The notes under the pieces: model-generated | Told to the model about the DNA's origin: nothing | The model's input: the letters and a program-made list of their open reading frames with translations, nothing else | The model's database searches: none | Position numbers and translations under genes: made by a program | Shown: piece by piece, positions 1 to 64,000 of the stretch | How the letters are laid out: every line of letters starts with the position of its first letter | Position numbering within the stretch: position 1 is the first letter of the stretch | NCBI RefSeq assembly: GCF_900129445.1 | Contig: NZ_FQVT01000001.1 | Span: 620,001 to 684,000 of the forward strand | Origin: Salegentibacter echinorum | GTDB lineage: Bacteria > Bacteroidota > Bacteroidia > Flavobacteriales > Flavobacteriaceae | Length of the DNA: 64,000 nucleotides | Direction of reading: 5' to 3'

Positions 1-612
1 GTACAGTCTATTGGGCATTACGATTTAGATTTTAACGAGATCCCGGTAGATTTTAGCGCTGCCAGTGCGCATAAATTCCATGGTCCTAAAGGTGTTGGCT
101 TTGCTTTTATTAGAAAAAATTCTGGATTAAAACCTCTTATTTTTGGTGGAGAGCAGGAGCGCGGCCACAGGGCAGGGACTGAGGGCGTGCATAATATTGT
201 AGGGCTGGAAGAAGCTTTAAAGCTCGTTATGGATAATTTAAAGGAGGAGCAGGAATATATTCAGGGTTTAAAAACTCATTTTATCCAAAAACTGAAGTCG
301 GCAATTCCCGGGGTCAAATTTAATGGCGCTTGTGAAGATCCTAAAAACAGTACTTATACTTTAGTAAATATTTGCCTTCCTGTTTCAGCAGAAAAGGCTT
401 TAATGCTTTTATTTCAGCTAGATCTAAAAGGAATCTCCTGTTCTAAAGGGAGTGCCTGTCAAAGCGGGAGTGACGAAGGTTCTCATGTTTTAAATGCTTT
501 TTTAGCCGAAGAAGACCTGCAAAAACCTTCCTTGCGCTTCTCTTTCTCCCGATTTAATACCAAAGAAGAATTAGATTATGTGATTGATTGTTTAAAGGAG
601 TATGTTGGATGA
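1..612 (+). CDS. Cysteine desulfurase (NifS/IscS type), C-terminal part, 5' end outside window
   Basis: The reading frame is open from base 1 to the TGA at 610-612 (203 codons), so the N-terminal half lies upstream of the window. Visible residue 25 is the lysine of SAHKFHGPKG, the usual PLP Schiff-base site of class V aminotransferase-fold cysteine desulfurases. The catalytic cysteine lies in CSKGSACQSG (visible residue 153). Family role: transfers sulfur from cysteine to Fe-S assembly or tRNA thiolation. Nothing visible tells whether this paralogue is the housekeeping one. An in-frame GTG at 187 is internal and not a start. An 8-bp tandem repeat begins at the stop codon. Confidence 0.93.
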   Translation, partial: VQSIGHYDLDFNEIPVDFSAASAHKFHGPKGVGFAFIRKNSGLKPLIFGGEQERGHRAGTEGVHNIVGLEEALKLVMDNLKEEQEYIQGLKTHFIQKLKSAIPGVKFNGACEDPKNSTYTLVNICLPVSAEKALMLLFQLDLKGISCSKGSACQSGSDEGSHVLNAFLAEEDLQKPSLRFSFSRFNTKEELDYVIDCLKEYVG

Positions 613-674
613 TGTGGTGATTTGCTGATTTGCTGATGTGTTAATGTAATGATGTGCTGATTCGTTAATTCGAG
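611..674 (+). repeat. Degenerate 8-bp tandem repeat abutting the stop codon
   Basis: Eight consecutive 8-bp units start at 611 inside the TGA stop: GATGTGGT, GATTTGCT, GATTTGCT, GATGTGTT, AATGTAAT, GATGTGCT, GATTCGTT, AATTCGAG. The consensus is about RATNTGNT. The same family occurs on the other strand at 63733-63820, again directly behind a stop codon. Function unknown. Confidence 0.8.
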
Positions 675-754
675 TTTTAAGGTAAATAACAATATAGTTA
701 GTAGTCGCAGTTTGAAGTAGGCAAAACGAGCAACACTAAATTTGTGACAATAAC

Positions 755-787
755 AGATTGCCGCGCTCCTGCGTCGCTCGCAATGAC
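755..787. repeat. Dispersed repeat ending in CGCTCGCAATGAC
   Basis: The block ends in a GCGTCGCTCGCAATGAC core preceded by a GC-rich CCGCGCTCC segment, unlike the AT-rich surroundings. I recognise the reverse form (GTCATTGCGAGCGACG) as a widespread intergenic repeat in many bacterial genomes. The rest of 613-1097 holds no convincing gene, only short repeats and a hairpin. Confidence 0.5.
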
Positions 788-888
788 CAGTAGCTAGTTG
801 GCAGTCACAGTATTCAGTAACGACAGTAATAAAACAACTAAAACTAATCTTAAACCTTAAAGTATCGAAAATCAGAGACCAAAAGCTA

Positions 889-930
889 CTCCCATTTTTT
901 CTATGGGAGGTGGGTTTTCTGCTTTTTTAG
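889..930 (+). terminator. Possible hairpin terminator
   Basis: CTCCCAT (889-895) pairs with ATGGGAG (903-909) around a 7-nt loop, followed by two T-rich tracts (GTGGGTTTT and GCTTTTTT). It would serve the upstream plus-strand gene 280 bp away. The stem is short, so this is a weak call. Confidence 0.35.
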
Positions 931-1053
931 CAAAAATTGCGGAGAGGTTTTTTGTCAATTGATTAATATTATGACAACCGACAATTTACAACTGATATTA
1001 AACATCAAATAAAATCCCAACCATTAGCAGTCCTTAAATGACCTGTCGAATCA

Positions 1054-1088
1054 GCCTAACCGATAACCCGCAACTCATAACTCATAAC
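1054..1088 (-). repeat. Degenerate 7-bp tandem repeat behind the M23 gene
   Basis: Read on the minus strand (the strand of the M23 gene, whose stop is at 1098-1100), five 7-bp units follow each other: GTTATGA, GTTATGA, GTTGCGG, GTTATCG, GTTAGGC. The array begins 9 bp past the stop codon. Confidence 0.7.
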
Positions 1089-1097
1089 TGAAAAATC

Positions 1098-2789
1098 CTA
1101 TTTTTTTCTAAAGAATTTAGCTTCAAACGTGTTGCTATTCCCTACGTTATCGGTTACGATGATTTTTAAGTTGTTTTCGGTTTCGGTGACTTTTCCGTCA
1201 CTAAAATTATGGGTTAAGGTGTTGTTTTTATACTCATATTCCATCAAAATAAACTTTCCATTTACCGTAGCACGATAACTCTTTATGCCCGATAAATCAT
1301 CACTAATTTTCACTTTAAGTGTGCTGTTATTTGAAATCCATTGGCCGTCTTTAAAGTTTACCGGTCTTATTTTTGGCGGGGTAACATCAGATGCCAGGGT
1401 GTATTCCCCAAAAGTTCTTGTACCGGTGGTAAACCGATTTTTCTTTTTGTAGGTAGAAGAATAAATGGGGCGGTTATTATAGCCCAATCGTGCAATAAAC
1501 ATTTTTTCCTTTTCTTCAGCTGAATAGTCGCTTACATCAAATCCAACAGTGATGTTCTTGTGTAAGGGTGTACTTTCATTATGCACTTTTACCAGGTCTT
1601 CTTTAAAATCTATATCCAGAAACACATCTTTGTAAAGACTCCCTTTAGGGATATAAATATCCATTCCGTTGGCCTCGGTAGCAAATGCCTGGTTGGCCGC
1701 TGCAAAATAATCGGTTTTTTCTATTTGTTTGGCAGGAATATTATCCTGATGGGTTCCTTGAATAGGAACACGAATTATCCGTTCATTACCGGCAAAATCC
1801 TTAACCTTAATAACGTAATTATAATTTAAGCTATCCTGAATATTCAATTCTCCCTTATTTACTACATCCCGATATAAACTTAAAGGGTTACTGTCTTCTA
1901 CAAATAGTTTTTGAATACGTTTTTTGTTTTCCTTATAATAAGCATAATCGATGAGTTGGTTGAGGTGCCTGGTTTCAGAGAAAGAAAAACGCTCAAAAGG
2001 AAGGTCAAAAACCTTATCTCCGTTTAATCGGGCTTCAATATTATAAACGCCGTTTCGGTTTGGAGCGCCGTCTTGTTGATCTACGGTAGAAACCCCAAAA
2101 CCAATATTACCGCAGGCGTCAATTTCATTGGCAATATAACTACCATCGGCGATAGGGGTGAGGCTTATTTTTTGTCGCTCCCGGGAATTATTCACGTGAG
2201 CTTCATCGTCTAAAGGATAGGCGAAAAGTCCGTCTATAATTGGAGGGCGGGAATCTTTAATTTTAATTCCGAAGAGTTTTGCATTCATTGGTCTTTGGCT
2301 ACCGTCGCGAATTTCAAAATGCAGGTGTGGGCCACCACTTCCACCGGTGTTTCCGCTAAAAGCCACTAATTCTCCCTGATTTACAGGAATTTCCCCCGCT
2401 TTAGGAAAAAGTTCAATTTCATATGTTTCTTTGGCATACTGTCGCTTTTTGATGTAGGCCTCAATTTCCGGAGAAAACTTTTTTAAATGTCCGTAAACGG
2501 TAGTATAGCCATTGGGATGCTGAATGTACAGCGCTTTTCCGTAGCCATAATGCTGAATATTAATTCGGCTTACATATCCCTTTGCAGAAGCCAGCACATT
2601 TAAGCCCTGCCTTTGTTGTGTTTTAATGTCTAGCCCGCTGTGAAAATGATTGGACCGCAATTCTCCAAAAGTACCAGAAAGTACTAAAGGGATGTCCAAT
2701 GGATTATCAAAATAGTTCTGAGGAAGCTCGGTTTGTGCTAAAACTGGATTGAAAAATAAAAGAATAACACAAAATTTAATTAATTTCAT
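1098..2789 (-). CDS. M23 family metallopeptidase (cell-wall endopeptidase)
   Basis: The 563-residue exported protein has an N-terminal signal peptide (residues 1-18, ending VLAQ). Its LytM/M23 zinc peptidase domain spans about residues 30-165. The zinc ligands are visible as HFHSGLD (H50, D54), VYGHL (H101) and HLHFEI (H155, H157), the complete HxxxD...HxH set. The long C-terminal half (about 190-563) looks like beta-rich Ig-like modules. Family role: cleaves peptidoglycan cross-bridges in the periplasm. The gene stands alone and is divergent from the coiled-coil/zapA operon. The ATG at 2789 sits directly before a good signal peptide. Confidence 0.92.
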   Translation of the reverse strand: MKLIKFCVILLFFNPVLAQTELPQNYFDNPLDIPLVLSGTFGELRSNHFHSGLDIKTQQRQGLNVLASAKGYVSRINIQHYGYGKALYIQHPNGYTTVYGHLKKFSPEIEAYIKKRQYAKETYEIELFPKAGEIPVNQGELVAFSGNTGGSGGPHLHFEIRDGSQRPMNAKLFGIKIKDSRPPIIDGLFAYPLDDEAHVNNSRERQKISLTPIADGSYIANEIDACGNIGFGVSTVDQQDGAPNRNGVYNIEARLNGDKVFDLPFERFSFSETRHLNQLIDYAYYKENKKRIQKLFVEDSNPLSLYRDVVNKGELNIQDSLNYNYVIKVKDFAGNERIIRVPIQGTHQDNIPAKQIEKTDYFAAANQAFATEANGMDIYIPKGSLYKDVFLDIDFKEDLVKVHNESTPLHKNITVGFDVSDYSAEEKEKMFIARLGYNNRPIYSSTYKKKNRFTTGTRTFGEYTLASDVTPPKIRPVNFKDGQWISNNSTLKVKISDDLSGIKSYRATVNGKFILMEYEYKNNTLTHNFSDGKVTETENNLKIIVTDNVGNSNTFEAKFFRKK

Positions 2790-2912
2790 TGCTGTAATTT
2801 AGGAGTATAACAGAAGGCCAAAGTTAATTAAAGTTTAGTTAAAAATTAAAGTCCTAACACCTAGAAACTTAGCTTTAATGTGATGTTATTTTGAAAATAG
2901 ATAAAAAAACTA

Positions 2913-2943
2913 TTGGCATATTAAAGCGCGAATGTTAACTTTG
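2913..2943 (+). promoter_or_regulatory. Promoter of the coiled-coil/zapA operon
   Basis: TTG at 2913-2915 and TAACTTTG at 2936-2943 are separated by 20 bp, matching the Bacteroidota sigma-A consensus (TTG at -33, TAnnTTTG at -7). The first gene starts 27 bp downstream at 2971. Confidence 0.65.
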
Positions 2944-2970
2944 TAAGGGTAAGCATTACATTAGGCTTTT

Positions 2971-3261
2971 ATGAGTGAATTTGTAGAAAACGTTGATAGC
3001 CTTGAGAGTAAGATTGGCAAACTGCTTAAAAAGTATGAGGATTTAAAGCAGAAACATACTGCAATGGAGATTGAAATGACCAGGATTCGCGAAGAAAATA
3101 TTAATTTGGCGCAAAAACTGGAAAGTACCAATCTCAATAATCAAAACCTTAAAGCCGCAAATGCAATGCTTGGCAGTACCGAATTTAAAACAGAGACAAA
3201 GCTTAAATTAAATAGCTTGATACGAGAAATTGATCAATGCATTGTTCAATTATCTGAATAA
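2971..3261 (+). CDS. Small coiled-coil protein upstream of zapA (ZapB/ZauP-like)
   Basis: The 96-residue protein has no signal or membrane segment. Heptad-like hydrophobic spacing runs through about residues 8-70 (LESKIGKLLKKYEDLKQK and onward), which suggests one long parallel coiled coil. The stop lies 5 bp before the ZapA start, so the two are almost certainly cotranscribed. Small coiled-coil partners of ZapA that support the FtsZ ring are known (ZapB in enterobacteria, ZauP in Caulobacter). Assigning that role here is inference from coil and position, not from recognised homology. Confidence 0.8.
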   Translation: MSEFVENVDSLESKIGKLLKKYEDLKQKHTAMEIEMTRIREENINLAQKLESTNLNNQNLKAANAMLGSTEFKTETKLKLNSLIREIDQCIVQLSE

Positions 3262-3266
3262 TAAAT

Positions 3267-3560
3267 ATGGCTGAAAAATTAAAAATTAAAGTTTCTATTG
3301 CAGATAGGGTGTACCCTTTAACTATAAATCCAGACCAGGAAGAAGGTTTACGCAAAGCTGCAAAGAAAATTGAAGCTATGATTAAGCAATTTCAAAAAAG
3401 TTATGCCGTGAGGGATAAGCAGGATGTTTTGGCGATGTGCGCCTTGCAATTTGCCGCCCAAACCGAGCAAAAAGATATAGATAAAGCGAGTGAAATGCTT
3501 AAAGCAGAAGATAAGATAAAAACATTGAATAATCTGCTTAATAAGCACTTAGCATCTTAA
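3267..3560 (+). CDS. zapA: Cell division protein ZapA
   Basis: The 97-residue cytosolic protein matches ZapA in size and layout: an N-terminal beta-alpha segment with KIKVSIADRVYPLTI, then GLRKAAKKIEAMI, then a C-terminal helix. ZapA binds and bundles FtsZ filaments at the division ring. It is the second gene of a two-gene operon, 5 bp behind the coiled-coil partner. It is followed after 27 bp by the 6S-like RNA, an order that recalls zapA-ssrS in Escherichia coli. Confidence 0.9.
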   Translation: MAEKLKIKVSIADRVYPLTINPDQEEGLRKAAKKIEAMIKQFQKSYAVRDKQDVLAMCALQFAAQTEQKDIDKASEMLKAEDKIKTLNNLLNKHLAS

Positions 3561-3587
3561 AGTTCTTTAAATAAAATAAAGGTTACT

Positions 3588-3768
3588 GCCTGTATTAGCG
3601 ATATTTTGATAAACTCAACAGAGATTCTTTAAAAAGGGTGAGTCTAAGTTGTAAAAGCGCGCCGCTCCCAATGTATTTTGGGATGAGCGGATTCTTGATC
3701 AGCTTGTTAGCCCTAAACTTGTTTTTAGGGAGTTTTATGCAAATCACGTCTAATACAGGCTTTTTTTT
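3588..3768 (+). ncRNA. ssrS: 6S-like regulatory RNA (6S-Flavo type)
   Basis: An 11-bp perfect closing stem pairs GCCTGTATTAG (3588-3598) with CTAATACAGGC (3750-3760), followed directly by eight Ts, so the closing stem doubles as the terminator. Inside are further hairpins: CCGCTCCCA with TTGGGATGAGCGG (about 3661-3691) and CCCTAAA with TTTAGGG (about 3710-3730). The length (about 180 nt), the long bulged-rod shape and the position after zapA fit 6S RNA, which binds RNA polymerase holoenzyme as a promoter mimic. The 6S-Flavo assignment is from memory of that family. Confidence 0.75.
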
Positions 3769-3783
3769 ACATAAATTTTAAAT

Positions 3784-5346
3784 ATGGAGATATTATTAAG
3801 TATAGTTATTGGGGTTGTTGGTATTGCGATTGGATTTGCCATCGCCAAACAATTGGAGCGAAAAAAGGCTTCACAAACTATTAAAAATGCCAAAAAATCG
3901 GCAGCAAATATTATAAAAGAGGCCAGGACAGAAGGGGAGAGTATAAAAAAAGATAAAATCCTTCAGGCTAAAGAAAAGTTTATCGAATTAAAATCGGAAC
4001 ATGAAAAAGTAATCATGAGCCGCGATAAAAAGATGAACGATGCCGAAAAACGTACAAGAGATAAGGAGTCTCAGGTTTCAGGAGAAATTGCAAAGAACAA
4101 GAAGCTTAACAAAGCGCTTGAGGCACAACTTAAAGATTATGATAATCGTGTTGAATATTTAGAGAAAAAACAGGAAGAGATTGATAAGCTTAGAAACAGC
4201 CAAATTCAGCAATTGGAAGTCATTTCGGGATTATCGGCAGAAGAAGCTAAGGCTCAGCTTTCAGAAACATTAAAAGACAGTGCTAAAGCAGATGCCATGG
4301 CATTGATTCAGGATACTGTAGAAGAAGCGAAATTAACCGCACAACAAGAGGCTAAAAAGATTATTATAAACACTATACAGCGTATTGGTACCGAAGAGGC
4401 TATAGATAATTGTGTCTCTGTGTTTAACCTGGAAAGTGATGATGTAAAAGGTAGGATAATTGGTCGTGAGGGTAGGAATATTAGGGCGATAGAAGCGGCT
4501 ACCGGGGTGGAGATTATTGTAGATGATACACCCGAAGCTATTATTTTATCCTGTTTTGATTCGGTGAGACGGGAAGTTGCCAGGCTTTCATTACATAAAC
4601 TGGTGACTGATGGTAGAATTCACCCGGCCAGAATTGAAGAGGTTGTAAAGAAAACACGCAAACAAATTGATGAGGAAATTATTGATATAGGAAAACGTAC
4701 CGTTATTGATCTTGGTATTCACGGGTTAAATCCTGAATTAATCAAGTTAGTAGGACGTATGAAATATCGTTCTTCTTATGGGCAAAACTTACTGCAACAT
4801 TCCAGGGAAGTTGCTAAACTTTGCGGTGTGATGGCTTCTGAATTGGGGCTTAACCCTAAACTAGCCAAAAGAGCCGGATTATTGCACGATATAGGTAAAG
4901 TGCCGGAAACAGAAACGGAAACCCCGCACGCTATTCTGGGAATGCAATGGGCTGAAAAACACGGTGAAAAAGCTGAGGTTTGTAATGCTATTGGAGCGCA
5001 TCACGATGAAATAGAAATGAATTCCTTATTGTCTCCAATTGTTCAGGTTTGTGACGCTATAAGCGGAGCAAGACCAGGCGCAAGACGACAGGTGTTAGAT
5101 TCGTATATTCAACGATTAAAAGATCTTGAAGACATTGCCTTTGGTTTTGGCGGAGTTAAAAAAGCCTATGCGATCCAGGCCGGTAGAGAACTACGTGTAA
5201 TTGTAGAGAGCGAAAGGGTAAACGATGAAAAAGCGACCAATCTTTCGTTTGAAATTTCGCAGAAAATTCAAACCGATATGACCTATCCAGGGCAGGTAAA
5301 AGTGACGGTAATAAGGGAAACCAGAGCAGTAAACATCGCTAAATAA
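3784..5346 (+). CDS. rny: Ribonuclease Y
   Basis: The 520-residue endoribonuclease starts mRNA decay at the membrane. Residues 3-20 form the N-terminal membrane anchor and about 28-195 a long charged coiled coil. The KH domain has [12 protein letters not shown] (223-234), and the HD domain has its metal-binding His-Asp at LLHDIGK (H368, D369). The length equals the family norm. The start at 3784 places the anchor at the very N terminus. It follows the 6S-like RNA terminator by 15 bp, so it probably has its own promoter. Confidence 0.95.
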
Positions 5347-5398
5347 TAATTGCAATAGAGGGACGTAGCTTAGAGTTTAAAAAATATTACTCTTGTTA

Positions 5399-5427
5399 TT
5401 GTAAATTGAGAAGTTTTCTTATATTTG
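5399..5427 (+). promoter_or_regulatory. Promoter of tRNA-Pro
   Basis: TTG at 5399-5401 and TATATTTG at 5420-5427 with an 18-bp gap match the Bacteroidota vegetative consensus. The tRNA begins 60 bp downstream. Confidence 0.55.
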
Positions 5428-5487
5428 CAGCCGCTTAGCAGTAGTATAAAGCTTTATTGAAGTCTTTAATAATTGCGCAAGCAGTTT

Positions 5488-5562
5488 CGGGGTGTAGCGT
5501 AGCCCGGTTATCGCGCCTGCTTTGGGAGCAGGAGGCCGCAGGTTCGAATCCTGCCACCCCGA
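5488..5562 (+). tRNA. tRNA-Pro (anticodon TGG)
   Basis: The acceptor arm CGGGGTG pairs with CACCCCG (5555-5561) with A5562 as discriminator. The anticodon arm CCTGC/GCAGG encloses TTTGGGA, giving TGG. The T arm GCAGG/CCTGC encloses TTCGAAT. The last 12 bases (from 5551) form the start of a 110-bp direct repeat, so the 3' end of this gene is the attachment site of the island that follows. Confidence 0.96.
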
Positions 5563-5660
5563 CTTTAACAAGTTATATTTTAACATAATTAAAGGGTAAT
5601 TATATGGTTTTCATATAGTTACCCTTTCTTTTTGCACTCAAAATTTAACAAATAGTGTTA
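5551..5660. repeat. attL: left direct repeat of the island
   Basis: The first 12 bases are the tRNA-Pro 3' end (CTGCCACCCCGA). The remainder matches 17746-17854 apart from a C/T change plus one lost T near 5628 and an A/G change near 5642. It includes the terminator hairpin of the tRNA. Confidence 0.85.
5591..5633 (+). terminator. tRNA-Pro terminator, carried within the att repeat
   Basis: A 16-bp stem (5591-5606 with 5612-5627; AAAGGGTAA...TTACCCTTT) closes a GTTTT loop and is followed by CTTTTT. The same hairpin is repeated at 17786-17822, so integration leaves the tRNA properly terminated. Confidence 0.75.
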
Positions 5661-5668
5661 AATTTAAT

Positions 5669-5716
5669 GTGAGTTCACCGTGAGTTCACTGTGAATTTGT
5701 GAGTTTATCGTGAGCT
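5669..5716 (+). promoter_or_regulatory. Putative integrase arm-type binding sites, left arm
   Basis: Repeated units GTGAGTTCACC (5669), GTGAGTTCACT (5680), GTGAATTT (5691), GTGAGTTTATC (5699) and GTGAGCTAT (5710) are mostly 11 bp apart, about one helical turn. Two matching units occur at the opposite end (17666, 17677). Phased arm sites flanking the core are expected for lambda-type and IntDOT-type recombinases. Confidence 0.6.
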
Positions 5717-5811
5717 ATTTTTTTGTATTTTTAGCTTACCGATACGCCATTATTATGTATTGGTAGTTTGACTTTCGCCTTAATTAATTGTTTCATTTAA
5801 ACAACAAAGCT

Positions 5812-7044
5812 ATGCGTACCAGTCAAACCTTTTCCATTTCTTTTATTACCCGAAAAAAGAAAAAGCAACCAGACTTAGCCCTCCTTTATGCCCGAATTAC
5901 CGTTAACGGTAAATCCTTAGAAATTAGTTTAAAACGCACTATTCCGGTGGACAAGTGGAATCAAGCCGCCAGTAAACTTAGCGGTAGCAGTTCTGAAAGT
6001 CGGCAGATCAATAAAAAAATTGATGAAACCAAGGCACAACTCTATAAAACCTACGATGGCCTTTTAAAAGAAGGACTGCTGGTAACCACACAGACAGTTA
6101 AGGCTAGATTTTTAGGTAGTGACCAACAACACTATACACTTGCTTATTTGATTAATTATCACAAAGAAAAAATGGGTAAGGTTTTAAAGTATGGTACTAT
6201 GAAAAACTATACGACCACAGAAAACTATCTGAAAGGTTATTTAAAAGCACAGTATCATACTTCAGATGTTTATCTAAAACAAATTGATTACCAATTCATC
6301 CTGGGATTTGAAAGCTATTTAAGAACCTTGCCCAGTCTTCAAAATAACGGGGTGATGAAACATATGGAACGCTTTAAAAAACTGATGCGCCTGGCCGAAC
6401 ATTTAGATTGGATTGAAAAGAACCCAACCAAAAGGTTTAAACTCCGCTTTGACCAGGTGGATATGGTTTACTTAAACAAACCAGAGCTTGAAAAGATCAA
6501 AAATGAAATATTTGAAAAACCTGTATTAACTATTAATAGGGATATTTTTGTTTTCGCCTGCTATACTGGCCTGGCCTATGCCGATGCAAAAGCTTTGAAT
6601 AATAATCATTTGCAAATTGGCATTGATGGCAATAAATGGATTTATACCCGAAGGAGCAAAACCAATACCGCGGTACGGATTCCTATATTAAAAGAAGCTC
6701 AGAAAATTCTAGATCAGTATAGAAATCATCCGAAAATAGATGGCACGGAAAACCTTTTACCAGTTTATTCGAACCAGAAAACCAACCAGTATTTAAAGGA
6801 AATTGCTAAAGTGCTGAAAATAAATAAGAAACTTAGCTTTCATACTGCGCGGCATACTTTTGCTACAACGGTTACTTTAGCCAATGGCGTTCCCATAGAA
6901 ACGGTATCTAAGCTTTTGGGGCATACTAAATTATCGACTACCCAGATTTATGCCCGGGTGATTGATTCGAAAATATCCTCTGATATCGATGTACTTCGAG
7001 AAAAATTAAACCTTCTCCAAGCAAAAGAGAATTCAATTGATTAA
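5812..7044 (+). CDS. Tyrosine recombinase / integrase (Bacteroidota arm-DNA-binding type)
   Basis: The protein has 410 residues from the ATG at 5812. An in-frame TTG at 5788 would add eight residues and is less likely, because MRTSQTFSISF is the usual N terminus of this family. Order: arm-DNA-binding domain (about 1-90), SAM-like core-binding domain (about 105-205), catalytic domain (about 220-400) with HTARH (H344, R347, H348), LGHTKLS (H371) and nucleophile Tyr380. At the usual first catalytic arginine there is alanine (TGLAYAD), a deviation of the kind reported for IntDOT. It presumably excises and integrates the island between the att repeats. Confidence 0.92.
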   Translation: MRTSQTFSISFITRKKKKQPDLALLYARITVNGKSLEISLKRTIPVDKWNQAASKLSGSSSESRQINKKIDETKAQLYKTYDGLLKEGLLVTTQTVKARFLGSDQQHYTLAYLINYHKEKMGKVLKYGTMKNYTTTENYLKGYLKAQYHTSDVYLKQIDYQFILGFESYLRTLPSLQNNGVMKHMERFKKLMRLAEHLDWIEKNPTKRFKLRFDQVDMVYLNKPELEKIKNEIFEKPVLTINRDIFVFACYTGLAYADAKALNNNHLQIGIDGNKWIYTRRSKTNTAVRIPILKEAQKILDQYRNHPKIDGTENLLPVYSNQKTNQYLKEIAKVLKINKKLSFHTARHTFATTVTLANGVPIETVSKLLGHTKLSTTQIYARVIDSKISSDIDVLREKLNLLQAKENSID

Positions 7045-7045
7045 A

Positions 7046-7069
7046 AATGGTAAACTTAAGTTTACCATT
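7046..7069. terminator. Perfect 24-bp palindrome behind the integrase gene
   Basis: AATGGTAAACTT (7046-7057) is followed at once by its exact reverse complement (7058-7069), two bases after the integrase stop, with a weak CTCTTACTT tail. It is likely a termination or mRNA-end hairpin and lies between the convergent integrase and lipase transcripts. Confidence 0.45.
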
Positions 7070-7196
7070 CTCTTACTTAACGCAAAAAATCCATTTGTGG
7101 AGATTCATCCAAAAAAAACTTGGACATAATTTGCCTGTACTTTATATTACAAAAGGATATTTCAGTAATAGAGGTCAGTAGTTAAATACTATGTAT

Positions 7197-7367
7197 CTAT
7201 TTAATGACCTCTCTACAGTTAAACACTAAACCGTAATTTGACTTTTTTCGGTTTGAGTCTGCTGGCATTTGAACCCATTTAATGGTTTGAAAACTAATTT
7301 CCTGTTCGCCCTTATCAATTGATAAAAAATAAGGAGTTTGAATTGAAACGGTTATAGTTTTACATTT
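7197..7367 (-). pseudogene. Coding-like remnant, 56 codons, no usable start
   Basis: On the minus strand the frame directly after the TAA of the T9SS gene stays open for 56 codons to TAG at 7197-7199. The end of the encoded peptide (GEQEISFQTIKW ... NYGLVFNCREVIK) has a normal amino-acid mix. The only Met is 34 codons in. I do not recognise a family. It is either the tail of a lost gene or chance. Nothing else was found in 7070-7196. Confidence 0.3.
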
Positions 7368-8759
7368 TTACTTTTTAGCTATTTTCTTTGTTATTTCATT
7401 TCCGTTCCAGATCGCCTTAATTATGTAGATACCTTTTTTTAGGTCTTTCAAATCAATACTTTGGGTATCAGTTTCAAGTATTAACGCACCACTCATATTA
7501 AAAACCTTAATGGAAAAGGTATCACGGGTAGTATTAGCCGATATTGTACCATTAGATATTCCTGCAAGAGTTGCAGTTCCCAAATTGCTGCCACAAGGAT
7601 CATCTATAGGAGGGCGTAACGCGTAAATATTCTGTGCTGTAGATGATAGAACATAGGTACATCCTCCAGATGCAGCTGGCGGGGTTATTCGGTTATCACT
7701 TGTTGAAGTGCCACAACTGCTTTTTACGGTAATCCTTACCCATTTATCCCAATTATTGGTAGAACCCCTGCCCCACAAGGTATAGCTGCCGTTGTAATTG
7801 TTTCGCATACTCAATGTAGCATAGCCCGAGCCAGATAAAACTGTATAGGTTGGTGTTGTGGTAATACCATGACCGGTAATATGAAGTTTGGCTTCGGTGC
7901 TTCGAACATCTGGCAACAACCTCATCTTGACAGAAGAGCCCAAAGCAATGGTTTTAAAAATTGTTATCGCTGGACCACAATCAGATTTCGGAATATCTGC
8001 CCTAAGTTTTACTGTGCCATTAGTCTTTCGAGTCACAGCTACTGTATTTCCATTAGGTACAATAGACGCCTGAGAAGAATTTGATATAGACCAGGTTATA
8101 TTTGAAGCCGGAAAAGAGTATATTTTTGTACCATTGCAAATAACTGAGGGACCCACAATTTCAGAGACATTACATAAATAGGTGCATCCGGCAATTGGGA
8201 AATTGTTTTTTAATTCATCGGCCAACCAATTAGCATTTCGCACTTCAAAGGAAATATGTTGTTGATTGGCATTCAAATTCAAATTAGTATTAAATGCCGT
8301 GATAAAATTATCAAACGGGGTTTGCCTTGGGCTTGAGGGTGGAGTTACTCCAGAGTATGCCCTTAAATAATCTTGCTCGTCTAAGTTGAGGTTGCCCTCT
8401 CCAATATCTAAAGAACTCGTTACAGGTATAAAGTTAAAATTCTCTATATGTGTAATTCTGTCCCCAATAAATGAAGGCAAAGAATCTAAATCTATTTGAG
8501 ACTTTACATTATAGTATCCCCCCGGATAGGTTTCTATTGGCAAGGAACCTGCTGGAGCATTAAGATTTTTATTCATAACAACCACATCGATGGGAAATAA
8601 AAAGAGTAATTTTTTAGTGTAAACTATTCTGCCTTTATATACTTGCTGGTTCGATGAGGTGGGAACAGTTTTTGCCCAAATATCATAATTATACTTACTG
8701 CTTCCAGGCAAAATACCGGTAAAAAACAATTCGGAATTATTTAAAAGTAGGCCTGCCAA
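7368..8759 (-). CDS. C-terminal part of frameshifted T9SS-secreted lipase-like protein
   Basis: This frame lacks a proper start (its first codon is TTG at 8759) and is the continuation of the gene at 8815-10623. Removing one T from a T5 run (plus-strand A5 at 8817-8821) joins the frames without a break and supplies 18 more residues, DYLFRF then NGKSSPAFFN. It encodes a repetitive beta-rich region and a C-terminal type A sorting domain (FSIKVFNMSGALILET ... KKGIYIIKAIW ... KKIAKK), the signal for export through the type IX secretion system. The joined protein would be about 1,085 residues. Confidence 0.8.
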   Translation of the reverse strand: MAGLLLNNSELFFTGILPGSSKYNYDIWAKTVPTSSNQQVYKGRIVYTKKLLFLFPIDVVVMNKNLNAPAGSLPIETYPGGYYNVKSQIDLDSLPSFIGDRITHIENFNFIPVTSSLDIGEGNLNLDEQDYLRAYSGVTPPSSPRQTPFDNFITAFNTNLNLNANQQHISFEVRNANWLADELKNNFPIAGCTYLCNVSEIVGPSVICNGTKIYSFPASNITWSISNSSQASIVPNGNTVAVTRKTNGTVKLRADIPKSDCGPAITIFKTIALGSSVKMRLLPDVRSTEAKLHITGHGITTTPTYTVLSGSGYATLSMRNNYNGSYTLWGRGSTNNWDKWVRITVKSSCGTSTSDNRITPPAASGGCTYVLSSTAQNIYALRPPIDDPCGSNLGTATLAGISNGTISANTTRDTFSIKVFNMSGALILETDTQSIDLKDLKKGIYIIKAIWNGNEITKKIAKK

Positions 8760-8814
8760 AGGATCGGTAACTATCCTTAAAAGGCTATTAAAAAAGGCAG
8801 GCGAAGACTTGCCG

Positions 8815-10623
8815 TTAAAAACGAAACAAATAATCTCCCGAGTCTAAATCCTGGGTTTGGCCACACTCCGAGCCATTACTTATAGCCACGTTCCTTATTC
8901 CATATTCTTGCGGGTAGCCTACATTTTCCAATTCATCCTGCCAGTTGTTATGTACTGTATTATCAAGATTATAGTCGCTTTTTACAAAATTTATTAAAAG
9001 TTGTCGCGACGCGGGCATATCGGCAAGACTAAGGACTGCATAGGGGGAAGGAAAAGAAATGTTCGGGGGATTTTCGAAGCCTGTAACGAAATCCTCTAAT
9101 TGCAATTGTGAGAACCACGCCGCCCCATTTATTATCGTTGGCAATAGTGCCTCCACCCCGTTAAGCAATATCGGAGCCTTTACATATTCGTTTCTGGCAT
9201 GTCTAGCCATATATTGCAGGCCATAGGGAACGTTGGCACCTTGGTGTGGTGCATCGTGGCTCACATATAAACGGGTTTCATGATCAGTGTTTTCTATTTC
9301 CATTTCCCTTAGGGCATAGCGGGCTATCACGCCACCCATGCTTTGGCCCAACACTACGTTTTCCTCGCTGCTGCCATTAGCCGCTTTTTCCTCGTTTACC
9401 CACTCAATTATCGTTTTAAGCAGTTTGGCGTTACGGCGCATGTCATCTACCCCGTTAAGCCAATCTACATAGATGATGTCATACTCCTGTGAAGAATCTA
9501 CTGTCAATAAATCCCTTAAATCACTATTAAGTATTTGATCTATCGGATCAATAAAATCATCTATATCGCTAAGGCCAAAAATATTTTCAGGGGTTACTAT
9601 AATCCCGGGATCGTAACCCTCTGCCACTATAAGAGGTTTTTTAATTTTGGTATTTCCGGCAGCATAGTTGATGCTTACAATACCGGTAGCGGTTTTACCA
9701 TTAAAATTTTCTTCGCTTTCTATTACGTAAAATTTATCTGAGTTAATTATTTCTGCCTGTTTACCTATGGGCGGGGGATTCTGTAGGCCCTGTTTTTGAG
9801 GATCGCCAAATTTAATACGGGTACGGCTCTTCAGCCTTTGTCCATTGTTTAGGGTGATTTTAAAAACAATATCACGAATACCTTCTTTGGTTAAGCTGGT
9901 ATAGGTTACCCTGGTTTTTTGGTCAAGGTTAAGTTGTCTAAATCCCGCACCATCATCTGCGTCCATCTCTATTTTATTCACAGCCTGAAGGTTGTTGCTC
10001 ATTGTAATCTCAGTGGGCAATAAAAAATCAACTACGCTGCCCTCTATGTCCTGTATGGGGGAGGCAACGGCAAAGACTTGCTTATTTTCATAGGGGTTTT
10101 GCCACTGGCCGTTTACAAAGGCGTCGCGGTACTGGTTGTTTTGTACTGCTATATCGCCCTGGCTCAAAGCATTGTTCCTTATTTTGGAATATTTATAATA
10201 CAGGGCGCTCAATACTATGGTTGGGACGGCGTTTTCAATATCGCCCGGGCTATTTAGATCAAAATCATTATTGTCCCTACGGTATCCTTCCCAGGTGTTT
10301 GCAAATTCTTGGGGCAGCATAAAGCCGGCACTTACATCCCGTACCCTACTCATGAGCATGGTATGGTATAAATTTGTATAGGTCATCCTATCCAGGTTGG
10401 TGGAATCTGAAAGTTGCCCGTTAAAGGCTTCGGCATCAGTAAAATCCATGGCAAAATCCAGGAGCAGCCCGTGCGGTACCCGGTTTTTGTTCAGGCCTGC
10501 AAAGGTCTGGGTAACTTCATTACTGTAGGATTCGTTCACCTCCTGCTGGGCCTGCAGGAAAAAGCCCAAGAGCAAAAACAAGAATAAGGTGGATTTTTTG
10601 AGGGAATGGTAAAATTTTTTCAT
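8815..10623 (-). CDS. N-terminal part of frameshifted secreted alpha/beta-hydrolase (lipase/esterase-like)
   Basis: The 602 residues begin with a signal peptide (about 1-26, ending LQAQ). A nucleophile elbow GQSMGG (Ser428) lies in an alpha/beta-hydrolase region (about 328-560), with HDAPHQGAN downstream. Such proteins are lipases or esterases acting outside the cell. The frame ends early at a TAA within a T5 run, and the remainder continues in the +1 frame to 7368. The cause could be a real mutation, phase variation at the homopolymer, or a sequencing error. It follows the DUF6252-like lipoprotein gene by 27 bp on the same strand. Confidence 0.82.
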   Translation of the reverse strand: MKKFYHSLKKSTLFLFLLLGFFLQAQQEVNESYSNEVTQTFAGLNKNRVPHGLLLDFAMDFTDAEAFNGQLSDSTNLDRMTYTNLYHTMLMSRVRDVSAGFMLPQEFANTWEGYRRDNNDFDLNSPGDIENAVPTIVLSALYYKYSKIRNNALSQGDIAVQNNQYRDAFVNGQWQNPYENKQVFAVASPIQDIEGSVVDFLLPTEITMSNNLQAVNKIEMDADDGAGFRQLNLDQKTRVTYTSLTKEGIRDIVFKITLNNGQRLKSRTRIKFGDPQKQGLQNPPPIGKQAEIINSDKFYVIESEENFNGKTATGIVSINYAAGNTKIKKPLIVAEGYDPGIIVTPENIFGLSDIDDFIDPIDQILNSDLRDLLTVDSSQEYDIIYVDWLNGVDDMRRNAKLLKTIIEWVNEEKAANGSSEENVVLGQSMGGVIARYALREMEIENTDHETRLYVSHDAPHQGANVPYGLQYMARHARNEYVKAPILLNGVEALLPTIINGAAWFSQLQLEDFVTGFENPPNISFPSPYAVLSLADMPASRQLLINFVKSDYNLDNTVHNNWQDELENVGYPQEYGIRNVAISNGSECGQTQDLDSGDYLFRF

Positions 10624-10650
10624 AAGTAGGTATTTGGTTAGTATTTGTGT

Positions 10651-11181
10651 TTAATTGTAATTCATATCAAAACGGCCTTCCCTTATTTCGACTACCTCCC
10701 CATTTTCATTTACCGCATCAAACCAAAAGGTTCCGGAAACAATTCCATTTACATCATCGAATTTTATAAATCCAATCTCTCCTACATGAATCTGATTTGT
10801 TTCATAACTGTCAATAAAATTATATTGAGCCTTATTTGTTTGAAATTGATTTGATCCTAAAATGTAAGTTTGCCCTTGAATTATCTCTTCATTAATTATG
10901 GATAGTCCAATGGATTTATTTAAATCTTTATTTCTTGCAATCAATGAAAAATATAATTCACCTTCCAAAGTTGTATTATAATTAGCCTGTTGTGTAGGCC
11001 CACCCCACTGGCTGCCCCCTGGTTTAAATACCTGGCCATCTATCAAACAGCCAATGGTACCTTCACCTGTAGTGGTTAATGGCGGCAGACAATCTACAGG
11101 GTTATCGCAATCGTCTTTTTTAGAGCAGGAATTAATACCTACTATCAATAGAAAAATTAAAAAGGGGGCAAAGTTTTTCAT
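10651..11181 (-). CDS. DUF6252-like lipoprotein
   Basis: The 176 residues have a type II signal peptide with lipobox GINSC (Cys19) and then an acidic linker. The GEGTIGCLIDGQVFKPGG segment is characteristic of DUF6252-type lipoproteins of Bacteroidota. Molecular function is unknown. The C-terminal half looks like a small beta-sandwich (VSGTFWFDAVNENGEVVEIREG). It is the first gene of a two-gene unit with the downstream lipase-like gene (27-bp gap), which hints at a shared surface role. That link is inference. Confidence 0.75.
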   Translation of the reverse strand: MKNFAPFLIFLLIVGINSCSKKDDCDNPVDCLPPLTTTGEGTIGCLIDGQVFKPGGSQWGGPTQQANYNTTLEGELYFSLIARNKDLNKSIGLSIINEEIIQGQTYILGSNQFQTNKAQYNFIDSYETNQIHVGEIGFIKFDDVNGIVSGTFWFDAVNENGEVVEIREGRFDMNYN

Positions 11182-12825
11182 TTTATTGGAATTTTAAATT
11201 ATAATTTCAAAAAACATTATTCTCTATCATTGAGATCATTAAATTTTGTAAAATAAATATACACTTCTCTTAAAAAGAATTTGAAATATAATTTTGTTCA
11301 CATATTTGAATATGCTTCGTGAATTTTATTATATAATAGTTAAATATATATAAATTTTTATATTAAAATGTTAAATACTTCATTTTATCGATGAAATACA
11401 CTAAGTGCATTTTTTATATAAACATACCTTACTGATAACTAAAGTGTTAAAATTTTATTCTAACCCCAGTTTAAAATCATAGAAACGGTAAAGAAGGATT
11501 TAACAATCAATTTGATTATCCGCTCGAGTTTCTAACCTATTTAATTTGAGAATTAATACGCCGAGCTATAATTTTCATTTACATATTTAACTCAAGTCAT
11601 TATTTTTAAACAGAAAGGATACTCTGCTTGGAAGTAAATGGTAGCACAAGTGGTGGGATGTATTTTCTAATTAATAAGTTTGGCAATTTCACAATTCTAA
11701 GAGAAAACAAATCAAAAATTTAAGAGATAGTGTTATGGGATGTGTACGAGAAAAAACTTCTATTTTTGATTTATACTTTTCTTTGTACTTCTTCACCAAT
11801 TGAAAACGCTCAAGATAAAGGTGTACATGGATTCTATTTTGGGTAATTATAATGAGAATTCTCGATCTTAATTCACACTATAAAAGCTACCATTTTAAGT
11901 AGCAAAGCGGATAAAAATGAGTAGCAAGAGGGTAACGGGCAGAGCCACGTTACATATTTTTAATTCACTCATTTTCAGTTACTTATATACTTTTTAAAAT
12001 TATATATTTAGTAGATTTGCGACAAATGCCCTGATAGCCCCTTTAAATAGGCTCAAATTTGCGACAAATCTTGAAAAATTGAGGAGAGATATAGGATTTT
12101 CACTAAGTTGAAAAATAAATCTGAATCCAGCTGAGAGAAACTTTTTTCACTTTTGAGCCATTCACCACATTCCCTTTCTCTTCGCAAAAGCTTCGTTTCA
12201 GGAAAAGAGGTTCATAACAAAACATCTTGGACACGAGCCAAAAAGCTTTAATCCCCAAAACTAAAAAAGAAAAATATCAGAAAGCTTTTTGTCTCAAGTC
12301 CGCCCGACCCTAACTAAAATTGACCAATCAGGATTTCAGTTATCATTCAGAAATCTTCTTGCATCACCTTACCTTTTGCTGTATAAAAAACAATCTTTAA
12401 AATTAACCGGAGCGCATAAACCGCTTTGCTATTTATAGCTCCTCTATAATTTTAAAGCTTGAAAATGATAAAGCATCAAAAGGTAATGCGATGGCGCTGG
12501 AAGAAGTAAATGAAAATAACGGAATAAACCCAATTCATCCTGATCTACACTATTTTTCTTTTCGCCGGCAAAAGGAAAATGCTCCAGATGAAAAAAGTAA
12601 ATGGTTTTAGAACTCTTTTTATAGAATAACCCTCTCCAATATCAGTCAGGAGTAAAGTTATGATTAGATATGTAACATCTATTTTTTAATGCTAAAATTA
12701 GTAAGTAATAAAAGTCTTGCTTACTTTATAGATAAAAGGCTACCTCTAACAGTGGCCTTCTTAATCATTAAAATATTGTCTGATTTAAATTCCCATTAAA
12801 TGAGTCTAAACTAAAAAATGGTCAC
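11182..12825. other. Gene-poor 1.6-kb stretch with decayed coding remnants
   Basis: No intact gene is visible. Coding-like shreds on the plus strand include a tail at about 11612-11723 (VNGSTSGGMYFLINKFGNFT), a signal-peptide-like start at about 11736-11838 (KKLLFLIYTFLCTSS then stop), and an open frame at about 12404-12610 with an ATG at 12491 (MALEEVNENNGINPIHPDLH). A 13-bp motif ATTTGCGACAAAT occurs at 12015-12027 and again at 12057-12069. A degenerate copy of the cassette terminator hairpin lies at 12734-12761. This looks like an island graveyard of deleted genes. Confidence 0.45.
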
Positions 12826-13337
12826 TTAAAAAGTATAACCAAGCCCAATATGCAACCAGTTCAACTTAGATGTCCCATCGAAGCCCTGCTTATTTCTGTT
12901 TGTGAGTTCAAAGGCGTAACGTGCCTGAATATTAAAGTGTTTAAAAATATCCACTCCCGCGCCCAGGCCAAAATCTATCCCTGCCTTATTTATTGAACCA
13001 AATTGTTCAAAAAGGTAACTCACTTGCGGACCGGCCTGTACAAAAAGCAAAGGGATGATGTTGTACTTTGCTCTTACCGACAAAAAGCCGAAGCTGGAGC
13101 CATTAATATTTGCATAATCCATCTCTGGTATTAAGCTTATTTTTTCTGAAATTGGTATATCTGCATAAACCCCCAGGTAGGGACCTTCATCTGAGCCTGT
13201 AATTTCATAGCCAGAAAACTCTTCTTTGGCATTGGCAATCATTAGCCGGCAGTTACAACAAAACGTGTAGATTGTGCGTTAACTGTTGCGAGCCCTATAA
13301 AAAAGAACGTTATAGATAGTATTTTTTTGTAATTCAT
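12826..13337 (-). pseudogene. Outer-membrane beta-barrel protein, frameshifted copy
   Basis: This is a paralogue of the intact gene at 14230-14742, and the C-terminal 120 residues are nearly identical. The start and signal peptide (MNYKKILSITFFFIGLATVN) are present from ATG 13337, but after VTAG the frame hits TAA-TGA. The intact copy reads GGC TTG ATG ATT GCC where this one has GGC TAATG ATT GCC, a one-base loss near 13243. Downstream the barrel frame is open to 12826. It is probably inactive, unless translation restarts at ATG 13242, which would lack a signal peptide. Confidence 0.85.
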
Positions 13338-13374
13338 ATTAAATCAAATTCGTGTGGGTTAGTAATTTATTTTA

Positions 13375-13513
13375 TTGAGTTATGCACTTAACTTCCGTCT
13401 TTCTGAATTGTGATTCCGACTACCTGCAAGTTCTGTCAGACCTGGTAAGTATATGCTTAATTTTACACCTACAAGGTTTTTTAAACCTTGCAAGAGCGTT
13501 CATTGGGTAGTTC
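13375..13513. repeat. Dispersed about 135-bp repeat, copy 1
   Basis: It starts TTGAGTTATGCACTTAACTT and ends near GCGTTCATTGGGTAGTTC. It contains the palindrome-like CCTACAAGGTTTTTTAAACCTTGCA. A second copy lies at 24287-24421 outside the island. It sits between a barrel gene and the preceding lipoprotein gene, where the sister cassette has only 76 bp, so it looks inserted. Confidence 0.7.
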
Positions 13514-13654
13514 TTTCAAGAAGTATACTTTATTATTCCAATATTTTGATTAAAAGTCTTGTGAAAAGGTCCTAAATCAACGGTTCTTATATGTATAGCT
13601 CAATTATTTTATATCGTAGCATATTAAAGTTGATGAAACTTTTTCTATTATTTA

Positions 13655-13690
13655 AATAAAAGGCTGTCTTTTACAACAGCCTTTTTATTC
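13655..13690 (-). terminator. Terminator behind lipoprotein gene (cassette copy 2)
   Basis: AAAAGGCTGT (13657-13666) pairs with ACAGCCTTTT (13676-13685), flanked by T-rich sequence on the minus strand. A nearly identical hairpin lies at 14772-14799 in the sister cassette and a decayed one at about 12734-12761. Confidence 0.65.
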
Positions 13691-13702
13691 CTCATTTATT
13701 TC

Positions 13703-14158
13703 TTAATTGCAATCCTCAGCATCTGTGAATTGTTCATTTGTGAATTCATATTCCAATTCAAAATAATTGTTTTTAATTTCAGTTGATTTATAATTAGTTA
13801 TATTATTTACTCCCATATCAGCCAGCACAAATTTATTGCATTTTAATTCGTCATAAATGACCACTGTGGAATCTGAGAATAAAGCCGGCTGTTTTATTTC
13901 AGTTACTTCTAAATTTCTAGGTCCTTCAGTATTGACGTTTATATATAATGTATCATTACTGTTAATTTTGTAATTTTTGAGTAGATTAAATCCATTTTGA
14001 TCTATTTCAAAAGTCTTGATTTCAATAGAAGCAGTGCTATTATTAATATAGTAGTAGTCTAAGTTTACCACGTAGTCAACTTCCCCTTTGTCACAACTGA
14101 TCGCAAATACCCCAGTAAGGATACTAATTCCAATAATTAAACAGCGCATCCAATTCAT
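13703..14158 (-). CDS. Hypothetical lipoprotein (cassette copy 2)
   Basis: The 151-residue protein has a signal peptide and lipobox VFAISC (Cys22), so it is a predicted lipoprotein. The remainder looks like a small beta-rich domain ending in an acidic, cysteine-containing tail (TNEQFTDAEDCN). The lipoprotein at 14819-15253 has a similar length, position and acidic EEDFENATPCDGDCN-type tail, so the two may be diverged paralogues. Each precedes a beta-barrel gene on the minus strand. No family recognised and no function assigned. Confidence 0.7.
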   Translation of the reverse strand: MNWMRCLIIGISILTGVFAISCDKGEVDYVVNLDYYYINNSTASIEIKTFEIDQNGFNLLKNYKINSNDTLYINVNTEGPRNLEVTEIKQPALFSDSTVVIYDELKCNKFVLADMGVNNITNYKSTEIKNNYFELEYEFTNEQFTDAEDCN

Positions 14159-14229
14159 TTTCTGTTGTGTTATAATATTTGTTTTGTAAGCACTCCAATA
14201 ATTTGAACTTAATATGCCTTATTCATCAA

Positions 14230-14742
14230 TTAAAAAGTGTAACCAACTCCAATATGCAACCAGTTCAACTTATATGTTCCATCAAATTCTTGTTTATATC
14301 TATTTGTAAGTTCAAAGGCATAACGTGCCTGGATATTGAAGTGTTTAGAGATATCAACTCCAGCTCCCAGGCCTAAATCTATCCCTGCTTTATTTAGTGC
14401 TCCAAATTGTTCAAAAAGGTAACTCACCTGTGGGCCTGCCTGGACAAAAAGCAGCGGGATTATGTTGTACTTCGCCCTTACCGACAAAAAGCCAAAGCTG
14501 GAGCCGTTAATATTTGCATAATCTACTTCTGGCACTACACTTATTTTTTCTGAAACTGGTATATCTGCATAAATCCCCAAATAAGGGCCTTCATCGGAAA
14601 CGGAAGCCTCGTTGCCAGAAAATTCTGCTTTTTCGCTGGCAATCATCAAGCCGGCAGTTACACCAAACTGGTAAGATTGGGCGCTTATATTCGCAGACCC
14701 AATTAAAAAAAGTGTTATTAAAAATAGTTTGTTGAAATTCAT
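14230..14742 (-). CDS. Outer-membrane beta-barrel protein (intact cassette copy)
   Basis: The 170 residues have a signal peptide (about 1-22, ending NISAQ) and a small porin-like barrel with alternating strands and a C-terminal aromatic (LHIGVGYTF). The type matches 'outer membrane beta-barrel protein' families of Bacteroidota of roughly this size. A frameshifted paralogue lies at 12826-13337. The gene follows the lipoprotein gene at 14819-15253 after a hairpin. A role in surface exposure or transport is unproven. Confidence 0.8.
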   Translation of the reverse strand: MNFNKLFLITLFLIGSANISAQSYQFGVTAGLMIASEKAEFSGNEASVSDEGPYLGIYADIPVSEKISVVPEVDYANINGSSFGFLSVRAKYNIIPLLFVQAGPQVSYLFEQFGALNKAGIDLGLGAGVDISKHFNIQARYAFELTNRYKQEFDGTYKLNWLHIGVGYTF

Positions 14743-14769
14743 ATTAAATAATTTTCTATTTTTTTTAAA

Positions 14770-14799
14770 TTAAAAGGCTGCTTTTTACAACAGCCCTTC
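14770..14799 (-). terminator. Terminator-like hairpin between lipoprotein and barrel genes
   Basis: AAAAGGCTG (14772-14780) pairs with CAGCCCTT (14791-14798). It resembles the hairpin at 13655-13690. Because the barrel gene starts only 27 bp downstream, it may attenuate rather than stop transcription. Confidence 0.5.
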
Positions 14800-14818
14800 T
14801 CAATTCTAATGTATTGGT

Positions 14819-15253
14819 TTAATTACAATCCCCATCGCAGGGTGTTGCATTTTCAAAATCTTCTTCAGTAAAAGTAAATGTTTCCTGTTGTTCGTCATAA
14901 ATACATATGTTTAAAGGATTTCTTTCATTTCCGTTACAATTTGTTTCTATAACGAAAATTTGTTGTTTCTCGTTACCGTAATTAATAACTATGGAATCTC
15001 CTTGAAAAAAGCTTATGTAAGAGTAATATTCCTGTATAGGTGGGGCTGGACTATTAAATTGCTTAGTAATTTCCTCCCCATTTCGCAAAGCAATAATTTC
15101 TGTGTCTTCTTCGGAGGAAAAAAATGAATCTATTCTAATATCATATCCGCTCGAATTCACTAAGGTGAAGATATAGTTTTTACCTTCCCCTTGATCTGTG
15201 CCGCAGCCATTTAAGAGTGTTAGAAGGAAAATAAAGGTTAATAAGTTTTTCAT
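14819..15253 (-). CDS. Hypothetical lipoprotein (cassette copy 1)
   Basis: The 144 residues start at ATG 15253. An upstream in-frame ATG at 15292 would overlap the previous gene and place 13 residues before the signal peptide, so it is rejected. The lipobox is LLNGC (Cys17). A beta-rich domain follows and a Cys/Asp-rich tail (EEDFENATPCDGDCN). It starts 10 bp behind the HExxH lipoprotein gene, so it belongs to that operon. No family recognised. Confidence 0.72.
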   Translation of the reverse strand: MKNLLTFIFLLTLLNGCGTDQGEGKNYIFTLVNSSGYDIRIDSFFSSEEDTEIIALRNGEEITKQFNSPAPPIQEYYSYISFFQGDSIVINYGNEKQQIFVIETNCNGNERNPLNICIYDEQQETFTFTEEDFENATPCDGDCN

Positions 15254-15263
15254 ATTTATTTTT

Positions 15264-17180
15264 TTAGTTCGGCCAATTATTGAAAAGCTCATCTAAATGA
15301 ATCTCTGTTGAATTACTATATTTAGATTTAATATTATCCCTCCATTGGTGCCAGGATTTGGCACCCACCAAAGCGTCTTCTAATTGTTTTAAAGTATAAT
15401 TTTCTACTCTATCTATTGGATAAGAAGAAGAACTATATTCAGCTCTTTGGTTGAAATCATCAATCATATCATACCCCCCAGAAGTGTAATGATTTTCGTC
15501 AGTTATCCTTACTCTTTGATAATTATTCAAATTGAATCCATTATCTTGAGTAAAATATGCATAAGCCGGATTACCTGCATCATCTCTATAACGTTTAAGA
15601 GCAAATATAATTTCAACCGTCTTAGCCCAAGTTTCCAAAAGCCTTCTGTTATTATTTTTTACTGCTCCACCTTGCCAAGGTATAATATATGCATCTCTTA
15701 CAATATTATCATAAGAACCCCTATCGACTATAGAGTGTGCTGCATGTGCCAATTCATGTACAGTTGTACCATAAATCCTATCAGAGGATCTGCTCCAGGC
15801 TTTAATATGAATTTGGGCGGCAATTCCAAGTGAAAGATCATTTTTGATATGTGAATAAGATGAACCTGTGCTACCCCCATTAATTTCCCTTGCAGCGATC
15901 TTCATTTGTCTTCCGGTAAAAAAATTAGTAGGAGGCGAGGTTAGCCCAAAGCGATTCCCATAATAATAATCATAAGCTCCAAGATGAATCATTCCATGAT
16001 ATTCATCATCACCGCCTTTAATATCGTGATCCCAACGGCTGTTTCTTTTTGGACCCCGGGTTTCTGCTTGAAAAAGGGAGCCGTTCCTTATACTGTATTC
16101 ATAACGTTCCCATTGAATTATATAACGTTTTTTTCCCCTTAGCCTGTCAAAACTAAAATAACCATCACTATTGGTAATCTCATTGCCAATGGTAAAGGTG
16201 TCACGAAGTAATACCTGTGCACCCTCTAAAGGTACATAACTGCCCTGCGTTTTTGTTTCCTTATACTTCCAAATAGGTCTTGTGCAAGGTTCGCCATCCA
16301 AGGGAATTAAACCGGCAGTATTGTCGTCGCCTCCATATAATGTGCCGCCTCGGTTTCCACAAGGATAAGTTTCGTAACCTATAAGGATTTTGGTTGTTTT
16401 GGTAGTAGAACCAATATGATCATCCCAAATACGTAAAGTACCTTCTGGATGCCATTTTGAGCCTATGCCTACGCCCAAAAGTTTGCTTTCAGATTGTGTT
16501 TCCCCTTCTTTCTTAAGAATGCCCAAACCATCCAGGCCTTCGTTGCCGGTTTGCTTAAATGCCTGGTTTAAGAGGACATCTACCAAATCGCCAATTTCGT
16601 TATTGGAATTACGGTATAAACTGCGGCGTCCTTCCAAACTTTTGTCTTCCTGCGGCAAGTACATTTCTGCCAGTACTTTATGGGGAACACCTTTGGGCAA
16701 TTTCCTGTCTATAGCTACACTTGTGTAATAGGTTGGGATTTCGCCTTCTTTTAATTTTGCCCTGTTTTTAAACCAGGCTTCCTGGTATTCATAACCCAGG
16801 GGATAATCTATTAAAGCCAGGGTACTGTCTTGTTTGAGTAGCCCTTCCTGTTCAAGGGTTTTTGGGGTGAATTGAATATAAAGCATATTAGGGCTTATAC
16901 TTTTCGTTTTTAGGGCAGCCGCTTTTTTCCCGGCAGCACTTTGCAATTTTCCGCCCTTAACGCGTTTGGTGATACTGTCTAATGCCGTTTGCATATTGGA
17001 AATTGTATAAGGGTTTTCTACTTTTCGCCTAAAATTTGAAAAGTTTTCCTCATTTTGAATTTCTTCTGCCGAGGGATCAATAAAATCAAGCTCGTCTTTC
17101 TCACAGGAATATAATAGTAAGAATACTAAGCAAAATGTAAAAAGCTTAATAATATTCAAAAATAGGTAATTTTTTCTCAT
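15264..17180 (-). CDS. Lipoprotein with HExxH zinc-metallopeptidase motif
   Basis: The 638-residue predicted lipoprotein has lipobox LLLYSC (Cys26). A small carboxypeptidase-regulatory/CNA-B-like module sits at about residues 313-360 (PLEGAQVLLRDTFTIGNEI). A gluzincin-like motif TTVHELAHAAHS gives H475, E476 and H479, and Glu514 in LLETWAKTVE is a possible third ligand. It is probably a surface-anchored metalloprotease, though the peptidase family is not recognised. It heads an operon with the lipoprotein/barrel genes, and a 16-bp palindrome lies 28 bp before the start. Confidence 0.75.
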   Translation of the reverse strand: MRKNYLFLNIIKLFTFCLVFLLLYSCEKDELDFIDPSAEEIQNEENFSNFRRKVENPYTISNMQTALDSITKRVKGGKLQSAAGKKAAALKTKSISPNMLYIQFTPKTLEQEGLLKQDSTLALIDYPLGYEYQEAWFKNRAKLKEGEIPTYYTSVAIDRKLPKGVPHKVLAEMYLPQEDKSLEGRRSLYRNSNNEIGDLVDVLLNQAFKQTGNEGLDGLGILKKEGETQSESKLLGVGIGSKWHPEGTLRIWDDHIGSTTKTTKILIGYETYPCGNRGGTLYGGDDNTAGLIPLDGEPCTRPIWKYKETKTQGSYVPLEGAQVLLRDTFTIGNEITNSDGYFSFDRLRGKKRYIIQWERYEYSIRNGSLFQAETRGPKRNSRWDHDIKGGDDEYHGMIHLGAYDYYYGNRFGLTSPPTNFFTGRQMKIAAREINGGSTGSSYSHIKNDLSLGIAAQIHIKAWSRSSDRIYGTTVHELAHAAHSIVDRGSYDNIVRDAYIIPWQGGAVKNNNRRLLETWAKTVEIIFALKRYRDDAGNPAYAYFTQDNGFNLNNYQRVRITDENHYTSGGYDMIDDFNQRAEYSSSSYPIDRVENYTLKQLEDALVGAKSWHQWRDNIKSKYSNSTEIHLDELFNNWPN

Positions 17181-17207
17181 GATTAAGTAGTTTGGGTTAA
17201 TAAATAT

Positions 17208-17223
17208 TAATTTCCGGAAATTA
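17208..17223. promoter_or_regulatory. 16-bp palindrome upstream of the HExxH lipoprotein operon
   Basis: TAATTTCCGGAAATTA is a perfect inverted repeat 28 bp before the start codon at 17180. It is a candidate operator. No regulator gene is visible nearby. The rest of 17224-17660 shows AT-rich non-coding DNA with two TTTTTACCG copies (about 17275 and 17297) and no gene. Confidence 0.35.
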
Positions 17224-17665
17224 CAAAATAAATGTTAATACATTACAAAAATTGTTAAATTTTAAAAAAAAACATTTTTACCGTAAAAATTGTCGCTTTT
17301 ACCGCAGGATCGTTGGGATTTAATAAATTTTGAAAATATTGATTCAAAAGTTTAAAGTTTTGGATATAAGACTTTAAAATAAAACTTACTTACGGGAAGA
17401 ATAAAAAACGTAACGCCACCCTTTACCAGCAAAGCTGTATTCTTCCCCTCCTTTCTCCAAATATGAGAGCCTCGTTTAAAGTCGTAAGTTAAATTTGGAT
17501 AAAGTTAGCAGCGCGAATCAGCTTGTTGTCTAAACCTGAAAATTTCCTTTTTGTTAAATCATATTTTGCAATAACGTAGCGTAGGAAATTGTTCTAATTG
17601 GACTATAATTTATATCTTTATGCTGTACAGAATATCAAACTGCACCAATACGTTCTATTTAAATT

Positions 17666-17687
17666 GTGAGTTAATCGTGAGTTCAAA
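17666..17687 (+). promoter_or_regulatory. Putative integrase arm-type binding sites, right arm
   Basis: GTGAGTTAATC (17666) and GTGAGTTCAAA (17677) are adjacent and 11 bp apart, and match the left-arm units at 5669-5716. They lie about 60 bp inside the right att repeat. Confidence 0.55.
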
Positions 17688-17745
17688 AAAATGGAGTTGT
17701 GTGAAACCATATAAATACTGGGGGTTTCAGCGTTTTAAATGCGTT

Positions 17746-17854
17746 CTGCCACCCCGACTTTAACAAGTTATATTTTAACATAATTAAAGGGTAATTATAT
17801 GGTTTTCATATAGTTACCCTTTTTTTTGCACTCAAAGTTTAACAAATAGTGTTA
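17746..17854. repeat. attR: right direct repeat of the island
   Basis: It repeats 5551-5660, starting with the 12-bp tRNA-Pro 3' end and including the terminator hairpin (17786-17822). No tRNA body precedes it, so it is the partial copy left by integration. Confidence 0.85.
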
Positions 17855-17858
17855 GATT

Positions 17859-18349
17859 GGATCAAGAACATTTTTGGATCAAGCCTAAATGTTGTGTTTA
17901 AGCAAAAATTGTAGTTAATCTATATAGGAAGAATTCTGCATTTTTGACTCCCCCGATCTGAGCCCTAAAAACTTTTATTTTTGCATTGAAAGATTCTGCT
18001 GATGCGTTTGTACTTCTATTTATAAAGTAATTGAGAATGGATCTGTAGTTAATTGTTATGGTGTTGGCGATGGTGTTAAACGCCTTAAACCCTGTATCTT
18101 CCACATCTTTGTGCCAATGGGCGAGTTTTGTATAAGTCACTTCTTTTGATTTTGCTTTGTTGAATATATCTCTAAGCCTTTGCGTAAGGTTGAAGGCTAG
18201 CTTAATATCTGGATATTGCTCGAAGAATATTTTGCTTCGCTGGTATTGATTCTCTGTCCAATTAGAAGGGGTTTTATAGAGCAGGTAGCGGCTACGAGCT
18301 AGTAATGTTTTTTGGTATCTCTATTGGAAAAGATTTCTAGACTTGATCC
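17859..18349. mobile_element. IS remnant bounded by GGATCAAG inverted ends
   Basis: GGATCAAG (17859-17866; a second copy at 17876-17883) faces CTTGATCC (18342-18349) about 490 bp away, and the interval contains only the C-terminal third of a transposase. It starts 5 bp after attR. The inverted match is only 8 bp, so the ends are tentative. Confidence 0.5.
17898..18320 (-). pseudogene. ISL3-like transposase, C-terminal fragment
   Basis: The frame runs from a TAG at 18321-18323 to the stop at 17898, about 140 codons, with no start in its first 60 codons. The N-terminal DDE part is gone. Segments YQKTLLARSRYLLYK and STNASAESFNAKIKVFR are typical of the C terminus of ISL3/IS1165-group transposases in Bacteroidota. 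A GTG/ATG-initiated 80-residue piece is not likely to be functional. Its location next to the island's right end fits an integration hotspot. Confidence 0.8.
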
Positions 18350-18371
18350 GCAACGCTTCCGTTTTTCTAAA

Positions 18372-18405
18372 AATAAAAAAACCACGCTTAAAAAAAGCGT
18401 GGTTT
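18372..18405 (-). terminator. Terminator of tRNA-Arg
   Basis: AAACCACGCTT (18379-18389) pairs with AAGCGTGGTTT (18395-18405). On the minus strand it is followed by a run of Ts (plus-strand As at 18372-18381). Confidence 0.8.
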
Positions 18406-18416
18406 CCTAACTGTCG

Positions 18417-18490
<74 letters not shown>

Positions 18491-18503
18491 GTTTTTGCGG
18501 TTG

Positions 18504-18533
18504 CAAATATAAACCTCTTTTGAAATAAAACAA
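18504..18533 (-). promoter_or_regulatory. Promoter of tRNA-Arg
   Basis: On the minus strand TTG (18531-18533) is followed after 19 bp by TATATTTG (18504-18511), a full match to the Bacteroidota promoter, 14 bp before the tRNA. Confidence 0.75.
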
Positions 18534-18770
18534 TCTTTTTTTTATCTAAAAAAAAATATTTTTTAAATTTTATTGATTTTCAGTAATTTACATTTTTAAC
18601 ATATTTGGAATTTTAAAAGATATTCTCAATTATATCCTTAATTTTGTGCCGCGAAATTTTAATACATTGCACGTAAAAAATTTAAGCTGCCTCCATTTGT
18701 ACACATGAATTATAAATAGCAAAGTCAACTTAAAAAAACTAAGGCAATTTACTACAGGATCTAACTGTTT

Positions 18771-19487
18771 ATGGAATATAAATTCACCATTATCGTTCCG
18801 GTTTATAATGAGATTGAAAGTTTACCAAGACTTTTTAAATATCTTGGAGATTATTTGAAAAAAGCATCAAAAAAAAGCTGTGTTTTGCTGGTTGACGATG
18901 GCTCAAGTGATGGTAGTGCTAATGAAATTGAAAAATTTTGCCTGGATACGCCCGATTTTAAATGCCTTATTTTCGATAAAAACTACGGAAAAGGCGCAGC
19001 TTTAAAAGCCGCTTTCGATCACACTGAAACTCCACTTTTAGGCTATTTGGATGCCGATTTGCAAACCCATCCGGAAGATTTTGAACTTCTTTTTCCTTAC
19101 ATTCAGGAATTTGGATTGGTGACTGGATGGAGAAAAAACAGGAAAGATACCCTGGTAAAAAGAATATCTTCTAAAACCGGGAATGCAGTGCGGATATTTT
19201 TTACAAAGGATAATATTCACGATACCGGCTGTCCACTTAAAATATTATATACAGAAGACGCCAAAAGGATACCGTTATTTAAAGGTTTGCAACGTTTTTT
19301 GCCGGCTATGATCCTGCTGCAGGATAAACCTATTAAAGAAGTGGTCATAAACCACTATCCCCGCGAAGCTGGGACTTCAAAATATAACTTTAAGAATAGG
19401 TTTTTAGGCCCCCTGGTAGATTGTTTTGCCTATGTTTGGATTAAAAAATCTTATATCGATTATAATCTAAAAGCAAAGCATGGATAA
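18771..19487 (+). CDS. Family 2 glycosyltransferase (polyprenyl-phosphate glycosyltransferase type)
   Basis: The 238-residue GT-A enzyme has VPVYNEIESLPRL near the N terminus, DDGSSDGS (about 41-48) for nucleotide-sugar binding, and DADLQTHPED as the metal-binding DxD region. No membrane helices are visible. Related enzymes (DPM1, ArnC, FlmF) load a sugar onto undecaprenyl phosphate. The stop overlaps the next start by 8 bp, and an ArnT-like transferase follows, so it probably makes the lipid-linked sugar donor used by that transferase. The sugar is not predictable. Confidence 0.9.
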   Translation: MEYKFTIIVPVYNEIESLPRLFKYLGDYLKKASKKSCVLLVDDGSSDGSANEIEKFCLDTPDFKCLIFDKNYGKGAALKAAFDHTETPLLGYLDADLQTHPEDFELLFPYIQEFGLVTGWRKNRKDTLVKRISSKTGNAVRIFFTKDNIHDTGCPLKILYTEDAKRIPLFKGLQRFLPAMILLQDKPIKEVVINHYPREAGTSKYNFKNRFLGPLVDCFAYVWIKKSYIDYNLKAKHG

Positions 19488-20109
19488 CGACTGGATAATT
19501 TATGTGATTGGGTTTGCCGCGCAAATCCTGTTCTCATCACGAATGATTATGCAGTGGGTGTTATCTGAAAAGCAAAAAAAGGTGCTTACGCCGGTATTGT
19601 TCTGGGAACTTAGTTTGCTTGCTTCCATCCTGCTATTTATTTATGGTTACTTTAGAAATGATTTTGCCATAATGCTGGGGCAAAGTCTAACCTATTTTAT
19701 TTATATTAGAAATCTTTATTTTCAAGGTCAATGGCAAAAAATATCTGGTTTTTTTAGGGCTATCCTCCTGGCTTTTCCCGTTTTGATCGTGGTGTACAGC
19801 AATTTTGATAACGTATCTAATTTACAACAGATATTTGATAACGAAGATATTCCCTTATGGCTAATGGTATTGGGAAGTATCGCTCAACTGGTATTTACCT
19901 TACGTTTTGTTTACCAGTGGCTATATTCAGAAAAAAGAAAAAAATCTTCCCTGCCACTTGGGTTTTGGTGGCTAAGTCTTGCCGGGGCTTGCCTGGTTTT
20001 AATATATGCAATTTTTAGAAGAGACCCGGTTTTGCTAATAGGGCATTTGTTCGGCGCATTAATGTACAGTAGAAATATTATAATTCATTTAAATGAAAAC
20101 AGAGAATAA
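19480..20109 (+). CDS. Lipid-A-disaccharide synthase N-terminal (LAB_N) domain protein, duplicated
   Basis: The 209-residue integral membrane protein consists of two related LAB_N units of three helices each (about 1-90 and 120-205). Both contain the FxxRMIMQWxxSEKxKK-like pattern (SSRMIMQWVLSEKQKK; TLRFVYQWLYSEKRKK). LAB_N is found fused to LpxB or free-standing beside lipid-A glycosylation genes. It overlaps the genes on both sides (8 and 17 bp), indicating translational coupling. Its exact activity is not established, but flipping or presenting a lipid-linked sugar is a plausible role. Confidence 0.85.
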   Translation: MDNDWIIYVIGFAAQILFSSRMIMQWVLSEKQKKVLTPVLFWELSLLASILLFIYGYFRNDFAIMLGQSLTYFIYIRNLYFQGQWQKISGFFRAILLAFPVLIVVYSNFDNVSNLQQIFDNEDIPLWLMVLGSIAQLVFTLRFVYQWLYSEKRKKSSLPLGFWWLSLAGACLVLIYAIFRRDPVLLIGHLFGALMYSRNIIIHLNENRE

Positions 20110-21712
20110 ATACCTGGCTATTTTAATTTTGGTTGCGCTCGCCGTTTTCTTTGTAAATCTCGATGCCATTTTTATCAATATTATGGAAGCTCGTAATTTT
20201 ATTACCGCGCGTGAAATGATTACCGATAACAATTGGATCTTTACCACCATGAATGCCGAACCGCGCTACGAAAAACCGCCTTTACCAACCTGGCTCACGG
20301 CAATTTCTATGATGATTTTTGGAATGGAAAGCCTCTTTGGATTAAGGTTGCCATCTGCAATAATGGCGCTAATCTTGGTGGTTTTTACTTTTAAATTCCT
20401 GCTGAAGATTAGTAAAAATCTACAACTTTCTTTCCTTGCCGGTCTTATTGCCACGACTTCGTTCTATATACTTTTTTCCGGTAGGGACGGGCAGTGGGAT
20501 ATTTATACACATAGTTTTATGATGCTGGCAATTTATTGTCTGTATCAACTGTTTAATCAAAAATCAAATTGGTACCTGTATGCTAGTCTTTCGGGGTTTT
20601 TTATGGCTTGTTCTTTCTTGAGTAAGGGGCCGGTTTCACTTTATGCCTTGTTTTTGCCGTTTTTAATTGCTTATGGTGTTATCTATAAATTTAAAGGAAC
20701 GGGATCCCGCTGGAAGGCAATAGCACTAATTCTATTAATAGCAGTGGTTGGTGGGGGCTGGTGGAACCTATATGTTTATTTGTTCGATACCCACGCGGTA
20801 ACCGAAATAACCACACAGGAGACGGGTCGCTGGTTAAATTATAATGTACGTCCATTTTATTATTACTGGAGCTTTTTTGTGCAAAGTGGTTTGTGGACTA
20901 TTCCATCTTTTGTCGCCTTGCTTTATCCCTATTTAAAAGATCGCGTGAGCAATAAAAAAGCCTATAAATTTACGATTTTATGGACGCTGGCTTCGGTGTT
21001 ATTGCTCTCTGTAATCCCTGAAAAAAAATCTCGGTACCTATTACCCGTGCTTATTCCTATGGCTATGAACACCGCTTTTTATATAGAATATCTCTTTATT
21101 TATTTTAAAAGCTTGAAGCTGAAGGAAAGTGTTATCGTATATTTTAATTTCGGACTTATCGCTTTTATTGGCTGTGTTTTTCCTATTGCCGGCTATTTTT
21201 ACTTTAAAGATATGCTGAATGATATTTTGATTTGGTACATCCTGTCTTCGATTTCTCTTTTTGGTATAGGTTTTCTGATGTTTAGAAACTTAAAATTGAA
21301 AAGAATTAGAGTAGTTTTTTATTTAAGTATTGCGTTTTTGGTGAGCGTTATCTGGTTTGGTCTGCCTATGGCCAAAAAGATAAATGTAAACCCTAACTAT
21401 AGTAGTATTGTGAAGGTAGATCAATACCTAAAGAAATATGATGCACCGCTTTTTGAATTCCAGGCTTTTACACCAGAAATGATCTGGGAGTATGGTAAGC
21501 CAATTCCCGTATTGGCACCTAATGAAAAGCTTAAAAAACCAGGTTTAGACCAATTTTTGTTATTAAGCGATAAACCTTATGCCGATAGTTTACAGAACAG
21601 TTTTAATACGTATAAAATTAAAAAAATAGACAGTGTGAATATGAATCCCGTAGGAACAAAACATAAAGACCGATTATACAGGGATCTTTATTTACTCGAT
21701 AAAAAGGATTAA
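20093..21712 (+). CDS. ArnT-like membrane glycosyltransferase (GT39/GT83 type)
   Basis: The 539-residue protein has about 12 membrane helices. The first periplasmic loop carries MEARNFITAREM and PRYEKPPLPTW, the acidic motif region typical of ArnT/PMT-like enzymes that move a sugar from a polyprenyl phosphate to lipid A or another envelope acceptor. Next to GT2 and LAB_N genes this forms a three-gene lipid-A or surface glycan modification operon. The acceptor is inferred from the family and the LAB_N neighbour. The 3' end shows no clear terminator in the 179 bp before manA. Confidence 0.88.
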   Translation: MKTENKYLAILILVALAVFFVNLDAIFINIMEARNFITAREMITDNNWIFTTMNAEPRYEKPPLPTWLTAISMMIFGMESLFGLRLPSAIMALILVVFTFKFLLKISKNLQLSFLAGLIATTSFYILFSGRDGQWDIYTHSFMMLAIYCLYQLFNQKSNWYLYASLSGFFMACSFLSKGPVSLYALFLPFLIAYGVIYKFKGTGSRWKAIALILLIAVVGGGWWNLYVYLFDTHAVTEITTQETGRWLNYNVRPFYYYWSFFVQSGLWTIPSFVALLYPYLKDRVSNKKAYKFTILWTLASVLLLSVIPEKKSRYLLPVLIPMAMNTAFYIEYLFIYFKSLKLKESVIVYFNFGLIAFIGCVFPIAGYFYFKDMLNDILIWYILSSISLFGIGFLMFRNLKLKRIRVVFYLSIAFLVSVIWFGLPMAKKINVNPNYSSIVKVDQYLKKYDAPLFEFQAFTPEMIWEYGKPIPVLAPNEKLKKPGLDQFLLLSDKPYADSLQNSFNTYKIKKIDSVNMNPVGTKHKDRLYRDLYLLDKKD

Positions 21713-21891
21713 AAACAGCTATCGGGATGCATCGACAACAAAATTAACTTCTAGGATAACACCTGGATGACTTGGCCAGGGACAGTTTGTTTTTTCAAAT
21801 TATACTTGAAAAAATGTGATTTTTCAAAGTTGTTTATTTTTTAAAAGCGCTAAAGTTTGAGTAACTTTATAACCTCTTAAAACCAATCAAA

Positions 21892-22863
21892 ATGTTAGAT
21901 TATCCAATAAAGTTTAGCCCTATTTTAAAGGAAAAAATATGGGGAGGAAATAAACTAAAAACTGTACTTAATAAAAATACCAATAGGGAAGGACTTGGCG
22001 AAAGCTGGGAGATTTCTGGAGTAAAAGATGATATTTCTTCAGTAGCGAATGGTGCTTTAAAAGGTTTCAGTTTAAAAGAACTCATCGAAGAATATAAAGG
22101 AGAATTTGTAGGAAAAAAGATCTTTGAACAATTTGGCTTAGAATTTCCTTTACTTATTAAATTCATTGATGCCAATACCGAGCTTTCGGTGCAGTTGCAT
22201 CCCAATGATGAACTGGCCCGCCAGCGACATAATTCTTTTGGAAAAACCGAAATGTGGTATGTTATGCAAGCCGATAAGGGTGCTAAACTCAATATTGGTT
22301 TTAAGGAGAGTATCTCTAAGGACGATTATCTCACACATTTAGAGGAAGGCAAAATTACAGAGCTTTTAAATTTTGAAGAAGTAAAGAAAGGAGATAGCTT
22401 TTTTATTCATACTGGAAAAGTTCACGCTATTTGCGCCGGGGTACTTTTAGCAGAAATTCAGCAAACTTCAGATATAACCTATAGGATCTACGATTGGGAC
22501 CGTACCGATTCAGAAGGGAATTCCAGGGAATTACATACAGCACTTGCTATAGATGCTATAGATTTTGAGAAGAAAGACGATTTTAAACTGAATTATGATA
22601 AGGTAGCGAACCAGGCTTCCGAAATTGCCAGTTGCCAGTATTTTACCACTAATTTTTTACCATTAAAAGGAGAACTTTCCCGAGACTACAGTGAAATTGA
22701 TTCTTTTGTGATTTACATGTGTGTAAGTGGAAAAGCTGAAATTAGCGTAAACGGAAATACAGAAAGTATCGAGCAGGGGCAGAGCATTCTCATTCCTGCT
22801 AAAAATAATGAAGTAAAGCTTTCTGCTGAAAAATGTGAATTATTAGAGGTTTACATTAAATAA
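21892..22863 (+). CDS. manA: Mannose-6-phosphate isomerase, class I
   Basis: The 323-residue cupin-fold zinc enzyme has QLHPNDELAR (zinc-binding His and Glu) and HTGKVHAI (zinc-binding His). Its short length is as in Bacteroidota and Firmicutes class I enzymes. It interconverts mannose-6-phosphate and fructose-6-phosphate, feeding GDP-mannose for glycans. It lies 180 bp behind the envelope glycosylation trio in the same direction, so a functional link is possible but not shown. Confidence 0.9.
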   Translation: MLDYPIKFSPILKEKIWGGNKLKTVLNKNTNREGLGESWEISGVKDDISSVANGALKGFSLKELIEEYKGEFVGKKIFEQFGLEFPLLIKFIDANTELSVQLHPNDELARQRHNSFGKTEMWYVMQADKGAKLNIGFKESISKDDYLTHLEEGKITELLNFEEVKKGDSFFIHTGKVHAICAGVLLAEIQQTSDITYRIYDWDRTDSEGNSRELHTALAIDAIDFEKKDDFKLNYDKVANQASEIASCQYFTTNFLPLKGELSRDYSEIDSFVIYMCVSGKAEISVNGNTESIEQGQSILIPAKNNEVKLSAEKCELLEVYIK

Positions 22864-22875
22864 AGAACAAGTGAT

Positions 22876-22912
22876 ATCAACAAGGTCTTTTTATTGACCT
22901 TGTTGATTATAT
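22876..22912 (+). terminator. Terminator of manA
   Basis: A 12-bp perfect stem, ATCAACAAGGTC (22876-22887) with GACCTTGTTGAT (22896-22907), closes an 8-nt loop and is followed by TATATTTT. Confidence 0.7.
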
Positions 22913-22981
22913 TTTACGGGATTTGTGTTTTAAAAAAGAAATCTTTTCACTGGTAACCTAAATTGACATAGTTTCAAAAAA

Positions 22982-23980
22982 TTAAGCCTTAATTAGAATA
23001 GCTTCTATCTCCTTCAACTCCTGCTGATTGAAGTCTAGGCTCTCAAGACTATTTAAGTTTTCTTCCAGTTGTTCCACCCTACTAATTCCCAGCAATACAG
23101 AAGTGATGCGCTGGTCTTTTAGCAACCAGGCTACCGCCATTTGAGCCAAACTTTGACCTCGTGAACCGGCGATCTCATTCAATTGTTGAACTTTCCCAAT
23201 TTTTTCTGAAGTAATTTGCGCTTCGTCTAAATAACTACTTTCCTTCGAGGCCCTACTATCTTTTGGAATGCCCTGTAAGTATTTATCGGTTAAAATTCCC
23301 TGTTCCAAAGGCGAGAATGCAATACTTCCTATACCTTCACGTTCCAGAGTGTTTAACAATCCTTTTTCCACCCAGCGGTCTAACATATTATAGCGAGGTT
23401 GATGGATTAGAAATGGCGTTCTTTGTTGCTTTAAAATTTCAGCGGCTTGTGCGGTTTCCTTAGATGAGTACTGGGAAATCCCAACATAAAGAGCTTTTCC
23501 CTGTCTTACAATTTGGTCTAAAGCTCCCATGGTTTCTTCTAAAGGAGTGTCGGGATCTGGGCGGTGATGGTAAAAAATATCAACATATTCCAGTCCCATT
23601 CTTTGAAGCGATTGGTCTAAACTGGAAATAAGGTATTTTCTGGAACCAAAATTTCCATAGGGGCCAGGCCACATATCCCAACCGGCTTTAGTAGAAATAA
23701 TCAATTCGTCCCTGTATTTCTTAAAATCTTCAGCAAAAATTTTACCGAAATTCGATTCGGCGGCGCCATAGGGAGGTCCGTAATTATTGGCCAGATCAAA
23801 ATGTGTAATTCCGCTATCGAATGCTGTGCGCAAAATTTTCCTACCTGTCTCTAAATCGTCGTGATCACCAAAGTTGTGCCACAAACCAAGAGAGAGTAGG
23901 GGTAGTTTAATTCCGCTTTTTCCGCACCGGCGGTATTTCATTTTTTCATAGCGATTTTCAGCAGCTGTATAAGGTTTCAT
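22982..23980 (-). CDS. Aldo/keto reductase (L-glyceraldehyde-3-phosphate reductase type)
   Basis: The 332-residue NADPH-dependent TIM-barrel oxidoreductase has DLANNYGPPYG (catalytic Asp/Tyr), STKAGWDMWPG (catalytic Lys region) and YHHRPDPDTPLEE (catalytic His). The WPGPYGNFGSRKYL segment and the N-terminal ENRYEKMKYRRCGKSG match the YghZ/Gpr subgroup, which reduces methylglyoxal and L-glyceraldehyde-3-phosphate. The gene stands alone and convergently faces manA. Confidence 0.9.
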   Translation of the reverse strand: MKPYTAAENRYEKMKYRRCGKSGIKLPLLSLGLWHNFGDHDDLETGRKILRTAFDSGITHFDLANNYGPPYGAAESNFGKIFAEDFKKYRDELIISTKAGWDMWPGPYGNFGSRKYLISSLDQSLQRMGLEYVDIFYHHRPDPDTPLEETMGALDQIVRQGKALYVGISQYSSKETAQAAEILKQQRTPFLIHQPRYNMLDRWVEKGLLNTLEREGIGSIAFSPLEQGILTDKYLQGIPKDSRASKESSYLDEAQITSEKIGKVQQLNEIAGSRGQSLAQMAVAWLLKDQRITSVLLGISRVEQLEENLNSLESLDFNQQELKEIEAILIKA

Positions 23981-24286
23981 GATATTTCTTTTTGTGATGT
24001 AGTATTAGAAAATTTAATCGCGGGACGATAGCCAGGAGTATGATTACCAATGGATTGTCCCGAAATAAAAGGATTTTATAGGAATCATGCCTCGTACCCT
24101 TGGGTCGAGGTTGTTGTTTTTAACCTGTATTATTCATAGATTTCAATGATTTTAACTTAACAAAGCAGTAGTACAGTAAGTTCAATGATTTAATTCACGC
24201 CGGGTTAAGTTAATAAAATCATTTAAACGAACAACTTAAGTAATGGCTCAATTCGATAAATTTTATTCAATATTCATATAAGAAGA
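23981..24286. other. Non-coding stretch upstream of the aldo/keto reductase gene
   Basis: No coding frame or structured RNA is visible. The stretch is AT-rich and likely holds the promoter of the reductase gene, though no exact TTG/TAnnTTTG pair was seen. Confidence 0.4.
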
Positions 24287-24421
24287 TTGAGTTATGCACT
24301 TAACTTATGTTTTTCTGAAATGTGATTTCGGTTACCTAAAAGGTCTGCCAGATCTGGTAGGTATATGCTTGTTTTTAAACCTACAAGGTTTTCTAAACCT
24401 TGCAGGAGCGTTCGATAGTTC
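24287..24421. repeat. Dispersed about 135-bp repeat, copy 2
   Basis: It shares the TTGAGTTATGCACTTAACTT start, the GGTATATGCTT centre, the CCTACAAGG/CCTTGCAGG hairpin and the GAGCGTTCGATAGTTC end with 13375-13513. It lies between the convergent ends of the deo operon and unknown sequence, 100 bp behind deoD. Confidence 0.7.
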
Positions 24422-24477
24422 AATAAAAAGAAAACTTCAAGCTCTTGCTTAGCGTTGCTATAAGATGCTTGAAGTTT
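24422..24477 (-). terminator. Terminator of the deoC-deoD operon
   Basis: AAACTTCAAGC (24432-24442) pairs with GCTTGAAGTTT (24467-24477). On the minus strand it is followed by TTTCTTTTTATT. Confidence 0.65.
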
Positions 24478-24521
24478 AAAAATAGTTTATTCCGTCTGTC
24501 GTCTGCCTTAAAGCCTCTAAT

Positions 24522-25220
24522 TTAAAGTGCTCCCAGGGCAATTTCGATCATTCTGCTAAAACTTTGTTCCCTATCCTTAGAAGGTAGTTTTTCGCCGGTA
24601 ACAAGTGAATCTGATATGGTAAGTATAGATAGTGCTTGCACCTCGTGTTTAGCCGCCACAGTATATAAGCCCGCCGATTCCATTTCTACACATAACACGC
24701 CATAATTGGCCCATTTTTTATAGGTATGCTCATCTTCTTCATAAAATACATCGGAAGAAAGTACATTTCCGGCTGTAAACTGAATATTGTTTTCTTCAGC
24801 AAACCTTACGGCCTTCATAAACAATTCAAAACTTGCGGTAGGAGCGTAATCGGCATGAAGAAAATTTGCCTTGTTAAATCCTGAATTTGAAGAAGCAGCC
24901 ATCGCCAGTACAACTTCATTAATTCCCAAGTCCTTACGATAAGAACCGGCAGATCCTACGCGAATCAATTTTTTTGCGCCATAATCGGTAATCAATTCTG
25001 TGCAATAAATTAGGGCAGAAGGAATGCCCATTCCCGTAGCCTGCACCGATACTTTTTTCCCTTTATAGGTGCCGGTATATCCCAGCATACCGCGAACTTC
25101 ATTATAGCAAACTGCATTATCAAGAAAATTTTCAGCTATCCATTTGGCTCTCACCGGGTCTCCCGGGAGTAAAACATTTTCAGCTATCTCTCCCTTTTTG
25201 GCTCCTATGTGTACACTCAT
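24522..25220 (-). CDS. deoD: Purine-nucleoside phosphorylase, DeoD type
   Basis: The 232-residue hexameric-type phosphorylase shows the N-terminal HIGAKKGEIAENVLLPGDP phosphate-binding segment, ATGMGIPSALIY, RVGSAGSYR, EMESAGLY for the ribose/base pocket, and ISDSLVTGE with the catalytic Asp. It cleaves (deoxy)purine nucleosides with phosphate. It starts 1 bp after the deoC stop, so the pair is translationally coupled and together turns deoxynucleosides into base plus glycolytic intermediates. Confidence 0.95.
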   Translation of the reverse strand: MSVHIGAKKGEIAENVLLPGDPVRAKWIAENFLDNAVCYNEVRGMLGYTGTYKGKKVSVQATGMGIPSALIYCTELITDYGAKKLIRVGSAGSYRKDLGINEVVLAMAASSNSGFNKANFLHADYAPTASFELFMKAVRFAEENNIQFTAGNVLSSDVFYEEDEHTYKKWANYGVLCVEMESAGLYTVAAKHEVQALSILTISDSLVTGEKLPSKDREQSFSRMIEIALGAL

Positions 25221-25221
25221 C

Positions 25222-25872
25222 TTATTCTTTGTCTCTATTTATTAAGTTTATTCCAGAGGAAGTTCCCAAACGAGAAACGCCTAAATCTATGTATTGCATT
25301 GCAGTTTCACGATCTTTTATTCCGCCGGAAGCTTTTATTTTCATTTGCTCGCCCGCAATTTCTTTCATTAATTTTACGTCTCTAAATGTAGCGCCACCGG
25401 TACCAAAACCTGTAGAAGTTTTAATAAAATCGGCTTTTGCGTTTAGTGCAGCTTTTGCGGCAATTTGCGTTTCATCATCGCTTAGAAAACAGGTTTCTAA
25501 AATAACCTTTAGAACCTTATCACCTATAGCTTTTTTAATGGCTTCAATTTCTCGCGTAACATAAGCCACTTCCCCGGCTTTTAACATACCAATATTGATC
25601 ACCATATCAATTTCATCGGCTCCTTTTTTTATGGCGTCTTTTGCTTCAAGTACTTTAGCGTCGGTTGTCATTGCTCCCAGGGGAAAACCAATAACAACTG
25701 CTGTTTTTACCACAGTGTTTTTTAAAAAGTCTTTCGCCAGTTCCAAATAACAAGGGTGCACACAAACAGCCGCAAAGTTGTACTCTTTGGCTTCTTTACA
25801 AAGAGTCTCGATATCGGCAGGTGTAGCCGTTGGTTTTAATAAAGTATGGTCTATATATTTATTTAATTGCAT
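25222..25872 (-). CDS. deoC: Deoxyribose-phosphate aldolase
   Basis: The 216-residue TIM-barrel class I aldolase has EIDMVINIG with the catalytic Asp, ILETCFL, FIKTSTGFGTGGAT with the proton-relay Lys, and KIKASGGIKD with the Schiff-base Lys. It splits deoxyribose-5-phosphate into glyceraldehyde-3-phosphate and acetaldehyde. It is the first gene of the deoC-deoD operon. A TATTTTTG element upstream on the minus strand (near 25990) may be its -7 box. The 315-bp gap up to 26187 holds nothing else. Confidence 0.95.
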   Translation of the reverse strand: MQLNKYIDHTLLKPTATPADIETLCKEAKEYNFAAVCVHPCYLELAKDFLKNTVVKTAVVIGFPLGAMTTDAKVLEAKDAIKKGADEIDMVINIGMLKAGEVAYVTREIEAIKKAIGDKVLKVILETCFLSDDETQIAAKAALNAKADFIKTSTGFGTGGATFRDVKLMKEIAGEQMKIKASGGIKDRETAMQYIDLGVSRLGTSSGINLINRDKE

Positions 25873-26187
25873 AGTTGTTTTATGTTTTAAATCCTAATTC
25901 AATTATTTAATGAATTATGCAGTTTAAAAAACACGAACTTTTCAATCGTTGCTGTCTTTTAGAGACAAAATTTTCCAACATACAAAAATATGGTTTTTCT
26001 TTCTATCTTATTAATGATTAATATCAGCTTTTATTTAATTATTGCGCTAAAATTGCAAGCAGCAAAATATCAAATGATTTTTTAGAAAAAAATAGAGCCT
26101 GAAAGATAATTCTAACGGTCTATAGATTTGAATAGTTGATATGTGTGATAGTTATGTCTAAAGTTTTTGGTAAAACAGAATAAGATC

Positions 26188-26661
26188 TTATTCTACCTTT
26201 TTATAGAAGAGTCCGGGGCCATCGCAGGCCCACCAATTGCTTAGCAAAAGGTTTTCGTCATTTTTATAATACAAATATTCTAAAGGTTCATTAGAACAGC
26301 TGCCAATAATTGAACTCTCTTTATCGAACGTGAGTTTTAATGATTTTTGTGCTGTGGTATTTTTATATTCGGTTCCAATAACAAAGGTCCCCGTGGCGGT
26401 CAATTTCTTTCCGTTTCGTAATCTTGTTTTAGTAAATGTGCTATCACTTTTAAAAATATAGCTTTCTTGCCAACCCATATCATCCCCTGTGGTTTCCGAG
26501 CCGCTAAAACTTCCGGTCATCTTAACTAGTTTCCATTCTTGTGGCAATTCTTTTAGCACCAAATCCAGGTTCATATCTTTTTCTTGTGGTTCATTTTCAT
26601 CATCGGATGAGCAGGAAAGAACAATAAACGACAATAGGAAAAGCAAGCCTAATTTTTTCAT
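26188..26661 (-). CDS. Lipocalin-like lipoprotein, hypothetical
   Basis: The 157-residue predicted lipoprotein has lipobox FIVLSC (Cys17) and then a short acidic linker and one beta-rich domain. The opening WKLVKMTGSFSG and pattern of about eight strands with YIFKSDSTFTKTR look like the lipocalin-like stress and lipid-binding lipoproteins common in Bacteroidota. Two further cysteines (CSNEP, WACDGPG) could form a disulfide. Ligand unknown. Confidence 0.75.
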   Translation of the reverse strand: MKKLGLLFLLSFIVLSCSSDDENEPQEKDMNLDLVLKELPQEWKLVKMTGSFSGSETTGDDMGWQESYIFKSDSTFTKTRLRNGKKLTATGTFVIGTEYKNTTAQKSLKLTFDKESSIIGSCSNEPLEYLYYKNDENLLLSNWWACDGPGLFYKKVE

Positions 26662-26840
26662 AATATTAAATTTATTAAAGAGTTTATCTACCTAATAGAT
26701 GTAATTTGTTCAAAAAGGTTGCGTAGTCTTTTTGTATTTCCCTTAATTTTCGTCAAATTATTAATTGAGATTCAAAATTTTTCATTTAATGAAACAATCC
26801 TTCGAATAATGCTGAGGTCTTCTTATTAAAAAAAGATAGA

Positions 26841-26882
26841 GAATAAAGCGAAAAGAAATAAGAATTAAGAAAACTGAAAATC
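26841..26882 (+). repeat. Degenerate 7-bp tandem repeat
   Basis: The units are GAATAAA, GCGAAAA, GAAATAA, GAATTAA, GAAAACT, GAAAATC. They fit the GANNNAA heptamer family seen at 34896-34940 and 43285-43354. The array lies 50 bp beyond the stop of the esterase gene, but on the opposite strand to it. Confidence 0.5.
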
Positions 26883-26931
26883 CGGCTTTTTTATAGTTAA
26901 TATTTATCAAAGAACAGTTTTCTTAAAGGTT

Positions 26932-27549
26932 TTAGCTGAAAATAACCTGATTGGCAAATTCTATTTCTTCTGCTGAAATATTATGCGGTTTATTTTTATA
27001 GCGTTTATATTGCACAGAAGCATTCATTTTCTCTAAGATCTCTACAGAGTTTTCAATTCGTTTAGTAGGAATATGTGCATCTGGATCGCCGGAGGTTATC
27101 ATAATGGGAGTTCCTTGAAAATCTCCGGAATATTTATTGAAATCAAGTTCTTCTCCAATTAGTCCACCGGTAAAAGCAATTACTCCTCCAAATTTTTGTG
27201 CGTTTCTTGCCACAAATTCCAGGCTTAAACAAGCACCTTGTGAGAAGCCCGCGAAATAAATATTTTCTGTGGCTACCCCGCTTTCAATAATATCTTCGAG
27301 TAATTCTTTTAGAAGTGCTAAGGCCGAAGCAAGTTCTGGTTCATTTTGTTGAACTGGGGTGAGGAATGAATTTGGATACCAGGTAAAGTCAGTAGCCTGC
27401 GGAGCGAGGATTGCAAAATCCTGGGTATTTAAATCATTGGCAAGCGATAAGAACTCTTTCGCGCTCCCGCCGCGACCGTGTAGTAAAACCAATACTTTTT
27501 TAGCTTCTCTAAGTTCTTTTCCCGCCGTGTGAATTTCTCTTTTATGCAT
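26932..27549 (-). CDS. Phospholipase/carboxylesterase family alpha/beta-hydrolase
   Basis: The 205 residues start at ATG 27549. A longer frame to 27597 begins with TTG inside a terminator hairpin and is rejected. The sequence shows LLHGRGGSAKEF (oxyanion loop), GFSQGACLSL (nucleophile Ser), SGDPDAHIP (Asp) and KPHNIS (His), a full catalytic triad of the YpfH/Est family. No signal peptide, so it acts in the cytosol, probably on short acyl esters. It stands alone between a terminator and an unrelated lipoprotein gene. Confidence 0.88.
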   Translation of the reverse strand: MHKREIHTAGKELREAKKVLVLLHGRGGSAKEFLSLANDLNTQDFAILAPQATDFTWYPNSFLTPVQQNEPELASALALLKELLEDIIESGVATENIYFAGFSQGACLSLEFVARNAQKFGGVIAFTGGLIGEELDFNKYSGDFQGTPIMITSGDPDAHIPTKRIENSVEILEKMNASVQYKRYKNKPHNISAEEIEFANQVIFS

Positions 27550-27596
27550 ATAGTATGTTAATTCGGTTTTAATTTTTACCTGATTAATAAAGTTCA

Positions 27597-27625
27597 AAAA
27601 AGTCCCGAAAACGGGACTTTTTATT
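27597..27625 (-). terminator. Terminator of the small Lys/Asp-rich lipoprotein gene
   Basis: AAAAAGTCCCG (27597-27607) pairs with CGGGACTTTTT (27612-27622) around AAAA. U-rich tails exist on both strands. Confidence 0.85.
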
Positions 27626-27649
27626 TAGTTAATTTAAATGTTGAATGAA

Positions 27650-27889
27650 TTAGTTATCATCATTATCAACTTTTACTTTTTTCTTTACATCTCCATCAGC
27701 ATCTTCTTTGATCTTAATCTTTTTGTCGTCGGTTTTTACTTTAACCTTGTCATCTTTAACCTTAACCTTTGCATCATCTTCTTCAGATAATTTTTCAATT
27801 TCAGATTTTTTGTCTTCCTCATTGCGACAGGACGCCAAACTAAGACTTAGCGTTAAAAGTATTAAAATTGATTTTAAAGCAATTTTCAT
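27650..27889 (-). CDS. Small Lys/Asp-rich repetitive lipoprotein
   Basis: The 79-residue predicted lipoprotein has lipobox SLASC (Cys21). The mature part is almost wholly charged, with repeating KVKVKDDK, KVKTDDKK and KIKIKEDAD units that alternate Val/Ile with Lys and then Asp clusters. This low-complexity pattern suggests a disordered or metal/polyanion-binding periplasmic tether. That is inference only. It has its own terminator and lies behind the DUF2807 gene, 45 bp downstream. Confidence 0.75.
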   Translation of the reverse strand: MKIALKSILILLTLSLSLASCRNEEDKKSEIEKLSEEDDAKVKVKDDKVKVKTDDKKIKIKEDADGDVKKKVKVDNDDN

Positions 27890-27933
27890 AATTCAATTTA
27901 TTTAGTGTTAGTGGTTAAATGTAGTAAAAAATC

Positions 27934-28752
27934 TTAATTTTTCTTAGCTAACACTGCTTTTTCCGAAAATTCTACCAAATCTATTTTTGGGGTACCATAA
28001 AGCTTAATTTCCGCGCGGTTTTTAGCAGTGAGGCTAAGCTGTTTTAAAACTTCAACTTCTATTTTTGTTTTTCCTTCTGCAACCACTACGGCTTCATTGG
28101 CGGTTAGTCTTTTACCCTTAAAATCACTGGAATGCTCGGCTCTTAATTGAAAATTATTTGTTTCACCTTCAATTCTCGCCGAAGCTTTTTCATACATATC
28201 TACATTAAAAGATGGGGAATTCACCAGGGCTTTGATTCCACTGGATTTATTGAGTTGAAAATAGGCATTCTCGGCCGTTAGGTTAAGCTCTACAATAGAT
28301 TTTCCGTTGCTAAAGAGATCAAACCTGGTGGCGGTAATGGTGAGGTACGCCTTAGCTCTATCAGCAAGTTCTACTTTTAGTTCTTCGGTATAAAGTTCGC
28401 CTTCAGTTTCCAATTCCACATTTTCGTTTAATATGATCTTTTGGAGATCTTGGGGATAGGTGATTTCAATTTCTTGAGATTTACTGCGACCAATTCTCTT
28501 AGTGGGCTTTATATATAGAACCTGGTTTACCACTTCGCCCTGAATGATTCTATGAAGATTATCGTCTGCCTTAACTTTCATTAATGCGGTACTACCTTTT
28601 TTGAGTTCAACATCAAAATCTCCCGAAATTTCAATACTATTAAAATCCAGAAGCCTGGTTTTTTCCGTAGTAACTATTCTGCTGCCATTTACTTTTTGTG
28701 AACCACAACTAAAAGCCAGGCATATTCCTAAAAGAAGTAATATTTTTTTCAT
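27934..28752 (-). CDS. DUF2807 (GIN/adhesin-like) lipoprotein
   Basis: The 272 residues have lipobox AFSC (Cys16) and then a beta-solenoid-like DUF2807 region: DFNSIEISGDFDVELKKG, LKVELADRAKAYLTI and repeated short strands. The family occurs beside PspC and PadR genes in Bacteroidota and is often linked with envelope stress. It lies in the same direction behind the PspC gene. A hairpin (28782-28803) and a TATATTTG box between them suggest it can be transcribed on its own. Confidence 0.85.
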   Translation of the reverse strand: MKKILLLLGICLAFSCGSQKVNGSRIVTTEKTRLLDFNSIEISGDFDVELKKGSTALMKVKADDNLHRIIQGEVVNQVLYIKPTKRIGRSKSQEIEITYPQDLQKIILNENVELETEGELYTEELKVELADRAKAYLTITATRFDLFSNGKSIVELNLTAENAYFQLNKSSGIKALVNSPSFNVDMYEKASARIEGETNNFQLRAEHSSDFKGKRLTANEAVVVAEGKTKIEVEVLKQLSLTAKNRAEIKLYGTPKIDLVEFSEKAVLAKKN

Positions 28753-28781
28753 AGTTTCTATTTTTCCATAACAAATATACT

Positions 28782-28803
28782 AAAAAAGCCTCCGTATGGA
28801 GGC
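28782..28803 (-). terminator. Terminator hairpin upstream of the DUF2807 gene
   Basis: GCCTCC (28788-28793) pairs with GGAGGC (28798-28803) around GTAT. On the minus strand a run of Ts follows, then TATATTTG, a likely -7 box for the DUF2807 gene. The rest of 28804-29129 shows no gene. Confidence 0.65.
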
Positions 28804-29129
28804 CTTGTAAAAAGTTCGCTATTCTTTGATCGACGTAATTCAAAATTTAGCCCTAAATCGTGTTCTGGCGGTTAACCCTCCCTCTCTGGTTATCAAGATG
28901 GTTTAACTTTTTTCCTGTACCCTATAATTAAAGCTTGTAAAACCTGGTTTCTAACAAAATATCTAGCATGGGGTACATAAGGCGAGTTAGCATTGATAGA
29001 TATTCTTTGTACACTTTTTTACATAAAAAGGCTCAGAACATTCTATAAATTCCCTTACCAAAATTTCCGTCTTTTTTATAGGAGGGCCAGGATTAAAAAC
29101 TACCATAAAGATGTATAAGATTAATTGTA

Positions 29130-30869
29130 TCATAATTCCTGGCTTTTATTATTAAGTGTATCTACTTTTTTGGTTTTAGACTTTTTATCTACGGTGATAC
29201 CATTCCGGTTTATTTTTATGCTTACATTTTCGTCCCCAGAATTAATATTCGCATTAAAGTCATCTTCTTCGTCCCATTCATCTTCAGTTTCCTCGTCCCA
29301 GGTTTCTTCCGCACAGTCTTCACAAATTGCCGAATCTTCAGAAATATTCAGGAATTTTTCGGTATCACCACGGTTTAAAATATTTCCCATATAATTTCCT
29401 CGTTGAAAAGTACCGGTGTTTTCCGCAGCAAAAAGAGTAGTTCCTTCCGGTAGGAATAAAGACACTTTCACTTCCTGGTCGCGATATTTATATTTAGCGT
29501 TTGAGGTGAAATATGAATCAAGAAATAACTCATTATTGTTTATTTCTGTAGTGTAAAGAATGTTTTTCGCCCTTTCTTTGGCTTCTTTGTAATCTTTACC
29601 TTCAGCAGATTTGATTATTTCTATACGGGCCAGGGAGTCTTTGGTTGATTTCACGACTAAATTGATGTCTGTCCCATAAATAATTCGATCTCCATTTTTA
29701 TTATATTTAATCTTAAAATTACCGCTGCGATAAATGCTGCTGGAATATTCGGGATTATTTCTCATTTTAAGATACAGGGTGTCCTGTGGTTGTACCGGTA
29801 GTTTTTGGTTTACAATGTGTTCCCCGTCAAAAGCGCGGTGCGTGGCTTGTTGCACACCAACTATGGCTCCTCCAATTAGGGCGAGCAACCAAAGTCCCAC
29901 TAAAACCAAAATTAACGGTGTTCCTATAGACTTTAAACGTCCTACAAGAATTTTTAAGCCTAATATAAACAGGAAGAAAAAGGGGATTCCTAGCAATAAG
30001 AAAGCGAGCAGCCATAATAGCCACAAAGGGGCACCACTCACCGCCATTTCTACATAATCACTCCAGGGTGCATCTATAATTCCAAAAGTTCCTACGGTAA
30101 AAAGACCTATAAAAATGCTAATTAAGGCAGAACCGGCAACTAAGATCAAGAAAATCCCAATTAATTTTACAAAGATTTTTAAGATAAAACTAATTACATC
30201 TCCAATGGCAGAGGCGGCTGAACTAGCACCAGATTTTGCCCGGTAACCATATTTTTGATAATCTACATCTTTTACCTTTCCGGTTACATTATCAAAACCT
30301 TCCCGAATCTTTTTTTCAATATTACTAATGGTCACTTCTTCCCCTCGCATCGCCAATTTATCTGCTGTGGTTTTAGCTTCCGGGACAAATAACCACAGGG
30401 CGATATAAATGAGAATGAAGGCACCACTTGAAAAAATGGTGAGCAAAATCCATAAAATTCGTATCCAAATAAAATCTATTCCCAGGTAATGACCAAGGCC
30501 AGAGGAAACTCCGCCAACGTAAGAATGCTCGGTATCTCTAAAAAGTTGTTTTCCTGTGGTTTTACCGGTTTTTTCCTGGGTAGGTTCGTCTTCAAACATT
30601 TCTTCATCTACCACATAATCCTCGGGTTGCCCCATAATGGCGATTACTTCTTCAACTTGAAGCATGCCAATAACCTGGCGATCGTCTTTTCTCTTTTCAT
30701 TAAAAAGTTCAGCGATACGTGCTTCAATATCTGCTATAATTTCTTCTTTTCCCTGCGTATTGGTAAAGGAGCGTTTTATGGCTTCCAGGTAATGTTGAAG
30801 CTTAACATAAGCGTCCTCATCTATATGAAAGAATATCCCGGCAAGGTTTATATTTACGGTTTTATTCAT
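29130..30869 (-). CDS. PspC-domain membrane protein
   Basis: The 579 residues open with a short N-terminal domain (MNKTVNINLAGIFFHIDEDAY, about 1-90), then the PspC domain at about 103-165 (FRDTEHSYVGGVSSGLGHYL and a membrane hairpin), several more membrane helices (about 225-345), and a soluble beta-rich C-terminal part ending in an acidic, Asp/Glu-rich stretch. PspC-type proteins sense envelope stress. The start overlaps the PadR gene by 8 bp, so regulator and target are in one operon. Confidence 0.88.
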   Translation of the reverse strand: MNKTVNINLAGIFFHIDEDAYVKLQHYLEAIKRSFTNTQGKEEIIADIEARIAELFNEKRKDDRQVIGMLQVEEVIAIMGQPEDYVVDEEMFEDEPTQEKTGKTTGKQLFRDTEHSYVGGVSSGLGHYLGIDFIWIRILWILLTIFSSGAFILIYIALWLFVPEAKTTADKLAMRGEEVTISNIEKKIREGFDNVTGKVKDVDYQKYGYRAKSGASSAASAIGDVISFILKIFVKLIGIFLILVAGSALISIFIGLFTVGTFGIIDAPWSDYVEMAVSGAPLWLLWLLAFLLLGIPFFFLFILGLKILVGRLKSIGTPLILVLVGLWLLALIGGAIVGVQQATHRAFDGEHIVNQKLPVQPQDTLYLKMRNNPEYSSSIYRSGNFKIKYNKNGDRIIYGTDINLVVKSTKDSLARIEIIKSAEGKDYKEAKERAKNILYTTEINNNELFLDSYFTSNAKYKYRDQEVKVSLFLPEGTTLFAAENTGTFQRGNYMGNILNRGDTEKFLNISEDSAICEDCAEETWDEETEDEWDEEDDFNANINSGDENVSIKINRNGITVDKKSKTKKVDTLNNKSQEL

Positions 30870-31206
30870 GATCGTTCTTTTTTTGATTGGTTACAATATT
30901 TACAGCGGTTTGGAGCTCACTCCAGGTTGCGGTAAGTTCTTTTAGAAAGAGCTGCCCGGTATCGGTAAGACCATAATATTTTCTGGGTGGTCCGCTGTTA
31001 GACTCTTCCCAGCGATAACTTAAAAGTCCTGCGTTTTTCAACCTGGTAAGTAGCGGGTAGATGGTACCTTCTACTACCAGTAACTTAGCATCTTTAAGTG
31101 TTTCAAGGATCTCTGCCACGTAGGCATCTTTATCTCTTAATACCGAAAGAATACAGTACTCCAGTACCCCTTTTCGCATTTGGGCCTTGGTGTTTTCTAT
31201 CTTCAT
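30862..31206 (-). CDS. PadR family transcriptional regulator
   Basis: The 114-residue winged-helix protein has RKGVLEYCILSVLRDKDAY at the N terminus, EGTIYPLLTRLKNAGLLS as the recognition helix and YYGLTDTGQLFL as the wing. PadR repressors respond to envelope or small-molecule stress. It overlaps the DUF4870 gene upstream by 4 bp and the PspC gene downstream by 8 bp, so the three form a coupled operon that it probably autoregulates. Confidence 0.92.
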   Translation of the reverse strand: MKIENTKAQMRKGVLEYCILSVLRDKDAYVAEILETLKDAKLLVVEGTIYPLLTRLKNAGLLSYRWEESNSGPPRKYYGLTDTGQLFLKELTATWSELQTAVNIVTNQKKNDHE

Positions 31207-31745
31207 AGTGTTTGGTTTTGAGGATTGTTAAACTGTTCATTTTTTGATTGATGTTGATGGTTTGAATAATTAGATTTTGATGATTGTTCTCCTATAAAAT
31301 TGATGCTTAATGGAAAATTGTAATCCTCTCCATTATTGGCTTTAATAGCTGCAGTAATCACTGCAAAAATCTCCAGAATAAATAAAACTAAAAGTAGAAG
31401 TGCGAAAACCCCCAGGGTAATCATTATAGAAATTGCATGTTGCCATTCCTGAAATTCAAAAGTGTTTGGGCCAAATGTAAAAGAAGCATCTTCGCCCAAT
31501 CTAAAGGCTTGAAAAACAATTAGTGCAAAGCCTGTGGCCAGTATAAAAATACTGTATAAAAATAAACTTATTTGGAAGTTTATCGCTTTCCTACCATGGT
31601 TATCTATAAAAGCTTTCTCTCGCTTAGTTAGCCAAAGAATTAAAGGAAAAATAAAATTTCCTAAAGGTATAATATACTTGGTAAAAACCGAGAGGTGCAA
31701 GATTGTTGCCAGTGTTTTTTCTTCTTTATTTATTTCTGAATTCAT
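31203..31745 (-). CDS. DUF4870 membrane protein
   Basis: The 180 residues have ATILHLSVFTKYIIPLGNF, then LILWLTKREKAFIDNHGRKA, the signature of DUF4870/TIC20-like small membrane proteins, and three or four helices to about residue 150. The C-terminal tail is polar and rich in Asn/Gln/Ser/His. It is the first gene of the DUF4870-PadR-PspC operon, and a strong promoter lies 30 bp upstream. Confidence 0.85.
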   Translation of the reverse strand: MNSEINKEEKTLATILHLSVFTKYIIPLGNFIFPLILWLTKREKAFIDNHGRKAINFQISLFLYSIFILATGFALIVFQAFRLGEDASFTFGPNTFEFQEWQHAISIMITLGVFALLLLVLFILEIFAVITAAIKANNGEDYNFPLSINFIGEQSSKSNYSNHQHQSKNEQFNNPQNQTL

Positions 31746-31777
31746 CGCTCTAAAATTTTTCTAACTATTCTACAATG

Positions 31778-31809
31778 CAAATATATGTCTAAAAGAAGGT
31801 ATTTTGCAA
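31778..31809 (-). promoter_or_regulatory. Promoter of the DUF4870-PadR-PspC operon
   Basis: On the minus strand TTG (31807-31809) is followed after 21 bp by TATATTTG (31778-31785), 33 bp before the start codon. Confidence 0.65.
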
Positions 31810-31991
31810 AGCATAGTACTAAGATTTAACATATTTTTATGAAATTAAAATTCAGAAACTATTGATAATTTTGAATACATTTATTACGAAACATCCTGGT
31901 ACATTACAATTTTGAGGGATTTTCACTTGTAGAATTAAAAATTAGTGAGAAATTGTGTATTTTCTGAAACTTTATAAAAAATAATCCAGCT

Positions 31992-32447
31992 ATGACAATA
32001 ACTACAAACAAATTGAATAAATATTTAATGCTTAAAATTCCCAGTGCCTGGTTATGTGGGGTGAGAGCAGAAGCCATAGATGAAGATACCTGTAAGGTTT
32101 CGGTTAAGCATAAATGGATTAACCAAAATCCTTTTAAAAGTATGTATTTTGCGGTACAGGCGATGGCTGCCGAGCTAAGCACCGGCGCTATAATAATGGG
32201 AAAAATACAGAAAACCAATAGAAGCATTTCTATGTTAGTAGCTCAAAATAAAGCACAATTCACCAAAAAAGCGACCGGTAAAATAAGTTTTTATTGTTAC
32301 GACGGACATTTGATAGATAAAGTTATACAAAAAACCATAGCCACCGGGGAGGGGCAAACTTTTTGGATGAAAGCAACCGGAATAAATAATACCGGCGAAC
32401 AGGTATCTGTTTTTGAATTTGAATGGACAATTAAATTAAAACCATAA
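31992..32447 (+). CDS. DUF4442 hotdog-fold protein (putative thioesterase)
   Basis: The 151-residue cytosolic protein fits DUF4442 with the central YFAVQAMAAELSTGAIIMGKI helix and flanking strands of a hotdog fold. The family is related to YiiD-type acyl-CoA thioesterases, and no substrate is known. The stop lies 4 bp before the next start, so it forms a two-gene unit with the AIM24-like gene. Confidence 0.85.
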   Translation: MTITTNKLNKYLMLKIPSAWLCGVRAEAIDEDTCKVSVKHKWINQNPFKSMYFAVQAMAAELSTGAIIMGKIQKTNRSISMLVAQNKAQFTKKATGKISFYCYDGHLIDKVIQKTIATGEGQTFWMKATGINNTGEQVSVFEFEWTIKLKP

Positions 32448-32451
32448 GATT

Positions 32452-33252
32452 ATGAATGCACATGAAATAGATTACCAGATTCTGGGGGAAGAAATGCAAT
32501 ATGTAGAATTAGAATTAGATCCGCAGGAAGCTGTGATTGCTGAAGCCGGCAATTTTATGATGATGGATAATGGAATTAAAATGGACACTATTTTTGGGGA
32601 CGGTTCTAAAGAAAAGGAAGGGTTTCTGGGAAAAGTACTGGGAGCGGGTAAACGCTTGCTTACCGGAGAAAGTTTGTTTATGACCATTTTCACCAATGAA
32701 ATTCAGGGGAAAAAACATATTAGTTTCGCCTCGCCCTATCCCGGCAAGATTATACCTATAGATCTCACGAGATACAACAATAAATTTATTTGCCAGAAAG
32801 ATGCTTTTTTATGTGCTGCAAAAGGCGTTGCCGTAGGTATTGAATTTAGCCGAAAAATGGGTCGGGGATTCTTTGGAGGTGAAGGCTTTATCATGCAAAA
32901 ACTAGAAGGTGATGGGATGGCTTTTGTTCATGCCGGTGGCACTATGGCGCGTAAAGAATTGGCACCCGGCGAGGTTTTAAAAGTCGATACCGGTTGTATT
33001 ATAGGTTTTACACAAGATATAAATTACGATATTGAATTTGTAGGCGGTATTAAGAATACTGTTTTTGGTGGAGAAGGGCTCTTTTTTGCCACGCTAACCG
33101 GCCCAGGTACCGTATATGTGCAATCGTTACCCTTTAGTAGATTAGCTAATCGAATTTTACAAGCAGCGCCCCAGGGTGGAGGAAAAGACAAAGGTGAAGG
33201 CAGCATTCTAGGAGGTATAGGTGATGTTATAGGCGGGGATAGAGGTTTTTAA
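32452..33252 (+). CDS. TIGR00266/AIM24 family protein
   Basis: The 266 residues form a beta-helix-like AIM24 fold. Typical segments are QYVELELDPQEAVIAEAGNF, GKRLLTGESLFMTIFTN, MQKLEGDGMAFVHAGGT and VDTGCIIGFTQDINYDI. Bacterial members are cytosolic and of unknown biochemistry. It is the second gene of the pair with DUF4442. A 7-bp tandem repeat begins 8 bp behind its stop. Confidence 0.88.
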   Translation: MNAHEIDYQILGEEMQYVELELDPQEAVIAEAGNFMMMDNGIKMDTIFGDGSKEKEGFLGKVLGAGKRLLTGESLFMTIFTNEIQGKKHISFASPYPGKIIPIDLTRYNNKFICQKDAFLCAAKGVAVGIEFSRKMGRGFFGGEGFIMQKLEGDGMAFVHAGGTMARKELAPGEVLKVDTGCIIGFTQDINYDIEFVGGIKNTVFGGEGLFFATLTGPGTVYVQSLPFSRLANRILQAAPQGGGKDKGEGSILGGIGDVIGGDRGF

Positions 33253-33259
33253 ACAATAA

Positions 33260-33287
33260 GTTCAAAGTTTCAGGTTCAAGGTTCAAA
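33260..33287 (+). repeat. Degenerate 7-bp tandem repeat behind the AIM24-like gene
   Basis: The units are GTTCAAA, GTTTCAG, GTTCAAG, GTTCAAA on the coding strand, starting 8 bp after the stop codon at 33250-33252. Confidence 0.7.
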
Positions 33288-33470
33288 GTCAGTTAGCTAA
33301 AAAACAAATAATAAACACCAAACCAAAAACACATCCAATTGTTAAACAAAGTAAAATAAATTGAAAATCATTAATTTATGGTTATCTTTATGGAAGTATA
33401 GAAATAATTGATGCCTATAACATACTTCTACTTATTATTAACCTAACTTTTAATTTAATATTTTCAAATT

Positions 33471-33668
33471 ATGGCGAGAGCGATGTTTGATTACACCAAA
33501 ACTATACTTAACAAAGTTAGTTTTGATTCAAATCTATTTTGCAGAGAAGTGAAGAAAGCCCTAGAACGGCTTTTGCCTCACGAAATTGAGGAACTTAAGA
33601 TTTGGGTAATGACGTTAACCCGTCAAAACCCCGAACTTAACCAATGTTTAATCTATTTAAAAACATAA
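33471..33668 (+). CDS. Small conserved-looking hypothetical protein (65 aa)
   Basis: The 65-residue cytosolic protein is predicted helical, with FDYTKTILNKVSFDSNLFCREVKKALERLLP and a Trp-containing helix (EELKIWVMTLTRQ). No signal, membrane helix or known motif is visible. A strong UUCG-loop terminator directly behind the stop and a 218-bp leader argue that it is a real gene. It resembles small uncharacterised proteins common in Flavobacteriia, but I cannot name a family. Confidence 0.8.
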   Translation: MARAMFDYTKTILNKVSFDSNLFCREVKKALERLLPHEIEELKIWVMTLTRQNPELNQCLIYLKT

Positions 33669-33670
33669 AT

Positions 33671-33700
33671 AAAAGCGGCTTTCGAGCCGCTTTTTTAAGT
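33671..33700 (+). terminator. Terminator with UUCG tetraloop
   Basis: AAAAGCGGCT (33671-33680) and AGCCGCTTTT (33685-33694) enclose TTCG, followed by more Ts. It lies directly behind the small protein gene. Confidence 0.9.
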
Positions 33701-33831
33701 TTATATCGTTAAAATTTACATTAGTATTAAAAAATCTTGAATGTTTAAATGCTAATTCTTTGCCAGGGTGCGTAGTCTTTAAATTTATATGATGAGATAT
33801 TGCGAACTGGGAAATTTTTAGTTCTTAATCT

Positions 33832-34794
33832 TCAATCAGAGTGAGATTCTTTTTTACTTTTATTCAACGGACTTATAATATTCACATTGTGAAAAGTAAT
33901 GGCGCCTTTAACCACTCCGGCAATTGTTTTGCGTAAAGCTTCAATAATTTGCATTTTCAATTCGCTGCGGTTGTAAATAAGACTAACTTCGCGGGCGGGT
34001 ACCGGTTCTTTAAACATTTTTAAATTCTTTTTTTCCTCTTCTTTAACGTCCCGGGTATGTAAATAGGGAAGAAGCGTCATTCCCAAACCTTCATTGGCAA
34101 GTTTAATTAAGGTTTCAAAACTCCCGCTTTCCAATTGAAAATGGTCGTCGTCATAATCGCGGGAAGACTTACATAAATTGATAATCCCATCTTTAAAACA
34201 ATGGCCGTCTTCCAATAATAACATGTCATCTATAGAAAGATCATTTACCTCAATTTTGTTTTCATGAAATAAACGGTGGGAATCTGGGATATAGCCTACA
34301 AAAGGTTCATAATACAGCACATTTTCTTTAACACCCGGTAGCTCCAATGGGGTGGCGGCAATTGCGGCATCTAAATGTCCTTCCTTTAAACGTTCAATAA
34401 TCTCATCGGTGTTCAGTTCTTCAATCTTTAGCTTTACCTTGGGATATTTTTTAATAAAATCACTAATAAACATAGGTAATAAAGTAGGCATTACCGTGGG
34501 AATTACGCCCAGTTTGAAAATTCCGCCAACATATCCTTTTTGTTGATCTACAATATCCTGAATGCGGTCGCTCTCATTAACAATATTTCTGGCCTGCTGT
34601 ACAATTTTTTGTCCCGTTTCAGTAAGTTGAATAGGTTTCTTTGTACGGTCAAAGATTTGTACATCAAGCTCTTCTTCCAGCTTTTGAATTTGCATACTAA
34701 GTGTAGGCTGGGTTACAAAAACTTTTTGGGCTGCCTTGGTAAAATTCTTGTGTTCGGCAACCGCCAACACATAATGCAGTTGTGTAATCGTCAT
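33832..34794 (-). CDS. oxyR: OxyR-type LysR regulator of the peroxide response
   Basis: The 320 residues start at ATG 34794. A TTG three codons upstream is dismissed. The LysR helix-turn-helix is at 1-60 (MTITQLHYVLAVAEHKNFTK). The redox pair sits in EDGHCFKDGIINLC with Cys199 and Cys208, the same numbers and spacing as in E. coli OxyR, so this is a true peroxide sensor rather than a generic LysR protein. No catalase or peroxidase gene is adjacent. The gene stands alone. Confidence 0.92.
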   Translation of the reverse strand: MTITQLHYVLAVAEHKNFTKAAQKVFVTQPTLSMQIQKLEEELDVQIFDRTKKPIQLTETGQKIVQQARNIVNESDRIQDIVDQQKGYVGGIFKLGVIPTVMPTLLPMFISDFIKKYPKVKLKIEELNTDEIIERLKEGHLDAAIAATPLELPGVKENVLYYEPFVGYIPDSHRLFHENKIEVNDLSIDDMLLLEDGHCFKDGIINLCKSSRDYDDDHFQLESGSFETLIKLANEGLGMTLLPYLHTRDVKEEEKKNLKMFKEPVPAREVSLIYNRSELKMQIIEALRKTIAGVVKGAITFHNVNIISPLNKSKKESHSD

Positions 34795-35490
34795 AAGGTG
34801 CAAAGATTATGGTTACTACAAATGTATTGGTTTTTTCTATACTAAATCAATAAAAATATGTTTTAGTCTATTTGGAAGCGCTATTGTCCGGTAAAGAAAC
34901 AAGATCGCTCGCGCTTCAAGAAAAAAGAGAAAAGACTCAATTTTAACTAACTGAGAATCCTGATTTTTCATAGGTAATATTTTCTTTAGCTAGCTTTTTT
35001 TATGAAGTTTTCCAATTATAAGGAGGATAAATATGAAATCTCTTTTAGCGATTACTATAAGACATGCTAATCAGTTAAATTTTTATCAGATATCAATTAT
35101 TTGTAATTTTGGTGTTTTTCGATAAGTTGGGAATTGCTTCGAGCTATAATTACCTGAGTTTGCAAGTTGTTTTAAGTTTTGTTGATTAAAAATAAACCTC
35201 AAAGACGCTAAGACTCAAAGAAAAATACGAAAGGCATTCTTTACATTTCTTTATGATTTTTTGTTTAAAAAAAATAAAGCTAAGGTTTAGCAAACTTGAA
35301 TTTTTAGGATGAGAAAGCCACAAACTCACTAAAAATTATTCGTGAATTCGCGGCTGTTTTTACACTTTCATTTGAATCTATCACTTAAATACTCTTGTTT
35401 TATCTCAGATAGTTAGATTCAAAATTTAGTAGCGGATCTGATAATGTCGAAATAAATTACATTAGGCACGCTCGTGCACTGAACATCCTT
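34795..35490. other. Non-coding 0.7-kb mosaic of short repeats
   Basis: No gene was found. Visible are a heptamer array at 34896-34940, three 8-bp units at 35198-35221 (CTCAAAGA, CGCTAAGA, CTCAAAGA) and a TTCGTGAATTCGCGGC element near 35340, forms commonly seen between flavobacterial genes. Confidence 0.5.
34896..34940 (+). repeat. Degenerate 7-bp tandem repeat
   Basis: GAAACAA, GATCGCT, CGCGCTT, then CAA, then GAAAAAA, GAGAAAA, GACTCAA. It fits the GANNNAA heptamer family. Confidence 0.45.
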
Positions 35491-35910
35491 TTAAAAAATG
35501 AGTTCCAGTTTTTTCGCTCCACCATCAAATTTAAATTTTGCTTCATCCCAAATTGGCGGGCCATATAAATTCATGGCATTGTTGGAAACACCGTAATCTT
35601 CGGTAGGTATTCCGTTCTCATCAAAGTCCAATCTTTTATTTCCGTTTTTGTCGTGATAACTGCTTATGGCATAAGTGCCGGCAGGAACATCTTTAAAAGT
35701 CACTTTAGCTATACCATCTTTAATTTCACTTACTTCTCCTTTTAAAGGAGCGCTCTTAATAAAATTTTCTTCGGTGTAAAGTCCAAAATAGACTTTTCCT
35801 TCATCCTTGGTAAAATTTTTTGCCTGTACGGTAATGTCTCCTGTTTCTGTTTCCTGGGCTAAAATAACCTGGCTAACAAACAAGCTAAAAATAATTGCGA
35901 TAATTTTCAT
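35491..35910 (-). CDS. DUF2141 domain exported protein
   Basis: The 139 residues have a signal peptide (about 1-18, ending ILAQ) and then a small beta-sandwich typical of DUF2141: GKVYFGLYTEENF, KVTFKDVPAGTYAISSYHDKNG and NKRLDFDENGIPTEDYGVSNN. The family is periplasmic and of unknown function. The gene stands alone. The promoter is not clear. Confidence 0.88.
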   Translation of the reverse strand: MKIIAIIFSLFVSQVILAQETETGDITVQAKNFTKDEGKVYFGLYTEENFIKSAPLKGEVSEIKDGIAKVTFKDVPAGTYAISSYHDKNGNKRLDFDENGIPTEDYGVSNNAMNLYGPPIWDEAKFKFDGGAKKLELIF

Positions 35911-36205
35911 AATACATAGTTTTATAGATTAATATGCTCAAAACTATATAAGAAGCCTGTTTTTAAATAATATAAGTAACCGAGTTGTAGATTTTTATTG
36001 CTGAATTGATAATTGCGGAAAATCTTATTTTGCCACCAGCATACAATATAACGAAGCTGCACAAAGGAAAAACGCAGAAAACGTAAAGCAAAGAACGACT
36101 GCGTAATGTCAAATAAACAGCTCAAGACAGGCTTTGCTTTCGAAGTGAAGAATCTTTGTTCTAAAAAAAGATATCTCTCCCGAATTTTCGGAGCGCTTAT
36201 AAACC

Positions 36206-36238
36206 AGACCTCACAGGTCTCAAAGACCTGTGAGGTCT
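36206..36238. repeat. 15-bp perfect inverted repeat, REP/terminator-like
   Basis: AGACCTCACAGGTCT (36206-36220), CAA, then AGACCTGTGAGGTCT (36224-36238). This palindrome type (CTCACAGGTCT) is a common dispersed element in Bacteroidota. It lies 85 bp behind the long minus-strand operon ending at 36324 and could terminate it. The rest of 35911-36323 shows no gene. Confidence 0.6.
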
Positions 36239-36323
36239 TTGTTGTCCGTTGCTTTAAACTTTTAAGATAGCTAAAAGATATGCAGATATGTAATACAATT
36301 AGGTATAATCTTACACCTAATTT

Positions 36324-37655
36324 TTACAAAATACCGCGTGCTTTTATTTCCAAATATTTATTGATGCTATTTACGCTCAATTCTTCCGGCTTTGTGAGTA
36401 GGGTATTGATGCCGTGAGCTCTTAATTCGGCTGCCATTAATTTTTTCTGCTGAACAAAATTTTCAGCCATTACCTGGTGGGCCATGGCGGTGGTATTTTC
36501 GGGCTGGGAAGCAATGATTTTATCCATTTCTGTATTTTCAAAGAAAATAACTACTAAGACATGCTTTTTGTTAATCGCCTTTAAATAAGGGAGTTGTCGT
36601 TTTAGCGCCGAAATATGTTCAAAATTAGTGTAAAGCATTAGTAAACTGCGCTGGGTAACTTTTTTTCGCAAATTAGTATAAAGCATATTAAAATCGGAGT
36701 CTGGGAACTGCGTTTTGATATTATATAAACGCTCCATGATTTGCTGTAACTGGCTTAAGCGCGAATTGGCTTTTAATAGCCCGTCAATTTTGGAAGAAAA
36801 GGAGAGCAAACCTACTTTGTCCTTCTTTTTTAAAGCAATATTAGAAAATGCCAAACTACTATTAATCGCGTAATCTAATAAACTAAGGCCTTTAAAGGGC
36901 ATCTTCATCACCCGGCCCGTATCGATCACAGAATAAACCGGTTGGGCTTTTTCATCCTGAAATTGATTAACCATTAACTCTCCCTGCTTGGCGGTGGCTT
37001 TCCAGTTAATGGTTCTAATATCGTCCCCGGGCACATATTCTTTAATTTGCTCAAACTCCATAGTATGCCCAATGCGTCTTATTTTTTTTAATCCCGGTTG
37101 GGACAAACGCCTGTCTATAGCCAGAAAATCCAGTTTTTTCATCTGAATAAAAGATGGATAAACTTTCAGCATTTGTTGATCGCCAAATATTGTTCGGCGT
37201 TTAGCAAGTCCTATCTTAGTGCGCGTATAGACATTTAATTTGCCGAAGAAATATTCGCCGCGTTCTACAGGTCTTAAAGAATAATTGAATTGTTCAATTT
37301 CCCCTGCAGATACTTTAAGCTGTTTTAAAAAATCCCGTTTTTGAAACTGAATGGGAATTTCATCAATAAGTTCACAAGAGACCCCAAAACTATATTTATT
37401 CTCCACCTGAATAATCACTTCATTATCATCGGAATTTGAAAATTTCTGCGGAAGGATTCTTTCGGCTTGTACACCTTTATTTTTATAAAGACCTACAAGT
37501 TCCCCCAAAAGCAGGAAAAATAAAATAATACTTAGCACCCAGGTTGGCGCGTATAAAAACTCAAACCAAAAAGAGCATAGAAATAGTATTGCGATTGCAA
37601 AAATCGCGTAAAAGAATCGGCTGTTCAGGTACAAAGATTTTAAAAATTTAAGCAC
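36324..37655 (-). CDS. DUF58 domain membrane-associated protein
   Basis: The 443 residues have two N-terminal membrane helices (about 14-55) and a vWA-like DUF58 domain with GDDIRTINWKATAKQGELMV (about 210-230). The start is GTG 37655, whose first base is the last base of the MoxR stop codon (TAGTG), so translation is coupled. DUF58 proteins are partners of MoxR ATPases in envelope or metabolic quality-control complexes. It is the last gene of the operon. Confidence 0.88.
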   Translation of the reverse strand: MLKFLKSLYLNSRFFYAIFAIAILFLCSFWFEFLYAPTWVLSIILFFLLLGELVGLYKNKGVQAERILPQKFSNSDDNEVIIQVENKYSFGVSCELIDEIPIQFQKRDFLKQLKVSAGEIEQFNYSLRPVERGEYFFGKLNVYTRTKIGLAKRRTIFGDQQMLKVYPSFIQMKKLDFLAIDRRLSQPGLKKIRRIGHTMEFEQIKEYVPGDDIRTINWKATAKQGELMVNQFQDEKAQPVYSVIDTGRVMKMPFKGLSLLDYAINSSLAFSNIALKKKDKVGLLSFSSKIDGLLKANSRLSQLQQIMERLYNIKTQFPDSDFNMLYTNLRKKVTQRSLLMLYTNFEHISALKRQLPYLKAINKKHVLVVIFFENTEMDKIIASQPENTTAMAHQVMAENFVQQKKLMAAELRAHGINTLLTKPEELSVNSINKYLEIKARGIL

Positions 37656-38749
37656 TAGCGCGGAATTTCAACTGAATTAGAAATCATCTCAATTACCTCT
37701 TTCGCAGTAATTCCTTCCATTTCCCTATCTGGGCTAATAATTAAACGATGTGCCAGGACGGGATTTAGGGCTTTTTTAATATCCTCGGGCGTTACAAAAT
37801 CGCGCCCGTTAATCGCGGCAAAAGCTTTAGAAGCATTCATCACAGCGATAGATGCCCGTGGAGAAGCGCCAAGGTAAACGTGGGAATGATTCCTGGTTTT
37901 GCTCACTATATTTGCGATATAATGCATTAATTTTTCCTCTACAATAATCTCCCGGATCTGGCTCTTTAAGTCGGCAAGGTTTTTAGGGTCCAACACGGTT
38001 TCAATTTCATTAATTGGAAGCTTGCCTTTGCGCTCGTGATGGGTTTTAAGAATATTGATCTCGTCTTCTACATCAGGATAATTCACCTCAATTTTAAATA
38101 AAAACCGGTCTAATTGCGCTTCGGGTAGGGCGTAAGTTCCTTCCTGCTCAATGGGGTTTTGCGTGGCGAGAACCATAAATGGTGCTTTTAAATCGTGTTG
38201 CTTCCCATCTATAGTGATTTGTCGTTCTTCCATCACCTCAAATAAAGCGGCCTGGGTTTTAGCGGGAGCCCGGTTTATCTCGTCAATTAGCACAATATTT
38301 GAAAATATAGGGCCAGGTTTAAATTCAAATTCGCTTTCCCTTGAGTTTAAAATAGAAGTTCCCAAAACATCACTTGGCATTAAATCTGGAGTGAACTGTA
38401 TTCGGCTAAAATTAGTATCCAGGCTCCTGGCAAAAAGTTTTGCGGTTAAAGTTTTGGCAACGCCGGGCACTCCTTCTATTAATACGTGCCCATTAGAGAG
38501 TAAGCCCGCGATTAAAAGCTCCACAAAGTCCTGTTGGCCCACAATTACTTTTCCCAGTTGCGCTTTTAATTTTGAAACTGCATTTTTTAGATCGTCTAAA
38601 GGAATACGACTATCAAAATCTATAGCTTTTGTTTCTTGTTTTGCAGCATAAGAATCTTCGGCTCGCGGTGATTCCTGCTTTTTAGTATAATCTTCTATAT
38701 TTTCGTTTACAGACGCTTTTCCTGTATTATTATTTTCCTGATGTTCCAT
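37655..38749 (-). CDS. MoxR family AAA+ ATPase
   Basis: The 364 residues have a polar N-terminal extension of about 55 residues and then a MoxR core: Walker A GVPGVAKT, Walker B IVLIDEINRAPAKTQAA, sensor ATQNPIEQEGTYALPEAQLDR, and sensor-2 GASPRASIA. The family acts as a chaperone-like ATPase, often for vWA proteins. It overlaps the DUF4350 gene by 20 bp and the DUF58 gene by 1 bp, so these form a coupled set. Confidence 0.93.
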   Translation of the reverse strand: MEHQENNNTGKASVNENIEDYTKKQESPRAEDSYAAKQETKAIDFDSRIPLDDLKNAVSKLKAQLGKVIVGQQDFVELLIAGLLSNGHVLIEGVPGVAKTLTAKLFARSLDTNFSRIQFTPDLMPSDVLGTSILNSRESEFEFKPGPIFSNIVLIDEINRAPAKTQAALFEVMEERQITIDGKQHDLKAPFMVLATQNPIEQEGTYALPEAQLDRFLFKIEVNYPDVEDEINILKTHHERKGKLPINEIETVLDPKNLADLKSQIREIIVEEKLMHYIANIVSKTRNHSHVYLGASPRASIAVMNASKAFAAINGRDFVTPEDIKKALNPVLAHRLIISPDREMEGITAKEVIEMISNSVEIPR

Positions 38750-39947
38750 TTTTTGGATTTTTATAATTATTTATCGCTTCGGAAAGTTCAAAAAACTCCG
38801 ATTTCTCAGCTGCAGTATTTTTAGACAGCTCTTCCATTTTCTCAAACAACTTTTTACCTTCAGCCTTACTTTTACCACTTTTTGAGGCCAGTAAATTATA
38901 GAATTCTTCGTCCCTAGTTTTGGTAGAAAGTTTATAATTGCTTCTTACATATTCTAAAAACAATTCAATTTTTTTCTGAATTAAGTCTTTATAGGCTTTT
39001 TCTTCCAAATATAGGTCACCTACGGTTTTTGCATATTCGTAGCTTTGGTTTTTTAATGGCTTTACCACGGGAATGGCGCGTTGTTTACGTTTTCCTTCAA
39101 AAATAATAAACAGCACACAACCCAGCAGCAAAAAATAATAAGCCCATTTAAGGTGTTTATTGCTTAGCAATACATAAAGTGGGGACCCAAAAGAGGTTTT
39201 TCCGGCTTTATAATATTCATCTAAATATAAAGGTGCTTCTTTATTAAGGTGGGCGAGTACTTTTTCTGAATAGCGATAGTTCTCTTTAGTGAGTAAAAAA
39301 TAATTCCCAAAAGCTTCCGGTGTGCTGTGCAGAAAAATTTTACCGGCGCCAAAAGCTGCGCTTATAAAATTTGGTTTTTTAGTTGCTTCTTCAGTTTTAT
39401 CAATACGAACATCGCCAAGCACATTTATTGTTGCACTATCTTTTTCCTTAAAATAAATGCCGGGGAATTCATTTTTAAACTGAAAATCTTTAGCAGTCTT
39501 TTGCCTGGAATTTGTAAAGTTGAGTTTAGGTTTAGAACTGAGGTCGCCTTTTGGGGTTAAAACATTGGTTTCTAAATGTAGGGTGTCCAGCAGGCGGGCG
39601 CTAAATCCCCGGGCGGCTATAAATAATTGGTTTCCCCGGCTAACCCAGTTTAAGATCTTATCTAACTCATCGGGGTCAAAATTCACCGAATTATTTAAAA
39701 AGAAATAGCTGCCATTTTCCAAACTATCGCTAAATTTCTCGAAAGGTGGAATGCCCACTTCGTTTATCTGGCGAGTTTCAGCCTGCATCCAACTTTTGTA
39801 AAATACAAAGCTCCCTAACGGGATTTTATCTGTAGCGGTATAACTGGGCGTCCAGTTTACTGGCTCTGGCTCTGTGGCCTCCAGGTAAGTTAATAGTAGG
39901 ATTAACAACAGAAAACCACCGAATATGATTTTGGATGTCCTAGTCAT
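38730..39947 (-). CDS. DUF4350 domain membrane protein
   Basis: The 405 residues have a single N-terminal helix (about 7-24), a globular extracytoplasmic DUF4350 region (about 30-260; GSYFFLNNSVNFDPDELDKIL), a second helix at about 263-282, then a cytosolic charged helical tail. Genes of this type lie between MoxR/DUF58 and DUF4129 genes in many Bacteroidota. Function unknown. It overlaps neighbours on both sides (8 and 20 bp). Confidence 0.85.
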   Translation of the reverse strand: MTRTSKIIFGGFLLLILLLTYLEATEPEPVNWTPSYTATDKIPLGSFVFYKSWMQAETRQINEVGIPPFEKFSDSLENGSYFFLNNSVNFDPDELDKILNWVSRGNQLFIAARGFSARLLDTLHLETNVLTPKGDLSSKPKLNFTNSRQKTAKDFQFKNEFPGIYFKEKDSATINVLGDVRIDKTEEATKKPNFISAAFGAGKIFLHSTPEAFGNYFLLTKENYRYSEKVLAHLNKEAPLYLDEYYKAGKTSFGSPLYVLLSNKHLKWAYYFLLLGCVLFIIFEGKRKQRAIPVVKPLKNQSYEYAKTVGDLYLEEKAYKDLIQKKIELFLEYVRSNYKLSTKTRDEEFYNLLASKSGKSKAEGKKLFEKMEELSKNTAAEKSEFFELSEAINNYKNPKNGTSGK

Positions 39948-40701
39948 TTTGGTTGCTATTTATGCTGTTTTCCATTTTTATGAATTCTGCCCGGGCCGTT
40001 TCAAACCGCTCTTTAGAAAGCTGAAAAGCGCCATACCATATAAAGTCATAAAGCCTGGTAATCCTGGTAAATTGATCGTTAACTTTAGGCTGTTTTATCT
40101 CGTTAATATAATCTTTGTTGGTTTTTTGAAATTTATAAGAAATAAATTCATTTTGATCTAATTTCCTTAAACTCTTTAAATAAAGGTAACGCACCGCCAA
40201 TCTATAATCTTCGTTGACAATAGCTTCTTTAATTAATGCTGAAATATCTGCCGATTGTACCAGTTCTTCTTCCTTTTGTAGATTTACCCGGGCTTTCATA
40301 GGTTCTTCCATCACAGCATTTGCGGGATTCAATCTTATAAAAAGCCAGAAAATGAGGGCTACCAGCCCAAATAATAATAAATAGGGTAAAATCTTTAAAA
40401 CAAAAAGCCAAAATCCGCTGGGTTCATACTCGCCGAATAGCCAATTCATAAAAGAGCTATATTTGAGTTGAAGCCAACGTTTAAATCGGGTCCACCAGGA
40501 ATCTTCTTCAATGCGATTTAGGTAATCAAATTCTTTTTCGGTTTTATAAGTTTCAATCTCTTCAGCATCAAAATCAATCTCTCTAAGAACTACACTTTGC
40601 GAGGCGGTAGCAACTGAAGCGGTGTCCCGGGTAGCCTGTGGATAGAGGTTTCCGAAGAAAAGTAAATTCAGGATTAATAAAAATTTAGTCATGCCCCGCA
40701 T
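39940..40701 (-). CDS. DUF4129 domain membrane protein
   Basis: The 253 residues have a signal peptide (about 1-22), one membrane helix at about 97-120 (FWLFVLKILPYLLLFGLVAL), and a C-terminal cytosolic DUF4129 domain (EDYRLAVRYLYLKSLRKL ... FDYIWYGAF-like end, here YDFIWYGAFQL). This arrangement is typical of MoxR-cluster members. ATG at 40701 was chosen. A second ATG nine bases downstream is possible. It is part of the operon, 8 bp behind the membrane protein gene. Confidence 0.87.
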   Translation of the reverse strand: MRGMTKFLLILNLLFFGNLYPQATRDTASVATASQSVVLREIDFDAEEIETYKTEKEFDYLNRIEEDSWWTRFKRWLQLKYSSFMNWLFGEYEPSGFWLFVLKILPYLLLFGLVALIFWLFIRLNPANAVMEEPMKARVNLQKEEELVQSADISALIKEAIVNEDYRLAVRYLYLKSLRKLDQNEFISYKFQKTNKDYINEIKQPKVNDQFTRITRLYDFIWYGAFQLSKERFETARAEFIKMENSINSNQND

Positions 40702-40709
40702 TAATGCAA

Positions 40710-41564
40710 TTATTCGTTTTTTCCCAGGTTATCTATACTTTCGTAGGCCCCGGTTGCATATTTTTTCTCATTGAGGTGATAGTAAACAAAAGCAACACCC
40801 ACCGGAGTAATGGCATATAATATATATTGCACGGCTGAAGCTGCCACGGTTAAAATTAGATAAACACCGTCAAAAACTTCTGAAATATTGGTTTGGTCTG
40901 GACCGTCCATCACCGTAACCATTTTGATAATGCTATAAATTAAGAGTGGAAGTTGAAAAACCAGGCTAATCACATAAACGATAAGCCAAATAAGAAAAAG
41001 GCTTATAAAACTGGACCACCAATTATCTTTAACCAGGTAAAAACCTTCTGAAATACTGCCGCCAACACTTTCATTTTTAAACACCAATGCGGCTGCGGCA
41101 ATGGCCAATGGGATACTAAGATATATTCCGGGAAGGACAAAAATCATAGTTCCGGCAATAACTAGAATTCCAGATACAGCTTGTAACCCCAGCATTTTAC
41201 CCAAATCTTTTTTTACACCATCTTTAATTTCCTGGTGAATAATCCCGCCCTTGTTTTTCATATAAGACTTTATGAAATTAAAGGCAGCTACATTTAAAAC
41301 GGTATAATAAATGAGAAGTGCAAGGATAAGTAAACCAAAACCTATAAAGAAAGTACCGCGCTGGCCATCCATGAATAAGCTACTACCAATGGTTGAATAG
41401 CTATAAAAACTAACCGCTGCAACTAAAAGTAAAAAAGCAGGCCAAATAATTTTGATCATGCTCTTAAAATAGGATTTATAATTTTCCCTTATAAATTTAA
41501 AGGTTGCACTTATAATGTCACCCAGCTCTCGCTGTTCTTTAAAGTTAATAGGCTCTTTATTCAT
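40710..41564 (-). CDS. Six-helix membrane protein of the MoxR cluster
   Basis: The 284 residues form a polytopic inner-membrane protein with an N-terminal soluble arm (FKEQRELGDIISATFKFIREN) and about six helices. The arm and glycine-rich helices resemble the DUF7847/GlpQ-associated membrane-domain type that accompanies SpoIIM in MoxR clusters. The exact family is uncertain. It overlaps the SpoIIM gene by 8 bp. Confidence 0.78.
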   Translation of the reverse strand: MNKEPINFKEQRELGDIISATFKFIRENYKSYFKSMIKIIWPAFLLLVAAVSFYSYSTIGSSLFMDGQRGTFFIGFGLLILALLIYYTVLNVAAFNFIKSYMKNKGGIIHQEIKDGVKKDLGKMLGLQAVSGILVIAGTMIFVLPGIYLSIPLAIAAAALVFKNESVGGSISEGFYLVKDNWWSSFISLFLIWLIVYVISLVFQLPLLIYSIIKMVTVMDGPDQTNISEVFDGVYLILTVAASAVQYILYAITPVGVAFVYYHLNEKKYATGAYESIDNLGKNE

Positions 41565-42522
41565 GAATTAATTGTTTTTTGTGTAGGTAAATAGGGTAAA
41601 AGACATAGTAAAATAAAATAAGCGTTAGCGAAAGCCCAATGATTATAATAGCTAACCAATCTGGCATTTGGGTTTGTCTGGTTACAAATCCTTCCAAAAA
41701 TCCTGCAATGATAAAGAAAGGAACCGTACTTATCACGATTTTTAATCCATTTTTCACCCCTTTTGTAAAGGAAGTCAATCTTTTATATGTGCCGGGGAAA
41801 AGCATACTTCTTCCTACTACTAATCCCGCGCAACCGGCAATAATTATAACAGAGATTTCTATGGTACCGTGAATCCAAATTGTCCTGGCCGATTCCCAGA
41901 GCAGACCTTTGTCGTAAAAAAAGTATTGAAAGGAGCCCAGCATCACTGCATTTTGCATAAGGACAAAAACAGTGCCCAGGCCTGCCAGTAATCCCAGGCT
42001 AAATGCGATAAGCGCTACCCGAATGTTATTTATGGTGATGCCCAGGAACATATCTGTTTCGGCCATTTTTTTATAAACCGCCATGGGGTCACCTTCTGCG
42101 ATATTTTGCAAGGTCATGTTAACGTAGGCATCGCCAAGTATGCTGCGCACAAAAGTATGGTCTGATGCGGCAGAGAAGGCACCGGCAGCAGAAAATAGCG
42201 CAAAAATAAGAAAGGCCAGTAATAGTTGTTTCTGAAATTTATAAAAAAACAGTGGGAATTCTTTAGTGTAGAAAGTGATAACCCTGTTTTTAGATTCTTT
42301 TTTATTTCTATAAATTCTTTGGTGTGCTGAAGCTGCTAATTGATTTAGATAAACTGTGGTGTTGCTTTTGGGGTAGAAAGTCTTCGAGTAGCTAAGATGA
42401 TCGCTAATTTCAATATAAATGTCTGACAGCTTTTGGGGCTGCAGCTTATTTTTATTTTGAAGCAGGCTTTCAAACTTCAGCCATTTATTCTTATTTTGCT
42501 TCACAAACGCAGCCTCACGCAT
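41557..42522 (-). CDS. SpoIIM-family membrane protein
   Basis: The 321 residues have a cytosolic N-terminal helical part (about 1-105) and then six helices of the SpoIIM domain (NNIRVALIAFSLGLLAGLGTVFVL; IWIHGTIEISVIIIAGCAGL). In Bacillus, SpoIIM acts in septal peptidoglycan degradation. Here it belongs to a MoxR/DUF58 envelope operon, where its role is unknown. It is the first gene of that operon and is divergent from the RDD gene (35-bp gap), which probably shares the control region. Confidence 0.88.
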   Translation of the reverse strand: MREAAFVKQNKNKWLKFESLLQNKNKLQPQKLSDIYIEISDHLSYSKTFYPKSNTTVYLNQLAASAHQRIYRNKKESKNRVITFYTKEFPLFFYKFQKQLLLAFLIFALFSAAGAFSAASDHTFVRSILGDAYVNMTLQNIAEGDPMAVYKKMAETDMFLGITINNIRVALIAFSLGLLAGLGTVFVLMQNAVMLGSFQYFFYDKGLLWESARTIWIHGTIEISVIIIAGCAGLVVGRSMLFPGTYKRLTSFTKGVKNGLKIVISTVPFFIIAGFLEGFVTRQTQMPDWLAIIIIGLSLTLILFYYVFYPIYLHKKQLIHE

Positions 42523-42557
42523 ATTTTTAAATATTAAGTCTCAAAGAAACAGATTAA

Positions 42558-43274
42558 ATGGATAATTTTCAAATTGAAACCGCTCAAAATATTAGTATTT
42601 TTCAAAATGTAGCGAGCGTGGGAGATCGTGTCCTGGCTTTTATTGTAGATGGTTTCATAATAGGGCTTTATGTAGTAATTAGTAGTATGGCCCTGGCCGG
42701 AACCGGACTGGATGGAGGAGGGCAGTGGGTTTACTACCTGGTAATGGGGTTGCCATCGCTCTTGTACTTCGTTTTATGGGAAAGTTTGTACAATGGACAA
42801 ACCCCAGGTAAAGCAGCACTACAAATAAGAGTGGTAAAGCTTAATGGTTCCCGGCCAGGGTTTGCCGAGTACCTAATTAGATGGTTGCTTCGGTTTATTG
42901 ATATTACCATAAGTAGCGGTTCTATTGCGGTAGTAACTATTTTACTGAACGGCAAAGGACAACGTTTAGGCGATCTTGCAGCAAAAACCACGGTTATTTC
43001 AGAAAAGCCACGAACAAATATTCATAGAAGCCTGGCAGTAGATGTACCAGAAGACCATCAGCCTAAATACCCCCAAGTAAGTGTATTAAAAGACGCCGAT
43101 GTTCAAAATATTAAAAACCTTTATCAAAAGGGAAAGCGGGAAAACAATGAACAACTAATTTATAGTCTTTCTCAAAAAGTATCCGAATTATTAGAAATAA
43201 AACCGGATGAATCTCCAATACATTTTATACAACAGGTGATTACAGACTATAATTATTACACGCAGAGAGGGTGA
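42558..43274 (+). CDS. RDD family membrane protein
   Basis: The 238 residues have the RDD hallmarks ASVGDRVLAFIVDGFII (Arg, Asp, Asp at the first helix), GQTPGKAALQIRVV, and LIRWLLRFIDI, with about four helices, then a soluble C-terminal tail of 80 residues. RDD proteins are small transporter-like membrane proteins. It is divergent from the SpoIIM/MoxR operon and so likely works with it. A 7-bp repeat begins 11 bp after its stop. Confidence 0.88.
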   Translation: MDNFQIETAQNISIFQNVASVGDRVLAFIVDGFIIGLYVVISSMALAGTGLDGGGQWVYYLVMGLPSLLYFVLWESLYNGQTPGKAALQIRVVKLNGSRPGFAEYLIRWLLRFIDITISSGSIAVVTILLNGKGQRLGDLAAKTTVISEKPRTNIHRSLAVDVPEDHQPKYPQVSVLKDADVQNIKNLYQKGKRENNEQLIYSLSQKVSELLEIKPDESPIHFIQQVITDYNYYTQRG

Positions 43275-43284
43275 AATTTAAAAA

Positions 43285-43354
43285 GAGACATGAGATAAGA
43301 AACAAGAAAATAGATTATACAGAAAAGAAACAAGAGTCAAGAATCAAGACTGTG
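43285..43354 (+). repeat. Degenerate 7-bp tandem repeat behind the RDD gene
   Basis: Ten 7-bp units follow in register: GAGACAT, GAGATAA, GAAACAA, GAAAATA, GATTATA, CAGAAAA, GAAACAA, GAGTCAA, GAATCAA, GACTGTG. The array starts 10 bp past the stop codon, on the coding strand. Confidence 0.75.
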
Positions 43355-43412
43355 TACGTCCCTAATTTTTATCCAATTATACTATCTAATATAGCAAAAA
43401 GCGTGACTAAGT

Positions 43413-43787
43413 TTATTTTACTTTAGTTACCGAACCACGTTGTTTTTTAGGGTCTCCAACTACACCATATTCAAACGTATAACCATCTTTATTGGTAGTT
43501 AAAATTTTCATGTGAATAGCCTTTTCTTCAGCCATACTTTTGGGATTTATATTTCTTAGGATATACTCGCAATCATTAATCCATCTCACTGAAGAGGTAT
43601 CTGTATTTCCCTGAAATTTATCTATTTCAATAGAATCATTTCTAATAAAGGTAGAGGTAGCCATTTCACCGTTTATATAGGTTTTATACTCAAATTTTCC
43701 AACCCTGTAATCGGCGCAATTTCGTTCGGGTTCAAAACAACCGGTAAGCAAAAATAGCAGGGAACAGGCGATAAGTATTTTCTTCAT
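43413..43787 (-). CDS. Small hypothetical lipoprotein
   Basis: The 124 residues have lipobox LLTGC (Cys17) and a compact domain with two further cysteines (ERNCADYRVG, INDCEYIL). The pattern CADYRVGKFEY and VRWINDCEYIL is one I associate with small flavobacterial lipoproteins that databases sometimes label 'DNA topoisomerase IV'. Nothing here resembles a topoisomerase. The real function is unknown. It lies behind the XRE regulator gene on the same strand (50-bp gap). Confidence 0.78.
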   Translation of the reverse strand: MKKILIACSLLFLLTGCFEPERNCADYRVGKFEYKTYINGEMATSTFIRNDSIEIDKFQGNTDTSSVRWINDCEYILRNINPKSMAEEKAIHMKILTTNKDGYTFEYGVVGDPKKQRGSVTKVK

Positions 43788-43837
43788 AACTGGAGGGTTT
43801 TTAGATTGTGCAAAATAAGCCTATTTTCTCCAGATTT

Positions 43838-44245
43838 TCAATTTTGAAAGGCCTCAAAAGTGCCATCTTCATAAAAAATAACAATTTTACGAATAGGTTT
43901 TTGTTTTGTATTTGAAAAAGCAGGAGCAGATTCATTTTCCTCTTTTGCTGCAGCCATATTTTGAGATGGTGAAGCGGTAACAGGTTTTGCTAAATCAGGT
44001 TGTTCTTTTGGTTTTTCCGAAGCCGGAAAATTTCCCTTGCCATTCAGTAGCCAATACAATTCCACTTCGGGAAAAGTCTTTACAATCTTCATCACAAAAT
44101 CTAAACTGGGTTTATTTCTTCCCGAAAGAATATGAGAAATAGAGGAACGGCCTACTTCAATTTTATCTGCAAAAGCAGCCGCCGATAATTCATAGAAATC
44201 TAAAATTTTATGCAGGCGTTTTGAGAATTCCTCGGTGTTTACCAT
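43838..44245 (-). CDS. XRE-family helix-turn-helix regulator
   Basis: The 135 residues have an HTH domain at about 6-65 (ILDFYELSAAAFADKIEVG, then RSSISHILSGRNKPSLDFVM), a Pro/Ala/Glu-rich linker, and a short basic C-terminal strand (PIRKIVIFYEDGTFEAF). It is divergent from the M14 peptidase gene, and the 278 bp between them hold eight 14-bp palindromes, one of which overlaps its start codon. That points to an autoregulated repressor of the pair. Confidence 0.88.
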   Translation of the reverse strand: MVNTEEFSKRLHKILDFYELSAAAFADKIEVGRSSISHILSGRNKPSLDFVMKIVKTFPEVELYWLLNGKGNFPASEKPKEQPDLAKPVTASPSQNMAAAKEENESAPAFSNTKQKPIRKIVIFYEDGTFEAFQN

Positions 44246-44523
44246 TGTGAATTTACAGTGTGAATTTATCCATTTACAAATGTAACTAAACCATTTATAG
44301 CGTGCAAATTACAATTGTAATATTAAAATAAACATTAAACTAAAAGTTAATATTGTGACAGTTAAATATCTAAAATAAAACAAAATACATATTAATTTTT
44401 TAGTAGTAGGAGATATTCCAATTGTGAAAGAACCAAGAAAGCAAAGATGTTTACAGTTGTAATCCACATTTTTAAATTCTGCTGTTTACAATTGTGAAAT
44501 ATTGATTGTTTACTTTTGTAAAC
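44238..44523. promoter_or_regulatory. Array of eight 14-bp palindromic operators in a divergent promoter region
   Basis: Sites near the consensus TTTACAATTGTRAA lie at 44238 (TTTACCATTGTGAA, over the XRE start codon), 44252, 44273 (TTTACAAATGTAAC), 44308 (ATTACAATTGTAAT, perfect), 44416, 44450 (TTTACAGTTGTAAT), 44485 (TTTACAATTGTGAA) and 44509 (TTTACTTTTGTAAA, within a 16-bp perfect palindrome 44508-44523 ending at the peptidase ATG). The likely ligand is the XRE protein encoded next door. Confidence 0.75.
44492..44518 (+). promoter_or_regulatory. Promoter of the M14 peptidase gene, overlapping two operators
   Basis: TTG (44492-44494) and TACTTTTG (44511-44518) have a 16-bp gap, slightly short of the usual 19-21 bp, and lie inside operator sites 44485 and 44509. 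The -7 box ends 5 bp before the ATG, so the transcript would be leaderless or nearly so. Confidence 0.5.
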
Positions 44524-45684
44524 ATGGAAAAGACACACTTATTTCGACAGCTTTTAGAAGATTATTCGAAGCTTAAAGAGGAGCGATTATCTGGTAGATA
44601 TACTCAACAAAAAGATATAGAACCCTTGCTTAAGGATTTAAGAACCACTTTTAAAATAAAGCAGATTGGAAGCTCGGTTCTGGGAAAACCAATTCATAGC
44701 ATCACCCTGGGAAAAGGTACTGTTAAAATTCTTGCCTGGTCCCAAATGCACGGAAATGAATCTACAACTACCAAAGCAGTTTTTGATTTCCTGAAGTATT
44801 TTCAGGAAAACTCAGAAGATATTTTGATAAAAAAAATATTAGAAAAATGTGAGCTTTGTATTATTCCTATGCTCAATCCCGATGGTGCCAGTGCTTACAC
44901 CCGTGTAAACGCCAACAAGGTAGATTTAAATAGGGATGCAAAAGAATTAAAAGAGATAGAAAGCAGGATTTTGCGTGAGAATTTTAAAGATTTTAAACCA
45001 GATTTTTGTTTAAACCTGCACGATCAACGTACAATTTTTAGTGCGGGCGAGCAAAAAGAACCCGCTGTTTTGTCATTTCTAACTCCATCAATGGATGAAA
45101 ATCGGGAAATTTATCCTTCCAGGGTAACCAGTATGCAGCTTATTGCCGGGATCGCTAAAGATCTCAATGAACTGCTGTCAAATAGAATAGGTAGGTATGA
45201 TGATGCATTTAATATTAATTGCACGGGAGATAGTTTTCAAAGCACTAAAACCCCAACAATCCTCTTTGAAGCCGGGCATTTTCCAAATGATTATGAGCGT
45301 GAGGAGACCAGGAAATATGTTTTTTTAGCCTTGTTGTCTGTTTTAAGAGGTGTAGCTTGTAAAAACTACAATAACTTAGATTATAAGGCTTACTTTGAAA
45401 TTCCTGAGAACAAGAAGTTATTTTATGATGTTGTTTATAGGAATGCTAAAACTGAAGATGGGATTAGGGATGTTGCCATTCAGTTTCAGGAAAAAATAGT
45501 TGCAGAGAAATTTGTTTTGGTTCCAAAAATTGAAAAAATAGCTCCAGAAATTAAAGAATTTGGTCATAAAGAAATTGAGTGTGGTGAAAAGAAAGTTGAG
45601 ATAAACGGAAAGCCTGATTTAACCGAAAACGTTATAGTTAATAAAATAACGTTAAATTCGAAATTATTAGCCTTAATATCATAA
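44524..45684 (+). CDS. M14-family zinc carboxypeptidase
   Basis: The 386 residues start at ATG 44524. A TTG at 44506 lies in the promoter and is rejected. Zinc ligands are seen as SQMHGNEST (HxxE), LNLHDQRT (His), and a catalytic Glu in TILFEAGHFPNDYE. No signal peptide, so it is cytosolic. Peptidases of this kind trim peptide or amidated substrates. It is divergent from the XRE regulator and its operator array, so it is probably repressed by that protein and induced by an unknown ligand. Confidence 0.88.
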   Translation: MEKTHLFRQLLEDYSKLKEERLSGRYTQQKDIEPLLKDLRTTFKIKQIGSSVLGKPIHSITLGKGTVKILAWSQMHGNESTTTKAVFDFLKYFQENSEDILIKKILEKCELCIIPMLNPDGASAYTRVNANKVDLNRDAKELKEIESRILRENFKDFKPDFCLNLHDQRTIFSAGEQKEPAVLSFLTPSMDENREIYPSRVTSMQLIAGIAKDLNELLSNRIGRYDDAFNINCTGDSFQSTKTPTILFEAGHFPNDYEREETRKYVFLALLSVLRGVACKNYNNLDYKAYFEIPENKKLFYDVVYRNAKTEDGIRDVAIQFQEKIVAEKFVLVPKIEKIAPEIKEFGHKEIECGEKKVEINGKPDLTENVIVNKITLNSKLLALIS

Positions 45685-45759
45685 TAATAGTTCAAATGAT
45701 TAGTAAATATTCAAAGAATTTGTACTAATTTTGAATTTCAAATAAAAAAGAAATTAAAA

Positions 45760-46239
45760 ATGGCCAAGTTTAAGTTAGACGAGACAGATCATCAAATTCT
45801 CGATATGTTAATTGAGAATACCAGAACTCCATTTACTGATATTGCTAAAAAATTATTGATTTCGGCAGGAACGGTTCATGTTAGAGTAAAGAAAATGGAA
45901 GAAGCAGGAATTATAAAAGGTTCTTCATTAACCCTTGATTATAAAAAATTGGGTTATGCTTTTATTGCTTATGTTGGCGTTTTCCTAAAAAACACCTCTC
46001 AAACAAAATTTGTATTAGAGCGAATAAATGAAATTCCTTTTGTAACAGTGGCTCACGTGACTACAGGCAAATTTAATGTATTTTGCAAAGTAAGAGCCCG
46101 CAATACACAGCACGCCAAAGAAATTATTTTCCAGTTGGATGATATTGAAGGAGTGTACAGAACCGAAACCATGATTTCCCTTGAGGAAAGTTTAAATGAT
46201 AAAAAACGTTTAATGCATTCTATCTTTCAGGATATGTAA
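45760..46239 (+). CDS. Lrp/AsnC family transcriptional regulator
   Basis: The 159 residues have an N-terminal HTH (DETDHQILDMLIENTRTPFTDIAKK...) and a C-terminal RAM/AsnC_trans_reg ligand domain (AYVGVFLKNTSQTKFVL, VTTGKFNVFCKVRA). Family members sense amino acids. A TAATTTTG box at 45726-45733 is its likely -7 element. It follows the M14 peptidase gene, but with a 75-bp gap and its own promoter. A terminator separates it from ppc. Confidence 0.93.
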   Translation: MAKFKLDETDHQILDMLIENTRTPFTDIAKKLLISAGTVHVRVKKMEEAGIIKGSSLTLDYKKLGYAFIAYVGVFLKNTSQTKFVLERINEIPFVTVAHVTTGKFNVFCKVRARNTQHAKEIIFQLDDIEGVYRTETMISLEESLNDKKRLMHSIFQDM

Positions 46240-46259
46240 GCGGTATTAAATTTATTATA

Positions 46260-46297
46260 AAAACCCTTTAAGCTTACATGTTTAAAGGGTTTTTTTA
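46260..46297 (+). terminator. Terminator of the Lrp/AsnC gene
   Basis: AAAACCCTTTAA (46260-46271) pairs with TTAAAGGGTTTT (46282-46293), followed by Ts. Confidence 0.8.
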
Positions 46298-46334
46298 TAA
46301 CTTCAAAATTAACACAATCAACTAAATTTTATTT

Positions 46335-48908
46335 ATGCACAGAGAACCAAAATTAGAACGATTCAACGAAAGCGTGTTGTCTAAGTATCAGGTATATAAT
46401 AGTATATTCCTAACTTTACCTTTTGATGATATTAGTAAAACGGGATCCCTGCTGCCACTTTTTCAGGAAATATGTGAAGCAGGCTTTAAAGAGAATAAAA
46501 ACCCTTCAGAAATAATTCAGGATTTCTTTAATAAATACCAGGAAAATCCTTCCGAAGACCATCAAATAAGCTTACTTTTTAGATTTATTCAGTATATTGA
46601 AAGACAGGTAGTGCTATTTGATGCTATAGAAGATGCGTCTTTTCCTGTAGTAAATAATATGGAAGGCCGTGGTACCCTTAGAAATATAAAGGAGGAAGCC
46701 GAGGCTAAAAATAAAGAACCAGAACTTAAGGAATACCTGAAACGATTTAAGGTGCGACCTACTTTAACTGCACATCCTACACAATTTTATCCCGGTGCTG
46801 TCCTGGGAATAATTACAGATTTGGATAAAGCTATACAGGTAAATGATATTACCAGTATTAAGAAATTATTGGCGCAGCTGGGGAAAACTCCATTTTTTAA
46901 GAAAGAGAAACCAACACCCTATGATGAAGCTGTAAACCTCATTTGGTATTTTGAAAATGTTTTCTATCAAAGTATCAGTAAAATGTACAATTATATTCAG
47001 GAGAATATTTTTGATGGGGATGATATTGGTAACCAGGTGATTAACTTAGGGTTTTGGCCTGGTGGTGACCGCGATGGTAATCCATTTGTAACTACAGAAA
47101 TTACGCTAAAAGTAGCAAAGCGTTTACGTAGTACGATTCTCCTCAACTATTACAGGGACATAAGAACGTTAAAAAGACGCATTACTTTTAGCGAAGTAGA
47201 TGTTATTATTTCTGAAATTGAATCGGCATTGTACCAAAGCGCAATTTCTAAATCTGGAAAGATTAAAATGCCGCTTACTGAACTGACTTCAAAGCTTGAA
47301 AAAATTAAGAGTATCGTTGAAGCAAAGCACCAGGGCTTGTTTATCGAAGAAATAAACGATCTTTTAAACAAAGTGAAAATATTTGGTTATCACTTTGCAA
47401 CTTTAGATATACGCCAGGACTCTGGGAAACACGCCGAGGTGTTGGATACCATTTTAGAACAACAACCCGGTTTACTTCCTAAAAATTACAGAGAACTATC
47501 TACTGAAGATCAAATTGAAGCTTTAACTAAAGCAGAAGGTAAAATAGACCCTGATGCTTTTGAAGAGGGGATTACAAAATCTACGCTTTCTTCTATCTAT
47601 GCTATGCAGGAAATCCAGGAGAAAAATGGAGAGCCCGGGGCTAATCGTTATATTATAAGCCACAGTGAGGTGCCGCAAAGTATTTTGGAACCTTTTGCAT
47701 TCTTAAAACTATGTGGATGGGAAAAACCAACGGTAGATGTTATTCCACTTTTTGAAACGGTGCCAGATTTAAAAGCTTCGCCAGATGTGATGGATACACT
47801 GTATAACAATCCAGTTTATCGCGAACACATAAAAGCTCGAGGTGATAAACAAACCATCATGTTAGGTTTTAGTGATGGTACTAAAGATGGTGGTTATTTA
47901 ATGGCAAACTGGAGTATCTATAAAGCTAAAGAGGCTTTAACCGAAGTTTCCAGAAAACACGGTATAAAAGTCGTGTTCTTTGATGGTAGAGGAGGACCAC
48001 CGGCACGTGGTGGTGGAAAAACTCACCAATTTTACGCTTCTCTGGGCGAAAATATAGAAAATGAGGAAATACAATTAACCGTGCAAGGACAAACTATTAG
48101 CTCCAATTTTGGAACACAGGACTCCTGTAGGTATAACCTGGAACAATTATTAAGTTCTGGGGTTTCAAATGAGATTTTTAGCGACGATAAAAATAAATTA
48201 TCGGCTGAGGACAGAGAAACCATGAATAAATTAGCCGAAGTAAGTTATAAAACCTATACTAACTTTAAAGAGCACGAGAAATTTATTCCTTATTTAGAAA
48301 AAATGAGTACTTTAAAGTATTATTCTAAAACAAATATTGGAAGCAGACCTTCAAAAAGAAATAAATCTGCATCATTAGATTTTTCTGCTTTAAGGGCAAT
48401 TCCGTTTGTGGGGAGCTGGAGCCAGCTAAAACAGAATGTTCCCGGGTTTTACGGTGTGGGTACTGCATTGGAGCAATTTGAAAAAGAAGGGGAGTTTGAT
48501 AAAGTGAAACATCTCTATAATAACTCTGTCTTTTTTAAGACCTTATTGGAAAATTCCATGATGAGTCTTACGAAATCTTTCTTTGCGCTTACCGCATATA
48601 TGAAAAATGATGAGGAATTTGGAGAATTTTGGGAAATTATTCATACCGAATATGAGCGTACCCATGCGATGTTGCTCAAAGTGACCGGTTATAATGAAAT
48701 GATGGAAAATCAACCGGCTGGAAGAGCATCTATTCAGGTTAGAGAGCATATTGTGTTGCCTTTGTTAACCATACAACAGCACGCATTAAGAAAAGTACAG
48801 GAACTACAGGAACAAGGTGAAAGTGCCGCGGATATGCTTAAAGTTTACGAAAAAATGGTAACCCGTTCTTTATATGGTAATATTAATGCCAGTAGAAACT
48901 CAGCATAA
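46335..48908 (+). CDS. ppc: Phosphoenolpyruvate carboxylase
   Basis: The 857 residues show LTAHPTQ (catalytic His147), the GGDRDGNPFVT segment, SDGTKDGGYLMANW and FDGRGGPPARGGGK. The enzyme makes oxaloacetate from PEP and bicarbonate. Length is slightly short of the E. coli enzyme. The C terminus ends NASRNSA rather than the usual NTG. The following gene starts 2 bp after its stop, so the three genes to 50451 are probably cotranscribed. Confidence 0.95.
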   Translation: MHREPKLERFNESVLSKYQVYNSIFLTLPFDDISKTGSLLPLFQEICEAGFKENKNPSEIIQDFFNKYQENPSEDHQISLLFRFIQYIERQVVLFDAIEDASFPVVNNMEGRGTLRNIKEEAEAKNKEPELKEYLKRFKVRPTLTAHPTQFYPGAVLGIITDLDKAIQVNDITSIKKLLAQLGKTPFFKKEKPTPYDEAVNLIWYFENVFYQSISKMYNYIQENIFDGDDIGNQVINLGFWPGGDRDGNPFVTTEITLKVAKRLRSTILLNYYRDIRTLKRRITFSEVDVIISEIESALYQSAISKSGKIKMPLTELTSKLEKIKSIVEAKHQGLFIEEINDLLNKVKIFGYHFATLDIRQDSGKHAEVLDTILEQQPGLLPKNYRELSTEDQIEALTKAEGKIDPDAFEEGITKSTLSSIYAMQEIQEKNGEPGANRYIISHSEVPQSILEPFAFLKLCGWEKPTVDVIPLFETVPDLKASPDVMDTLYNNPVYREHIKARGDKQTIMLGFSDGTKDGGYLMANWSIYKAKEALTEVSRKHGIKVVFFDGRGGPPARGGGKTHQFYASLGENIENEEIQLTVQGQTISSNFGTQDSCRYNLEQLLSSGVSNEIFSDDKNKLSAEDRETMNKLAEVSYKTYTNFKEHEKFIPYLEKMSTLKYYSKTNIGSRPSKRNKSASLDFSALRAIPFVGSWSQLKQNVPGFYGVGTALEQFEKEGEFDKVKHLYNNSVFFKTLLENSMMSLTKSFFALTAYMKNDEEFGEFWEIIHTEYERTHAMLLKVTGYNEMMENQPAGRASIQVREHIVLPLLTIQQHALRKVQELQEQGESAADMLKVYEKMVTRSLYGNINASRNSA

Positions 48909-48909
48909 T

Positions 48910-49428
48910 ATGACAGCGAATAATTTAACTTCTGCCGAATACAAAGAATTTTATGGCAGGTATATTAAAAAAATCCCCGGCAATTTACGGCTGGGGATTT
49001 TACTTGAGGAAAACAGGGATGAATTTTTAAAATTTCTGGAAAGGATAGCTCCTGAAAATTTGGATTACGCATATGCACAGGGGAAATGGAGTATTGCAGA
49101 AGTACTTCAGCATATAATAGATGTAGAACGAATTTTTCAATACAGGGCATTATGTATAGCTAGGGAACCGGGAATTGTGCTCCCTGGTTATGATCATGAA
49201 GCTTATGCATCTACCAGTAAGGCTAACAGAAGAACGCTACATAGTTTAAAAGATGAATTTACTGCAGTAAGGAATTCTGGTATTGTTATGTATGAGAGTT
49301 TTTCTAACGAAATGTTACTCAATCTAGGGTCGGTTAGCGGTGGAAATACCAGTTGCCGGGCAACGGGCTTTATTGTAGCAGGTCATACACTGCATCATAT
49401 GGAGATTATAAAAGAGTATTACCTTTAA
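48910..49428 (+). CDS. DinB/YfiT-like metal-binding protein
   Basis: The 172 residues start at ATG 48910. A longer frame from 48874 would overlap ppc and is not preferred. The four-helix DinB fold shows its metal-binding histidines at KWSIAEVLQHIIDVER and GHTLHHMEII. Such proteins are cytosolic thiol-transferase-like or hydrolase-like enzymes (for example bacillithiol or mycothiol transferases). Substrate unknown. It is coupled between ppc and the BrkB gene (3-bp gap). Confidence 0.88.
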   Translation: MTANNLTSAEYKEFYGRYIKKIPGNLRLGILLEENRDEFLKFLERIAPENLDYAYAQGKWSIAEVLQHIIDVERIFQYRALCIAREPGIVLPGYDHEAYASTSKANRRTLHSLKDEFTAVRNSGIVMYESFSNEMLLNLGSVSGGNTSCRATGFIVAGHTLHHMEIIKEYYL

Positions 49429-49431
49429 GCT

Positions 49432-50451
49432 ATGAAATTTTTAAAAACCTTCTGGACTCTTCTTAAAGACAGCTATGCAAGTTGGAACCGTAATGAGCCA
49501 TACGCAATGAGCGCCACAATCGCTTATTATGCTTTGTTCTCTTTACCTTCTTTGCTTATTATCGTGGTAAGTATCGCGGGTTATTTTTTTAAGAAGAGTG
49601 ACGTTCAGGGAAGGTTAACCAATGAGATTGCCGATTTTATTGGTAGGGATTCAGCTATGGCAGTAGAGGAAATGATTACGAACGTAGCCTTATCGGAAGA
49701 TTCTACTTTAGCCATTATTTTTGGAGCAGTTATGTTGCTTTTTGCCGCCACAGGATTGTTTTTTCAGCTTAAAAGAGCAATGAACAATATTTGGAATGTA
49801 GCAGCTAAGAAAACCGATATCCTTCAAATGCTTTTGGATCGATTAATTTCTTTTGGAATGATTGTAGCCATTGGATTATTACTTTTAATGTCTCTCGTTA
49901 TCTCTGCTTTAATTAGCTTTTTAAAGGAAGAAATAGAGCAATTTGCTCCCCAAATCACAGCCTTTACGGTAGAAATAGTAAACTTTGCAATTTCCTTTAT
50001 AATTTTAACGACACTTTTTGCAGCTATATTTAAACTTTTACCCGATATAAAATTACGATGGAAAATCACTTATGTGGGAGCGGCACTTACTACGGTTTTA
50101 TTTCTAGCAGGAGAAGCTCTTTTAGGTTACTATTTTGGGCAAAGTGAACCGGCATCGGTCTATGGCGGGGCTTCATCTGTTGTGCTTATTTTGCTTTGGG
50201 TGTATTACACCTGTTTAATCCTCTTCTTTGGTGCAGAATTTACTGTGCAGTATGCGTTATTAAAAAATGAACGGGTAGTTCCCAATAGATTTGGTGAGCC
50301 AGCTATTTACCAGGAAATGGAAAAATTAAAACGACGCCGCACCCAATTAAAAGAAGAGAAGAAAATAATGGATACTTTAAGAAGTAATATGCATTGGGAA
50401 GAAGAGCAGGAGAAGCAAGAGAAGCAAGAAAAAGATTCAAATGGGAGTTAA
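49432..50451 (+). CDS. YihY/BrkB family membrane protein
   Basis: The 339 residues have about six helices. The YAMSATIAYYALFSLPSLLII start and GASSVVLILLWVYYTCLILFFGAEFTVQYA end are typical of YihY/BrkB (once misnamed ribonuclease BN). The cytosolic C-terminal tail is repetitive (EEEQEKQEKQEKDSNGS). Function unknown. It is the last gene of the ppc-DinB-BrkB run. Confidence 0.88.
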   Translation: MKFLKTFWTLLKDSYASWNRNEPYAMSATIAYYALFSLPSLLIIVVSIAGYFFKKSDVQGRLTNEIADFIGRDSAMAVEEMITNVALSEDSTLAIIFGAVMLLFAATGLFFQLKRAMNNIWNVAAKKTDILQMLLDRLISFGMIVAIGLLLLMSLVISALISFLKEEIEQFAPQITAFTVEIVNFAISFIILTTLFAAIFKLLPDIKLRWKITYVGAALTTVLFLAGEALLGYYFGQSEPASVYGGASSVVLILLWVYYTCLILFFGAEFTVQYALLKNERVVPNRFGEPAIYQEMEKLKRRRTQLKEEKKIMDTLRSNMHWEEEQEKQEKQEKDSNGS

Positions 50452-50626
50452 TCTCAACATCCCTTAAAAATTACTTCTTAATGACGGGAAATATGCAAAA
50501 TAATTTCAATAAATTTTAAGAGAATTAATATAGTTTAACGCTTACAACCATTTCTTTTATAATCCTATTAGTACAGAAAACCTTAGTTGTAAATTATCTT
50601 TGTAGTGAACCAAAAAAGAATGAATT

Positions 50627-51175
50627 ATGGATAAGAAGATTGCAATATTAGCGACTAATGGATTTGAAAAGAGTGAACTTTTCTCTCCAAAAGAAGCTAT
50701 GGAAAAAGAAGGTTTTAAAGTAGATATCATAAGTCCTGAGAAAGGTAAAATAAAAGGTTGGGAGGGCACCGACTGGTCTGGAGAAATAGATGTGGATCAC
50801 GCTCTTAAAGATGTGAGTGCTAAAGATTATCATGCTTTGGTACTTCCAGGTGGAGTTATAAACCCAGATCAACTAAGGGTAAATGAAGACGCTCTTGTTT
50901 TTGTGAGAGATTTCTTTAAACAAAGTAAGCCTGTAGGAGCAATTTGCCACGCAGCCTGGACGTTGATTAATGCTGAGGTTGTGGAAGGCCGTACCATGAC
51001 TTCCTATAAATCTATCAAAAAAGACCTGGAGAATGCAGGTGCACTTTGGGTAGATAAAGAAGTAGTGGTAGATGAAGCTTTTGTTACTTCAAGATCACCA
51101 GAAGATCTTCCGGCTTTTAATGATAAAGTTATTGAAGAAATTAAAGAAGGTAAGCACGATTTACAGCATGCCTAG
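50627..51175 (+). CDS. DJ-1/PfpI family protein
   Basis: The 182-residue flavodoxin-like protein of the YhbO/PfpI branch has a nucleophile Cys in GAICHAAW and the glutamate near the N terminus (FEKSELFSPKEA). Members deglycate or detoxify glyoxals and protect from stress. TATCTTTG at 50595-50602 is the likely -7 box, giving a short leader. It has its own terminator and forms a single-gene unit. Confidence 0.92.
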   Translation: MDKKIAILATNGFEKSELFSPKEAMEKEGFKVDIISPEKGKIKGWEGTDWSGEIDVDHALKDVSAKDYHALVLPGGVINPDQLRVNEDALVFVRDFFKQSKPVGAICHAAWTLINAEVVEGRTMTSYKSIKKDLENAGALWVDKEVVVDEAFVTSRSPEDLPAFNDKVIEEIKEGKHDLQHA

Positions 51176-51193
51176 ATTTTAAAACTTACTAAA

Positions 51194-51222
51194 AAAAAAG
51201 GAGCATTTTTGCTCCTTTTTTT
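51194..51222 (+). terminator. Terminator of the DJ-1/PfpI gene
   Basis: AAAGGAGC (51197-51204) pairs with GCTCCTTT (51211-51218) with flanking A and T runs. Confidence 0.85.
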
Positions 51223-51299
51223 ATACTATAAATTATACCTCTAAGAATTTCAAACCCTAATTACCCCAATAAGCTCTGGTGCTTCTAAGTTTTTCATAA

Positions 51300-52589
51300 T
51301 TATTTCTCCTGAATTTCCTTTGCTACTGCTGCAACCTCGTCCATTACGCGTAATAAATTTTCACCCCATAATTTAGCGATTTCTTCTTCAGAATAACCTC
51401 TTTTTACCAATTCTTTAGTAACATTTAAAGTTTCTGAAGCGTCTTCCCAGCCGTCAATTCCGCCGCCGCCGTCAAAGTCACTGCTTATTCCTACGTGATC
51501 AATCCCAATAAGATCTACCATATAATCTATATGATCTACAAAATCTGAAACATTTACCTGTTCAATTTCGTCTTTTAAAGCTGCAATTTCCTGTGCTGCA
51601 GCCGATTTTATTTTTTGAGCGTCGGCATAATAGGCATCCCTGGCTTCATTACTTAAGCTTTTTAAACTGTCCTTATCCAATTCTTTAAAATTCATTTCTT
51701 TAGCTTTTCTTCTGTAAACCTGCGAGCTTCGATCTGCAAAAGCTTTATTTTTTTCCAAATCAACATAAGAACTAAAAGCTACCGTTTGTACCACCCCGCC
51801 GTGTTTTTTAAAAAGCATTAAAAGCTCATCGTCAAGGTTGCGGCTATGATTGGAAAGATTTCTGGCAGAAGAATGCGAAGCAATTAGTGGCGCCTTAGAA
51901 AGCTTAAACATTTGCTTAATGGCTTCTTTAGAAGGGTGGGAAACATCTATCATCATTCCCAGTCGGTTCATTTCTACAATTACTTCTTTACCAAGATCGC
52001 TAAGTCCGTTGTGTAACCACTCATCGTCTTCCTCACCAGTATTGGAATCACTAAGCTGGCTGTGGCCCTGGTGAGCTAAAGACATATACCTCGCTCCCAG
52101 ATCGTAAAATTTCTCAACATTAGTGATATCATTACCAATAGGGTAGCCATTTTCAACTCCAATCATCGCGACCTTTTTTCCTTCAGAAATTAATTCCCGT
52201 ACTTCTTGAGAATTTGTAGCCAATCCTATTTTATTTGGAGCATATTCTTCGACTAACCTATGAATGGCATTAAATTTACTCATCGCATTTTCCTGGGCTT
52301 TTTGGTAACCCTCTTCATTGAGCTCTCCCTGCCCGGTATAAACGATAAGCCAGGCGACATCTAATCCGCCGGCTTCCATTTTAGGCAAAGTAACCTGGTT
52401 TTCCAGGTTCATGGTATAGTTCCTTTCTTTGGTAAAGTTATTGACGTTAAAATCGGCGTGAGTATCTATGGTAATCACGTTTTCGTGAATCTTTTTAGCT
52501 TTTTCTATTAGACTGGAATCATCTTGTTGTTGTGCAATTAAGCTAAAGGAGCTTAAAATAAGCGCTAAATTTAGAAGTTTGAATTTCAT
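51300..52589 (-). CDS. Secreted membrane-type dipeptidase (M19)
   Basis: The 429 residues have a signal peptide (about 1-19, ending SLIAQ) and a renal-dipeptidase TIM barrel: TIDTHADF (zinc His and Asp), GVENGYP (bridging Glu), DVSHPSK and ASHSSAR (zinc His), GIDHVGISSDFDGGGG (Asp). It cleaves dipeptides in the periplasm. An insertion at about 280-345 (KAKEMNFKELDKDSLKSLSN) is charged and helical. It stands alone and converges on the DJ-1 gene. Confidence 0.92.
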   Translation of the reverse strand: MKFKLLNLALILSSFSLIAQQQDDSSLIEKAKKIHENVITIDTHADFNVNNFTKERNYTMNLENQVTLPKMEAGGLDVAWLIVYTGQGELNEEGYQKAQENAMSKFNAIHRLVEEYAPNKIGLATNSQEVRELISEGKKVAMIGVENGYPIGNDITNVEKFYDLGARYMSLAHQGHSQLSDSNTGEEDDEWLHNGLSDLGKEVIVEMNRLGMMIDVSHPSKEAIKQMFKLSKAPLIASHSSARNLSNHSRNLDDELLMLFKKHGGVVQTVAFSSYVDLEKNKAFADRSSQVYRRKAKEMNFKELDKDSLKSLSNEARDAYYADAQKIKSAAAQEIAALKDEIEQVNVSDFVDHIDYMVDLIGIDHVGISSDFDGGGGIDGWEDASETLNVTKELVKRGYSEEEIAKLWGENLLRVMDEVAAVAKEIQEK

Positions 52590-53112
52590 TAATGCTGAAT
52601 TTAATTTTTCTTGAAGCGCTGAAATTACTAATTAATTTTAAGAAACTAATTCGATAAAAGCTTCAAATTAATCTTATATCAAGATTTCTTAATCAATTTG
52701 GATTGAAATACCCATAAAAACAATTCGAATTTATTTCCGGAAAAGTTGGATATTTTTAAAATTTAAAACTGGATTATGATTTTATAATTTTTTTTAGTTA
52801 ATAAATAAATTTTAAAATTAAAAGTGACATTTTACGGAAAACATTATGTTGTAATGCATTTATATACAGTATAAAACATTATATTATTTAAATAATATGT
52901 TTAATGTAATTAAATTTGAAGCAACAGCTTTTTTAATTGAATTTTTGAATTAAAAACAGAAATTTTTGTTTCTGAAATTATTTTTAGGAAGAATTTTTTC
53001 TCGAAATAAATATCGCTTAGAGGAGATGAAAGACAGTTTTGAATAAATTTCATTTTTCATACGCTATAGAATAATATGAAATTTATGCTTTAAAGGGGTG
53101 CTGTTAATGGGT
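52590..53112. other. AT-rich non-coding stretch upstream of the dipeptidase gene
   Basis: No gene is visible. It contains the perfect palindrome ATTATTTAAATAAT (52883-52896) inside a larger imperfect hairpin of ACATTATA-type sequence. The function is unclear. Confidence 0.4.
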
Positions 53113-53138
53113 ATAAAAAAACCCGTACAAGACGGGTT
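53113..53138 (-). terminator. Terminator of the OsmC-like gene
   Basis: AACCCGT (53120-53126) pairs with ACGGGTT (53132-53138). On the minus strand a T run follows (plus-strand As at 53114-53121). Confidence 0.75.
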
Positions 53139-53164
53139 CAAATTTATTTAAATACTTTTAGTCC

Positions 53165-53575
53165 TTATAGGAGTTTAGCATCTAAAGTAATTTTAGTATC
53201 AAGTAACCTTGAGATAGGGCAGTTTTCTTTTGCCTCGTTTGCAATTTCTTCAAATTTTGAACGCTCAATTCCGGGTACTTTTGCAGTTAGGATTAAGTTA
53301 GATTGTGACACTTTTCCATCTTCAAAAGTAATTTCGGCTTGGGTTTCCAGATTTTCTGGTTCAAAACCTGCTTCACTTAAATTAGCAGAGAGCTGCATAG
53401 TGAAACAACCGGCGTGAGCTGCGCCAATTAATTCTTCAGGGTTTGAGCCGTTTCCGTTTTCGAAGCGGGTATTATAGGAATATTGAGTTTTGCTTAAAAC
53501 CTTGCTTTCGGTACTTAAATTGCCTTCTCCTTCTTTAAGATTGCCTTTCCACTCGGCACTTGCTTTTCTAATCAT
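53165..53575 (-). CDS. OsmC-family peroxiredoxin
   Basis: The 136 residues carry the two redox cysteines in GAAHAGCFTM and KENCPISRLL, as in OsmC/Ohr organic hydroperoxide reductases. The overall length and SKTQYSYNTRFENGNGSNPEELI lead are more OsmC-like than Ohr-like. It is cytosolic and reduces organic hydroperoxides. It has a terminator directly behind and stands alone. Confidence 0.93.
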   Translation of the reverse strand: MIRKASAEWKGNLKEGEGNLSTESKVLSKTQYSYNTRFENGNGSNPEELIGAAHAGCFTMQLSANLSEAGFEPENLETQAEITFEDGKVSQSNLILTAKVPGIERSKFEEIANEAKENCPISRLLDTKITLDAKLL

Positions 53576-53692
53576 GATATAAGTTTTTTTAGTTCTAATG
53601 TAATTTACAAACCAATTGTTTACCTGGAAAATTTTTAGAAAAACCTTAACCCTTTAAAAAGTCTTGAGTATTTTATTAATACAGTAATTCGG

Positions 53693-53729
53693 CAATAAAA
53701 AAAGTCCGAAGTTTTCACTCCGGACTTTT
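53693..53729 (-). terminator. Terminator of the FKBP gene
   Basis: AAAAGTCCG (53700-53708) pairs with CGGACTTTT (53721-53729), with a T run on the minus strand. Confidence 0.8.
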
Positions 53730-53749
53730 CAGAAATTATATTGTTCTTT

Positions 53750-54181
53750 TTACTTAATCTCTACTACTTCAAGATCAAATACCAGGTCTTTTCCTGCAAG
53801 TGGGTGGTTACCATCTACAACAATAGTATCTTCCTTCACATCTTTAACAACAAGATTCATTTCCTGTCCATCTGGACTTTTAGAAACAAGACCCATACCT
53901 ACTTCTGGCTTGATTTCTTCTGGAAGTTGACTTTTTTGTACTTCCTGGATCAATTCTTCTCTTGGCTCACCGTAAGCTTCTTTTTTGGAAATATTTACAG
54001 TTTTCTTCTCATTCACCTTCATATCGATAAGGCCTTTTTCAAAACCAGGAATAAGTTGACCCTGTCCCATAGTAAACTCTATAGGCTCGCCTCTTTCTAC
54101 AGAGCTGTCAAAAACCTGTCCATCTGCCAGTTTTCCTGTATAATGTACCTTTACCGTGTCATTCTCTTTTACTTGACTCAT
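53750..54181 (-). CDS. FKBP-type peptidyl-prolyl isomerase (SlyD-like)
   Basis: The 143 residues start at ATG 54181. A longer frame with TTG at 54277 is unlikely. The FKBP domain wraps an inserted flap as in SlyD: VKVHYTGKLADGQVFDSS, MGQGQLIPGFEKGLIDMKVNEKKTV, then the IF domain (about 73-125), then HPLAGKDLVFDLEVVEI. The His-rich metal tail of E. coli SlyD is absent. It assists folding in the cytosol. Confidence 0.93.
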   Translation of the reverse strand: MSQVKENDTVKVHYTGKLADGQVFDSSVERGEPIEFTMGQGQLIPGFEKGLIDMKVNEKKTVNISKKEAYGEPREELIQEVQKSQLPEEIKPEVGMGLVSKSPDGQEMNLVVKDVKEDTIVVDGNHPLAGKDLVFDLEVVEIK

Positions 54182-54840
54182 AATTTTGTTTTTCAAATTT
54201 AAAAATGGACTGTAGTTTTTAAGGCTCAGCCCTTTAAAGGCTGCAAATGTACAGTTATTAAATGCCCTGCCAAACAATACTCGTCACAATCCCAAAATCT
54301 TAAATAAAAATTAACATTTTTAAAATACTTTTTTATTCTTAATAAGATATTGATAACCACAGGCTTAATTATTTAAATTGTAGAAATTATTCTAATAACT
54401 GGTACTATTAACGTAAATTTTAGAGAATTTAATTAATAAAACCGCAATTTGAAATACCACGGAAATAATGGATTAAATTTTAATTCCAGGAAAAATTAGC
54501 AATTTTTTCATTTGAATACTTTGCTGACTTTATAGCACCGCTATATAAGAATAAAAAATGTGCATAAACAAAAAACGTTTAATCCATGTTTAAATGAGTT
54601 CCAGGATCTGGAGAAAAAGGTTTTAGGTTAAATACCTCAGTATAATATTTTCTTTTAGGATTTGTTTTGTAGTTAAATTATGGGTTTATGCTATGTGTAT
54701 TAAACTACATAATATCATTATAATAGATGATGTTTATATTTTAATTGAAAAATTAATAGAACGATAAATAACGTTTAACTCTATATTTCAAACCTAACCT
54801 TGTGCACGAAGAATAAATTTGAAAATAAAAAAACGATTTC
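54182..54840. other. AT-rich non-coding stretch of 0.66 kb
   Basis: I see no gene, structured RNA or repeat in this stretch between the divergent FKBP and 3D-domain genes. Confidence 0.5.
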
Positions 54841-55272
54841 ATGCGATCTTCTAGTATTCTTTTAATCCTCATTATATTTTTCTCCTCCTGTAATTTCAAT
54901 AAGGATCGGGAAGCACCTAAAATAGATTGGGATACTTTAAATGTAGAAGTTTCGGCATACAATTCTGTAAAATGGCAAACGGGTGCGGGTGGCGCCAATA
55001 TTACCGCCTGGGGTGATACGTTAAAACCGGGTATGAAAGCGATAGCTGTTTCCAGAGATTTAATTCCCAAAGGGCTTGAGCACAATACCTTGGTAAAGAT
55101 TGAAGGTTTTGATAGTATATTTAAGGTAAAAGATAAAATGCATTATCGCTGGACGAATAAAATAGATATTTATATGGGACAGGATGTAGAGCGGGCAAGA
55201 GAATTTGGTAGAAAGCAATTAGAAATATATTTTGCAAAGTCTAAAGATTCAATTTCTAAAATAAAACAATAA
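54841..55272 (+). CDS. 3D-domain lipoprotein
   Basis: The 143 residues have lipobox FFSSC (Cys19) and then a 3D (three-aspartate) domain: SAYNSVKWQTGAGGANITAWGDTLKPGM, IAVSRDLIPKGLE and KDKMHYRWTNKIDIYM, with the Asp residues of the double-psi barrel at WGD, RD and DIY. Related domains occur in MltA and Rpf-like peptidoglycan enzymes. It lies 14 bp before a ligand-gated channel gene and is probably cotranscribed. Confidence 0.86.
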   Translation: MRSSSILLILIIFFSSCNFNKDREAPKIDWDTLNVEVSAYNSVKWQTGAGGANITAWGDTLKPGMKAIAVSRDLIPKGLEHNTLVKIEGFDSIFKVKDKMHYRWTNKIDIYMGQDVERAREFGRKQLEIYFAKSKDSISKIKQ

Positions 55273-55286
55273 AAACACATTTTAAA

Positions 55287-56360
55287 ATGATGAAGAAATA
55301 CGTATTACTTATAACTATATTACTTAGCAGTTTTACTTTTATTGGCCAGGAGAGTGTAGATAGCCTCAATTTACCCAATAAGGTAGTTATTGGTGTGACA
55401 CCAACACCTCCTTTTATTATTTCTGCAAATGACGGCTATAGGGGGTTGAGTGTAGATTCCTGGGAATTGGTAAATGATGAGCTAGACCTGGAATATGATT
55501 ATAAGGAATATGAAACTTTGGGTGCTTTGCTTAAAGGGGTGGAAAACAACGAAGTAGATTTTAGCATAAACCCTGTAACGGTGACTAATAATCGTATGGT
55601 ACGTATGACATTTTCCCAACCGTACTATATTTCTGATACTTCCCTGGCCAAGAAAACGGGGTCTCAAATTTTGGGCTATATTAAGAACATTGTGAGCTGG
55701 AAGTTTATATCGGCTATACTGGTTTTAATGGCTGTAATTTTAGTTTTTGGATTTTTGGTTTGGATCTTTGAGCGCAAAAAGAACCCAGAAGAATTTGGTG
55801 GTGGTAAACGCGGAATCCTGGAAGGGTTTTGGTGGAGTGCTGTGACCATGACTACCGTGGGATATGGAGATAAATCCCCCCAAACTACCGGTGGAAGAAT
55901 TATTGGTTTTATTTGGATGTTTATGGCCATTATCATTATTTCCAGTTTAACGGCCGGGATCGCTTCTTCTTTAACCGTGCAAACTATGAATGACGAAATA
56001 GGCGGCATTCAGGATCTTTCTAATTTTAAAGTGACTTCTGTAAAAAGTAGTAGTGCTGAAGAATTACTGGACCTCTATAATATTAAGCATAATGTAGTAG
56101 AGAATGAAAAAGAGGGAATCGCTCTAGTGGAAAATGAACAAACCGATGTTTTTGTTTATGACGAGCCAATTCTAAATTTCGAAATAGAGCGCAGGGGACT
56201 GGAAGATGAAATTGGGGTCTCTACACGAAGTCTAAAAAAAGACTATTTCGCATACAGTTTTCCTAAAAAATCAGAATTAGTAGATAAAATTAATCCCGTG
56301 CTTATAAGTGTGCTAAAAACAATGGAATGGAATAATGTTGTGAAAGACAGTGAAAAGTAA
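55287..56360 (+). CDS. GluR0-like ligand-gated potassium channel
   Basis: The 357 residues have a signal peptide (about 1-21), the first lobe of an extracellular amino-acid-binding domain (about 31-122), helix M1 (about 137-161), a re-entrant pore with TTVGYGDKSP (K+ selectivity filter at 190-195), helix M2 (about 203-231), and the second lobe (about 240-350). This is the order of prokaryotic ionotropic glutamate receptors (GluR0). It is probably gated by an amino acid and conducts K+. It sits directly behind a lipoprotein gene and has its own terminator. Confidence 0.9.
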   Translation: MMKKYVLLITILLSSFTFIGQESVDSLNLPNKVVIGVTPTPPFIISANDGYRGLSVDSWELVNDELDLEYDYKEYETLGALLKGVENNEVDFSINPVTVTNNRMVRMTFSQPYYISDTSLAKKTGSQILGYIKNIVSWKFISAILVLMAVILVFGFLVWIFERKKNPEEFGGGKRGILEGFWWSAVTMTTVGYGDKSPQTTGGRIIGFIWMFMAIIIISSLTAGIASSLTVQTMNDEIGGIQDLSNFKVTSVKSSSAEELLDLYNIKHNVVENEKEGIALVENEQTDVFVYDEPILNFEIERRGLEDEIGVSTRSLKKDYFAYSFPKKSELVDKINPVLISVLKTMEWNNVVKDSEK

Positions 56361-56426
56361 GTAAGTAGATTATTTTTTTACCAAATAGGTATGGGGAACT
56401 AAAACTCTAATTTTGCATATATTTTC

Positions 56427-56468
56427 AAAAAGCTTAATTCGCTAATAATAGAAGGATTAAGCTTTTTT
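56427..56468 (+). terminator. Terminator of the channel gene
   Basis: AAAAAGCTTAAT-like left arm (about 56427-56438) pairs with ATTAAGCTTTTT (56456-56467), and Ts follow. Confidence 0.75.
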
Positions 56469-56637
56469 GTTTTTCAAACAAGTTTTTCGAGGTTATAAAC
56501 AACTATGTTTTAAGTAACGGAATCATTTTTTTAGACCAAAAATTTAAAATATTATCGAAGGTAATCTCTTAAAAAGATAGGAGGAGAAGGTAACTTAGTT
56601 TTTTTGTATCTTTAGAAGAATCAACACGTAAAAAATC

Positions 56638-57516
56638 ATGAAAACTTTTTCCTTCAGAATATTTATTTTCTTTTTATTAATAAGCGCAGGCAGCTTTGCA
56701 CAACGCAACCCGGCAACGCTAATCAAAAAAATAAGCGGATTTAGCCATCCTGAATCTGTGATTTATCACAAAGCTAATGATGTTTATTTTGTTACTAATA
56801 TGGCGGAGGATAGTGACGGCGATGGGTTTATTTCAAAAGTTTCCAAAGAAGGTGAAATTATTAAGCTCAAATGGATTACGGGCTTAAAAGATCCCAAAGG
56901 TATGCTCATTAAAGAGGACACGCTGTATGTTACAAATAATACCGAGTTGATTAGAATAGCTATTGGCGATGCCAGGATTATAGAAAGAATAGCCGTAGAA
57001 GGAGCAGTGTCTCTAAATGATATCACCATAGACGAGGATGGTAATATTTTTATCTCCGATTCTGGTAGAAGTGCGATTTATATGATTTCTTCACCTGCTA
57101 CTGAAATGATGGTGCCAGAGGAGCAGGAGACGGAAATTGTGGAATATTTAGATAGTAAAAGACTGCAATATCCCAATGGTCTCTTTGCTCGAAACAAAGA
57201 TTTATATGTCGCGGCCTGGGGTGAAAATGGTAAAGGAAGCCTTTTAAAGGTCGCAATTGAATTCCGCGAGATCACGAAGATATCTAAAAAAGGCATTGGA
57301 AATTTAGACGGTATCCAGCCCGTAGGTAAAGAAGCCTTTTATATTTCAGACTGGGCTACCGGTACAATTTATCTCGCTGGGAAGAATGGTGACTTGCAGG
57401 AAGTACTGACTTCAGAAAAAAGTGCGGGTGATATTTTATTCCTTCCAGATAGCAACCAGCTTATTTTACCTATGAACCACCAAAATGAGCTTTGGTGGTA
57501 TCAATTGCAAAAATAA
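56638..57516 (+). CDS. SMP-30/NHL-like beta-propeller exported protein
   Basis: The 292 residues have a signal peptide (about 1-21, ending SFAQ). About six repeated units of the type DIYVSDSGRSAIYMI and NGLFARNKDLYVAAWG form a six-bladed propeller of the SMP-30/gluconolactonase/NHL kind. Likely periplasmic. The reaction or ligand is unknown. It forms a single-gene unit that converges on the ACT-like gene. TATCTTTA 30 bp upstream may be a -7 box. Confidence 0.85.
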   Translation: MKTFSFRIFIFFLLISAGSFAQRNPATLIKKISGFSHPESVIYHKANDVYFVTNMAEDSDGDGFISKVSKEGEIIKLKWITGLKDPKGMLIKEDTLYVTNNTELIRIAIGDARIIERIAVEGAVSLNDITIDEDGNIFISDSGRSAIYMISSPATEMMVPEEQETEIVEYLDSKRLQYPNGLFARNKDLYVAAWGENGKGSLLKVAIEFREITKISKKGIGNLDGIQPVGKEAFYISDWATGTIYLAGKNGDLQEVLTSEKSAGDILFLPDSNQLILPMNHQNELWWYQLQK

Positions 57517-57549
57517 TCGGTTATTAATTATTCAATTAAACCTAAAACA

Positions 57550-58194
57550 CTATTTTTTTATTTCATTAATTAACAAAAATGCCTGGTTCACATATTGTTT
57601 TTCCAGAAACAAAGCGAAATAGTTGGAAGTAGAAATCATCTCAAAAACAGGAATTCCCTCGTAAGCCAGTAACTTAAAGATGTAAAAATACAATCCCACA
57701 AATTGAGAACTGTCTTTGGGAAGTGCTATAGTAATTGAAGATAATTCTTCCTTGATGGTTACACGTCGCTCACTTCTAAAACAGTCTTCCACTAAATCTG
57801 TTAAACTGGAAGAAACTAAAATATTACTTTCCTGGTAATTACTTGAGTAATTGAGATAAACACCGGTCTGTTCTTTTACAGCTTCCAATAGCTTGGCTTT
57901 ACTGGCAATAATAGTATTAGAATTTAAAAAAGTATATTCTGTAATTCCAGAACGCACCACAATATCTCCCAATTCCCTAAGATCCCGCATATTTATTTTA
58001 GTTCGCTTTGGTGCATATCTGCGCAATGCCATAATAATGGAACCTTGTTTTACCGGTTTACGCATTTCCTCTTCTACTTGCGGTTGAATATCGGCCGCCA
58101 GACCGCTAAAGTTCACAATATCACGCGCAATAGCGTCATCTAAAAAAGGTTGATGTTTTATAATATCGTGAACACAAGTTGTAATCGTCTTCAT
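57550..58194 (-). CDS. ACT-like regulatory protein divergent from aspartate kinase
   Basis: The 214-residue cytosolic protein has an N-terminal helical domain (VHDIIKHQPFLDDAIARDIVN) and a C-terminal half with ACT-like beta-alpha-beta-beta patterns (EELSSITIALPKDSS ... FYIFKLLAYEGIPVFEMISTSNYFALF). ACT domains bind amino acids. With the aspartate kinase gene divergent across 270 bp, a role in sensing lysine or threonine is possible but inferred. A TACATTTG -7 box lies about 20 bp upstream. Confidence 0.78.
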   Translation of the reverse strand: MKTITTCVHDIIKHQPFLDDAIARDIVNFSGLAADIQPQVEEEMRKPVKQGSIIMALRRYAPKRTKINMRDLRELGDIVVRSGITEYTFLNSNTIIASKAKLLEAVKEQTGVYLNYSSNYQESNILVSSSLTDLVEDCFRSERRVTIKEELSSITIALPKDSSQFVGLYFYIFKLLAYEGIPVFEMISTSNYFALFLEKQYVNQAFLLINEIKK

Positions 58195-58464
58195 TGTTAA
58201 TTATTATACATTTTGTGCAAATGTATATAAAATAGCAGATAATTTTTGTAACAAGAAGCTTAAATTCTAAATATGCATAGGTAAAATTATTGGCGATTCA
58301 GTTTTAAGTAAAGCAATCAATTTTTTCCTGGATTTCATTAAGTAAGAAAAACACCTCGGTGCAGGGCCACGAGGTTTTATATTAATAATATTTTGGTTTC
58401 GCGGCATCTCGATAGCTATCGGGACAAAGCTTTTAAATTTCGAGTATCGAGTAAATAGTTAAGG
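58195..58464. other. Divergent control region of the ACT-like and aspartate kinase genes
   Basis: It contains a short hairpin ACCTCG/CGAGGT (58353-58375) and a TCGATAGCTATCGGGA element (about 58407-58422), a motif also present as AGCTATCGGGATGCATCGA at about 21718. No gene is seen. Confidence 0.4.
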
Positions 58465-59796
58465 ATGAAAGTATTAAAATTTGGAGGAACATCTGTAGGA
58501 TCTGTAGCAAGCATTGTAAATGTAAAAAATATTTTAAAGGCCAAAACAGGGAAAAAAGTATTGGTACTTTCGGCGATGGCCGGGGTAACCAATAAACTGG
58601 TAGAACTTACAAAAATGATTGAAGCAAAAAATAATACAGAAATTGCTGAAATTATTGCTGAATTAAAATACAAACATGATTCAACTATAGACGCATTAAT
58701 CCAGGACGAAGCGCTGAATGTAAGTACTAAAGAATTGGTTCAAAATATTCTCAACGAATTAAGGGAAATAAGTAAGCGCAATTACTCTGAAACGGTGTAT
58801 GCCAAGGTGGTTACTACCGGAGAACGTATGTTAACCACTGTTTTTTCTGGTTTTTTAACATCTTGCGATATGGAAAACAAGCTTTTAGATGCCAAAGATT
58901 TTATGCACGTCGCAAACTTAGAAAATCCGGATACTGGCTTGGTAGGAAAGAAATTTAGAGAAAGTACAGCAGGCTTACAACAACCCGACATATATATCAC
59001 CCAGGGTTTTGTAAGAATTGACGGCAACGGTAGCGTAAGTACCCTAAATAGAGGTGGCAGTGATTATAGTGCCACGATTTTAGCTGCGGCTTTAGAAGCT
59101 TCAGAAGCGCAAATTTGGACCGATATTGATGGTTTTCATAATAACGATCCGCGTTATGTAGAAAACACGCACGCCCTGGCAGAATTAAGTTTTGAAGAGG
59201 CAGCCGAGCTGGCTTATTTTGGTGCGAAAATTTTACATCCGCAAACAATCTCTCCGGTTATTAAGAAGCAGATTCCATTATTCCTAAAAAATACTTTTAC
59301 GCCAGAACTTCCCGGAACGAAAATTTCTTCGGAAATCCATTCTCGCGGCCTAAAAGCAATATCGGCTAAAGATGGAATTACCGCCATAAAGATTAAGTCT
59401 AACCGAATGTTGATGGCACATGGATTTCTAAAGAAAATATTCGAGGTTTTCGATACTTATGAAACTGCTATTGATATGATCACTACTTCAGAAATTGCTA
59501 TCTCATTAACTATAGATAATACTAAGAATTTAGATAAAATACTGGCAGAACTAAACGTGTGTGGCGAAATAACGGTAGAAAAAGATCATAGTATAATTTG
59601 TATAGTAGGCGAGGGGCTTATTGAAGACAAAGATACCAGCCGGTTATTCGAATTACTCAATGATATCCCGGTGCGCATGATTTCTTATGGTGGCAGCGCT
59701 AACAACATTTCCCTTTTGGTAGCCACCGAAAATAAAATACAAACCTTGCAGGCTTTAAATAGAAAGCTTTTTGAAAAGGAGTATGAATTTGTTTGA
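58465..59796 (+). CDS. Aspartate kinase
   Basis: The 443 residues show the amino-acid kinase start MKVLKFGGTSVGS, TTGERM, SDYSATILAAAL, and the IWTDIDGFHNNDPR nucleotide site. Two C-terminal ACT domains span about 300-440 (EIAISLTIDN, SIICIVGEG). It phosphorylates aspartate at the head of the lysine/threonine/methionine pathway, and the ACT domains give feedback control. It is monofunctional (no homoserine dehydrogenase part). A terminator follows. Confidence 0.95.
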   Translation: MKVLKFGGTSVGSVASIVNVKNILKAKTGKKVLVLSAMAGVTNKLVELTKMIEAKNNTEIAEIIAELKYKHDSTIDALIQDEALNVSTKELVQNILNELREISKRNYSETVYAKVVTTGERMLTTVFSGFLTSCDMENKLLDAKDFMHVANLENPDTGLVGKKFRESTAGLQQPDIYITQGFVRIDGNGSVSTLNRGGSDYSATILAAALEASEAQIWTDIDGFHNNDPRYVENTHALAELSFEEAAELAYFGAKILHPQTISPVIKKQIPLFLKNTFTPELPGTKISSEIHSRGLKAISAKDGITAIKIKSNRMLMAHGFLKKIFEVFDTYETAIDMITTSEIAISLTIDNTKNLDKILAELNVCGEITVEKDHSIICIVGEGLIEDKDTSRLFELLNDIPVRMISYGGSANNISLLVATENKIQTLQALNRKLFEKEYEFV

Positions 59797-59836
59797 TTTC
59801 TGTTTGTGAACAGGTAACTGTTCTTTTTGTGTAGTG

Positions 59837-59868
59837 AACCGTCAACAATGTTTTTGTTGGCGGTTTTT
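59837..59868 (+). terminator. Terminator of the aspartate kinase gene
   Basis: AACCGTCAACAA (59837-59848) pairs with TTGTTGGCGGTT (59854-59865; one G-U) and TTTT follows. Confidence 0.8.
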
Positions 59869-59959
59869 TCTCGATAATAGAGATTTAAAGACTCCGTGCC
59901 GATGGCTCTTCAACAGTAAACCTCCTTTATAATACCTCGTTGCCCTGAGGTTGTTTGTT

Positions 59960-61198
59960 TTAAAGCTTTTTCCGCTCTTTTTCTTCAATAAATTTTGCCA
60001 TAAAATAGGTGCTGCGATGCTGGTGGTGTTGCAGTATTTTTCCAATAAAATTTTGTTGTCTTCTTTCGGTAAGATTAGCGATAAGCGTGTTTATTTTATC
60101 TGAAAAAGTTGCTGAATGACTGTTTTTGTTAAATCTAGAGTTAATTATTTTATATCCATTTTTATTGGCTTCATTCCAGCTGTCTTTATCAGTGTATAAT
60201 TTCACTGCGGCCATTGCAAAATCTTCCGGGGTATTGCAAATACTTCCGTTCCAGTCTAATTTTCCGGCGATACCTTCGCTTCCTACTGTAGAAGTGATAG
60301 AAGGTGTACCGAATTGCATTGCCTGGATAAGTTTTCCTTTTAATCCCGCCCCAAATTGAATAGGAGCAAGGCAAAGCCTGGTTTGCTGCATCAATTTTTC
60401 AGCATCCCCGGCGCGACCTTTTACAATAAATCCATCTTTTTCGTTGTGCAGGTTCCATACTTTTTGAGAAGGATAAGCACCATAAATATGTAATTGAGTT
60501 GAAGACAACTTTTCTCTAATTAAAGGCCAAATATTTTCTTTTAGCTGCAAAACTGCATTCCAGTTGGGCTCGTGCAGAAAATTACCAATACTTATAAAGT
60601 TTTTCCGTTCTTCAAATTGCGGTAGCTCAGCTATTTTATCTTCGGAAATAGGATCTAAAAGAAAAGGCAGGTAATGGAGCAATTGACCGGGAATATTAAA
60701 GGAATCTTGTAACAATTCCATTTCAACTTCAGAAATAATCAAACTTAGGTCACAGCGGTAAATACTGGCAATCTCTCTTTTGGTAACATCGGAATCGAAA
60801 TATAAGTTTTTGGCAGGTATATTTTTTTTATAAGCTTCAGTGCGTGTTTTTCGCAAAAAGTGGAGGTCTTCGGTATCTAAAATTTTAACGGCTTCCGGGG
60901 CAAACTTATCTACCCGCCATCCAAATTGTTCCTCGGTCATAAACCGATCAAAAAGCACGAGTCTGGGTTGTTGGTTTTTTAGGAATTCATCAAAGGAAGG
61001 ATGGTTCAGTTTTACCACTTCCGAAGCAATATTTAATTTAGCTAAATCAATGGCAAATTCACTGCGAGCAGCGGCACTTACAAAAGTAATCTCATAATTT
61101 TCGGCTTTAAAAAACTGTAGTAATTGAAACATTCGGCTGCCTGCAGCAGAAGAATTAGGCTCTGGCCAAACACAACCGATAACGAGTAGACGCGACAT
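59960..61198 (-). CDS. GT4-like glycosyltransferase
   Basis: The 412 residues start at ATG 61198. A TTG four codons upstream is dismissed. The N-terminal Rossmann part has GCVWPEPNSSAAGSRMFQLLQFF, and the second domain has FISIGNFLHEPNW, RLCLAPIQFGAGLKGKLIQAMQFGTPSITSTVGSEGI, the EX7E-type region of GT-B family 4. It transfers a sugar from an activated donor to an unknown acceptor. The gene stands alone. Confidence 0.86.
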   Translation of the reverse strand: MSRLLVIGCVWPEPNSSAAGSRMFQLLQFFKAENYEITFVSAAARSEFAIDLAKLNIASEVVKLNHPSFDEFLKNQQPRLVLFDRFMTEEQFGWRVDKFAPEAVKILDTEDLHFLRKTRTEAYKKNIPAKNLYFDSDVTKREIASIYRCDLSLIISEVEMELLQDSFNIPGQLLHYLPFLLDPISEDKIAELPQFEERKNFISIGNFLHEPNWNAVLQLKENIWPLIREKLSSTQLHIYGAYPSQKVWNLHNEKDGFIVKGRAGDAEKLMQQTRLCLAPIQFGAGLKGKLIQAMQFGTPSITSTVGSEGIAGKLDWNGSICNTPEDFAMAAVKLYTDKDSWNEANKNGYKIINSRFNKNSHSATFSDKINTLIANLTERRQQNFIGKILQHHQHRSTYFMAKFIEEKERKKL

Positions 61199-61281
61199 CT
61201 TTTTTTTCAAAAATACCTGAAATTAAACTGCATTCCTAATACTCAAAACTTTGCCTTAAGAAAGTGAACATACTCTAGAAA

Positions 61282-63093
61282 TTAGAAACTACCCGAGAGC
61301 AGGAGGGAAGCGGTTACCCAAAGGACCAGGGAAACGATGCCACCAATAACAAAAAAGTGCTTAAAGCGATAAATCCCCATTCCATAGATTATGGTATTAG
61401 TTTGGTAGCCTACCGGGGTAAAAAAACTAAAATTTGAAGCAAATAGCACCGATAAAATAAAGGGTTTGGCGTCCATTTGCATACTTGCGGCAATACTTAT
61501 AGCGATGGGAGCAATAATGATAGCGGTGGCATTATTTGAGATAAAACCGCTTAAAATCATGGTCACCAGAAATAGAATTCCTATAATAATCACTTGATGC
61601 TGATTTTCAAATAGTTTAAGCAATTGTTCTGAAATCCATAAATCTGCTCCTGTATTATTCATGGCTACTCCCAGCGGAATCATCCCGGCCAATAAAAATA
61701 TTATTTGCCAGTTTACCTGTGCATAAATCTTCCCGAGATCAATGCATTTTGTAAAGAGCATAAGAAAACAACCAATTAAGGCACTTTTTAAAATAGGAAA
61801 AATTGAAAATGCCGAAAGTCCTATAACCAGCAGTAAAATACCAAGCGAGAGGTATTTCTTTAACGGCGTGCTTATCTCTACTTTTTGATGTTGCCTTAAG
61901 ATAGTGATATTTTCTATTTTTTGAAGCTCTGCCAAACTGCTTTCGGTTACTTCAACCAACAATCTATCCCCAACCCGAAGTTCTATTTCATCATTTTCTT
62001 TGTTGAAAATACGTCTGCCGGGGTTTCTTAAGTTTCGGCGTTTTCTTATCGCCAGGGGCATAGCACCGTGTAGATCATACCATCCAACAGTCTTGATGCT
62101 TTTACCTATTAAAGGTGAATTGGGAAGCATTAAAATCTCAACCAGTTGTACGTTTTTCTCCAACTCATCGGCATCGGTTATAGGCTCGGTTAATTTTTTG
62201 TTATCTTCACCTTTAATCACGATAAAACCTTTAGCTTCCCTTAATTTAATTAGGTTTTTAAGGTTGGAGCGAAGCAATAGTTGGTCGTTTTCCTGTAAGC
62301 CGGTAAATTGTCCCGGGTGGTCGTTAATGATGCCATTGCGCTTTAATTTTAAAACCTCCAGCTCCTCATTTTTATTCAAAAAAGTTTCTCCAATACTTTT
62401 ACCAATAACCTCACTGTCTTTATTGATAATTACCTTAGTAATGAATTCGTCTAAATTATAATCCTCGCTAATTTCATTTTTATTTTTGTTGGGCAAAAAG
62501 CGGTATAAAAGACTTACCACTGCGATTGTTATAAAGAGGAAGATCACTCCATACCAGGTAAATTCAAAAAAGGTAAAACGTTCTATTCCTCTTTCTACTG
62601 CAACTGCATTTACAATAAGGTTGGTAGAAGTTCCCATAAGTGTACAGCTACCACCAATGATCCCGGCGAAAGAAATGGGTAGCAATAATTTTGAATTGGG
62701 AATATCATATTTTGAAGAAAGTTCATTGATTATTTTAATAAAAACAATGACCACTGCCGTGGTGTTTATAAATGCAGAAATGCTGCCCGCAATAAACATA
62801 AAGACAGGAATCATTAAGTAAACAGGTAGGTTTTTTAATTTTTTTAGTCCGCCGGTAAGCCAATCTATTACCCCGTTTGCTTCCAATCCCAGGGCAAGGA
62901 TCATAAGGGCTAAAACGGTAATAGTAGCGGGGCTGGAAAAACCAGAAATGGCTTCCTCTGGACTTACCAGGTTTGTAAGTAATAAGGCAGCCAGGATAAA
63001 AAATGCTATTTTATCTACCGGAAACACTTCCAGGGCAAAAAGCACAATGACTACAACCAGAATGCAAAAGAGTATAGCAATTTCGAAAGTCAT
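61282..63093 (-). CDS. SLC13/DASS family permease with two TrkA-C domains
   Basis: The 603 residues have about 11 helices, with two cytosolic TrkA-C (RCK_C) domains between (about 213-300 and 300-390). The SNN motif seen in MILSGFISNNATAIIIAPIA and the INTTAVVIVFIKII element mark a sodium-coupled anion (sulfate, phosphate or dicarboxylate) transporter. The central RCK insertion suggests ligand regulation. It stands alone, 200 bp before rnpB on the other strand. Confidence 0.9.
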   Translation of the reverse strand: MTFEIAILFCILVVVIVLFALEVFPVDKIAFFILAALLLTNLVSPEEAISGFSSPATITVLALMILALGLEANGVIDWLTGGLKKLKNLPVYLMIPVFMFIAGSISAFINTTAVVIVFIKIINELSSKYDIPNSKLLLPISFAGIIGGSCTLMGTSTNLIVNAVAVERGIERFTFFEFTWYGVIFLFITIAVVSLLYRFLPNKNKNEISEDYNLDEFITKVIINKDSEVIGKSIGETFLNKNEELEVLKLKRNGIINDHPGQFTGLQENDQLLLRSNLKNLIKLREAKGFIVIKGEDNKKLTEPITDADELEKNVQLVEILMLPNSPLIGKSIKTVGWYDLHGAMPLAIRKRRNLRNPGRRIFNKENDEIELRVGDRLLVEVTESSLAELQKIENITILRQHQKVEISTPLKKYLSLGILLLVIGLSAFSIFPILKSALIGCFLMLFTKCIDLGKIYAQVNWQIIFLLAGMIPLGVAMNNTGADLWISEQLLKLFENQHQVIIIGILFLVTMILSGFISNNATAIIIAPIAISIAASMQMDAKPFILSVLFASNFSFFTPVGYQTNTIIYGMGIYRFKHFFVIGGIVSLVLWVTASLLLSGSF

Positions 63094-63292
63094 GCTTTAA
63101 ATCTGTAATTTGTAAATCTTTTAAAAGATGCATAGATTATACATGCAAGATACGAGAATAAAATTTTGATTGGGGAATTAGTTTTAAATCTTCAGCATCA
63201 TTATGTGATTGTCCCATGATGGTTATAATTCGCTTTCCATAAAATATTGTATAAAATGCAAAAAGTTTTAATAAAATCGCGTTCTAAAAACT

Positions 63293-63638
63293 TATCTTTG
63301 TCTTAAGCAGGCCGCCTTATCGCTGCTAATGCAAATTAGTAGAGGAAAGTCCGGACACCAAAGGGCGACATAGTGGGTAACGCCCACCGTTTCCCGTTCC
63401 GACAATTAAGGGGATGGGATTAGGACCAGTGCAACAGAAAGAATGTACAGGTAATGCTGTAGTGAAATCAGGTAAACTCTATGTGGTGCAATGTCACGTA
63501 AACCGGTGCCTGCAAACTGCCCGTTTGCTACCGGAGGGTAGGCAGCTAAAGGTTTTTGGTAACAAAAACTTCAGATAAATGATAGGGGCTTTCTAAGAAA
63601 TTAGAAAGAACAGAATCCGGCTTACAGGCCTGCTTTTT
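63293..63638 (+). ncRNA. rnpB: RNase P RNA (catalytic subunit), with its promoter
   Basis: The mature RNA is about 63306-63638. The conserved GAGGAAAGTCCGGAC (about 63341) and ACAGAATCCGGCTTACAGGCC (split here as ACAGAATCCGGC and TTACAGGCC) are the universal CR I and CR V elements. The ends AAGCAGGCC and GGCCTGCTT pair, followed by TTTTATTTTTTATT as terminator. TATCTTTG at 63293-63300 is the -7 box. It processes tRNA 5' ends. Confidence 0.95.
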
Positions 63639-63732
63639 ATTTTTTATTCTAGAATCGAGAATCGACCTGAAACTTGGGCGTTCCAAGGCTTGGGTAACCA
63701 GGTATTTTGCTTTCGGAAATCTTTAACGCATA

Positions 63733-63820
63733 GATTAATCTATAAATTGAAAAATCTTCAAATTACCTCATTTTTCAATTACCACATCAACATATCACCT
63801 CATCAGCAAATCAACATAAG
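63733..63820 (-). repeat. Degenerate 8-bp tandem repeat abutting a stop codon
   Basis: On the minus strand, immediately after the stop codon at 63823-63825, units follow in register: CTTATGTT, GATTTGCT, GATGAGGT, GATATGTT, GATGTGGT, AATTGAAA, AATGAGGT, AATTTGAA, GATTTTTC, AATTTATA, GATTAATC. It is the same family and relation to the gene as at 611-674. Confidence 0.8.
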
Positions 63821-63822
63821 GT

Positions 63823-64000
63823 TTACAACACACTTTTCGCCCAGGTTGCTGCTTGTTCCATATCGGTAAAAATTTTAAAGGGTACCGGTGAAAACTGTTT
63901 TTCAAAATTTGCTATTTTTAAAGCTTCAAATCGTTGACTCACTATTGCAATTCCAGCAAGGTTTTTAACATGGATGAGGTCAAAATACATTACAGGATTT
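63823..64000 (-). CDS. SpoIIAA-like (STAS-fold) protein, C-terminal part, 5' end outside window
   Basis: The minus-strand frame is open from the window edge to TAA at 63823-63825 (58 codons plus stop). The sequence NPVMYFDLIHVKNLAGIAIV then FKIFTDMEQAATWAKSVL resembles the SpoIIAA-like family (DUF in which the chain ends with an FTDMEEARAWL-type helix). The N-terminal half is not seen, so the family is tentative. Function unknown. Confidence 0.65.
   Translation of the reverse strand, partial: NPVMYFDLIHVKNLAGIAIVSQRFEALKIANFEKQFSPVPFKIFTDMEQAATWAKSVL

What the first reader, a model, noticed from the sequence alone, without database searches (positions are those of the whole stretch)
611..674. 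8-bp degenerate tandem repeat starting inside a stop codon
Eight in-register 8-bp units (consensus about RATNTGNT) begin at the stop codon of the cysteine desulfurase gene and run on the coding strand. The units differ in sequence but keep strict period, which simple slippage does not usually preserve. A second array of the same family occurs at the other end of the window in the same relation to another gene. I know of no named element with this form.
Basis: seen in the sequence. Interest (0 to 1): 0.7.

Follow-up and report, generated by a model that had tools for sequence, protein, structure and literature searches.

The report
Outward-pointing repeat arrays at gene ends
Short, worn 8-base repeats sit right at the edges of genes in scattered Bacteroidota genomes and mostly point away from the gene, a layout already reported for quite different repeats in other bacteria, which hints at one unexplained process acting at gene ends.

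Summary
The array is real: eight in-register units TRATKTGN at 610-673, the first T-R-A being the stop codon. I call the family F1. I counted 30 F1 arrays in the stretches fetched from this genome; 14 of 14 congeners have no match. F1 is scattered through Bacteroidota.

The TRATKTGN strand runs outward from the abutting gene, at stop codons and also just upstream of start codons. In named loci 43 of 57 lie within 8 bp of the stop (9.8 expected). Divergent gaps are avoided (2 of 72). Other 7/8-bp arrays near gene edges also carry more G than C outward. Orthologous gaps show gains with the stop codon kept.

A terminator role is not supported for this array, and codons do not explain the degenerate unit. 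GGGAATC-type heptamers of Xanthomonas and Nostoc follow the same placement rule in print (PMC4692102), so this is a new variant of a known, unexplained kind. My best mechanism is inferred: in-register repeat synthesis on outward-facing 3' ends at gene edges, then slippage.

The parts
610..673 (+). F1 array, eight units TRATKTGN
610..612 (+). TGA stop codon of the Aminotran_5 gene, also the first triplet of unit 1
63742..63813 (-). second F1 array, nine more degenerate units, starting 12 bp after the first base of a minus-strand gene's stop (63825-63823)
   Evidence: frames printed
747..787 (.). palindromic REP-like element in the same gap; many matches of 82-97% identity elsewhere in this genome. 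Likeness to CGTC-tagged REPs is by eye
   Evidence: query 148-188; PMC3733652 passages
1055..1094 (-). 7-bp array at the other edge of the gap (AACTCAT on the plus strand), 3 bp from the M23 peptidase gene's stop
889..914 (+). terminator-like stem-loop, 277 bp downstream of the stop; a consensus match only

Best explanation
The array belongs to a class of short-period (7-8 bp) degenerate direct-repeat arrays that accumulate at gene edges in tandem and convergent gaps, with the G-rich, C-poor strand running 5'->3' away from the gene, at stops and at starts. Shown: position, polarity, in-phase use of the stop codon, avoidance of divergent gaps, patchy presence, and gain with the stop codon kept in orthologous gaps. 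Inferred: units are added to the outward-facing 3' end at the gene edge during break repair or stalled replication, annealing in register to an existing array or to the strand's own repeats (at TAA/TGA stops the T-R-A itself aligns), and then expand and turn over by slippage. On this view the arrays are mostly tolerated by-products, not regulatory parts.
For: 43 of 57 F1 arrays lie within 8 bp of the stop against 9.8 +/- 2.5 expected. The stop codon equals the triplet one period downstream in 29 of 64 arrays against 3.1% at other phases. G>C outward near edges: F1 63:6 at stops and 37:3 at starts, other families 45:4 and 26:8; array-free gaps 322:333 and 508:298. Divergent gaps 2 of 72 against 57 of 240 other gaps. 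G034: 60 bp between the kept TAA and a flank that follows after 7 bp in relatives L295 and L300, with no whole copy elsewhere in its genome. Adjacent units slightly more alike than shuffled (0.828 against 0.810, 134 arrays; higher in 80, lower in 41).
Against: No repair step was seen. The T-R-A register explains F1 at TRA stops only, not start edges, other families or why the G-rich side leads. Other families do not shun TAG stops (14 of 41; 17% of genes). In the congener G009 start-edge arrays go the other way (1:3). F1 arrays 40 bp or more from a stop run 1:7. PMC4692102 reports raised stability around its repeats, not fast turnover. In PMC4679880 the Microcystis sets are of mixed orientation.
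Confidence: 0.4

Rival explanations
1. Selected DNA sites: a DNA-binding protein reads T-R-A-T-K-T-G in tandem and marks gene edges (for example as a boundary for transcription or supercoiling), direction mattering.
For: Positions 2 and 5 are bistable (R, K) while 1, 3, 4, 6, 7 are nearly fixed, equally in arrays on either side of genes; fixed polarity.
Against: 14 of 14 congeners lack the family; gap content turns over within genera; other sequence families follow the same polarity. No binding protein was looked for.
Confidence: 0.2
2. RNA-level 3'-end element: hairpin, terminator or mRNA stabiliser behind stop codons.
For: Stop-edge position; some gaps have two inverted arms; the G034 two-arm insert folds better than shuffles (z -2.11, 8 of 200 shuffles as good) and ends in eight T.
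Against: The window array does not fold (z +1.03). Arms of one gap are no more complementary than arms of different gaps (median p 0.49, 2 of 72 at p<=0.05; the cross pairs share the family, so the test is blunt). 41 of 62 arrays with an outward-pointing gene on the 5' side sit within 40 bp of its start codon.
Confidence: 0.13
3. Translation-level selection: T-R-A supplies stops in all three frames behind genes, and the reverse strand offers no start codons before genes.
For: F1 carries TRA and ATG/GTG/TTG on the outward strand only; TAG stops are under-used beside F1 (4 of 64 against 108 of 632 genes, p 0.013), though a TAG cannot form the unit anyway.
Against: R and K are as strict antisense before starts (282 of 282, 279 of 282) as behind stops (348 of 349, 344 of 349); only position 1 differs (p 0.007), mostly from one locus, L195 (18 of 26 units). 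Other families show the polarity.
Confidence: 0.07
4. Mobile-element product: REP elements with RAYT transposases, or a reverse transcriptase that makes tandem repeats (DRT10-like).
For: Patchy presence. Strong Y1_Tnp genes go with F1 within two genera (p 0.009 and 0.015) and over 52 genomes (p 0.0007; the 60-bit cut-off was chosen after seeing the scores). PMC12632851 (start of abstract in the listing) reports a bacterial reverse transcriptase making tandem-repeat DNA.
Against: In the window's own genus 10 of 13 F1-free congeners have a strong Y1_Tnp gene; with all of them included the table is 18/6 against 15/24, p 0.009. 0 of 20 fetched transposase loci carry an F1 array. G034 has F1 and no Y1_Tnp match. 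RVT_1 has no match in G160, G204, G034 and G043, though a distant reverse transcriptase could escape that model.
Confidence: 0.12

Closest known systems
GGGAATC and GGGGA(C/T)T heptamer repeats of Xanthomonas and Nostoc (PMC4692102; abstract passages, section 10 and other passages seen)
   Same: Degenerate short units; within 50 bp before an ORF on the antisense strand or within 50 bp after a stop on the sense strand, stops overlapped; few between divergent ORFs; inverted pairs in opposite orientation.
   Different: Period 7, G-runs that form quadruplexes in vitro, other phyla. F1 has period 8 and no G-runs. That paper finds raised stability of the loci; here gaps turn over.
TAACTGA direct repeats (PMC4679880; outline and sections 7, 11, 12, 24 read)
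   Same: Intergenic short repeats at gene edges, patchy over species; in the BOGUAY genome 147 of 170 sets point toward a start codon, often ending 1 nt before it; in F. litoralis one set lies directly behind a stop in reverse orientation. The author notes other heptamer repeats in Gramella forsetii gaps.
   Different: Period 7, other unit; mostly at starts; Microcystis sets are of mixed orientation. The author favours translational regulation in BOGUAY.
Cyanobacterial STRR repeats (name recalled; PMC4692102 cites the 1990 paper)
   Same: Degenerate heptamer tandem arrays between genes.
   Different: Other units; edge and phase not examined here.
CGTC-tagged REP palindromes (PMC3733652; passages seen)
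   Same: Intergenic, and one REP-like element lies in the same gap.
   Different: Palindromes, not direct repeats.

Membership tests
Gene-edge G-rich heptamers (PMC4692102) | close to a gene edge with the G-rich strand outward (antisense before ORFs, sense after stops) | tested here: met
Gene-edge G-rich heptamers (PMC4692102) | under-represented between divergent genes | tested here: met
   2 of 72 against 57 of 240
Gene-edge G-rich heptamers (PMC4692102) | 7-bp unit with G-runs able to form quadruplexes | tested here: not met
   8-bp unit, no run of three G in the consensus; so F1 behaves like this class but is not of that family
TAACTGA repeats (PMC4679880) | unit TAACTGA, period 7 | tested here: not met
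REP/RAYT elements | palindromic unit | tested here: not met
   direct repeats; two-arm gaps exist but are not the rule
REP/RAYT elements | copies beside the transposase gene | tested here: not met
   0 of 20 Y1_Tnp loci
Intrinsic terminator | G+C-rich stem-loop followed by T-run at the array | tested here: not met
   none at 610-673, z +1.03; the G034 insert is hairpin-like, z -2.11
Telomerase-like or DRT repeat addition | reverse transcriptase present where F1 is abundant | tested here: not met
   RVT_1 in 0 of 4 (G160, G204, G034, G043); this genome has 2 matches; sensitivity for DRT10 not checked
Known RNA families (Rfam 15) | match at the curated gathering score | tested here: not met
   three matches in 580-1120, all below gathering

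The most novel reading that the evidence does not exclude
A general, so far unrecognised bacterial process adds 7-8 nt, C-poor repeats to outward-facing 3' DNA ends at gene edges: end healing with telomere-like polarity but without a detected reverse transcriptase. It would have left TRATKTGN in Bacteroidota, GGGAATC in Xanthomonas, GGGGAYT in Nostoc and, read outward, TCAGTTA in Beggiatoaceae.
Probability: 0.17. Interest if true: 0.92.

Novelty: new variant of a known kind. Interest (0 to 1): 0.6.

Why it matters
Unrelated short repeats in several phyla share one placement rule: gene edge, G-rich strand outward, tandem or convergent gap. F1 has no G-runs, so quadruplexes, the structure studied for the Xanthomonas and Nostoc repeats, cannot be the general cause; argues against a codon-level one. 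What remains is a DNA-level process or protein that in effect recognises gene edges, and strain comparison or mutation accumulation can test it. It would also bear on how intergenic DNA in Bacteroidota turns over so fast.

Tried and rejected
Terminator or hairpin as the general role: not supported. Codon-level selection as the cause of the R/K degeneracy: not supported. Reverse-transcriptase end addition: no RVT_1 match in four F1-rich genomes. RAYT substrate: no F1 beside 20 transposase genes. The association of strong Y1_Tnp with F1 used a cut-off set after seeing the scores and left out eleven F1-free congeners; with them it weakens to p 0.009, and in the window's own genus it is absent. 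Copying of a whole array between loci: not seen for G034. In this genome F1 stretches of the window gap match other loci only at family level, while the REP-like element has many close copies. Rfam: nothing at threshold. Rearrangement marks: the gene behind cysteine desulfurase differs in this genome from the congeners, but I did not test this genome-wide, and gains between kept genes show that rearrangement is not required.

Dropped before counts, and limits: 10 arrays inside called genes; gaps under 50 bp and periods other than 7 and 8; gaps under 80 or over 700 bp; stop-edge arrays beyond the distance or boundary match (one search used 64 of 69 F1 and 41 of 50 others). Genes come from my own hexamer caller, so single boundaries may be wrong. 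Low pattern counts are not above the reversed control in some genomes (for example G035 0 against 23; G063 0 against 8, G239 1 against 14); the control is zero in G000, G034, G043, G160 and G204. One congener (G007) is 61% complete.

Full report
WHAT IS THERE. The window's first gene ends at 610-612 (TGA), and eight in-register units TRATKTGN run from that same TGA to 673. The lag-8 score (35 of 48) is reached by 0 of 300 Markov-1 sequences of the same length. The gene is Aminotran_5, the next a convergent M23 peptidase. A more degenerate second array at 63742-63813 belongs by motif, not by period alone. I call the family F1.

HOW WIDESPREAD. This genome has 59 forward and 61 reverse matches to three units with up to two mismatches, and none to the reversed control (the list was cut, the counts are whole). 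The loci fetched around listed matches hold 30 merged arrays; 18 of 30 start between 8 bp before and 12 bp after the first base of a same-strand stop codon, eight exactly at it. The second window array is not among the 18, because its gene is cut by the window end; read by hand it starts at 12 bp. With one mismatch allowed, 14 of 14 congeners have no match. In the phylum 36 of 296 genomes have any match, mostly few; G160 has 87, G204 38 and G043 15 matches, and G034 15, all with control zero. Elsewhere low counts are sometimes below the control.

THE POSITION RULE. In those 116 loci I found 153 arrays of four or more units, 10 of them inside called genes. Of the other 143, 70 have a same-strand gene on their 5' side: 26 begin exactly at its stop codon, 48 within 8 bp. 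Of the 57 with both neighbours known 43 lie within 8 bp, against 9.8 +/- 2.5 expected for uniform placement in the same gap. 62 have a gene pointing away on their 5' side, 41 of them within 40 bp of its start codon; for 11 no gene was called there. So the TRATKTGN strand leads outward from a gene edge of either kind. F1 gaps of 80-700 bp are tandem 51, convergent 19, divergent 2; other gaps in the same loci 150, 33, 57 (Fisher p 1.1e-5). The stop codon takes part in the repeat: it equals the triplet one period downstream in 29 of 64 F1 arrays against 3.1% at other phases, and in 6 of 41 arrays of other families against 2.8%. TAG is the stop at 4 of 64 F1 arrays (108 of 632 genes) but at 14 of 41 others.

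NOT ONLY F1. In random samples of three genomes, gaps with a strong 32-bp window at any lag from 5 to 14 have it almost only at 7, 8 and 14: G000 7, 4, 2 of 233 gaps; G009 3, 0, 2 of 175 and one at 10; G160 5, 2, 6 of 176 and two at 11. Simulated gaps give one hit in all, at 13. At a lower threshold arrays of period 10 and 11 also appear. Near gene edges (under 40 bp) 7/8-bp arrays have more G than C on the outward strand: F1 at stops 63:6 and at starts 37:3; other families at stops 45:4 and at starts 26:8; array-free gaps 322:333 at stops and 508:298 at starts. Farther out: F1 at stops 1:7 and at starts 17:4; others at stops 12:9 and at starts 14:9. The congener G009 alone gives 1:3 at starts.

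GAINS SEEN IN ORTHOLOGOUS GAPS. The gap behind one gene was read in 30 loci of G204's genus; the next gene was recognised in 25 of 30. Gap content differs almost completely between species. By eye F1 is present in four (L262, L266, L280, L286), and L267 has a 26-bp perfect inverted repeat beginning at the stop. Others have 7- or 9-bp arrays, REP-like pairs, or no repeat, down to 17 bp in L269 and L271. In G034, 60 bp with two F1 arms lie between the stop TAA and a flank that follows the same TAA after 7 bp in L295 and L300; L293, L294 and L296 also keep the flank without F1. The insert has no whole copy in its genome, only short family-level matches. In G160 the array begins at a TAA that 12 of 15 relatives share (three have TAG); none of the 15 has a long array, and one, L306, has a short worn F1-like stretch. 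At the window's own locus 14 of 14 congeners show no F1 behind the gene; its neighbour there is OsmC in L072, by eye the same gene in nine more, and another gene in the rest.

WHAT IT IS NOT. The window array's RNA folds no better than shuffles (z +1.03; the G034 insert z -2.11), and the terminator-like site in the gap starts 277 bp behind the stop. Arms within a gap are no more complementary than arms of different gaps (median p 0.49, 72 gaps). If codons shaped the unit, R and K should relax where the array lies antisense before a start codon; they do not: R 282 of 282 and K 279 of 282 units there, 348 of 349 and 344 of 349 behind stops (both sets share the same motif ascertainment). Position 1 does relax (p 0.007), 18 of 26 deviating units being from one locus. 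In this genome, found with looser criteria, position 2 is 99% R and position 5 90% K. RVT_1 has no match in G160, G204, G034 and G043. Strong Y1_Tnp genes go with F1 in two genera but not in the window's own, and none of 20 such loci carries F1.

MECHANISM. Shown are position, phase, polarity, gain and turnover. Inferred is that units are laid down on outward-facing 3' ends at gene edges in register with existing repeats and then change by slippage; adjacent units are slightly more alike than shuffled ones (0.828 against 0.810, 134 arrays). At TAA and TGA stops T-R-A gives the register. Why the G-rich side leads at start codons and in other families I cannot explain; that is the open question.

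COMPARED WITH PRINT. Eight searches of the held library did not show this octamer in their listings; papers outside that library were not searched, and none of the searches used the octamer's letters. The same placement rule is stated for G-rich heptamers of Xanthomonas and Nostoc (PMC4692102: passages and section 10), with overlap of stops, few repeats in divergent gaps and 70 and 75 inverted pairs in two species. TAACTGA repeats (PMC4679880: outline and sections 7, 11, 12, 24) mostly point at start codons, with one F. litoralis set in reverse orientation directly behind a stop, which by my reading is the same outward strand; the Microcystis sets do not fit. F1 is therefore a new variant of a known kind. 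It adds period 8, no G-runs, exact phase with the stop codon, and a test against a codon-level cause.

Noticed in passing
window 747-787: REP-like palindrome with many matches of 82-97% identity in this genome, lying between F1 and other short arrays.
   Followed up: partly
window 1055-1094 and 63630-63668: Further 7-bp arrays (AACTCAT; AGAATCG) in the same two gaps as the F1 arrays.
   Followed up: partly
window about 63310-63640: Sequence that looks like an RNase P RNA gene beside the second array; by eye only, not tested.
   Followed up: no
window gaps 5347-5787 and 17181-18770: The two gaps share 114 bp at 97% identity.
   Followed up: no
L045 562491-563829 of contig C28: One gap mixes several F1 arrays with a stretch that runs over into period 7.
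   Followed up: no
this genome's contigs C13, C15, C23, C27, C28: Several F1 arrays lie within about 2.1 kb of a contig end; repeats may have broken the assembly.
   Followed up: no
L207 3101-3148 and L226 16026-16080: Similar 10-bp arrays (GTGGTAAAAT) in two congeneric genomes; resemblance to MraZ boxes is recalled.
   Followed up: no
genome G035: The reversed control pattern has 23 matches, so another octamer family may be abundant there.
   Followed up: no
L290: A long 9-bp array (ATGAATATT) in the same orthologous gap where relatives have F1.
   Followed up: no
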